Positions 1 to 33,973 of a stretch of 33,973 nt of DNA are shown here, one piece after another. The DNA is taken from contig JAAFIM010000036.1 of NCBI GenBank assembly GCA_013297745.1, positions 1-33,973 of the forward strand. The letters are read 5' to 3'. Numbering within the stretch: position 1 is the first letter of the stretch; the number at the start of each line of letters is the position of its first letter. The stretch is from Chitinophagales bacterium (GTDB lineage: Bacteria > Bacteroidota > Bacteroidia > Chitinophagales > Saprospiraceae). The notes under the pieces are model-generated. The model was not told where the DNA came from. It did not search any database and worked only from the letters and a program-made list of their open reading frames with translations. The position numbers and the translations under genes are program-made.

Positions 1-24
1 TATTTTTTTATGGAAAATTTATCA

Positions 25-47
25 GCGCGGGGTATAAAACCCCACGC
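25..47. repeat. palindromic hairpin repeat, short form
   Basis: Inverted repeat GCGCGGGGT - ATAAA - ACCCCACGC, with one C/A mismatch at the fourth stem position. It belongs to the same family as four copies at 21576-21781; the flanking bases CTATTG just after it are also found after the copy at 21759. The family is recognised only by comparison inside this window. No coding function is seen. Confidence 0.7.
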
Positions 48-154
48 TATTGAGCGCATATAGGAAAATTTAACTGCAAAAAGCTAATTGTAAAAAAAAT
101 GAAAAATATACTGCGAAAGGTCAGTTGATAACTCAAAAACCTATATTTGGGACA

Positions 155-323
155 AGCTATCTGTTTGAAAACGCAGCATATAAGCGAAATTTTCTAAATT
201 GTTTGTAGGCTATAGAACTCGCTCAACCTACCAAAAAGCTAATACAAGAGATGCTTTTTATCTGATTATTGATTTAAGAAGCTAAACTTTGAAAATCTCG
301 GCTCATAAGGTCGGGATTTTTTT
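155..323 (+). ncRNA. candidate small transcript in the gene-free window start
   Basis: Positions 1-383 hold no credible protein gene. A TAnnTTTG-type -7 box (TATATTTG, 142-149) lies about 145 nt before an intrinsic terminator (293-323), so a transcript of roughly 170 nt is possible. No good -33 TTTG lies at the right distance, and I do not recognise the sequence as tRNA, tmRNA, SRP RNA or RNase P RNA. A small GTAGG/CCTAC stem (205-209 with 227-231) is visible. It may instead be the 3' untranslated tail of a gene left of the window. Confidence 0.2.
293..323 (+). terminator. intrinsic terminator
   Basis: AAATCTCG (293-300) pairs with CGGGATTT (312-319) with one G-T wobble, followed by a run of T to 323. 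It separates whatever is transcribed from the left from the promoter at 326-359. Confidence 0.6.
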
Positions 324-325
324 AT

Positions 326-359
326 TTTGTAGGAAATCTAAATAAAATTAGTATTTTTG
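326..359 (+). promoter_or_regulatory. Bacteroidota-type promoter for the 384 gene
   Basis: TTTG at 326-329, 22 nt spacer, TATTTTTG at 352-359, fitting the TTTG/TAnnTTTG consensus of the primary sigma factor of Bacteroidota. Transcription would start near 366, about 18 nt before the ATG at 384. Confidence 0.6.
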
Positions 360-383
360 CGCCCATTTTAGTTGAATTATCGT

Positions 384-1940
384 ATGAAAAAGTTTATTTT
401 TGTTGTTTTATTATTCAGTTCTTTATTTATACAGGCGCAGCAGCCTTTGCCTACTCAAGCTTTTGTACCACAGACAGCGCAATTGGTTACTTCTTTTCGC
501 TACAATCAGCTAAAAGCGTACAGTGCCAACCAAAATTTGCGCAATTTGCCATTTATGCGCCGTTTGGGAGCTTTTTTATCAGCAGATATTTTCAATCAGC
601 CCAACGACAGCTTATTTTTTGGATATTGCGAAAATCCAGCCGTTATAGGTATCGACAGCAATCAATTATTTCACTTGGCTTCGTTGCGGGATACGGCTGG
701 GGTAGTTTTTTACAGCTTGACTGTGCCAATGGGGGATATATTGAAATGGCGAACTTTTATTGTCAAAAATTTGCCCCGTTATCGGGATAGTGAGTTTAGA
801 TATGCTGGGGGCAATTTTTATATAGCGCGTGAAGACTATGCTTTTTTGTGGAATAAAAGCGTTGTAACTGTGTTGATGATGAAGTTGCCGCCTCAATTAA
901 GCCCGTCTTGGTTGCAAAAAAAAATATATTTTGACCGCTTTTTAGCCCAATATCTTAATCTTTCTGCTGCGGCTTCGCTGCATAATGCGTTGGCTTACAA
1001 CCAAATTTTGGCGGATAAAAATGCTGATTTTTATCTATATCTAAACCCCAACAGTCAATTTATACAGTATCCAACCGCTGCAAGTTGTGTTTTGAATAGC
1101 ACCCAACTCTCTGTAAAAACTATAGCTGCTCCGCCTCCGCCTTTGGCCAATTTAATGTCAAAAAAAGCTAACTTTCCCACCGCTCGATTTGCTTCTTTGC
1201 TAAAAAATACAAACGCAGTGGCTACTTTTTGGGCTTTTTTCAATAGTAAAATAGCAGCTAATCAAAACGTTAATTTTAATTTTTTTGCGGCGGTAGAATA
1301 TCTAAAAATAAGCCCTTATGCTGTAGGCAAAAATGTAAAAGTGCTGGATACATTGGCACAAAATGCATTTTTACAGAATACATTCGCTGCTTTTCAGGGG
1401 CATTTGTTGGTTAAAGTATTGGATTTTAAATATAGAAGTTCGGATAGTTTGTTATTGCCTGTAGCTGAAATTGGTTTGGATTTTGAGGCTAAAAATAAGC
1501 CTTTGTTGGATTTGGCTTTGGCTGAATTGTGCCGCAAGGATATAATCAAGCTGCAAACACCACCTAACTTATTGTTTAGTTATGCCTATGACAAAAATTG
1601 GACTTGGTATATAGCCGTAGAAAAAAATATGCTGTATTTGTCTATGCAGGAAAAAAATAGACCGTTATTGAACAAAGCGCCTAAAAAAAATCCCGCTTTA
1701 TTGACCAATCATACCAATTTGTTGGAAATAAGCCCTGTGGTTTTTGCCGAAAAATTAGCTAAAGTGCTGGACAAAAACAATCAGTTTCAACCCTTGCTCA
1801 AATTGATACAAACCCAAGTCAATTCGGTCAATTTATACAGCGAGCCTTTGTCTAATGACTTTATGGTTAGCCAAAATATAGAGATACGTTTCAACGATAA
1901 TTTTAAATTCACTTGGGCGGATTTGTTTATATTTTTATAA
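384..1940 (+). CDS. secreted protein of unknown function
   Basis: 518 residues from the ATG at 384; the frame also opens with a TTG at 372, but the ATG gives a clean signal peptide (MKK, hydrophobic core, cleavage after FIQAQ). After the signal the protein is mixed alpha/beta without membrane segments, and rich in Asn, Leu and Phe. I recognise no catalytic motif. The N-terminus (exported, then a statement-like PxxAxLVTSFRYNQL segment) loosely resembles Bacteroidota DUF4836-type periplasmic proteins, but this is weak. It has its own promoter (326-359) and its end overlaps the end of the convergent methyltransferase gene by 14 bp, with no terminator between them. Confidence 0.8.
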   Translation: MKKFIFVVLLFSSLFIQAQQPLPTQAFVPQTAQLVTSFRYNQLKAYSANQNLRNLPFMRRLGAFLSADIFNQPNDSLFFGYCENPAVIGIDSNQLFHLASLRDTAGVVFYSLTVPMGDILKWRTFIVKNLPRYRDSEFRYAGGNFYIAREDYAFLWNKSVVTVLMMKLPPQLSPSWLQKKIYFDRFLAQYLNLSAAASLHNALAYNQILADKNADFYLYLNPNSQFIQYPTAASCVLNSTQLSVKTIAAPPPPLANLMSKKANFPTARFASLLKNTNAVATFWAFFNSKIAANQNVNFNFFAAVEYLKISPYAVGKNVKVLDTLAQNAFLQNTFAAFQGHLLVKVLDFKYRSSDSLLLPVAEIGLDFEAKNKPLLDLALAELCRKDIIKLQTPPNLLFSYAYDKNWTWYIAVEKNMLYLSMQEKNRPLLNKAPKKNPALLTNHTNLLEISPVVFAEKLAKVLDKNNQFQPLLKLIQTQVNSVNLYSEPLSNDFMVSQNIEIRFNDNFKFTWADLFIFL

Positions 1941-2568
1941 TCACAAACAACCAATAGCTAAAAATGCGCTCTTTTTTGATTAAAATGGGTTCATTTATAG
2001 GTTGTTGGCAAATCTCGGCGAACAATTGTTGATAATTTTCTTTGTCCAATTGATGCGGGTGCAAAATATCCCCTGGGAGTAGCCTAAATATATATTTCAG
2101 CCATTTATGATTGTGTGCATCTACTGAAATGGTTAGCCTGCCCCCTTTTTTGAGCGCTTTCCACAATTTTTGGGTGGATAGTTTTATATCTTTGACGTGA
2201 TTGATAACGTTTAGGCAGAAAATCTCATCGTATATATGCTCTTCGTCCAAATTTTCTAACCCCCAATTTTTAAACAATACGTTTTTATAATTATTGCGGG
2301 CAAAAAAAGGACTTAAGTGTTTTTCGTATTGCTCCAATAAAGGGTCGATAGCTACGACCTGCTGTTGGGCTAAAACCATAAAAATACCCGCAAGACTACA
2401 GCCCGCATCCAAACAAAGCGCTTGGGGCGCGATTTGCAAATTATGTTGGGATAAAAATGCTGTCCAATAGTTGCGTTTCCACTGTAGATAATCCAAAGGG
2501 GATTTATTTTTGAGATAATTGCGCCACCAGCGTATTTCGGCTGCTTGGGCGAGTTGCCATTTCCACAT
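1927..2568 (-). CDS. class I SAM-dependent methyltransferase
   Basis: 213 residues from the ATG at 2568. The frame stays open to 2655, but the extra 29 residues are rich in Leu/Lys and derive from AT-rich repeat-like DNA, so the internal Met (MWKWQ) is preferred. Motif I is LCLDAGCSLAG (residues 51-61), an atypical form of LDxGxGxG in which Ser replaces a usual Gly; VVAIDP (71-76) is the acidic strand-2 site for the SAM ribose; FCLNVINHV is the post-motif II strand, and KALKKGGRL the motif before strand 5. This is the Methyltransf_11/25-like fold. The substrate cannot be told from sequence. The C-terminus ends hydrophobic (YWLFVIIKI). It stands alone, convergent with the secreted-protein gene. 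Confidence 0.75.
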   Translation of the reverse strand: MWKWQLAQAAEIRWWRNYLKNKSPLDYLQWKRNYWTAFLSQHNLQIAPQALCLDAGCSLAGIFMVLAQQQVVAIDPLLEQYEKHLSPFFARNNYKNVLFKNWGLENLDEEHIYDEIFCLNVINHVKDIKLSTQKLWKALKKGGRLTISVDAHNHKWLKYIFRLLPGDILHPHQLDKENYQQLFAEICQQPINEPILIKKERIFSYWLFVIIKI

Positions 2569-2721
2569 AGTTTTGAGGATTTTGAGACTTGAGGATTTTA
2601 ATACCAAATTTTTAAAAAATAAGTGTGTAATAGCGGTATAAATTATTAAAGACATAACTTGTAAAAACTTGTGTTTTGGAATTTTTTTTAACGGCTTACG
2701 CCTAAAAAATTCTTTTTCTTC

Positions 2722-2747
2722 GTACTTTTTGCAGGCGCAAAAAGTAC
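2722..2747. repeat. perfect 11-bp palindrome in gene-free spacer
   Basis: GTACTTTTTGC (2722-2732) is exactly complementary to GCAAAAAGTAC (2737-2747) with a 4-nt AGGC loop. It lies in the 412-bp non-coding stretch 2569-2980, which otherwise holds GC-skewed filler such as CGCTCCGCGCGG near 2850 and the phrases GAGGATTTTGAG (about 2575) and GAGGAGGTTAGGA (about 2907), reminiscent of the repeats at 23.8 kb. No T-run follows on either strand, so it is not a standard terminator. No ORF or RNA gene is seen in the spacer. Confidence 0.6.
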
Positions 2748-2980
2748 CAAAAACGCCTTGTTTCTACAAACTTGTTCGCTCCGCTTGCTAAAGCTGCGCT
2801 CCGTCTCACTTCAAACAGTGTAGAAACTCAACGGATTAGTGTAGTTACGCGCTCCGCGCGGCACGTTTTATTACACACTTACTTTTGCAATTCTGTATAA
2901 GACTTGAGGAGGTTAGGATTTGAGGACAATTTTTAGTGCAAGTATTTATTTTATAATCAAAAAAAATTTTTAAAAAAACG

Positions 2981-4120
2981 ATGAAGTATCAAATTAATGA
3001 GCGAGTTCGCTTTCGCTACACAGGTGATTATGCCCAAATTTTGAAAGATAATTTGGATGGTTCTTATATGGTTTGGTTGGAAGCCGACAAGATGGAAAGT
3101 GTGGCTTTTGTGGAAGATATTATCGCTTCGCATTTGTATAAAGCTGGGGACAAAACTATGTTTATGCAAGAACACGAAAAAAAGCAAAAACCATTGAGCA
3201 CAGAAGAGTTGTTTTATTCTCGCCAAGAGCTTGAAAATCAGAAAAAAGCAAGTTTTCAGCAGCCCGAAACGGCTACCAATAAGGTAGTTTTGCCCCAGCC
3301 TAGCCCAGCGGCCAACAATAATGCTGGACTTACACAAAAAAAGTCCAAAAATATCTTTCAGCTAAAGCCAGCTACCAATACAGGCTTATTTATTGGTTTT
3401 TATGTGGATTACGAACAACATTTTACCATTTATTTGCTCAATGATACGCTCAACTCGGTTAATTTTTCCTTTAAATTGTTTTTGCATAATTACTTAGAAC
3501 AAAGTTTAAAATATATCATAGCGCCCAATCAATTTTATCCCATAGGAGAAATGAACCAAGCCCAATTTAACGATAATCCTGTGCTACAGTTTGAGGTTAA
3601 AAATATGAACTTTTTTAACGAAATCAAACTTAAATATAAAAGTTTTATCAAAACTTTGGCAGAAACGCCTTTGGTGGTTGGGCAAATGTATTTGTACAAA
3701 ATGTTTGCGGCAGATTACAACCCTTTGCAAAAAATCACCACTATACAAGATTATACCAATCAAAATGTGGATGTGAGCGAAATTGTAAAACCCAAAACTA
3801 CAGCTATCAACGAGATAGAGCTAAAAGCTAATTTTCCTTTGGTTTTGGATTTGCACATAGAGCAATTAGTGCCCAATTATAGAGAACTCAACGCCAGCAT
3901 TACCTCTTTTATCGGGTTGCAAATTAGAGCTTTGGATGAATATGTGCTAAAAGCCTCCAAATTGAGTGTAGAAAAAGTGGTGGTTATCCACGGGGTAGGC
4001 GATGGCAAACTCAAAGAAGCTATAGCTACCCGCTTGCGTACGCATCCGTTGGTCAAAAGTTTTTTGAATGGTTTTAACGAATTATACGGATTTGGCGCGA
4101 CAGAGATTGTGTTGCGTTAA
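2981..4120 (+). CDS. DUF2027 domain and Smr domain protein
   Basis: 379 residues. The N-terminal ~60 residues (VRFRYTGDYAQI, DGSYMVWLEADKM) match the small beta-barrel start of Bacteroidota DUF2027 proteins. Residues ~75-120 form a Gln/Lys/Asn-rich linker; ~120-280 are a beta-rich domain. The C-terminus is a Smr (MutS2-related) domain: LDLH at 289-292, IHGVGDGKLK at 336-345, GFGATEI at 370-376. Smr domains bind or cleave nucleic acid, often branched DNA or stalled-ribosome mRNA; the role of DUF2027-Smr proteins is not established. No signal peptide is present, so it is cytosolic. It is monocistronic, ending in a terminator. Confidence 0.88.
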   Translation: MKYQINERVRFRYTGDYAQILKDNLDGSYMVWLEADKMESVAFVEDIIASHLYKAGDKTMFMQEHEKKQKPLSTEELFYSRQELENQKKASFQQPETATNKVVLPQPSPAANNNAGLTQKKSKNIFQLKPATNTGLFIGFYVDYEQHFTIYLLNDTLNSVNFSFKLFLHNYLEQSLKYIIAPNQFYPIGEMNQAQFNDNPVLQFEVKNMNFFNEIKLKYKSFIKTLAETPLVVGQMYLYKMFAADYNPLQKITTIQDYTNQNVDVSEIVKPKTTAINEIELKANFPLVLDLHIEQLVPNYRELNASITSFIGLQIRALDEYVLKASKLSVEKVVVIHGVGDGKLKEAIATRLRTHPLVKSFLNGFNELYGFGATEIVLR

Positions 4121-4146
4121 AAAAAGGACGATAATCTAAAAATATA

Positions 4147-4178
4147 AACCTGTTGGCTAATTGCTGGCAGGTTTTTTT
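4147..4178 (+). terminator. intrinsic terminator of the DUF2027-Smr gene
   Basis: AACCTGTTGGC (4147-4157) pairs with GCTGGCAGGTT (4163-4173) with three G-T wobbles and a TAATT loop; a run of seven T follows. Confidence 0.8.
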
Positions 4179-4218
4179 ATTTTTTTTAAAAAAAACTAAA
4201 AAAAAGCTGAAAAAGATT

Positions 4219-4226
4219 TATATTTG
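4219..4226 (+). promoter_or_regulatory. candidate -7 box before the poly-G ORF
   Basis: TATATTTG fits TAnnTTTG. No clear -33 TTTG is visible in the A-rich DNA upstream. A small GCCGT/ACGGC inverted repeat (4231-4247) lies directly after it, at or just past the predicted transcription start. Confidence 0.45.
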
Positions 4227-4286
4227 CACTGCCGTACTTAAAACGGCAAATTTTTATTTCTAAACGCTTTAATTTTTTTATCAAAA

Positions 4287-4479
4287 ATGGATAAAAATCA
4301 AAATCAAAATGTCCTGTTAGGGGGGGGGTGAAACCAACCTTTCCGAGTTGGAAGAACGCTTCCTCAATGTTGTAGCTCAATATAAACAGTTACAAGTGCA
4401 GAAAAAAATTTTCGCTGACGCACAACCCGTTATCGCCAAGATAAAAGAGTTGTATCAAATTATTAAAACCAAGCTATGA
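4287..4479 (+). pseudogene. small coiled-coil ORF, out of frame at a 9-G tract
   Basis: The ATG at 4287 opens a frame that reads MDKNQNQNVLLGGG and then stops at TGA 4329-4331, because the tract at 4320-4328 has nine G. With eight G the frame would run to the TGA at 4477-4479 and give 63 residues: after the Gly run, a Leu/Glu/Gln/Lys-rich helix (ETNLSELEERFLNV, then IAKIKELYQIIKTKL) that looks like a coiled coil. The restored stop overlaps the ATG at 4476 as ATGA, the pattern of a translationally coupled operon. That the restored frame stays open, codes a sensible helix and ends exactly at the next start argues that it is, or recently was, a real gene. Phase variation, a recent mutation, a programmed -1 shift, or a base-calling error could all explain it. 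Confidence 0.55.
4320..4328. repeat. homopolymer of nine G
   Basis: Nine consecutive G in strongly AT-rich surroundings, inside a short reading frame. Such tracts slip during replication and are typical switch sites in phase-variable genes of other phyla. In a raw assembly they are also a usual site of length errors. Confidence 0.9.
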
Positions 4480-4547
4480 ATTGGCTAATTATTCTTTTTT
4501 TATATTATAACAATTCATTTTTTTTATCGCCTTTTAATAATTTTCAA

Positions 4548-6152
4548 ATGTCAAACGAAAAACAACAACTTGCCCATTATCTCCAAAAATGGGAAACGGC
4601 TTGCGCTAAATATCCTTTTTTGTGGGATATGCTGGATAGCGAAACCAAAAAAATATTTACTGAAAGTAAGCTATTGCTGAGCAATAAAATGGCTGTAGCT
4701 ACCAAATCACCTTTGCCTGATATCAATAAAACAGAACTTCAAATTGCTATTGGCAACTGGTGGCGCAATCAATCTGATAGCCTTTATAAGTATACCAAAG
4801 AAGGTTCAAAAATCAATTTGCGAAAACTATCAGATGTTTGGGCTGTGCGCAAAGCTGAATTAAATAGCATAGCAGCTGTCAAAAAAGTACTTTCTGAATG
4901 GGTTTATGATGCTAAAAAAGTAGAAAAAAATATGTCCATTGAGGGTTTAAAATCTGAGTTAGATGATGAATATAATAATTTTTTGAATAACGCAAATTTT
5001 AAAGAATTGTGGGCAAGTGACAAGAATAAACACAAGGAACTGACTGTGTCGTTTTTTGAAGCAAGCATACAAAATATTTTGCCACTTGCCGCTACTATTA
5101 TCCCTGCTTGTGTATCTGCTGATGCTAACGATGCCCCCAGCCCTGAACGCAGAAATCAATTGGAAGAAGCATTTATAAGCTGGCAGAAAGAAGCTAAAGC
5201 AGCTTTGGATTCGCCTTGGTTGAAAGATTATGCAAATACAAACTTAGAAGCTGAAAACTTAGCAAAAGCTTTTGTGCAGTTTTTTAACTTCAAAGGTGAG
5301 GCTTTTAGTGTGGGTAGCTCCGTCGATAAAATACGAAGTTTGAAAGGTGGTAAAGGAAAAAATTTGTCTAAGGAGTGGGGCAATATTGTAGATTATGTAA
5401 GTTTTTATCCTAATGAAATTGGGACAAAATTTAGCGTTCAGGCTTTTCGGGATAGCTTACCGTCAAAAGAGGAGATAAAAAGAACGCTGGTCTCTTGTAT
5501 GGAAAATATAACCGATGTGGCTGAATATCCTGCTGATGTAGCTATTAAGAAACTGCCTAATTTTACGGGGCTTGTTACTATAGGACGTGTGAAAATGTAT
5601 TGGCAAATTGGGTTGGAAATGAAGCTATTTACCAATGATACCGAAAAAGTTAAATTTTATCAAGTTGTGGTCAAAGAAGATAGCTTGAGGTTTGGATTGG
5701 CAAAAGGTGCTGGTAGTGTAGCTGATGCTCGTTATCTTGTTACCCAAACTAAAGCCCCCAACTTAACCCCCGTGCCAAACACAAGCGGAGCCAAAACCTA
5801 TAACTCAACTTATGCGGCTGATATTAAATTGACTTGTTCTTTGGTGGGTTTGGGGCAAACTACAACAAGCGGACAAAGCAAAACTGAATCTGTGACTACG
5901 AATAACACCATAGGCGCAGAAGTGCTTTGGGTAAATGGTTCTATTTCTAATGATAGGACAGATGAAAATTCTAACGAAAATTCTACCCAAATAACCGATA
6001 ATCCTTCATCTTATCCTTTAGAAATCAATGCTAAAATTTCTGCCAATTATTATTTAGGTAGAAACAAAGAAGGGCAGTTAGAGCCTAAAAATTGGAAAGT
6101 AGAATTGACAGTAGTAGGAACGCCAACAATAAAAGTTAACATTTTAGAATAA
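4548..6152 (+). CDS. orphan protein of unknown function, coupled to the poly-G ORF
   Basis: 535 residues from the ATG at 4548 (MSNEKQQ). The frame also opens with an ATG at 4476, overlapping the stop of the preceding small ORF; that would add 24 very Phe/Leu/Asn-rich residues coded by extremely AT-rich DNA, without the basic start of a normal signal peptide, so 4548 is preferred, though 4476 is not excluded. Residues 1-240 appear helical (repeated Trp-containing helices such as NWWRNQSD, SEWVYDAKK, FISWQKEAK); ~290-535 are beta-rich, with a Ser/Thr/Asn-rich stretch (TTTSGQSKTES, DENSNENSTQ) near 455-495. No known catalytic motif or family is recognised. A terminator follows at 6164. Its partner is probably the small coiled-coil ORF upstream. 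Confidence 0.75.
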   Translation: MSNEKQQLAHYLQKWETACAKYPFLWDMLDSETKKIFTESKLLLSNKMAVATKSPLPDINKTELQIAIGNWWRNQSDSLYKYTKEGSKINLRKLSDVWAVRKAELNSIAAVKKVLSEWVYDAKKVEKNMSIEGLKSELDDEYNNFLNNANFKELWASDKNKHKELTVSFFEASIQNILPLAATIIPACVSADANDAPSPERRNQLEEAFISWQKEAKAALDSPWLKDYANTNLEAENLAKAFVQFFNFKGEAFSVGSSVDKIRSLKGGKGKNLSKEWGNIVDYVSFYPNEIGTKFSVQAFRDSLPSKEEIKRTLVSCMENITDVAEYPADVAIKKLPNFTGLVTIGRVKMYWQIGLEMKLFTNDTEKVKFYQVVVKEDSLRFGLAKGAGSVADARYLVTQTKAPNLTPVPNTSGAKTYNSTYAADIKLTCSLVGLGQTTTSGQSKTESVTTNNTIGAEVLWVNGSISNDRTDENSNENSTQITDNPSSYPLEINAKISANYYLGRNKEGQLEPKNWKVELTVVGTPTIKVNILE

Positions 6153-6163
6153 ATCATTTCATT

Positions 6164-6192
6164 CCCAACGGCAGCAGCAGTTGGGTTTTTTT
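6164..6192 (+). terminator. intrinsic terminator of the orphan gene
   Basis: CCCAAC (6164-6169) pairs with GTTGGG (6180-6185), followed by a T-run. The rest of the 6153-6490 spacer is AT-rich and holds no ORF; a second TAnnTTTG match (TAACTTTG, 6233-6240) is present but far from any start. Confidence 0.8.
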
Positions 6193-6442
6193 ATTTTTTG
6201 GGATAAATAACTGAAAAAATTAAAAAAATAGCTAACTTTGCGCCCTAAACATTAAATAAGCGAAAAAAAATAATTTTTTTTCTGTCTGACCAAAACCACC
6301 TTTTTTTTGATTGTTCAAATTAATAAAAACTATAATAAAATGCAGCAAATATAAGCTTTTGGCGAGTTTTGTATGTACGATTCTTAACCCATATAAAAGC
6401 ATAAAAATTGGTTTAGAAACGTACAATTTAAGCAAAGAGTAT

Positions 6443-6474
6443 TTTGCTAACAAAGCGCTAAACACTTAATTTTG
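6443..6474 (+). promoter_or_regulatory. promoter of rsmA
   Basis: TTTG (6443-6446), 20-nt spacer, TAATTTTG (6467-6474): an almost ideal Bacteroidota promoter. The predicted start, near 6480, leaves only about 10 nt of leader before the ATG at 6491. Confidence 0.75.
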
Positions 6475-6490
6475 TGTTAATAAATTTCCA

Positions 6491-7330
6491 ATGAAAGCTA
6501 AAAAATCTTACGGACAGCACTTTTTGAGAGAAGAACCTATAGCTCAACGCATAGCTGAAAGTTTACAACTGCTTGATACTTATCAAGATATATTAGAGAT
6601 AGGCCCTGGTATGGGTATGCTCACTAAGTATCTGCTTCGTTATCAACCCGCCCAAAAATTGACCGTTGTAGAAGCAGACCCTGATATGGTGGCGCATCTG
6701 AAAGCCAATTATAATGAACTTCCCCACGAGCAAATTATTCAGCAAGATTTTTTGAAAATGCCCATAAGTCAGCATTTTGCTGAACGCCAGTTTGGTTTGA
6801 TAGGCAATTTTCCTTACAATATATCCAGCCAGATTGTATTTAAAACTATAGAACACAGAACCCAAATTCCAGAAATGGTGGGTATGTTCCAGCGCGAAGT
6901 AGCCGAGCGTATAGCCGCTACGCCTGATTGTGGAGAGTACGGAATTTTGACCGTTTTGGCGCAGGCTTTTTATGAAGCCAAATTATTGTTTATCGTCAAA
7001 GCGGGTAGTTTTAACCCACCCCCAAAAGTACAAAGCGCGGTGATTAGATTGACCCGCAAAACTAATCAAGATTTGGGTTGTGACGAAAAGATTTTTAAAA
7101 TGGTGGTCAAACAAGCATTTGGACAACGCCGAAAAATGTTGAGAAATACCTTAGCTGGTTTGTTATCCAAAGAAATACTTTACTCAGATGATAATTTTAC
7201 AAAAAGAGCCGAAAATTTATCCGTAGCCGATTTTGTAACCCTAACCAACCAAATCAGCGAGTTTAGAAAAAACAGCAAAAATGACGAACCCATAGATGAA
7301 CCGACAACAAACGAGGGTGAAAATGATTAG
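6491..7330 (+). CDS. rsmA: 16S rRNA (adenine1518-N6/adenine1519-N6)-dimethyltransferase
   Basis: 279 residues, the usual length. RsmA (KsgA) puts two methyl groups on each of two adjacent adenosines in the 3' hairpin of 16S rRNA late in 30S assembly, using SAM. The family start KSYGQHFL is present (residues 5-12), followed by the SAM-binding motif EIGPGMG (36-42), the acidic residue of VVEADP (59-64), and the catalytic NFPYNIS (106-112), the NxxY motif of adenine-N6 methyltransferases. FGQRRKMLRNTL in the C-terminal part is the family's rRNA-contact signature. It is driven by the promoter at 6443-6474; its last 8 nt overlap the start of the dehydrogenase gene, so the two are probably co-transcribed and translationally coupled. 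Confidence 0.97.
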   Translation: MKAKKSYGQHFLREEPIAQRIAESLQLLDTYQDILEIGPGMGMLTKYLLRYQPAQKLTVVEADPDMVAHLKANYNELPHEQIIQQDFLKMPISQHFAERQFGLIGNFPYNISSQIVFKTIEHRTQIPEMVGMFQREVAERIAATPDCGEYGILTVLAQAFYEAKLLFIVKAGSFNPPPKVQSAVIRLTRKTNQDLGCDEKIFKMVVKQAFGQRRKMLRNTLAGLLSKEILYSDDNFTKRAENLSVADFVTLTNQISEFRKNSKNDEPIDEPTTNEGEND

Positions 7331-8264
7331 AAAAGTGCTAATTACAGACCACGCGCATATATTATTACAGCAAGGTTTGGAAAAAGCGGGTTATCTGTGC
7401 GATTATCAGCCAGAGATTAGCTACACCCAAACGTTGGAAATTATCCCCGAATATGAAGGTTTGGTTATCAACAGCAAAATTTTGGTGGATAAAAATTTCA
7501 TAGATAAAGCCCCCAAGCTACAATTTGTGGCGCGTTTGGGTTCGGGGTTGGAAATTATAGACTTAGAATATGCCAAAGAACGCCAACTAAAAGTTTTTAG
7601 CTCGCCAGAGGGCAATTGCGATGCTGTGGCCGAACACGCTTTGGGATTTTTGCTCGCTTTGGCTATCAATTTGCGCCAAGCCGATGCTGAAATGCGCCAA
7701 CAGGTTTGGAATAGAGAAACGCATAGGGGTTGGGAATTGGGGCAAAAAACTGTAGCCATTATCGGCTGCGGACACACGGGGGGAGCGTTTGCGCGCAAAT
7801 TGAAAGGGCTGGATATGCGCGTTTTGGGTTATGACAAGTATAAAAAAGATTATAATCGCAGTTTTCCCCACTTGATAGAAACCAATATGGAGCAGATTTG
7901 GGCTGAAGCGGATATCGTTAGTTTGCATTTGCCGCTAACTGCCGAAACTAAATATGCTTTTGATAATCAATGGTTTGCACAGTTTGAAAAAAATATAATT
8001 TTGCTCAATACAGCACGTGGGCAATTGATACGGAACGAAACTTTAATCACCCAATTGGATGCGGGCAAAATCCGCGCTGCTGGATTGGATGTGTTTGAAA
8101 ATGAAAAAACAAGCACTTACAGCCACCACGAACAAGCCCAATACCAAAATATAAGCCAACGGGCTAATGTATTGTCGACCCCTCATATAGCAGGTTGGAC
8201 ACAGGAATCAAAAATAAAGTTGGCTCAAATACTTTTGGATAAAATTTTGTCTTTTTTTTCTTAA
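7323..8264 (+). CDS. serA: D-2-hydroxyacid dehydrogenase, probably 3-phosphoglycerate dehydrogenase
   Basis: 313 residues from the ATG at 7323; an earlier in-frame start at 7296 lies inside rsmA and adds an unrelated tail. The Rossmann motif GCGHTGG (148-154) binds NAD; the catalytic trio is Arg in NTARG (R232), Glu in DVFENE (E259) and His in STPHIAGW (H288). No ACT domain follows, as in short Bacteroidota SerA-like proteins. The likely reaction is oxidation of 3-phosphoglycerate to 3-phosphohydroxypyruvate, the first step of serine synthesis; the second-step enzyme SerC is encoded at 27321-28382. Other 2-hydroxyacids remain possible substrates, because the family is broad. It overlaps rsmA by 8 nt. 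No clear terminator follows in the 166-bp gap to 8431. Confidence 0.85.
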   Translation: MIRKVLITDHAHILLQQGLEKAGYLCDYQPEISYTQTLEIIPEYEGLVINSKILVDKNFIDKAPKLQFVARLGSGLEIIDLEYAKERQLKVFSSPEGNCDAVAEHALGFLLALAINLRQADAEMRQQVWNRETHRGWELGQKTVAIIGCGHTGGAFARKLKGLDMRVLGYDKYKKDYNRSFPHLIETNMEQIWAEADIVSLHLPLTAETKYAFDNQWFAQFEKNIILLNTARGQLIRNETLITQLDAGKIRAAGLDVFENEKTSTYSHHEQAQYQNISQRANVLSTPHIAGWTQESKIKLAQILLDKILSFFS

Positions 8265-8430
8265 ATATGCTTGTAAATTCAAAAACTCGCCCTATTTTTC
8301 GCCCTTGTTTGTTAAAGTAAGGTTAAAATATAGCCGATTTTGTTAATAAATTTACATAAAAATATAGCTAACTTGCTGATATATAATCAATTGCGAAATT
8401 TATTTCTTAACCTAATTTTAATCTTCATTT

Positions 8431-8913
8431 ATGAAATACCTAATTTTATTGCTGCTTTTTAGCAAAACTTTTATCGCTTTTAGCCAAAATTATGGCACAC
8501 TCAAAGGCAGAGTTACCGACGAAAATATAAATAATGAACCTGTAGCTTTCGCGAATGTGGCGGTTTATAAACAACCAGCTGATAAAAATGCAAACTTGGC
8601 TCTGTTGGATATGTTTTATGGCACCAGTACGGACGAAAACGGCGATTATTACATTCCTAATCTGCCTACGGGGCTTTATCTGGTAGAAGTTACCTACATT
8701 GATTTTCCTGCGCCTTTGAAATTTAATAAGTTAAAAATTGAAACAGACAAAACTACAGTTTTGGATGCGAAATATCCGAAGATGGAAGAAGAGGATGGAA
8801 GAGATTACTTCTTGCCTCTACAGATAGACGTTCCTCCAATGATTGATGTTTCTAATACTTCCAACACCACAACCATAAAAGCGGACGATATTCGCCGAAT
8901 GGGGATTAGATAA
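8431..8913 (+). CDS. truncated receptor paralogue 1: secreted carboxypeptidase-regulatory-like domain
   Basis: 160 residues: signal peptide (MKYLILLLLFSKTFIAFSQ), then one carboxypeptidase regulatory-like beta-sandwich (GRVTDENINNEPVAFANVAVY ... TSTDENGDYYIPNLPTG) matching residues ~27-115 of the full-length receptor at 9970. After an acidic linker the tail reads SNTTTIKADDIRRMGIR, matching the very start of the receptor plug domain (SNTKTMTAEDISKQATRG), and then stops. So this is the N-terminus of a TonB-dependent receptor cut just inside the plug, with a normal stop and no remnant of a barrel. Copy 2 begins 20 nt later. Function is unknown; it could be a remnant, a secreted decoy or module, or a sequence donor for the receptor. 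Confidence 0.8.
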   Translation: MKYLILLLLFSKTFIAFSQNYGTLKGRVTDENINNEPVAFANVAVYKQPADKNANLALLDMFYGTSTDENGDYYIPNLPTGLYLVEVTYIDFPAPLKFNKLKIETDKTTVLDAKYPKMEEEDGRDYFLPLQIDVPPMIDVSNTSNTTTIKADDIRRMGIR

Positions 8914-8933
8914 TCATTTAAAATCGCCTAATT

Positions 8934-9371
8934 ATGAAATACCTAATTTTATTGCTGCTTTTTAGCAAAACCTTTATCGCTTTTAGCCAAAATTATGGCA
9001 CACTCAAAGGCAGAGTTACCGACGAAAATTATAATAATGAGCCTGTAGCTTTTGCGAATGTGGCGGTTTATAGAAAATACACTGGCACGAACCAAGAACT
9101 TGAACTTGAATTGATTAATGGCACTAGTACGGATGAGAATGGCGAGTATTACATTCCCAATATCTCCGCTGGCACTTATGCGATAGAAGTTACTCATACC
9201 GATTTGCCACGCGCAATAAGAATAAACGGGGTTCAAATTAAATCAAATGGTTTTGTTAATTTGGATATTAAGTACCCTATTATTGACCACTCAAAACCAC
9301 CAACAGCACCATACAAATGCCGTCTAACAGATAATGGTTTTTGGGTTGGCAGCAAAATAGCCCATCGTTAA
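8934..9371 (+). CDS. truncated receptor paralogue 2
   Basis: 145 residues. The signal peptide and first ~45 codons are nearly identical in DNA to copy 1 (only a handful of differences, mostly silent). The regulatory-like domain ends with GVQIKSNGFVNLDIKYP, closest to the same stretch of the full receptor (GVQIKSNGITPLDIKYP) and not to copy 1, so the gene is a mosaic. The C-terminal 25 residues (DHSKPPTAPYKCRLTDNG and onward) match neither, and no plug sequence remains. It follows copy 1 by 20 nt and precedes copy 3 by 27 nt, so the three are probably co-transcribed. Confidence 0.78.
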   Translation: MKYLILLLLFSKTFIAFSQNYGTLKGRVTDENYNNEPVAFANVAVYRKYTGTNQELELELINGTSTDENGEYYIPNISAGTYAIEVTHTDLPRAIRINGVQIKSNGFVNLDIKYPIIDHSKPPTAPYKCRLTDNGFWVGSKIAHR

Positions 9372-9398
9372 TACACCTTTTCAAAAACATAAACATAA

Positions 9399-9878
9399 AT
9401 GGTTATAATTCGTTACTTAATTTTTTTCAGCTTACTGTTGCTCGCTGGGCTGATACAGGCACAGTCAGGAGGCGCCCTCAAAGGCAAAATTACTGACGAA
9501 AATTATAATAATGAGCCTGTAGCTTTTGCGAATGTGGCGGTTTATAAGGAAACGGGGCAAGAGTGGGACGAACTTGTATATGGCGCTTCTGCTGATGTAG
9601 ATGGTAATTATTACCTTCCCAATATCCCAGCTGGAAGTTATATTGTGGAAATTACTTATATTGATTTTCCACGAGTAGTCAAAATACACAATCTGTTAAT
9701 AGTACCCAACAAAACGACCCAATTGGATTATAAATATCCTAAGTATGATGATTCTTGGGAAGAATTAAGACTTAACCCAATATGCGCCTACGCCTATCAT
9801 AGCTATCCAACTGCCAACAATACCAACGAACAAAAGCAAGGTGAATTTTCAGCATCAACAAAAATACTCCACCGTTAA
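9399..9878 (+). CDS. truncated receptor paralogue 3
   Basis: 159 residues. The signal peptide is of the receptor type (MVIIRYLIFFSLLLLAGLIQAQ), unlike copies 1 and 2, and about 25 nt before the ATG also resemble the receptor upstream sequence. Yet a 52-nt block (9495-9546) is identical to copy 2 (9021-9072), which again points to recombination among copies. The domain (GKITDENYNNEPVAFANV ... DGNYYLPNIPAGSY) is complete; the tail after YKYPKYDD is unique, Asn/Tyr-rich and ends without plug or barrel. 91 bp separate it from the receptor start. Confidence 0.78.
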   Translation: MVIIRYLIFFSLLLLAGLIQAQSGGALKGKITDENYNNEPVAFANVAVYKETGQEWDELVYGASADVDGNYYLPNIPAGSYIVEITYIDFPRVVKIHNLLIVPNKTTQLDYKYPKYDDSWEELRLNPICAYAYHSYPTANNTNEQKQGEFSASTKILHR

Positions 9879-9969
9879 CATACCTTTTCTTAACTTTTTT
9901 TTTAAACATAAAATTTTTATTCACACAAGCACAGATTTTTTTATAACTTTTTCAAAAACACAAACTTAA

Positions 9970-12900
9970 ATGGTTATGATTCGTTACTTAATTTTTTTTA
10001 GCTTACTGCTGCTTGCAGGGCTAATGCACGCACAGTCGGGAGGTACTCTGAAAGGGAAAGTTACCGACGAAAATATAAATAATGAGCCTGTAGCTTTTGC
10101 TAACGTGGCGATTTATAAAAATTCAGGGGTAGAAGGTGTAGCACCTGAATTGGTAAATGGTTCTAGCACAGATGAAAATGGTGAGTATTATATACCCAAT
10201 GTTCCTGCTGGTACTTATATGGTTGAGATTTCATATATTGATTTTCCTGCGAATTATCAAGTTACTGGAGTACAAATTAAATCAAATGGTATAACACCTT
10301 TAGATATTAAGTACCCAAAAGTACAAGATGAAGATAAAGGTAAAAAACTAGAAGTGATTATCGTGACTGCTGAGCGCGCTATTGTGAACGTTACTGAAAA
10401 TAGTAATACTAAAACAATGACAGCTGAGGACATATCTAAGCAAGCTACACGTGGGGTAAGTGACTTAAAAGCACAAAAAACGGGTGTAGTTCAAAAAGAT
10501 GCGGGTGAAGCCACTCGTGCTATGGGTAGCCGCGCTGGTTCTGATGATACTTATATTGATGGTGTGCGTTCTTTTGGTGGAGCTAGTGTACCAGAGACGG
10601 ATATCGAAGAGATACAAATCACCACTTCTGGTATTCCTGCTGAATATGGCGATGCTACTGGTGCGATTACCAACATCGTCACAAAAGGTCCTTCCAATAC
10701 ATTCACAGGTGGAGCGCAGTTGGAGACTTCTCAGTACTTAGATGCTTTTGGTAGCAATCGTTTGGACTTATCTTTTTCAGGTCCTATACTCAAAGCAGAT
10801 GTTTTGGATAATAAAGGGAATAAAATCTACGAAAAAGATAGCATTACCAAAAAACGTACTTTATTGGGTTTCCGTTTCTCTGCTACGGGTTTTACCGATT
10901 TGGACAATCGCGCTTCTGCTTTTCCTACTTTCTTGTTGAAAGACGAAGTTAGAGACCGCATTTCAGCTAATCCTTTAGTACAGAATCCAGCTGGCGCAGG
11001 ACGTATACAAGCGGCTAATTATTTGACTGCTGATGATTTTACGACCAGCAAAATTCGCCCTAATGTAAGAGAATCTTATGTTATTCTGAATGGTAAATTA
11101 GATTATAAACCAACTAATGATGTTTATGTTTCTGCTGCTGGCCAAGCACAAGTTCGTGTAGGAAATAGTGGAGGACGTGCCAATCAATTGTTGAATTATG
11201 ATTACAACAGCCAATTTACACAAAATAACGTGCGTGGTTTATTCCGCTTGCGTCATTCGGTAAGCTCTACCAAAGTAAAACAAAAAGGTGACGACGATAG
11301 CAGCGCTATTCAACCTTTGTTTCAGAATTTGGTTTATGAAATACAAGCAGACTATACTCAAGAATCAACTATCCAATCAGACCCTCGCTATGGCGATAAT
11401 TTCTTTGAATATGGATATGTAGGTAAAATTTTCCGCAATTACGTACCAGTAGCTGGTTTTGTAGATTCTGTGGCTATCCGCAACAGCAACGATAGTATTA
11501 TTGGTTATGATGTAAGATTGGGACACTCTGGTAACTTTATCTCTTTTGCTGGATACGAACCAGCGCGAGACATTAACCCAGTGCTTTCTGCTTACAACAA
11601 TTTGATAGATTTTAGCCGTATTTCTTCTATGGAAGAGATGGAAATCGTCAATGGTCGTTTTACAGGCAATCAAGATAATATATTCAATTTGTTTAGAAAC
11701 GCTGGTACAGTAGGCGAAAATGGTGCTACTTATTTTAAAGATTTTTCTCAACAAATTCGTGGTAGCGTAAAAGTAAATTTTGACTTAGTTACTAATAGAG
11801 GCAAGGGCAAAAATTCTTTCCGCCACGCTATACAAATGGGTGCAACTTACGAGCAACGTATAGAACGCGCTTATGCGATGTCTCCTTTTGAATTATGGAC
11901 TTTGGCTGACCAAACTGTCAATGACCACTTATCTAATTCGGCAGATAGAAGCCGTCCTACAGGCGAAACTTTTTTCGACCCATTCAGCCAACGCTATTAT
12001 GAGCGTTTTGAGACATTGATAAGAAACGACGCAGAGGGTATTCCAACCCCAATGTCTGCTTTTGGAGAGCGTTTGCGTACACAGTTGAATAAAACTAGCC
12101 GCGATTGGATAAATGTACACGAATTGACCCCTGACCAATTGAGCCTTTCTATGTTTGAACCTACTACTTTGATACAAGGTCGTCAAGCTGTATTGAACTA
12201 TCAAGGGTTTGATTATTTAGGCAATCCGCTAGGTACTAATGTTCAGTTTAACGATTTCTTTTTGGAACAAGTAGACGGACGTTATACTCGCCCTGTAGCT
12301 CCTTTCAAACCTATTTACATAGCTGGTTATATACAAGATAAATTTATTTATAAAGATATTATTGTACAAGCTGGTTTGCGTGTAGATAACTATGATGCCA
12401 ATACCAAAGTAATGAAAGACCCATTCTCTGTAACTGGTTATTATACGGCTTCAGAGTTTGAAAAAACAAATTCTAATTATAATGCACCACAAGACCCAGA
12501 TTATAGACGTCCAAGCACTATAGGTGATGATTTCGCTGTTTATGTCAACGAAAATAGCCAAGATGCAGTAGTGGTGGGCTATAGACAAGGCGAACAATGG
12601 TACAATGCTGCTGGTACGCCTGTCAATAATGCTGGTGAGTTAGGTTCTAATATAATCCCTGCTTTGCGCGGATTTAGCCAAGCTGAAATTGACCCACAAG
12701 GTTCTAAATACGACCCAGATTTGGCGTTTAGAGATTACAAACCTACCCCTGTGATTATGCCTCGTTTGTCTTTCTCTTTCCCTATTATACCAGAAAAAGC
12801 AAACTTCTATGCCAACTATGATGTTTTGGCTCAACGCCCCAACGGCAACAACGTAGCAACTGCTTTGACTTATTTCAATTTCCGCGAAAATGCTGCTAAT

Positions 12901-13902
12901 GGTTTCTTGCCTAATCCTGACCTTCAATCTCAACGCGTAGTAAATTATGAAGTTGGTTACCAACAAGCTATCAATCCATTTTCTCGTTTCAAATTGTCTT
13001 TGTTGTTCCGCGAAGACCGCAACCAAATCCAATTGAAACAGTACTTATTTGCTTATCCTATCAACTACACTACTTTCGGCAATGACGACTTTTCTACCAC
13101 CAAAGCTTTTATGTTTGAATATGAACTTCGTCCTAAAAAACGTGGAAGTTTGACCGAAAAAGCAAGCAATATGAAATTTATTCTAAACTACACCCTTCAG
13201 TTTGTAGAAGGTACTGGTTCTAGCCCTACAGCTACTGCTGCTATTGGTGCGCGTGATTTGAAATACGTGTTTCCATTGGATGTAGACCAACGCCATACTT
13301 TCTTCTTGAATATGGATTATCGCTACAAATCTGGTGCTGAATACAACGGGCCTAAAATTTCTTACAAAGGCAAAAAGAAATCAAAAGATGCTGAAAATGC
13401 TGACCAACCTGCTGAAAAAGTGGATAAAACTTTTGATATTTTTGCAAATATGGGTATAAATATATCTTGCACTGCGTTTTCTGGTTCTCCTTATACTCGC
13501 AAACTTGTGCCTGGTGGTATCGGAACTTCTTTTGGTTCTGCGATTACAGAGGGTTCTATTAGTGGTGCGCGTTTGCCTTGGAGCTATCGTTTTGATGTGC
13601 GTATTGATAGAGATATTACTTTTGGTGGTAAAGAAAAAGAGGGTAAAAAATCAAAAATTGTTCGTGCGAATGTATATGTGCGCATCCAAAACTTGTTGAA
13701 TACCCAAAACGTACTTAATGTATATCCTGCTACTGGTTCGCCTACTGATGATGGTTTCTTGACCAATCAAAACAGCCCTGGTTTGAATTTGCCTATACTT
13801 AACGGAGACACTTATCCTTTATTGTACGATTTGCGTATGCGCGAACCATTCAATATCTCTCGCCCACGCCGTATATTCTTGGGCGTAGTATTTGGTTTCT
13901 AA
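9970..13902 (+). CDS. TonB-dependent outer-membrane receptor with N-terminal carboxypeptidase-regulatory-like domain
   Basis: 1310 residues: signal peptide (1-21), carboxypeptidase regulatory-like domain (~27-115), a TonB-box-like EVIIVTAER (128-136), plug domain (~145-240, with AGSDDTYIDGVR, then EYGDATGAITNIVTKG), and a large 22-strand-type barrel that ends in Phe (RRIFLGVVFGF), the outer-membrane insertion signal. Such proteins import a ligand across the outer membrane with energy from TonB-ExbBD. No SusD-like lipoprotein follows, so it is not a standard glycan-uptake pair. Instead the next genes encode a T9SS-like cargo and a PorV/PorQ-family protein, suggesting a joint role in surface display or export. 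A terminator lies after the gene. Alternative start at 9976 is possible. Confidence 0.92.
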   Translation: MVMIRYLIFFSLLLLAGLMHAQSGGTLKGKVTDENINNEPVAFANVAIYKNSGVEGVAPELVNGSSTDENGEYYIPNVPAGTYMVEISYIDFPANYQVTGVQIKSNGITPLDIKYPKVQDEDKGKKLEVIIVTAERAIVNVTENSNTKTMTAEDISKQATRGVSDLKAQKTGVVQKDAGEATRAMGSRAGSDDTYIDGVRSFGGASVPETDIEEIQITTSGIPAEYGDATGAITNIVTKGPSNTFTGGAQLETSQYLDAFGSNRLDLSFSGPILKADVLDNKGNKIYEKDSITKKRTLLGFRFSATGFTDLDNRASAFPTFLLKDEVRDRISANPLVQNPAGAGRIQAANYLTADDFTTSKIRPNVRESYVILNGKLDYKPTNDVYVSAAGQAQVRVGNSGGRANQLLNYDYNSQFTQNNVRGLFRLRHSVSSTKVKQKGDDDSSAIQPLFQNLVYEIQADYTQESTIQSDPRYGDNFFEYGYVGKIFRNYVPVAGFVDSVAIRNSNDSIIGYDVRLGHSGNFISFAGYEPARDINPVLSAYNNLIDFSRISSMEEMEIVNGRFTGNQDNIFNLFRNAGTVGENGATYFKDFSQQIRGSVKVNFDLVTNRGKGKNSFRHAIQMGATYEQRIERAYAMSPFELWTLADQTVNDHLSNSADRSRPTGETFFDPFSQRYYERFETLIRNDAEGIPTPMSAFGERLRTQLNKTSRDWINVHELTPDQLSLSMFEPTTLIQGRQAVLNYQGFDYLGNPLGTNVQFNDFFLEQVDGRYTRPVAPFKPIYIAGYIQDKFIYKDIIVQAGLRVDNYDANTKVMKDPFSVTGYYTASEFEKTNSNYNAPQDPDYRRPSTIGDDFAVYVNENSQDAVVVGYRQGEQWYNAAGTPVNNAGELGSNIIPALRGFSQAEIDPQGSKYDPDLAFRDYKPTPVIMPRLSFSFPIIPEKANFYANYDVLAQRPNGNNVATALTYFNFRENAANGFLPNPDLQSQRVVNYEVGYQQAINPFSRFKLSLLFREDRNQIQLKQYLFAYPINYTTFGNDDFSTTKAFMFEYELRPKKRGSLTEKASNMKFILNYTLQFVEGTGSSPTATAAIGARDLKYVFPLDVDQRHTFFLNMDYRYKSGAEYNGPKISYKGKKKSKDAENADQPAEKVDKTFDIFANMGINISCTAFSGSPYTRKLVPGGIGTSFGSAITEGSISGARLPWSYRFDVRIDRDITFGGKEKEGKKSKIVRANVYVRIQNLLNTQNVLNVYPATGSPTDDGFLTNQNSPGLNLPILNGDTYPLLYDLRMREPFNISRPRRIFLGVVFGF

Positions 13903-13933
13903 AAATTTGAATTTTTAAAATCATCTTTGCTAT

Positions 13934-13962
13934 GGAGGCTGCTTTTTTTGTGGCCTCCTTTT
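13934..13962 (+). terminator. terminator between receptor and surface protein genes
   Basis: GGAGGC (13934-13939) pairs with GCCTCC (13953-13958), followed by TTTT. The loop contains a T-run. It lies inside the probable receptor-cargo-PorV operon, so it likely lowers downstream expression more than it separates unrelated units. Confidence 0.65.
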
Positions 13963-13990
13963 ATTTAATTCTTTTAAATATTATTTTGGT

Positions 13991-16900
13991 ATGAACCGAC
14001 TAAAACAATTAGCTTTTACGCTGTTTTCGTTGTGTATAGCTCCGCAATTATTACAAGCGCGCGAGTTTATCAGCAGCAATCATAATCCTCCTCCCCCTAA
14101 TAATTTTCCTAGAGCAGCCAACTGTTCCGAATCTCGTGCAGGTACAGAGTTATCAATCAACAATGTGCGAGCATTTTTGGGCGCAGGCGGTCGTGTATGG
14201 TATGACCTACAAAGGGGAAGTTATATAGTGCCCAATGTAGACCCAGCTTCTGGGCGTCCCCAAGTTTCTTCGCTTTATGCTGGCGGGATTTGGTTGGGTG
14301 CTTATGATGCTGTGGGCAATCTTATTCTTGCCGCACAAAAATTTAATCAAGGGGTAGATTATTGGTCAGGCCCGCTTGACCCGCTCACAGGCGTGGTAGA
14401 AAAATCCGTTTGCGAAGAATGGGACAGACACTTTCGGGTGTTGGGTGCTGATATAGATGCTTTGCGTGCGGATTATTTTGCGCCAGACCCAGCCACTGGA
14501 CAATCAGACAACCGTATAGATAGCCGCCCTTCAAGAGGAATTTTGGGTTGGCCAGCTAGGGGTAATCCATATTTCAGCGAGATTTATGGCTTTGATTTGC
14601 CAGACCAAGATTTAGCACCTTTTATAGAGCCTTTAGGACGCGAAGATGGCATTTATGACCCTTTGGATGGCGACCATCCTGTGATTGAAGTCGCAGGTTG
14701 TGGTGCGGACTATCTCAATCCTGTATATGCTGACGAAATGATTTGGTGGGTATTCAATGATAGAGGTAATGTGCATTCTGAAAGTAGTGGACAACCTATG
14801 TCTATGGAAATTCAAGCCTTGGCATTTGCTTATCGTACCACGGATGCTATCAACAATATGTCTTTTTATCGCTATAAATTATTGAATAGAAATACTCTAT
14901 CTCTAAGAAGTACTTATTTTGCGCTGTGGTCTGACCCAGATTTGGGTTGTTATTTGGATGACAAAATTGGTGTAGATACGGCCACTGGTTTGGGTTATGT
15001 CTATAATGGGGATGCTAATGACGATGCAAGCTGTGGTACAGCCTTGGGTTACGGTACTGTAGTTCCAGCTTTGGGGGTGGATTATTTTAGAGGACCTTTA
15101 GATTCAGCAGGCAACCAATTAGGACTTTCTTCTTTCCAGTATCACGTAGCTGGCGGCGGTCCTACAGGCGACCCTAATGCTGCACTTGGTTTTTATCGCT
15201 TGATGTCTGGTTTTTGGCCTGACGGCACACCCGTAACTTACGAAGTAGGAGGTGATGGTTATGTAGCTGGTGGTTCTGGTACGCCTACACCTTATGTTTT
15301 CCCCTCTTTCCCCAATGACCAAGGCGCTGGCGCGTGGTCTATGTGTACAGGCGGCAATACAGCTAGCGACTTCCGCTTTTTGCACGTATCAGGTCCATTT
15401 ACGTTATTGCCTGGTGCAACCAATGAGTTGATTTCAGGGGTGGTTTGGGTACCTGAAGTTCCAGATTATCCATGTCCAAGTTTGCGCGGCTTAGTTGAGG
15501 CTGACGTTTTGGCACAAAACTTATTTGACGACTGTTTCAAACTTACTGATGGTCCTGATGCGCCTTATATGGATGTAGTAGAGTTAGAAAATGAGTTGGT
15601 ATTGAATTTATCTTATTTGCCTGCTCAAAATAATTACCAGTTGAAATACGAAGAGCGCCCAGCTTCTTTGCGCGGTGAGTCTGATTCAACCTACAATTTT
15701 GAAGGCTATAAAATTTACCAAGTGGTTAGCCCTAATACTTCAGTTACTGAATTGGAAGACCCAGAAAAAGCTCGTTTGGTTTATCAAACAGACTTGCGCA
15801 ATGGTATAGATAAAGTGACCAATTGGTCTGTTTTCCCTGATGAAGATGTACGTGCTTTTGTTCCCAAAATCATGGTAGAGGGCGAAGACAAAGGTATTAA
15901 ACATACTTATGTGGTAAAAGAGGATAAATTTGCTGTTACCAACAATAAATTGGTAAATCATAAACCTTATTATTTTTGTGTGGTAGCTTATGGACACAAC
16001 GAATTTATACAATACGACCCAGCTACCAACACAGGACAAGCTAATCCTTATTTGCAAGGGCGTAAAAATTTCCGCATTTATACAGGTATCCCCCGCAATA
16101 ATTCACCCGAATATTTTGGTGCGGTTATCAATTCACAGTATGGCGATGCTCCTCAAATCAATCGTTTGGATGGAAAAGGTAATGGTGGGGCTTTATTCTT
16201 GAATGTAGCAGACCAGCCAACTTTTGAAGCTAATTTATTGTCTGGTGCCAACACAAGCAGCATTTTGTATGCTCAAGGGCAAGGTCCAGTAGATGTTAAA
16301 GTTGTTGACCCGTTGCGCGTACCCAAAGGTGTTTATAATTTATATATTGGTGACCAAACCTATCGCTGGACTAGAGATGCTAATACAGGCGTATATACAG
16401 CCAATGTGCCTACCAATGCCACAGTTTTACAAGATTCTTTGTATTGGGCTTTGAAAGGCGATAGCGACCCAACCAAAGTATGGTTCTCTTATCAGTCACT
16501 TGATATTAAATACGAGCATTATATTCCTGAATTAGGAATTTCAATAGCTGTAGAACGTATCCCTTTCCCTGGCACTAATGGGGTTAGCGGTTGGGTTGGT
16601 TCTTCGGTAGAATACAAAGATTCTGCTACTGCTGTACGCTGGTATGAGCCTGTTTTGGATGAGCCTTCTGGTATATTCAATATGCTAAAAACTAGCAACG
16701 CGCAAGATGATGCAGCCCGCGACCCCCAAGAAGAGTATTCTACTTCAGTTGGTGGTTTCTATCCTGTGCCTATTTGCGATTGTCGTTATACAGGAGCCGA
16801 ATTTTATTTTACTCCTAGCCAGGTAACTGGTGGCAATCAATACTGCGATTTGTTGCGAACTACCAATCAAGCGCATATCAATTCTTTGCTCAACAGACAA

Positions 16901-18037
16901 CGCAACGTTAACGTGGTGATTACCCCTGACCAAAGCAAATGGAGCCGTTGTATCGTGGTAGAAACAGGAAACAAATTCCATCAAAACGGACTTGGTTTTG
17001 GCACACTTCCTAGTGGCAAAGACCAATTGGGTTGGAAAAACAATCAACCTTCGATAGGTAAAGATGGTAATCCTGACGGTACAGGCAATGGTATGTCTTG
17101 GTTCCCCGGTTTTGTATATGATGTAGAAACAGGCGAGCGTTTGAATATATTCTTTGGTGAAAATTCTTTGTTGAATGGTGGTTTCTTTGATGAAAATCAA
17201 TACCCCAAAGCTGCCACAGGCAATGATATGATTTATAATCCTACAGATTTGCGCCAAGCAGGTTTTGGTATAGATAATCCTACAACTTATTTATCTTTAG
17301 TATTGGGTGGTCAGCACATGATTTATGTGACCAACTCTGTATATGATGAGTGCCAATCTTTGGTTACTAACTATTATAATCCCCCTCCTGTTGCTGCTTT
17401 TACCCCTCAATATAAATTGTTGAGAGATAGAGAATTGATTTGGGCTTCATTGGGTTATATGAAAGAGGGAACTTCTATGCAAGGTGCAAAACAAAATATA
17501 CCACCTTCTGAAGTGACCTTCAAATTGCGTGTTTCTACCCCGTACCAAATTGCGAGAGCTACCAACCAAAACCAAGGCTTCCCGCTATATAGTTTTGATT
17601 TGGGCAAATTATCACCTTCCAAAGAGGAAAAAAATACAGCTCAAACTGCTTTGGATTTGATAAATATAGTACCTAATCCATACTATGCTTACTCTGATTA
17701 CGAAGTTACAGAAATTGATAACGTGATTAAAGTGGTTAACTTACCTCCCAAATGTGTAGTTCGTATCTATTCTATAGATGGTCGTTTTGTACGCGAGTTT
17801 AACGTTTCACAAGATTATAATGCTACTAGTTTGAATGGTATTATCAAATTGGGTTCTTTTGGTAGTGGTGATATAGAAAATCAAATTTCTACCTCAGTCA
17901 ATTGGGATTTGAAAAATATGGCTGGTGTGCCTGTATCTAGTGGAGTTTATCTTGTGCACGTAGTTGTGCCAGAAGTAGGCGAGCGCGTATTAAAAAGTTT
18001 TATCATCAATAGAGCTTTTGACGCACAAAAACTATAA
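13991..18037 (+). CDS. large secreted surface protein with T9SS-like C-terminal domain
   Basis: 1348 residues with a signal peptide (MNRLKQLAFTLFSLCIAPQLLQA). The body is beta-rich, with many Gly/Asp/Asn/Tyr turns and scattered cysteines, and no catalytic signature I can name. Around residues 570-690 there is a fibronectin/FlgD-like section (NFEGYKIYQVVSP ... NHKPYYFCVVAYGHNEF). The last ~120 residues contain IVPNPYYAYSDYEV, CVVRIYSIDGRFVREF, WDLKNMAGVPVSSGVYLVHV and end LKSFIINRAFDAQKL: the pattern of type A T9SS sorting domains/FlgD-like Ig folds of Bacteroidota. It would cross the outer membrane through T9SS and stay at, or leave, the surface. It lies between the receptor and the PorV-like gene, each boundary marked by a terminator. 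Confidence 0.82.
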   Translation: MNRLKQLAFTLFSLCIAPQLLQAREFISSNHNPPPPNNFPRAANCSESRAGTELSINNVRAFLGAGGRVWYDLQRGSYIVPNVDPASGRPQVSSLYAGGIWLGAYDAVGNLILAAQKFNQGVDYWSGPLDPLTGVVEKSVCEEWDRHFRVLGADIDALRADYFAPDPATGQSDNRIDSRPSRGILGWPARGNPYFSEIYGFDLPDQDLAPFIEPLGREDGIYDPLDGDHPVIEVAGCGADYLNPVYADEMIWWVFNDRGNVHSESSGQPMSMEIQALAFAYRTTDAINNMSFYRYKLLNRNTLSLRSTYFALWSDPDLGCYLDDKIGVDTATGLGYVYNGDANDDASCGTALGYGTVVPALGVDYFRGPLDSAGNQLGLSSFQYHVAGGGPTGDPNAALGFYRLMSGFWPDGTPVTYEVGGDGYVAGGSGTPTPYVFPSFPNDQGAGAWSMCTGGNTASDFRFLHVSGPFTLLPGATNELISGVVWVPEVPDYPCPSLRGLVEADVLAQNLFDDCFKLTDGPDAPYMDVVELENELVLNLSYLPAQNNYQLKYEERPASLRGESDSTYNFEGYKIYQVVSPNTSVTELEDPEKARLVYQTDLRNGIDKVTNWSVFPDEDVRAFVPKIMVEGEDKGIKHTYVVKEDKFAVTNNKLVNHKPYYFCVVAYGHNEFIQYDPATNTGQANPYLQGRKNFRIYTGIPRNNSPEYFGAVINSQYGDAPQINRLDGKGNGGALFLNVADQPTFEANLLSGANTSSILYAQGQGPVDVKVVDPLRVPKGVYNLYIGDQTYRWTRDANTGVYTANVPTNATVLQDSLYWALKGDSDPTKVWFSYQSLDIKYEHYIPELGISIAVERIPFPGTNGVSGWVGSSVEYKDSATAVRWYEPVLDEPSGIFNMLKTSNAQDDAARDPQEEYSTSVGGFYPVPICDCRYTGAEFYFTPSQVTGGNQYCDLLRTTNQAHINSLLNRQRNVNVVITPDQSKWSRCIVVETGNKFHQNGLGFGTLPSGKDQLGWKNNQPSIGKDGNPDGTGNGMSWFPGFVYDVETGERLNIFFGENSLLNGGFFDENQYPKAATGNDMIYNPTDLRQAGFGIDNPTTYLSLVLGGQHMIYVTNSVYDECQSLVTNYYNPPPVAAFTPQYKLLRDRELIWASLGYMKEGTSMQGAKQNIPPSEVTFKLRVSTPYQIARATNQNQGFPLYSFDLGKLSPSKEEKNTAQTALDLINIVPNPYYAYSDYEVTEIDNVIKVVNLPPKCVVRIYSIDGRFVREFNVSQDYNATSLNGIIKLGSFGSGDIENQISTSVNWDLKNMAGVPVSSGVYLVHVVVPEVGERVLKSFIINRAFDAQKL

Positions 18038-18057
18038 TTTATCTTAACCAACGATTG

Positions 18058-18089
18058 GTAGCTCACAGTCATCCTGTGGGCTACTTTTT
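18058..18089 (+). terminator. terminator between surface protein and PorV-like genes
   Basis: GTAGCTCACAG (18058-18068) pairs with CTGTGGGCTAC (18074-18084) over 11 bp with one wobble, loop TCATC, followed by five T. The next ATG is only 19 nt on, so the PorV-like gene depends on read-through or on a promoter hidden in the cargo gene. Confidence 0.75.
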
Positions 18090-18107
18090 AAACTTTATGC
18101 GATTTTT

Positions 18108-19193
18108 ATGATTAAAAATTATTCACTAATAGCCGCTTGCTTGTTGGGTATGTTTTGCAGCCCCTTGGCTTATGCTGGTAATCCTGACCGACAAGGTGAA
18201 GGTGCAGCTTTCGAACTTTTGCTTAATCCTTGGGCGCGTAGCGTTGGATTGAACGGATTGATTACAGCCCGTACAACTGGGGTAGAAGCCTTATATTTTA
18301 ATCCTTCTGGTTTGGCTCGTACTCGTACAAAGACTGAAATTATGGCTAGCCACTCACTTTATTTGGTAGGCACTGATATGTCGATAAGTGCAGCTGGTAT
18401 GGCGCAACGTGTTAGTGAAAATGGCACTATAGGGATTTCTTTGATGTCTGTTGGTTTTGGTGATATTCCTTTGACTACCACCAACCAGCCTGAAGGTATT
18501 ACCACTTTCCGCCCTCGTTTTTTTAATATGGGGATTTCTTATGGGCATATATTCCGCGACGCAGCCACCAAAAGAGAAAAAGTAGCTGTAGGTTTTACCA
18601 CAAGGGTAGTTTCTGAATCTATTGCCAATGCTTCTGCTTCTGCTGTAGCTTTTGATGCTGGGGTGCAGTACTATGCTGGTCAAAACAATCAGGTGAAATT
18701 TGGTATAGCCTTGCGCAATATCGGTTCCAAAATGCGTTACAAAGGCGAAGGGCTTTCTTATGTGGGTGTAGCCCCCAACCGTACCACGCAAGCGACTGTC
18801 CAACAACGTACCACTTCTGCTGATTTGCCCGCTTTATTGCACTTGGGTATCTCTTATGATTTTTTGATTGGAAAAGACTCTCTTGGCAATTCCGCTCAAC
18901 GCTTGACTGTAGTGGGCAATTTTACCGCCAACTCTTATTCTCGTGACCAAATGGGTATAGGTGCTGAATATGCGTTCAAAGAGATGTTTATGGTGCGTGC
19001 TGGTTACAAATACGAATCCAAAATGTATGACAATACCGTCAATGGCACAGTATCTACTGGGCTTACTATGGGTGCATCAGTAGAAACACCGATAGCCAAA
19101 GGCAGCCAACGCCGTATAGCTTTTGATTATGCTTTTGAATATACTCGTATTTTTAAAGGTACTCACTCTTTGGGGCTTAAATTTAACCTCTAA
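18108..19193 (+). CDS. PorV/PorQ-family outer-membrane protein
   Basis: 361 residues: signal peptide (MIKNYSLIAACLLGMFCSPLAYA), then the family start GAAFELLLNPWARSVGLNG and GVEALYFNPSGLAR, which mark the PorV/PorQ (UPF0164) group of FadL-like 14-strand barrels, ending FKGTHSLGLKFNL. PorV is the T9SS subunit that takes cargo from the SprA translocon to the attachment complex; PorQ tethers PorZ. Family members beside a single large cargo gene are common in Bacteroidota and may be dedicated to that cargo. I cannot tell PorV from a dedicated paralogue, so no symbol is given. A strong bidirectional terminator follows. Confidence 0.88.
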   Translation: MIKNYSLIAACLLGMFCSPLAYAGNPDRQGEGAAFELLLNPWARSVGLNGLITARTTGVEALYFNPSGLARTRTKTEIMASHSLYLVGTDMSISAAGMAQRVSENGTIGISLMSVGFGDIPLTTTNQPEGITTFRPRFFNMGISYGHIFRDAATKREKVAVGFTTRVVSESIANASASAVAFDAGVQYYAGQNNQVKFGIALRNIGSKMRYKGEGLSYVGVAPNRTTQATVQQRTTSADLPALLHLGISYDFLIGKDSLGNSAQRLTVVGNFTANSYSRDQMGIGAEYAFKEMFMVRAGYKYESKMYDNTVNGTVSTGLTMGASVETPIAKGSQRRIAFDYAFEYTRIFKGTHSLGLKFNL

Positions 19194-19215
19194 ACTTTTG
19201 CTATCTATCTTATAA

Positions 19216-19253
19216 AAAAAACGTTTCCTTACTTATGTAGGGAAACGTTTTTT
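19216..19253. terminator. bidirectional terminator between convergent genes
   Basis: A 17-bp stem with one wobble and a TTAT loop (AAAAAACGTTTCCTTAC with GTAGGGAAACGTTTTTT), flanked by A-run and T-run, so it can end transcripts from both the PorV-like gene and the convergent lipoprotein gene. Confidence 0.92.
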
Positions 19254-19270
19254 ATTTATATCAATTTCTT

Positions 19271-20194
19271 TTATTTGGTTTCCCACAATCTTAGTTTTAG
19301 TTTGTATTTGTCATCACTCAAATACAAGTATTGTTTTTCCACCGCATATTTCATCCCGTTGCTTATGATAGCTACAGGTAGCTCCGTTTTTGAGTTGGGG
19401 CAAGCCATAGTTGTACAAATTCCTGACAAATCTTTGTTTTTATCCCAGCTAATTGTTCCATTTTTAGTATCAAATCCTTTGAACGTATGCGAACAACTGT
19501 TGCAATCTGGTGAATAATCGTATCCTTTGCTATCAAAACCAATAAATAAAGGTTTTTTTAATTTTTTTTCATCCAACCTTTCCCCATCCAATGCTTTATA
19601 GGCTACTATTTGCCATCTGGTATTTTTCAACTCGGTCAAATTAACTTCGCTTAGCGGTTTATATTTTTTTAATATATAAGTTCCCCCCGAAAAACTAAGC
19701 TCTAAATGATTGTTTTTCTTAATCTGATATTTCATATTTTCTTCCCAAACTATATCAAATTCATTAGCCAATTTATCAGCATTGTTATTTTCTATGCTTG
19801 CGTATGAATCCAAACAACCTTTTTCTGTGCAACTTGTAAAACTGCCCTTTTTTACCCCAAGCAGTTGCGTTTTTGTTTCGTAATCGACATCTAGCTGGCA
19901 GCTGTTGCAGTCATTGGGAAAATCATCGTTAAAACTAACCCCTTTATCGTTGAAACGGAATACTTTTATACCACTATAATTAATTTCTTGCCCTTCGGGG
20001 TCTAGATAAGTGATTAGCATCCAAGCATTTTTAAACAATAAATCGTTTGTTTCCGTATTGTTATAATAATCATTTTGATTATTTACAAGACTTGGTATTT
20101 CAGCAGTTGATGCTATTATAGCATTATTTTTACCCGTTTGGCAGGCGGAAAGGGCTAAGTTGATGGCGATTAAACCCCAAAAAAATTTATTCAT
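19271..20194 (-). CDS. lipoprotein with two META-like domains
   Basis: 307 residues with a lipoprotein signal (LALSAC; lipidated Cys18). Two related domains follow, about 50-175 and 185-305. Each starts with a Trp-containing strand (NAWMLITY; NTRWQIVAY), then has an acidic DCNSC motif (DCNSCQ; DCNSCSHTF), a second Cys pair (SCTEKGC; CTTMACPNS) and a final strand (KYQIKKNNHLELSF; MKYAVEKQYLYLSD). This is the layout of META/HslJ domains, where the CN and MACP motifs are hallmarks. Each domain has four Cys, which could pair as disulfides or bind metal. META/HslJ proteins are linked to heat or novobiocin resistance in E. coli; the role here is unknown. It is transcribed alone, from a candidate promoter at 20248. 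Confidence 0.8.
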   Translation of the reverse strand: MNKFFWGLIAINLALSACQTGKNNAIIASTAEIPSLVNNQNDYYNNTETNDLLFKNAWMLITYLDPEGQEINYSGIKVFRFNDKGVSFNDDFPNDCNSCQLDVDYETKTQLLGVKKGSFTSCTEKGCLDSYASIENNNADKLANEFDIVWEENMKYQIKKNNHLELSFSGGTYILKKYKPLSEVNLTELKNTRWQIVAYKALDGERLDEKKLKKPLFIGFDSKGYDYSPDCNSCSHTFKGFDTKNGTISWDKNKDLSGICTTMACPNSKTELPVAIISNGMKYAVEKQYLYLSDDKYKLKLRLWETK

Positions 20195-20247
20195 AATAAA
20201 TTTAACGTTTTATGTTTAGTAATTAATGGTTGGTATAAACCAAGATG

Positions 20248-20255
20248 CAAATATA
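20248..20255 (-). promoter_or_regulatory. candidate -7 box for the lipoprotein gene
   Basis: On the minus strand this reads TATATTTG (TAnnTTTG), giving a leader of about 45-50 nt before the ATG at 20194. No TTTG is seen at the -33 position. Confidence 0.4.
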
Positions 20256-20292
20256 TATAAAAGTGTTGTATGGTCTAATAGCTTAATTTTTT

Positions 20293-21486
20293 TTAAATTA
20301 ATTTAGCTTTTAATCCTAAAACGGCTTTTTCCCAACTTGCTAGCTTGTTTTTATAAACAACCAACAACTCTTGAGCATCAGGGCGGGTAGAATTGGGCAA
20401 TAATTTGACCAACTCGCGCATACCCATCCCGTACTCTGGGCTGTGGGTTAAGCAATTTATCCACGTATCAATAATTAGCTCGGTTTGTTCGCTTTTTTGG
20501 TAAATTTCTACCAATGTTTTATAATAAGATTCGTCTGTGGGTCGCTCTTTTATACTTTCCCAAAGGTTATGAATGGCTTTTTTGGACTTGCCTTTTGCGG
20601 TCAATATCAACGCTTTGGCTTCTGAATACTCGGTAGGGTCGTCGTTTTGTTTGAACTGTTTTAAATACTTGTGGGCTAAGTCCATATTGCCCGCGCGTAT
20701 GGCTTGCATACTCAAGTGAAAATGGATATTATCTATCAAATCGCCCGCAAAATACTGAATATCTACGCTGTCCGCGATTAAATTTAAACCATCTTGCCAA
20801 ATTTTAGCCGATTCTTCTATTTTGCCAACCCCTTGATGCATCAAACCCCGCAACCAAATAAATCTAAACTGTTCGGTTTCATCCAAATTGGGGTCTTGTT
20901 GATAAGCCAACGCCTCTTTATCCATTTGGGGGAATAATTCAATCAGATTATTGTGCGGAAAATGATAGTGAGCCAACCATTGCATAAATGTTTCTACGCT
21001 TGTGGTTGTAGGTGCGTGTTGATAATGCAACCAAGCGATTTCGGTAGCTAGTAGATATTGATTTTTTTCATAAAAACAATAATAACCCACGTCTGCTAAA
21101 ATAGTCAATAATTCGGGGCTGCTTATAAAAACAATTTTTATCCTGTCCCAATACTCCAAAAAATAGCCGAAAGCGGCTTCTACAGTAGCTTTTGGTTTGA
21201 TTTGGATAGCGTCGCATAGATAACTAAACCCTTTTTTTGCCCATTCCAAAAACTTAAAGCGGCTTTTATATTTTTTTAATAGGTCGTAACGGGCGTGTTC
21301 TCTAAAAAAGTTATCTATAGTGGTTTTATAGCTGCTATTTAATAAAAATTGAGCGCAGAGAATGGGCATAAATTCTTCTATTTGCTCCAAATTATTAGCT
21401 AAATTGAATAAGCCTAACTCTAAATTGGACAAATCTTCATCTGCTAATAAGCGTTTTAGATTTTCAATCTCTTGTGAATTTAACAT
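20293..21486 (-). CDS. TPR-like helical repeat protein, cytosolic
   Basis: 397 residues, no signal peptide or membrane segment, entirely helical by composition. The C-terminal half has TPR-like helix pairs (AIRAGNMDLAHKYLKQF; ALILTAKGKSKKAIHNLWESI; YYKTLVEIYQKSEQTELIIDTW). The N-terminal part (~1-100) has paired acidic helices (NLKRLLADEDLSNLELGLFNLANNLEQ). Such proteins are usually scaffolds for protein interaction. No partner is evident, and its neighbours are unrelated in function. The 98-bp gap to the lipoprotein gene carries a candidate promoter of that gene. Upstream (21490-21522) is a simple GTTAGTGGTTAGT-type repeat. Confidence 0.78.
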   Translation of the reverse strand: MLNSQEIENLKRLLADEDLSNLELGLFNLANNLEQIEEFMPILCAQFLLNSSYKTTIDNFFREHARYDLLKKYKSRFKFLEWAKKGFSYLCDAIQIKPKATVEAAFGYFLEYWDRIKIVFISSPELLTILADVGYYCFYEKNQYLLATEIAWLHYQHAPTTTSVETFMQWLAHYHFPHNNLIELFPQMDKEALAYQQDPNLDETEQFRFIWLRGLMHQGVGKIEESAKIWQDGLNLIADSVDIQYFAGDLIDNIHFHLSMQAIRAGNMDLAHKYLKQFKQNDDPTEYSEAKALILTAKGKSKKAIHNLWESIKERPTDESYYKTLVEIYQKSEQTELIIDTWINCLTHSPEYGMGMRELVKLLPNSTRPDAQELLVVYKNKLASWEKAVLGLKAKLI

Positions 21487-21575
21487 AAGTAGTGGTTAGT
21501 TGTTAGTGGTTAGTGGTTAGTTAAGTATGAAAAAGTATTTAATTAACAATATAAATTATATGTTGTGTATCAATA

Positions 21576-21619
21576 GCGTGGGGTTTCGCTTTGCGGTTCT
21601 ACCGATTTATACCCCACGC
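21576..21619. repeat. palindromic hairpin repeat, long form, copy A
   Basis: Stem GCGTGGGGT/ACCCCACGC (9 bp, perfect) around a 26-nt interior. The interior contains a nested CGGT-TCT-ACCG hairpin and is nearly identical to that of copy B. Confidence 0.85.
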
Positions 21620-21637
21620 GGTGCAAAAATATTATTA

Positions 21638-21681
21638 GCGTTGGGTTTCGCTTCGCGGTTCTACCGATTTATACCCAACGC
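21638..21681. repeat. palindromic hairpin repeat, long form, copy B
   Basis: Stem GCGTTGGGT/ACCCAACGC (9 bp, perfect). Same length and interior as copy A with one interior base change, but the fifth stem pair is changed on both sides (G-C to T-A), keeping the pairing. Confidence 0.85.
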
Positions 21682-21713
21682 AAGAATAAAGTTTTATAAA
21701 ATGTATTTTTGGT

Positions 21714-21736
21714 GTGTTGGGTGTAAAACCCAACAC
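21714..21736. repeat. palindromic hairpin repeat, short form, copy C
   Basis: Stem GTGTTGGGT/ACCCAACAC (9 bp, perfect), loop GTAAA. Looks like the long form with the 21-nt interior removed. Stem pairs differ from copies A and B on both arms. Confidence 0.85.
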
Positions 21737-21758
21737 TAATAAGGTTTTTTTATTTACT

Positions 21759-21781
21759 GCACGGGGTATAAAACCCCGTGC
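21759..21781. repeat. palindromic hairpin repeat, short form, copy D
   Basis: Stem GCACGGGGT/ACCCCGTGC (9 bp, perfect), loop ATAAA. Same loop and right flank (CTATTG) as the copy at 25-47. The rest of the 21487-22206 gene-free stretch is AT-rich filler plus the 21-bp array; ORFs crossing it are products of the repeats. Confidence 0.85.
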
Positions 21782-21877
21782 TATTGTAAAAAATCTATAC
21801 TCTCGTAACTCCAATATTGTAAAAAATTTATGCTGCTGTTACTTACTTTTTAAATTTAATATTATTAGTTATTATTG

Positions 21878-22150
21878 GTTACAATTCTTGCGTTATCTAC
21901 AACAATTCTTGCGTTGACTACAACAATCCTTGCGTTGACTACAACAATCCTTGCGTTGACTACAACAATCATTACGTTGACTACAACAATCATTGCGTTG
22001 ACTACAACAATCATCGCGTTGACTACAACAATCATCGCGTTGACTACAACAATCCTTGCGTTGACTACAACAATCATTACGTTGACTACAACAATCATCG
22101 CGTTGACTACAACAATCATTGCGTTGACTACAGTAATTAATACGATTTCT
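21878..22150. repeat. 21-bp minisatellite, 11 full copies plus degenerate ends
   Basis: Eleven head-to-tail 21-bp units (ACAACAATC..TGCGTTGACT type) run from 21899 to 22129; degenerate units flank them on each side. Only positions 9-12 of the unit vary (CCTTG, CATTA, CATTG, CATCG), and variants recur in similar order (units 4-6 and 9-10 and onwards), which suggests block duplication. No stop codon falls in the unit in several frames, so long ORFs on both strands (Cys-Cys-Ser-Gln-Arg heptads on the minus strand, Thr/Leu/Ile heptads on the plus) appear automatically. It lies just past the lysS terminator. Confidence 0.95.
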
Positions 22151-22152
22151 AT

Positions 22153-22190
22153 AAAAAAATCCCAACAAGTGCTAAAACCTGTTGGGATTT
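22153..22190 (-). terminator. intrinsic terminator of lysS
   Basis: AAATCCCAACA (22157-22167) pairs with TGTTGGGATTT (22180-22190), 11 bp perfect; on the minus strand a T-run follows (22153-22159). It lies 17 nt after the lysS stop. Confidence 0.85.
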
Positions 22191-22206
22191 ATGGTGTAAA
22201 AGCGGT

Positions 22207-23733
22207 TTATTCCGTAACTTCGTTTTTGGTTTCTGGGCGCATTTGTGGGAAGAATAAAACCTCTTGTATAGAGTGTTGGTTGCTCATCAACATCGTCAAG
22301 CGGTCTATACCAATACCCAAACCCGACATAGGCGGCATACCGTACTCCATAGCGCGGAGAAAATCCTCGTCCAAAGCCATAGCTTCATCATCACCTCGTT
22401 TGGCCAACTCCAATTGATGCTCAAAACGCTCGCGTTGGTCTATAGCATCGTTCAACTCGGTGTAGGCGTTGGCGATTTCTTTACCCAACACAAACAGCTC
22501 AAAACGTTCTACCAAACCCTCTTTGCTGCGGTGTTTTTTGGCTAACGGGGTCATTTCCAACGGATGGTCGGTGATGAAAGTGGGTTGGATTAGATTTTTT
22601 TCCACTTTGGCGGAGAATATCTCATCTACCAATTTGCCTACGCCCATCGTATTATCTACACCTATTTTTAGCTCGCGGCAGATTTGGCGCAATTCTTCTT
22701 CTGATTTGCCCGTAAGGTCGTGTCCTGTGTATTTTTCTATAGATTCAAACATAGACATTTTGGCGTATTCGCCCCCAAATTCTATAGTGTGTCCTTCTAT
22801 TTCTATAGCGGTGCGGTTGTGTAGTTGGGTACAAATATAAGCCAATAATTCTTCTGTCATAGCCATCATCCAAACGTAGTCTTTATATGCCACATAGATT
22901 TCCATTGAGGTAAATTCTGGGTTGTGTTTGTAAGACATACCTTCGTTGCGGAACATTCTGCCGATTTCATACACGCCATCAAAACCGCCGATAATCAACC
23001 TTTTGAGGTATAATTCGTTGGCTATACGCAAGTACAAACCCATATCAAGCGCATTATGGTGAGTAGAGAACGGACGAGCAGAAGCGCCACCGTGTACAGG
23101 ATGCAAAATGGGCGTTTCTACCTCCAACCAATCGTGACTATCAAAGAAAGCACGCATCGAACGGATAAGTTTGTTGCGCATCAAAAACGTTTTTTTGATT
23201 TCTGCATTGACGGTCAAATCTACATAGCGTTGTCTGTGGCGCAGTTCGGGATTATTGAAAGCATCATAAATGTTGCCATCTTTATCTTTTTTGACTATAG
23301 GCAAAGGGCGCAAGGCTTTGGATAGGAAAGTGAATGAGGTAACGTGCAAAGAAATTTCGCCCATTTTGGTGCGGAACATATACCCAGAGACGCTGATATA
23401 ATCGCCAATATCGGTCAATTTTTTCAATACTTTATCAAAAAGGGTTTTGTCTTCGCCTGCACAAATATCGTCGCGGCGCACATATATTTGCAAACGCCCG
23501 CTACTGTCTTGCACTTCAGCAAAAACTGCTTTGCCCGCTTCGCGGATAGCCATTAATCTGCCCGCTATGCAAACGTCTTTGAGCAATTCGGGAGCTTCGT
23601 CTTTATACTCTGCTTTGAGTGTGGCTGTGAGATGAGTAACTGGTACTAATTCGTGGGGAAAAGCATTTATTCCCAATTCTTGGAGTTGGCGGAGATTGTC
23701 GCGGCGTACTATCTCTTGTTCGCTTAAAGCCAT
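22207..23733 (-). CDS. lysS: lysyl-tRNA synthetase, class II
   Basis: 508 residues, normal length. It joins lysine to tRNA-Lys with ATP. The N-terminal OB-fold anticodon-binding domain covers ~50-140 (VCIAGRLMAIREAGKAVFAEV). The class II catalytic core includes motif 1 around LEVETPIL (203-210), motif 2 FRNEG (261-265) followed by HNPEFTSMEIY, and motif 3 GLGIGIDRL (471-479). The GGASARPF loop (215-222) is also typical of LysRS. The ATG at 23733 is preceded by GTTAGTTGTTAGTT-like repeat DNA with no clear promoter; it may be read from rho through the 24-nt repeat spacer. Terminator at 22153-22190. Confidence 0.97.
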   Translation of the reverse strand: MALSEQEIVRRDNLRQLQELGINAFPHELVPVTHLTATLKAEYKDEAPELLKDVCIAGRLMAIREAGKAVFAEVQDSSGRLQIYVRRDDICAGEDKTLFDKVLKKLTDIGDYISVSGYMFRTKMGEISLHVTSFTFLSKALRPLPIVKKDKDGNIYDAFNNPELRHRQRYVDLTVNAEIKKTFLMRNKLIRSMRAFFDSHDWLEVETPILHPVHGGASARPFSTHHNALDMGLYLRIANELYLKRLIIGGFDGVYEIGRMFRNEGMSYKHNPEFTSMEIYVAYKDYVWMMAMTEELLAYICTQLHNRTAIEIEGHTIEFGGEYAKMSMFESIEKYTGHDLTGKSEEELRQICRELKIGVDNTMGVGKLVDEIFSAKVEKNLIQPTFITDHPLEMTPLAKKHRSKEGLVERFELFVLGKEIANAYTELNDAIDQRERFEHQLELAKRGDDEAMALDEDFLRAMEYGMPPMSGLGIGIDRLTMLMSNQHSIQEVLFFPQMRPETKNEVTE

Positions 23734-23788
23734 AATTTTTAGTTGTTAGTTGTTATTTGTTAATTGTTTTTTTTAGTTGAGGGGGAGT

Positions 23789-23912
23789 TTAGGAAGTCAG
23801 GATAGGAGGACGTTAGGAAGTTAGGATAGGAGGAGTTTAGGAAGTTAGGATTTTAGTATGGGAGGAAGTTAGGATAGGAAGAGTTTAGGAAGTTAGGATA
23901 GGAGGAGTTTAG
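23789..23912. repeat. 24-nt repeat family, purine-rich orientation
   Basis: About five imperfect units of TTAGGAAGTTAGGATAGGAG with GAGT, 24 nt, one of them enlarged and one shortened. Together with the array at 23918 it fills the 339-bp spacer between lysS and rho, which holds no ORF or recognisable promoter. Confidence 0.85.
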
Positions 23913-23917
23913 ACAAT

Positions 23918-24075
23918 CTTAGTATCTTTTCATCCTAATGTCTTAGCATCCTTCCGTCTTAATATATTAGCGTCCTTTCATCCAAATGTCTTAGCATCTT
24001 TTCATCCTAATGTCTTAGCGTCCTTTCGTCCTAATGTCTTAGCGTCCTTTAATCCTAATGTCTTAGCATCTTTTA
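23918..24075. repeat. 24-nt repeat family, pyrimidine-rich orientation
   Basis: Six full 24-nt units (CTTAGCGTCCTTTCGTCCTA with ATGT, and variants) plus a partial seventh that runs into the rho stop codon at 24073-24075. The reverse complement of the unit resembles the units at 23789-23912 (shared AGGACG.TA.GA..TTAGGAT), so the two arrays are inverted relatives. Confidence 0.9.
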
Positions 24076-25422
24076 CAATTGGCGCAGCAACCATTCCAAA
24101 GCATCTTCTGCCGATTTTTCGCTGAAAGTTTTGCGATATTGCCAAAGTTGTTTATAAGCGTTTTTATCCAATAACAAATCTTCGCGGCGGGTGCTAGATT
24201 TTTGCAAATCTACAGCTGGGAATATGCCCTTGCTGGCTAAACGTCTGTCTAATTGTAGTTCCATATTGCCCGTACCCTTAAACTCTTCAAAGATAAATTC
24301 GTCCATACGCGAACCCGTTTCTATCAACGCTGTAGCTAAAATGGTTAATGAACCCCCGTTTTCTATCTGTCGCGCTGCGCCAAAAAAGGCTTTGGGACGT
24401 TGCAATGCGTTGGCTTCTATACCGCCAGACAAGACTTTTCCACTTGCTGGAGCTACAGTATTATGTGCGCGTGCCAATCTAGTCAAGGAGTCCAATAAAA
24501 TAACCACATCTTGCCCTGCTTCTACCAACCGTTTGGCTTTTTGGAGTGCTATATTGGCTAATCTAACGTGATTTTCGGGCATAGCATCAAAAGTAGAAGC
24601 TAAAACTTCCCCGTTTACGCTGCGTTGCATATCTGTAACCTCTTCGGGGCGTTCATCTATCAATAAAACGATAAGATAACATTCAGGATGATTATGGGCA
24701 ATAGCGTTGGCGATTTCTTTGAGTAGGGTAGTTTTGCCCGTTTTGGGTTGGGCGACTATCAACCCGCGCTGGCCTTTGCCTATGGGGCTGATTAAATCCA
24801 CAACTTGAGTGAGTTGCATTTGTTGGGATTTTCTGAATACTACATCCAATTTTTTGTGGGGATGCAAAGGGATTAAATTATCAAAATGGCTGCGATAGCG
24901 CAACTGCTCGGGCGGATAACCGTTTATTAAACTTACTCTCAACAAAGCATAATTTCGCTCGCCTTCTTTGGGCAAACGCAAAGCTCCTTTTACGGTGTCG
25001 CCTGTTTTCAACCCAAATAATTTTATCTGCGAAGCGGACACATACACATCATCGGGCGAACTTAGATAATTGTACTCAGCAGACCTTAAAAATCCGTGTC
25101 CATCGTTATGTATTTCTAAAACGCCTTCGGCTAATATGTCTTGGGTGGTGGAGTTTTGTGTTATGCGGTTTTTGGTTTGCGCTGTGCGGTTTTCGGTTTG
25201 CGTTATGCGGTTTTCAGTTTGCGCTGTGCGGTTTTCGGTTTGCGCTGTGCGCTTTTCGGTTTGCGTTGTGCGGTTTTTCGTATCGGCTGGTTGTAACTCT
25301 AATATAAGATGAATTAGTTCCTTTTTGTTTAGTTTTTTATAATCATTTATTTCTAATTTATCCGCTATATTTCTAATCTCAGGGATGAGCATTTTGTTTA
25401 AATCTGCTTCTGTATAATTCAT
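24073..25422 (-). CDS. rho: transcription termination factor Rho
   Basis: 449 residues. Rho is the hexameric RNA helicase that ends transcription at rut sites. Order: a SAP-like Rho_N domain (1-44), a 7-residue repeat insert (50-90, NRTAQTE type), the cold-shock-like RNA-binding domain (~96-165, with [12 protein letters not shown]), then the RecA-like motor with P-loop QPKTGKTT (225-232), Walker [11 protein letters not shown] (306-315) and the R-loop region SGGIEANAL. In place of the usual Ala/Gly of the P-loop start it has AQPKTGKT, as in many Bacteroidota. Most Bacteroidota Rho proteins carry a longer, variable insert at this place. The gene is divergent from serS; its stop codon overlaps the last unit of a 24-nt repeat. 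Confidence 0.97.
25153..25275 (-). repeat. 21-nt in-frame repeat coding a 7-residue repeat in Rho
   Basis: Nearly six units coding [NK]R[TI][AT]QT[EK] (residues 50-90). DNA units are highly alike (CGGTTTGCG..GTGCGGTTTT style on the plus strand), so the expansion is recent. The product is polar, charged and likely disordered, tethering the N-terminal domain to the RNA-binding domain. Confidence 0.9.
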
Positions 25423-25462
25423 AAAATTGATTATATATGGTTATTTTTAATAAATTTGGGTG

Positions 25463-25470
25463 CAAAAGTA
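25463..25470 (-). promoter_or_regulatory. candidate -7 box of rho
   Basis: Reads TACTTTTG on the minus strand (TAnnTTTG), about 40 nt before the rho ATG. No matching -33 element. Confidence 0.4.
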
Positions 25471-25512
25471 AGTTTTTTTTCAGAGATAAGATTTTTTTTG
25501 CATAAAAAGGTA

Positions 25513-25520
25513 TAATTTTG
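25513..25520 (+). promoter_or_regulatory. candidate -7 box of serS
   Basis: TAATTTTG (TAnnTTTG) about 40 nt before the serS ATG. A TTTG lies at 25497-25500, but the 12-nt spacing is too short for the usual consensus. Confidence 0.5.
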
Positions 25521-25560
25521 CGGCTGAATTTTAACTATTTTTATCAAAATAAAATAAAAT

Positions 25561-26838
25561 ATGCTCCCTATCGCATTTATACGGCAGGAAAAAGCGCGTG
25601 TAGAACGCTCACTTGCCAAAAGACAGATTAGCAATACCCAGATATTGGACGATATTATCGCGGCAGACGATTTGCGCAAGTCATTGCAAACCAATTTAGA
25701 TAATTGTTTGTCAGAAGCCAACCGCTTGGCCAAAGAAATAGGCGGATTGATGAAACAGAACAAAGCTTCAGAAGCCGAAACTGCCAAAAATCGCGCTACC
25801 CAATTGCGCGAAGAAGCCAAAACGCACGAAGCGGAGCTTAAAATTGCACAGGAAAAATTATTACAACTTTCTTTGCAAGTGCCCAATTGCTTGGCCGAGA
25901 TTGTACCCAATGGACGGGATGCCGACGATAACGAAGTGTTTCGCGCTTGGGACAAACCTTTTCCCGTCTTGCCCGCTGGTTCTTTGCCACATTGGGAGTT
26001 GGGGAAAAAATACCAACTGTTTGATTTTGAATTAGGGGTGAAAATCACGGGCGCGGGCTTTCCCATTTATACGGGCAAAGGGGCAAAATTGCAACGCGCT
26101 TTAATCGCTTTCTTTTTGGATAAAGCGGCTGAGGCTGGTTATACCGAATTTATTCCCCCGCTAATGGTCAATAAAGAATCTGCTACCGCTACAGGCCAAT
26201 TGCCCGACAAAGACGCGCAGATGTATTATGTGGAAAGGGATGATTTTTATCTAATTCCTACCGCTGAAGTGCCTTTGACCAATATCTACAGAGATGTGAT
26301 TTTGGAAGAAAACCAACTGCCTATATCTTTGACTGGTTATACGCCTTGTTTCCGTCGCGAAGCTGGTTCTTATGGGGCGCACGTGCGCGGACTGAACCGT
26401 TTGCATCAATTTGATAAGGTGGAAATTGTGCGGATAGAAAAACCAGAAAATTCTTACGCTGCTTTGGCGCAAATGTGCGAACACGTGGCGGCTATTTTGA
26501 CCGAGTTGGAACTGCCTTTCCGCATTCTGCGCTTGTGTGGTGGCGATACGGGTTTTGCTTCTGCTCACACTTTCGATTTTGAAACGTATTGCGCTGCTCA
26601 AGACAAATGGCTGGAGGTTAGCTCTGTTTCCAATTTTGAGGTGTTTCAATCCAACCGTTTGAATTTGAAGTTTAGAAACGCTACCACCAAAAAGACCGAA
26701 TTAGCGCACACACTCAACGGTTCTGCTTTGGCTTTGCCCCGTATAGTGGCTACATTGTTGGAAAATCATCAAACTGCTGAAGGCATCCGCATTCCTAAGG
26801 CTTTGCAACCTTACACGGGGTTTGATATGATAAAATAA
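25561..26838 (+). CDS. serS: seryl-tRNA synthetase
   Basis: 425 residues, normal length. It charges tRNA-Ser and tRNA-Sec-type acceptors with serine. The N-terminal start MLPIAFIRQEKARVERSL is the family form (usually MLxIKFIRxN), followed by the antiparallel coiled-coil arm (~30-105) that grips the long variable arm of tRNA-Ser. The class II core includes the serine-binding TAEVPLT (234-240) and motif 2 FRREAGS (264-270), with motif 3 near the C-terminus (SALALPRIVATLLENHQ). The ATG at 25561 fits the family N-terminus. Divergent from rho; terminator at 26868. Confidence 0.97.
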   Translation: MLPIAFIRQEKARVERSLAKRQISNTQILDDIIAADDLRKSLQTNLDNCLSEANRLAKEIGGLMKQNKASEAETAKNRATQLREEAKTHEAELKIAQEKLLQLSLQVPNCLAEIVPNGRDADDNEVFRAWDKPFPVLPAGSLPHWELGKKYQLFDFELGVKITGAGFPIYTGKGAKLQRALIAFFLDKAAEAGYTEFIPPLMVNKESATATGQLPDKDAQMYYVERDDFYLIPTAEVPLTNIYRDVILEENQLPISLTGYTPCFRREAGSYGAHVRGLNRLHQFDKVEIVRIEKPENSYAALAQMCEHVAAILTELELPFRILRLCGGDTGFASAHTFDFETYCAAQDKWLEVSSVSNFEVFQSNRLNLKFRNATTKKTELAHTLNGSALALPRIVATLLENHQTAEGIRIPKALQPYTGFDMIK

Positions 26839-26867
26839 AAAAAATTAAATTGAAATACATATTATAG

Positions 26868-26903
26868 GAGGTTTTTTTCGGGAGAAGAAAGCCTCTTTTT
26901 TTT
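26868..26903 (+). terminator. intrinsic terminator of serS
   Basis: GAGG (26868-26871) plus TTT pairs with AAA-G-CCTC (to 26895) with one bulged G, followed by eight T. The A/T flanks might let it act also on the convergent small gene. Confidence 0.65.
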
Positions 26904-26912
26904 ATTCAAATT

Positions 26913-27233
26913 TTAGCCGAATAAATGCTGGGCTTTGGGGTATAACGGCTGCACAATTTCATAAACTTGTTGATGGGCTTCGTCCTTATGGGCGTAAGTA
27001 ATCGTCGTTATGGTGATAACGCCCGCTTTGTTCGCTAAAATGGGCAAACCCCAAAGGATAACATTTTCCAGCCCCGACATAGGCAGCGAAGAACTGTGCG
27101 CGCCGTCAAAAAAGGGATTTGGCATCAAACCATTTACATTTTTTACCAATAATTGGTTGATAATTTGCTGATTTCTGGGGTTTAAAAATTCAGCTTTAAG
27201 CGTATCATTTTGAAAAGAAATTTGTAAAATCAT
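26913..27233 (-). CDS. small protein of unknown function
   Basis: 106 residues starting MILQISFQNDTLKAEF. No signal peptide. There is a Gly/Pro/Asn-rich middle (GLMPNPFFDGAHSSSLPMSGLENV) and a hydrophobic segment (VILWGLPILANKAGVITITTITY) that could be one buried strand-helix or a membrane segment. I recognise no family. It lies 87 nt after serC on the same strand, beyond a strong terminator, so it is expressed by read-through or its own promoter. The ATG at 27233 follows an A/T-rich leader. Confidence 0.6.
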   Translation of the reverse strand: MILQISFQNDTLKAEFLNPRNQQIINQLLVKNVNGLMPNPFFDGAHSSSLPMSGLENVILWGLPILANKAGVITITTITYAHKDEAHQQVYEIVQPLYPKAQHLFG

Positions 27234-27256
27234 ATCATTAGCGGTTGATTATAAAC

Positions 27257-27290
27257 AAAAAAGCGAAAAAGGCGGGCTGGCCTCTTTCGC
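27257..27290 (-). terminator. intrinsic terminator of serC
   Basis: On the minus strand GCGAAAGAGGC pairs with GCCTTTTTCGC (10 of 11 bp) around a 6-nt loop, followed by six T (27257-27262). Confidence 0.85.
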
Positions 27291-27320
27291 GGGATATTTT
27301 AGATTGATAAAATACTGTAT

Positions 27321-28382
27321 CTAAGGTTTGAAATTTTGCATCAAATCCACCAACAACTGCACACTTTCCAACCCTAAAGCATTGTACATAGAAGCGCGGA
27401 AACCGCCTACTGTGCGATAACCTTCTATCCCTACGATGCCGTTGGCTTTGCAATAAGCGGTGAATAAAGGTTCGTGGGCTTTGTCGGCGGTTAGGAAAGT
27501 CGCATTCATCCAAGATTGAGAACCTTTTTTCACTTTGGGTACAAATAATGGGTTGCGGTCTAACTCGTTGTATAATAATTCTGCTTTGGCGCGGTTGCGT
27601 TTTTCCATCCCCAACAAGCCACCTTCAGACAAAATCCAGCGCAAAGTGAGCAAACTCACATAAATTGGATAAACAGGGGGTGTGTTGTGCGAAGATTTTT
27701 TGGCGATATGCACGCGGTAATCCAACATAGTGGGCAAGGTTCTTTTCACCGTTCCCAATAGCGATTTTTTCACCACTACCAGCGTAACCCCAGCCGCGCC
27801 CATATTTTTTTGCGCCCCAGCGTAAATCATCCCGTAATCGTTTCCGTTGATTTGGCGGCTGAATATATCCGAAGACATATCCGCAACTATAGGGCAATCT
27901 ACTTTGGGCAAGAAATGATATTGCGAGCCGTAAATGGTATTATTTGTCGTAATATGCAAATACTTGCTGTTGGGTGCTATATCCAATTCGGTGGGAATAT
28001 GGTCATAGCCGCTGGCTTTGGACGAGGAAGCAATATGTAGTTTGCCAAAATTATGCGCTTCTTCTATAGCTTTGGATGCCCATTCGCCCGTATCGGTAAA
28101 AGAAGCGGTTTCGTCCTCGTTGAGCAAATTCATAGCCGACATAAAAAACTGGGTGCTTGCGCCCCCCGTGAGGAACATTACCCCGTAATCATCGCCAATT
28201 TGCAACAATTGCTTAACCAAATCTTCGGCTTCGTCCATCACCGCGATAACATCTTTGCTGCGGTGCGAAATTTCCAAAATGGATAATCCGCTGTGGTTGA
28301 AATCCTGAACAGCTTGAGCTGCTTCTGCGATAACGCTTTGGGGCAAAATGCCAGGCCCTGCGCCAAAATTATGCTTTTTCAT
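27321..28382 (-). CDS. serC: phosphoserine aminotransferase
   Basis: 353 residues. A PLP enzyme that converts 3-phosphohydroxypyruvate and glutamate to phosphoserine; many also make a pyridoxine precursor. The family start KKHNFGAGPGILP (3-15) and phosphate/PLP-binding GGAST (73-77) are present; the PLP lysine is K192 in YAGAQKNMGAAG, and SRHSKD-like EISHRSKDV (37-45) is the usual substrate-binding loop. Beyond ~310 is the small domain (NGIVGIEGYRTVGGFRASMYNAL). It follows the exported gene at 28408 by 25 nt, so the two may be co-transcribed. The first enzyme of the pathway is probably encoded at 7323-8264. Confidence 0.96.
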   Translation of the reverse strand: MKKHNFGAGPGILPQSVIAEAAQAVQDFNHSGLSILEISHRSKDVIAVMDEAEDLVKQLLQIGDDYGVMFLTGGASTQFFMSAMNLLNEDETASFTDTGEWASKAIEEAHNFGKLHIASSSKASGYDHIPTELDIAPNSKYLHITTNNTIYGSQYHFLPKVDCPIVADMSSDIFSRQINGNDYGMIYAGAQKNMGAAGVTLVVVKKSLLGTVKRTLPTMLDYRVHIAKKSSHNTPPVYPIYVSLLTLRWILSEGGLLGMEKRNRAKAELLYNELDRNPLFVPKVKKGSQSWMNATFLTADKAHEPLFTAYCKANGIVGIEGYRTVGGFRASMYNALGLESVQLLVDLMQNFKP

Positions 28383-28407
28383 TTATATTAGATTATAATT
28401 ATAAAGG

Positions 28408-29265
28408 CTAATTAAACTCATATTTATAAACCACATATTCAGACAATTCGTTGCCGCCTGCCGTGTAGGTAGAATGGGCGACTTCGTTGCTGATGCTGCT
28501 ATAAATATACTTTTCTACCACTTCGAGCTCTTTGCCTCTAAAAGATTTTTTCTCCAAAACGCGCTGTTTGTCGTCATAGACATATAAAATTTTGCGTTCC
28601 AACTCACCCGTGATTTGATAGCGACTTTCTTGCATGAGCAGATTGTTGTGGTTGTAAGCGAAGGTGATGTCGTGGGTTTCGTTCGTTTGTAGGTTGAAAT
28701 GGGTTTCTTTGCGTGCGCGCCCTTTTTCGTCGTACTCATAGCGAACTTTATAAACTAAGGTGTTTTTTTCGTTGCGTTTGGTGGAGAGGGCGACATTGCC
28801 TTGAGCGTTGTATTCCCATTCGTTGGTTTCTATCAATTTGTTATGGGTGCCAAAATACTCACTTTTTACCAGCTGATTTTTATCGTTGTAAGTTTCCAAC
28901 AAATCTAAAATGGGTTCAGCTTCAGCATATTGGATAAAACGTTGGATGCGTTTGGGGTTGCTTTGATATTCATATAAATAGATATAATCTAATTCGCCTG
29001 ACATATCAAATACTTTCCATTCTATCAACTCACCAGCTGAGTTGTAACGCATATCTGCAACTTTGAGATGATGGTCTTCTGCTTTATTGTCTGCTATACT
29101 GTAGTAAAACCAAGATTCTGTTTTTTTGACAGAGGGCTTGTTGGCAGACAAAGCAACTTGAGTAGCAAATTTTTGTTTTTTGTCTACTTTGGGTTTAAAT
29201 AATTGAGCTTCAGCTATATTAACTAAAAAAAGAGAAAGTGAAGCAGCGAGCAAAATTTTTTTCAT
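28408..29265 (-). CDS. exported protein with YD/RHS-like repeats
   Basis: 285 residues with a signal peptide (MKKILLAASLSLFLVNIAEAQ). The mature part carries short YD-type beta-hairpin repeats: MRYNSAGELIEWKVF, YNDKNQLVKSEYF, YNAQGNVALST, YEYDEKGRARKETHF, YNHNNLLMQESRY, YVYDDKQRVLEKKSF. These match RHS/YD-like repeats of Bacteroidota secreted proteins, here without a toxin C-terminus. Length is too small for a full RHS cage. It is likely periplasmic or outer-surface; role unknown. It lies 25 nt upstream of serC. Confidence 0.75.
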   Translation of the reverse strand: MKKILLAASLSLFLVNIAEAQLFKPKVDKKQKFATQVALSANKPSVKKTESWFYYSIADNKAEDHHLKVADMRYNSAGELIEWKVFDMSGELDYIYLYEYQSNPKRIQRFIQYAEAEPILDLLETYNDKNQLVKSEYFGTHNKLIETNEWEYNAQGNVALSTKRNEKNTLVYKVRYEYDEKGRARKETHFNLQTNETHDITFAYNHNNLLMQESRYQITGELERKILYVYDDKQRVLEKKSFRGKELEVVEKYIYSSISNEVAHSTYTAGGNELSEYVVYKYEFN

Positions 29266-29312
29266 GCGGTAAGTTTTTTAAACTTAAAAAAGAGAAAAGT
29301 TGATTTGGGCTG

Positions 29313-29320
29313 CAAAAATA
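29313..29320 (-). promoter_or_regulatory. candidate -7 box for the YD-repeat gene and serC
   Basis: TATTTTTG on the minus strand (TAnnTTTG), giving a leader of about 40 nt before the ATG at 29265. No -33 TTTG at the right spacing. Confidence 0.45.
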
Positions 29321-29384
29321 ACTGTTTTTATTTAATATAAACTAATTTCTAAAATTTAATTTTTAAAATAATCCTTTAGCTTGC

Positions 29385-30239
29385 TTATTTATCCCCAAAA
29401 CGCCAAGATAAGCCAGCCGTAACAAAGAAATATCCAACCTCACTCAAAGGAATGGAAGTACCATCAAAATCTTGATACAGCAATACGCCCCCTGAAAGGT
29501 CAATTTGTACGTTAGTTTTGGGGTAAAACATCACGCCCGCTTCTGAATATAAGTTGGTGGTGTATATGTCATTGGCAATACCTGTAAATACTTTTTGGGT
29601 AGAACCTCTTCCTTGTAGATAAGCTCCTAATTTGTCGCTAAAAGAAAATTCTGCGGATAAAGCATAATAATTTTGTGGACTTGGATTGCTACCATCCCAA
29701 GATAAACCCAAATTGTAGCAAATGCTTAGCAAATCATTTACACCGTTGGCACCTGAAAGTTGTAAATCAGGGCTAACAGAGAAAGGACGGAAATCTTCTG
29801 AGGCTGTCCACGGCAAACCCAACATACCAATAAAAGTGAGTTCTGGCACCCAACCTTTATTTTTTAAAATGTTGGCTTTTAAGCCCAAACGGCAAGGCGC
29901 AAGACCCACTACGCTTTGTGCTTCCTCTCCGCTTGACCCTGCGCTACTGCGTAGGATATTGTAATCAAAACGTGCTTCTACTCGCTCGTTGATACCATAA
30001 CGAAGCAGGCTGGAGTTGAGGGAGATATTGCGTTCAAAATAGTTGATGTTAGGAGCCACTTCAAAATTGATTTGTTCAAATTGAAATCCTGTTTCCAACT
30101 GTAGTTGGTTTGTGGGTACAATGCTGGTGGCATCACCAAAACCTGGACGGTCTGGGGCTATAGTTTCTACTTCGTCTTGCGCATAAACAAAAGCGTTGGC
30201 ACACAATAAAGTGGCGAGTATGGTTTTTTTGTACAACAT
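29385..30239 (-). CDS. outer-membrane transporter-like beta-barrel (MetA-pathway phenol-degradation family)
   Basis: 284 residues with a signal peptide (MLYKKTILATLLCANAFVYA). The mature start PDRPGFGDATSIVP, then LQLETGFQFEQ, is the signature of the PF13557-type family called 'putative MetA-pathway of phenol degradation' or 'transporter family protein': small beta-barrel outer-membrane proteins. The C-terminus ends in AGLSWRFGDK, a barrel-type last strand. The phenol name comes from one member; here no degradation genes are near, so the substrate is unknown. It lies downstream of the def terminator and upstream of the YD-repeat gene, all on the same strand. Confidence 0.78.
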   Translation of the reverse strand: MLYKKTILATLLCANAFVYAQDEVETIAPDRPGFGDATSIVPTNQLQLETGFQFEQINFEVAPNINYFERNISLNSSLLRYGINERVEARFDYNILRSSAGSSGEEAQSVVGLAPCRLGLKANILKNKGWVPELTFIGMLGLPWTASEDFRPFSVSPDLQLSGANGVNDLLSICYNLGLSWDGSNPSPQNYYALSAEFSFSDKLGAYLQGRGSTQKVFTGIANDIYTTNLYSEAGVMFYPKTNVQIDLSGGVLLYQDFDGTSIPLSEVGYFFVTAGLSWRFGDK

Positions 30240-30273
30240 CGGTTTAAAAAAAATTTAAAAATTTAAAAAATGG

Positions 30274-30304
30274 AAAAACCGCTTAATCTCCATAGACCAA
30301 GCGG
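30274..30304 (-). terminator. intrinsic terminator of the greA-HIT-ruvX-def operon
   Basis: CCGCTT (30279-30284) pairs with AAGCGG (30299-30304); on the minus strand a T-run follows (30274-30278). It lies 10 nt after the def stop codon. Confidence 0.7.
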
Positions 30305-30314
30305 CAAGAAATCC

Positions 30315-30869
30315 CTACAAGGGGAAAATCATTTTATATTTGGATTTGATTTGTCCTTTGCTGATGCGATTAAGGGCTGGATTGATGAGCTGTCGTTTCA
30401 ATAAACCCAATCTATCCGTAAATAGTTTGCCTTCTATATGGTCGTATTCGTGCTGAATAACACGGGCGGTGATGCCGTCAAAAATTTCTTCTTTGGGTTC
30501 AAAATTTTCATTCAGATAGGCCAATTTAAGCTGTGGTTTTCTTTTTACTTTGCCACGAATGTCAGGGATGCTTAGGCAACCTTCTTCATAATCCCATTCT
30601 TTGCCCGCTTCTTCTATAATTTCGGCGTTGATAAAAACCTGTTTGATTAGTTTATCTGTTGGGTCTGCATCCTCTAATTGTAGCGTATCGATGATAAACA
30701 AGCGTATAGGCAGACCAATTTGGGGGGCGGCTAAGCCCATTCCGTTGGTATGATACATAGTTTCCCACATATTGCTCAATAAAGTAGGCAATTCAGAATA
30801 ATTAGAATTTATATCATTGCATATTTTGCGCAAAATGGGATGTCCGTACGCATAGATGGGTAATAACAT
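30315..30869 (-). CDS. def: peptide deformylase
   Basis: 184 residues from the ATG at 30869; the frame also opens at a TTG three codons earlier. It removes the formyl group from nascent N-terminal Met, a metal-dependent step at the ribosome exit. All three family motifs are intact: GMGLAAPQIG (43-52), EGCLS (96-100, metal Cys) and HEYDH (140-144, the two metal His and the catalytic Glu). Last gene of the greA-HIT-ruvX-def cluster, 37 nt after ruvX, followed by a terminator. Confidence 0.96.
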   Translation of the reverse strand: MLLPIYAYGHPILRKICNDINSNYSELPTLLSNMWETMYHTNGMGLAAPQIGLPIRLFIIDTLQLEDADPTDKLIKQVFINAEIIEEAGKEWDYEEGCLSIPDIRGKVKRKPQLKLAYLNENFEPKEEIFDGITARVIQHEYDHIEGKLFTDRLGLLKRQLINPALNRISKGQIKSKYKMIFPL

Positions 30870-30906
30870 ATTTATCAAGTTAAAAAAGTATAAAAAAGGA
30901 TTTTTT

Positions 30907-31317
30907 TTAGTACAAACCTAAATAATTTTGTAAAATAATAGCCGCGCTTATTTTATCCACTAAGCCTTTTTGTTGGCGATTTTTCTTTTTGGCAACAGAA
31001 AAGTTGATAATTTGTTTGGCTGATAGGGAAGTGCCGTGTTCGTCTTCGCGCACGATTTGCAAAAGTGGAAAAGCTGTATGCAAAGCAAGGATTAAAACTT
31101 TGATAGGCTGTTCTAAGGGGTTATCGCTGCCATCTTTGGCGGTGGCTTGTCCAATTACTAACTTTTCTACGTTTTCGGTGCGCAAATAATTGGATAGATA
31201 ATCCAATAATTGGGGCGTCTCTACAGTGGCGAGGGGAGAAGCTATGATTTTTAATTCATCAGTAGCTGCCAAACCACAACGTTTGCTGCCATAATCTAAA
31301 CCTAAAACTCTTGGCAT
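30907..31317 (-). CDS. ruvX: RuvX/YqgF Holliday-junction resolvase-like nuclease
   Basis: 136 residues from the ATG at 31317. The open frame extends 13 codons further to a TTG at 31356, but MPRVLGLDYGSKRCGLA is the normal family start, and the ATG is preceded by a normal A/T-rich leader. RuvX is an RNase H-like protein linked to pre-16S rRNA 5'-end maturation. Conserved sites: LGLDYGSKRCG (5-15, the first Asp), KLVIGQA (strand carrying the Gly-rich VxGxP-like site), REDEHGTS (Glu), and DKISAAIILQNYL (last Asp). It lies 40 nt after the HIT gene and 37 nt before def. Confidence 0.93.
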   Translation of the reverse strand: MPRVLGLDYGSKRCGLAATDELKIIASPLATVETPQLLDYLSNYLRTENVEKLVIGQATAKDGSDNPLEQPIKVLILALHTAFPLLQIVREDEHGTSLSAKQIINFSVAKKKNRQQKGLVDKISAAIILQNYLGLY

Positions 31318-31357
31318 TTTTACAAAATTTAGTTTTTTTTCAAAAAATACACTCAAT

Positions 31358-31753
31358 CTAAATTAAGTGACCAGCGATGAGTTGGGCTGTATCTTTTAGC
31401 TCTTGGGCGGACATTGCTGTCCTTGGAGCTGCAAAGTTGATAAAAGGCAGCGTTTGTAAAGGCACTAAATGTATATGTACGTGTGGCACTTCCAACCCTA
31501 CTACGGTAGTTGCTACTTTTTTGCAAGGGATAGCCGCCTGCAAAGCCAAAGCTATTTGGCGCGCAAATAGTTGTAAATCAATATATTCTTGTTCTGTAAG
31601 GTCAAAAATATAATCTACTTCTTTTTTGGGAATAACTAGGCAATGTCCTTTCTGAACAGGATTAATATCCAAAAAGGCAAAAAATTGCTCATTTTCGGCA
31701 ATTTTATAACAGGGAATTTCACCCTTAATAATTTTGGTAAAAATAGAAGCCAT
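31358..31753 (-). CDS. HIT-family nucleotide hydrolase (HINT-like)
   Basis: 131 residues. The start SIFTKIIKGEIPCYKIAEN is typical of HINT-type HIT proteins, and the signature HVHIHLVP gives H91, H93, H95; the middle His acts as nucleophile on phosphoramidate or dinucleotide substrates. The missing last residues of the normal HxHxHxx pattern are present as LVP. It lies 10 nt after greA and 40 nt before ruvX, as in other Bacteroidota. Confidence 0.92.
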   Translation of the reverse strand: MASIFTKIIKGEIPCYKIAENEQFFAFLDINPVQKGHCLVIPKKEVDYIFDLTEQEYIDLQLFARQIALALQAAIPCKKVATTVVGLEVPHVHIHLVPLQTLPFINFAAPRTAMSAQELKDTAQLIAGHLI

Positions 31754-31763
31754 AAGAATTGAC

Positions 31764-32240
31764 CTATCTTATAAAAATGTTTAAAATTTCGAGTTCGGTA
31801 GTGCCTGCTGGGGTTATAATTTTGGCAATTTCGCCTATTTTTTTGCCCAACAAACCTTTGCCTATAGGCGAAGTAACGGATATTTTGCCGAGCTTAAGGT
31901 CAGCTTCTGTTTCTGATACTAAGGTGTAGGTGAACACTTTGCCTGTTTTTACATTTTTAATATCTACAGAACTCAAAACGACCACAGAAGACAAATCCAA
32001 ATCTTCTTCGTTTAATACGCGAGAATTGGCTAAAATAGCTTCCATTTGCGAAATTTTAAACTCCAATAGCCCTTGCGCTTCTTTGGCTGCATCGTATTCG
32101 GCATTTTCGGATAAATCCCCTTTTTCGCGCGCTTCTGCTATCTGGCGGGCAGCTTTGGGACGTTCTACAGCTTTGAGTTCGTCCAATTCGGCTTTCAATT
32201 TGTCATAGCCGTCTTTGGTTAGGTAAGAATATTTGCTCAT
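31764..32240 (-). CDS. greA: transcript cleavage factor GreA
   Basis: 158 residues, normal length. GreA binds the RNA polymerase secondary channel and makes backtracked complexes cut their own 3' RNA end. The N-terminal coiled coil (~1-75) carries the acidic tip DLSENAEYDAAKEA (the conserved Asp and Glu that coordinate Mg), and the C-terminal FKBP-like domain holds SPIGKGLLGKKIGE. The ATG at 32240 is preceded by a 110-nt leader with a hairpin resembling an attenuator (32289-32337). First gene of the operon. Confidence 0.96.
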   Translation of the reverse strand: MSKYSYLTKDGYDKLKAELDELKAVERPKAARQIAEAREKGDLSENAEYDAAKEAQGLLEFKISQMEAILANSRVLNEEDLDLSSVVVLSSVDIKNVKTGKVFTYTLVSETEADLKLGKISVTSPIGKGLLGKKIGEIAKIITPAGTTELEILNIFIR

Positions 32241-32288
32241 TTTGTGGGTAGCGATTGTGGTTGAAAATTATTGAGAATGTGGTTTTTT

Positions 32289-32337
32289 ATAAAAATAATA
32301 AAAGAACGTTCCCTACCTAGCGCGGTGAGAACGTTCT
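32289..32337 (-). terminator. attenuator-like hairpin in the greA leader
   Basis: On the minus strand AGAACGTTC (from 32337, with TC) pairs with GAACGTTCT (to 32303); inner ACC/GGT extends it. The T-rich stretch (32289-32303) follows, giving a terminator-like structure 13 nt after the predicted transcription start and 50 nt before the greA ATG. Each arm is itself palindromic (GAACGTTC), with centres 25 bp apart, so the site could equally be a two-site operator. Confidence 0.6.
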
Positions 32338-32355
32338 GTGTGCATATTGCGGGGG

Positions 32356-32363
32356 CAAAGGTA
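32356..32363 (-). promoter_or_regulatory. candidate -7 box of the greA operon
   Basis: TACCTTTG on the minus strand (TAnnTTTG), with a predicted start near 32350. No clear -33 TTTG is seen in the A/T-rich DNA upstream. Confidence 0.5.
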
Positions 32364-32485
32364 CGCTTTTTTTTTGATTCTAAAATTTTTTTTAGAAAAA
32401 AAGCCATATTTTTACTTTTTTTGTTGCTAAGGGCAAAAAAATCCCCATTTTTGTGCTCTTTTTTCTCTTTCTAATCCCCAAAGCT

Positions 32486-32584
32486 ATGAATTCTAAATTT
32501 TTATCCCTTGAAGGCAAAGTTTTTGTTGGGCTCAAAAAATACAGAACGGCGTATGTATTGGCGGGGGGAAATGGTTTAAAATAA
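32486..32584 (+). CDS. possible 32-residue micro-ORF
   Basis: ATG at 32486, stop TAA at 32582; codes MNSKFLSLEGKVFVGLKKY and ends LAGGNGLK. Basic and short, no signal peptide or homologue recognised. It is the only sensible frame in the 481-bp stretch 32241-32721, which otherwise holds the greA promoter and leader plus AT-rich DNA. Weak evidence; chance remains likely. Confidence 0.2.
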   Translation: MNSKFLSLEGKVFVGLKKYRTAYVLAGGNGLK

Positions 32585-32721
32585 GCCTAAACATTATTTT
32601 GGGGGTTTAAAATACCGACTTTTTGCAAAAAAATTGTTTTTTTAACCATTTTTTAACAGTTTGGAACGATTTTTGCGGGGTCATTTTAACTTGCTTTTAC
32701 TAAATTTAACTCTGTTCAATT

Positions 32722-33093
32722 ATGCGAATTATCATAATTTTATCTTTTTTTATATTTTGGGTTGATGGACTTGCTGCCCAAACTTATATTAGCCAAAGTT
32801 GCGAAACTTGCGACCATAACGCTACGCTCAATAAATACGAAAATTGCCGCACCGAAATCATACAGGGCGCATTCAAATTAGATTTAGCCAATAATTTTTT
32901 TGTACATAGTGATGGCGCTAGCCAAAATACTTTCCGTATTGACAAAAAAAATGCCAATCAAACTTATGAAGTGAGCGATGAGGCGGGCAATGCTTATTTA
33001 TTTATGTTGGCTCCTGATGCTATTTCTATCATTCCGCTCAAAAATGGCAAGCCTTCAGCTATTCTTATCCGTTATAAATTATTAAAAAATTAG
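32722..33093 (+). CDS. small exported protein of unknown function
   Basis: 123 residues with a signal peptide (MRIIIILSFFIFWVDGLAAQ). The mature part is a small beta-rich domain with three Cys near its N-terminus (SCETCDHNATLNKYENCR). No family recognised. A bidirectional terminator follows at 33128. No consensus promoter is certain in the AT-rich DNA upstream; a TTTGG near 32660 is a weak candidate. Confidence 0.7.
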   Translation: MRIIIILSFFIFWVDGLAAQTYISQSCETCDHNATLNKYENCRTEIIQGAFKLDLANNFFVHSDGASQNTFRIDKKNANQTYEVSDEAGNAYLFMLAPDAISIIPLKNGKPSAILIRYKLLKN

Positions 33094-33127
33094 TGGTCAA
33101 TGATTTCAACTGTTACAAAAATATCAT

Positions 33128-33165
33128 AAAAAAAAGCCTAATCTGTTGAAGATTGGGCTTTTTTT
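33128..33165. terminator. bidirectional terminator
   Basis: AAAAAAAGCCTAATC pairs with GATTGGGCTTTTTTT (one T-G wobble) around TGTTGAA; T-runs follow on both strands, serving the convergent genes ending at 33093 and 33191. Confidence 0.9.
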
Positions 33166-33190
33166 GTTGGGTTGATACCAATATCGTGGG

Positions 33191-33973
33191 TTAAAAATGT
33201 ACTAATTTTATATTATCCATATATACTTTTGGTGCAGCCAAGCGGTTGGTATTTTGTACCAAAAATAAAAGGCTGTAAGATTGGGCGTTGAGCTCAAATA
33301 TATCTTGAGAGAAATCAAAATAAACTTTGTTCCAAAAACCAATCGGATTTACCCCTCCTATAGCTCTTGTTTCACTTTGCCCGTTGCTAAAGTGAGCGAC
33401 CAAGCCAATTTGTATAGGAACTTCAGTTTTATAATTCATTTCCAAATATACAGCAAAGGCTGTCCCTGCTGGTTGTAGGTTGCTAAAACGTCTGGTAGAA
33501 GCCAGCCGACATTCTAAATTGCCACTATCTACCAACATTTGACCTGAATAATCGCCTTCAAAAATATCTAAGGCTTGCCTGGTCATCACTGTGTTGGGAT
33601 TGCCATCCAAATCTTCCCCAAAAGCAATTCCTGCCCCCTCAAAATCTTCTAATACTTCAATGACGGCTGTAGTATCATATTTTACTGTAGCTATAAACGT
33701 ATCTACTTTTCCCGCCTGCAAATTGCGAAATTCGTTGTAGCGGTTAAATACCAAATAATCGGTGCGGGTGCTAGAAACCCCATTTTTGACGATGCCTGCT
33801 CTTATCGTAACTTGATGATTGCTAATACTTTCATCCAAAATTACAGGCAATAAAGCGGGCAATTTATTCACGCCTATCAACTGCCCATCTACGCTCACCC
33901 ACGCATCTACGATATTGTGCGCTGCCGAACCCTCGCGGGCGGGATTGCCCTGCTGAAAGCGAATATCTTGTAC
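33191..33973 (-). CDS. surface lipoprotein/secreted protein, N-terminus outside the window
   Basis: 260 residues are visible; the frame is open to the window edge, so the start lies beyond 33973. The first visible residues (QQGNPAREGSAAHNIVDAWVSVDGQL) match the start of a Bacteroidota lipoprotein family in which a GSxxHKITDxWVYVDGQLIG segment follows the signal. After this domain comes a beta-sandwich-type C-terminal part (~75-260) with YTAVIEVLEDFEG and YLEMNYKTEVPIQIGLVAHF, a carbohydrate-binding-like or jellyroll look, ending APKVYMDNIKLVHF. A GTG at 33898 is an internal Val, not the start. Terminator at 33128. Confidence 0.75.
   Translation of the reverse strand, partial: VQDIRFQQGNPAREGSAAHNIVDAWVSVDGQLIGVNKLPALLPVILDESISNHQVTIRAGIVKNGVSSTRTDYLVFNRYNEFRNLQAGKVDTFIATVKYDTTAVIEVLEDFEGAGIAFGEDLDGNPNTVMTRQALDIFEGDYSGQMLVDSGNLECRLASTRRFSNLQPAGTAFAVYLEMNYKTEVPIQIGLVAHFSNGQSETRAIGGVNPIGFWNKVYFDFSQDIFELNAQSYSLLFLVQNTNRLAAPKVYMDNIKLVHF

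Follow-up and report, generated by a model that had tools for sequence, protein, structure and literature searches.

In the SusC-type transporter Bt1763, the N-terminal extension (NTE) precedes the TonB box and has an Ig-like seven-stranded fold; a deletion mutant without it, despite 25–50% expression, showed no detectable growth on levan after 24 h (PMC7782687). A possible role of the NTE in choosing among TonB homologues was suggested by the authors, and its role is stated as unknown (PMC7782687). Oar-like architecture dominates the TonB-dependent transporters of Bacteroidetes, where NTE domains are widespread, and the NTE of M. xanthus Oar was dispensable for PopC secretion (PMC6434023). 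The window receptor described below resembles Oar in its CarboxypepD_reg NTE, plug and barrel; unlike the window, M. xanthus Oar is accompanied by no described stand-alone NTE genes in the available part of that source (PMC6434023). No description of stand-alone NTE proteins was found in the literature searched.

The window, meaning the whole 33,973-nt stretch of DNA that was analysed, is the entire contig C85 of a 154-contig draft genome (G000). It contains three short open reading frames and a full TonB-dependent receptor on the same strand (Table 1), with gaps of 20, 27 and 91 bp after the first, second and third frame. NTE is used here for the CarboxypepD_reg extension; copies 1–3 are referred to as minis and copy 4 is the receptor. 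Minis and receptor are like SusC-type transporters (Bt1763; PF13715/PF13620) in their overlapping domain families and in the position of the NTE before the TonB box, but the Bt1763 NTE is described as part of the transporter, whereas the window NTE occurs also as separate, putatively secreted proteins. The array was read as a set of genuine small genes for free-standing NTE domains, with putative expression and a trans-acting mechanism proposed from sequence; this reading is given about an even chance. The tandem array of mini-genes in the window is real, is apparently confined to its lineage and has undergone gene conversion internally.

Table 1. Features of the mini-gene array and its flanks (positions in the window)
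Feature	Position	Strand	Description
2-Hydroxyacid dehydrogenase, flanking	7296..8264	+	
Near-identical tract	8429..8526	+	97/98 nt common with 8932..9029 (mini 2); identical runs of 40 + 57 nt
Putative NTE mini-gene 1 (160 aa)	8431..8913	+	Signal peptide and CarboxypepD_reg NTE, then a linker in which no TonB box is recognisable and the first plug segment before the stop
Putative NTE mini-gene 2 (145 aa)	8934..9371	+	Signal peptide and NTE; tail short and unrelated, containing one Cys
Identical tract (mini 2)	9021..9072	+	52 nt identical to 9495..9546 (mini 3)
Putative NTE mini-gene 3 (159 aa)	9399..9878	+	Signal peptide and NTE; tail unrelated, containing one Cys
Full TonB-dependent receptor (1310 aa)	9970..13902	+	Same NTE as minis, TonB-box-like EVIIVTA (by eye), plug, barrel
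Terminator-like hairpin (9 pairs), after receptor	13934..13958	+	Terminator scan
1348-aa secreted protein, downstream of receptor	13991..18037	+	C-terminal weak match to T9SS PorZ, 22.1 bits vs cut-off 260
PorV/PorQ family outer-membrane protein	18108..19193	+	NF033709, 153.7 bits, cut-off 90

PF13620 (CarboxypepD_reg) matched minis 1–3 with 45.7, 45.5 and 39.5 bits and the receptor with 45.5 bits (Pfam cut-off 32.3). Signal-peptide-like starts were found in all four copies, with Gln at the expected signal-peptidase site in 4/4 (by eye), where the Bacteroidetes Q-rule predicts it (PMC5837995). The original prediction, three stand-alone copies of the receptor N-terminus each with its own signal peptide and NTE, was borne out by these frames and matches. 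No Plug or barrel match was obtained for copies 1–3 with Pfam at E 0.1, and with plug and barrel not present the short proteins fall outside the definition of a TonB-dependent transporter. The Plug match of the receptor itself lies slightly below the Pfam cut-off (22.6 vs 23.9) and begins at residue 145; copy 1 aligns to receptor residues 4–161 and so ends 17 residues into the plug, as had been proposed. Between NTE and plug the receptor has the stretch LEVIIVTA (compared by eye with DEVVVTG of Bt1763), and no TonB-box-like stretch was seen in copies 1–3. The plug-start segment is not present in copies 2 and 3, whose tails align poorly; copy 1 has no Cys after the NTE. The first strand region is strongly conserved (21–26 of 27 residues identical among the four copies), and variation is found in the tails and in one NTE loop (KQPADKNANLALLDMFY and equivalents; 2–6 identical residues of 12–16 per pair). 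An AlphaFold model of copy 1 had a mean pLDDT of 70, with NTE blocks at 74–90 except for one at 58 and a tail below 50, and a Foldseek search with it gave mixed hits that include transthyretin and CnaB-like folds (TMq 0.33–0.50 in the best 50 rows), which suggests with moderate confidence that copy 1 is a beta-sandwich NTE with a disordered tail.

The mosaic structure of the copies was confirmed in each of its predicted parts: the signal peptides pair 1 with 2 (62/63 nt) and 3 with 4 (55/63 nt), the 52-nt block common to copies 2 and 3 is exactly identical, and copies 2 and 4 have a common GVQIKSNG...LDIKYP end with identical runs of 18 and 14 nt. In a codon alignment of the four NTEs, 65 two-against-two sites were scored for pairing; 43 supported 12|34, 12 supported 13|24 and 10 supported 14|23, arranged in blocks. 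All 36 sites in columns 12–89 were 12|34, one codon (columns 106–108) was 14|23, ten sites in columns 158–268 had mixed pairings, and columns 288–306 (6 sites, 14|23) were followed by columns 307–354 (10 sites, 13|24). Neighbouring sites agreed 54 times against 31.2 expected (permutation, P = 5e-5), and 19 times against 9.3 when the signal peptide was removed (P = 3e-4). Where amino acids are identical, codon identity was likewise uneven, at 41/44 proximally vs 15/30 distally for copies 1 and 2 (P = 4e-5), and at 21/22 within the block vs 20/32 elsewhere for copies 2 and 3 (P = 0.008). The longest identical runs between short copies were 40 + 57 nt (copies 1 and 2) and 52 nt (copies 2 and 3), and those with the receptor were 27 nt for copy 1 and 23 nt each for copies 2 and 3; in this search, runs at identical coordinates were ignored because the query ranges overlapped. 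For reference, the longest aligned run among the receptors of 16 genomes (120 pairs) was 20 nt, and in mini–receptor pairs outside the window it was at most 18 nt. Since the long runs are short-to-short and those with the receptor are short, the minis have exchanged sequence recently, and any exchange with the receptor would be older. The suggestion of gene conversion is supported for the mosaic exchange, its blocks exceeding the permutation expectation, but as regards recent events only among the short copies and not into the receptor. Across signal peptide and NTE, 31–38% of bases differ between the copies and the receptor (62–69% nucleotide identity), so the array is not a simple assembly artefact.

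Neisseria pilS is a silent-cassette system of antigenic variation, and the window array is like such systems in its linked partial copies and mosaic exchange. An earlier suggestion was that the copies are silent cassettes, which would donate sequence to the receptor by recombination and vary an exposed N-terminal domain. The receptor does take part in the mosaic through its shorter tracts with all three copies, and all three site pairings are found. Against this, the recent long tracts run from short copy to short copy only, with the receptor reaching no further than 27 nt; every copy is a complete gene, with a start, a signal peptide and a stop of its own; pN is below pS (see below); and the minis of eight of 14 other genomes are found close to purH, on a different contig from the receptor. 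Lying ahead of the TonB box and plug, the NTE should face the periplasm, which makes cassettes for surface variation unlikely. Taken with the tract lengths, we regard donation into the receptor as highly improbable.

The integrity of the frames bears on a second suggestion, that the copies are remnants, that is, partial 5' duplications, or full receptors that lost plug and barrel, in neutral decay and occasionally homogenised by conversion. For the distal NTE, pN was 0.22–0.34 and pS 0.51–0.79 in six pairs, three of them without the receptor; for the tails pN was 0.52–0.71. When neutral evolution was simulated from the receptor segment, an open frame was kept in 1.5–3.4% of runs per copy without indels and in 0–0.25% with indels, values that overstate the case because all divergence is assigned to the mini side. 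The frames are open with pN below pS, so they look neither broken nor neutral, although earlier selection may contribute: selection after truncation is inseparable from selection before it because no comparison genome has the same array, and part of the divergence may predate truncation. Decay after duplication would agree with the poor alignment of the tails of copies 2 and 3 and with the tandem layout, whose small gaps fit repeated local duplication; three open frames retained at this distance from the receptor, pN below pS, and the recurrence of the copy 1 end point in minis of nine other genomes speak against it. Debris is made unlikely by the open frames, by pN below pS and by comparable mini-genes in other genomes of the family, many of which stop at the same point, and the upkeep of the minis as proteins appears, on these sequence comparisons, fairly well supported.

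The distribution of minis was examined in related genomes. With a profile of the four NTEs, a match was obtained in 340 of 398 family genomes (11 candidates scored per genome). Among the matches listed, G000 was the only genome with four very strong matches (E < 1e-59), the next best, at 1e-19, being NTEs of long receptor frames, and no genome of the same genus was present. Loci were then compared by tblastn with the four NTEs in 27 cases (21 genomes; five of the loci are extended versions of another one or of its contig, L046 is without a receptor, and most extend no more than 1.5 kb upstream). The receptor start was the only hit in 23 loci, and L015, L016, L017 and L046 gave no hit. In the relatives the receptor adjoins a 2-hydroxyacid dehydrogenase and/or a large secreted protein (assigned by likeness), and in loci such as L002, L009 and L012 it follows the dehydrogenase (by likeness), without minis. 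As tblastn in relatives' loci hit the receptor start only, the extra copies before the receptor appear to belong to the window lineage. Further copies of the module were sought in the window genome and none was found near; the 15 other NTE matches there lie in open frames of 711–974 aa.

Stand-alone NTE frames do occur elsewhere. In a second profile search (130 genomes), complete minis were found in at least 11 genomes, G000 included, and in a search of the whole order (148 genomes) at least three short frames of 189–253 aa were found outside the family; the numbers of minis are minimum values, because not all candidates of a genome were scored, and leave out other short frames, for example in G007, G033, G034, G038, G044, G076, G422, G444 and G472. 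The set studied consisted of 20 minis from 15 genomes, three from the window and 17 from 14 other genomes. Not counted as minis were contig-edge fragments (G110, G115, G120, G132, G153 and, twice, G284), longer NTE proteins of G147 (261 and 276 aa), G016 (311 aa) and G238 (contig C44, ~257 aa, with a masked stretch), and a third, divergent 166-aa protein of G144; Y_G144 was left out of the alignment because its stretch misses the NTE. A mini adjoins purH or lies within ~3 kb of it in the eight genomes mentioned above, Pfam-confirmed in seven. In genus g87 this holds for 3/3 genomes: G086 and G238 have one mini each, the purH neighbourhood of the latter being assigned by likeness to its sister locus, and G178 has a tandem of three. 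The three G178 mini-genes (L087, 781–2266, minus strand), set against one each in the two sister genomes, show that copy number has changed while the locus stayed the same. The purH query found no match in the window genome, in a search run without a control. The receptor-like mini-genes of the relatives suggest real small envelope proteins rather than debris, and free NTE proteins would be a recurring class, of which the window array is a local form.

The minis of different genomes have several tail features in common. Ten of the 17 minis of other genomes (nine genomes), together with copy 1, stop 1–3 residues after the same 24-residue plug-start segment; m_G016 and m_G196 run 19 and 37 residues past it, and the remaining minis lack or alter it. 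Where the receptors have their TonB-box-like stretch, most minis have other residues (by eye); m_G196 retains such a stretch (DVVII). A Cys within the first 45 residues after the NTE is present in 17/20 minis (14/15 genomes) and in 0/16 receptors (Fisher P = 1.3e-7, ignoring relatedness). Leu-23 is absent in 11/11 shared-end minis and present in 15/16 receptors, the exception being the window's own receptor, and position 15 is aromatic in 8/11 shared-end minis, copy 1 not among them, vs 0/16 receptors; both of these comparisons are descriptive only, the end point having served to select the set. No single family of minis is marked out by the 24-residue tail, identity being 30.4% between minis and 42.4% between a mini and its own receptor.

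The same own-genome likeness was found in the NTE. Among 16 receptors the own receptor was closest for 18/20 minis (exceptions m_G144a, rank 2, and m_G147, rank 10), mean identity to it being 61.6% vs 44.6% under random assignment (P = 1e-5, 15 genomes). By tblastn against receptor loci of 65 genomes it was best for 19/20, with m_G147 at rank 40/65; the bit score of m_G086 ties with G001, identity breaking the tie, and the lead of m_G144a is about one bit. The single purH-linked minis of g87 have 54% of NTE residues in common with each other vs 63% and 67% with their own receptors. In a tree of 40 NTEs, starred own-genome clades were obtained for seven genomes (G000, G015, G209, G123, G082, G003 and G016); against the pattern, m_G144b fell among the G178 minis and m_G147 near G016; for G196, G238 and G064 the tree gave no resolved placement, and two rows had long branches. 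Common descent of all minis was rejected for the NTE (minis as one clade, p-AU 1.8e-6) and was not supported by the tail. Recent gene conversion as a general cause of the likeness outside the window array was rejected as well, because silent sites are saturated in mini–receptor pairs there (pS 0.62–0.85, pN 0.12–0.45).

Repeated birth from the local receptor and long co-evolution both fit the own-receptor likeness. Under repeated birth without coupling, minis would bud off the local receptor in each lineage and gain an envelope role of their own, the likeness reflecting ancestry only. That the minis are not one clade, that own pairs are silent-site saturated yet alike in protein, and that the tail too is closest to the own receptor would be expected from it; however, minis of different genera repeatedly show the shared end point, the gain of Cys, the loss of Leu-23 and a place near purH, which suggests a shared function or one origin, and birth without coupling was judged unlikely.

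For the free-standing NTE proteins, action in trans as partner or competitor would be the likeliest role, and of the earlier suggestions decoys, free domains acting in trans, come closest to it, although most minis are without a TonB box (by eye). The loss of growth on deleting the Bt1763 NTE speaks for this reading, and the dispensability of the Oar NTE for PopC secretion speaks against it. Export would take the minis to the periplasm, into which the receptor's own NTE would hang; there, secreted NTEs that lack TonB box and barrel would be expected to share any surface used by the receptor NTE. Each mini may then occupy the site used by the receptor NTE, either on a shared partner or on the NTE itself, and could tune receptor assembly or TonB coupling from outside, as competitor or docking subunit, a proposal based on the missing TonB box of most minis (by eye) and the missing barrel of all. 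In the window, the tandem position before the receptor would allow gene conversion to shuffle and partly homogenise the minis while the NTE loop and the tails diverge. A broader proposal, put forward tentatively and considered somewhat improbable as a whole, is that free NTE mini-proteins of the Saprospiraceae-type family form a trans-acting class matched genome by genome to one conserved receptor; the NTE would serve as a within-cell matching tag, which in some genomes YfbK/vWA proteins also carry, and TonB-box-less minis with linker cysteines would bind the same partner and regulate or scaffold the receptor. If true, the matching-tag reading gives the NTE an assayable function. Natural free NTEs that resemble one own receptor, mostly without a TonB box, are tools for asking what the NTE binds, and the tandem array displays gene conversion acting on small envelope genes.

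Transcription signals were scanned in the region of the array. No plus-strand terminator-like site was found between the minis or before the receptor, which, with the hairpin after the receptor, fits co-transcription of minis and receptor, the number of sites on both strands being at chance level (four found vs 4.7 expected; weak). Sigma-70-like promoters were not in excess (12 vs 18.8 expected) in a scan that does not cover Bacteroidetes-type promoters. The receptor, the 1348-aa protein with its PorZ-like end and the PorV/PorQ-family protein stand in a row (9970–19193), and a similar pair of receptor and secreted protein adjoins in many relative loci (by eye), which suggests that this receptor may be linked to type IX secretion.

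Receptor parts were also observed in other proteins. A candidate receptor paralogue on contig C95 of the window genome was rejected, the hit being a plug-like insert in an alpha-2-macroglobulin-type protein (A2M + TED; L044, 6563–10243, minus strand). The insert is 70% identical to receptor residues 121–217, the plug start, and 43% identical to the best of four compared relative receptors; the receptor's plug thus seems to have been copied within the window genome too. YfbK/vWA proteins with an N-terminal CarboxypepD_reg domain were found in L160 (5941–7932), L156 (4042–6111) and L084 (5211–7196). The NTE of the G016 protein is identical to that of its own receptor at 77/84 residues (pS 0.27, longest run 37 nt), which suggests recent exchange, and that of the G064 protein is not similar to the receptor NTE (22/80); a further run longer than the reference, of 24 nt, was found between two G178 minis. 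In L158 (5756–7515), the two longer NTE proteins of G147 lie beside the mini and carry a plug fragment and a possible T9SS-like tail (by eye); the NTE of the second is closely like that of the G147 receptor, and that of the adjoining mini is not.

Among known small-protein models, TIGR04134 (radical SAM-associated putative lipoprotein, 150 positions) was weakly matched by mini 2 over the NTE, below the cut-off (23.4 vs 39.8 bits); minis 1 and 3 had no match, nor had 10 minis of other genomes at E 0.1. The G105 mini (L155, 5174–5659) has a lipobox-like signal, FFTNC (by eye), which would make at least one of the minis a candidate lipoprotein.
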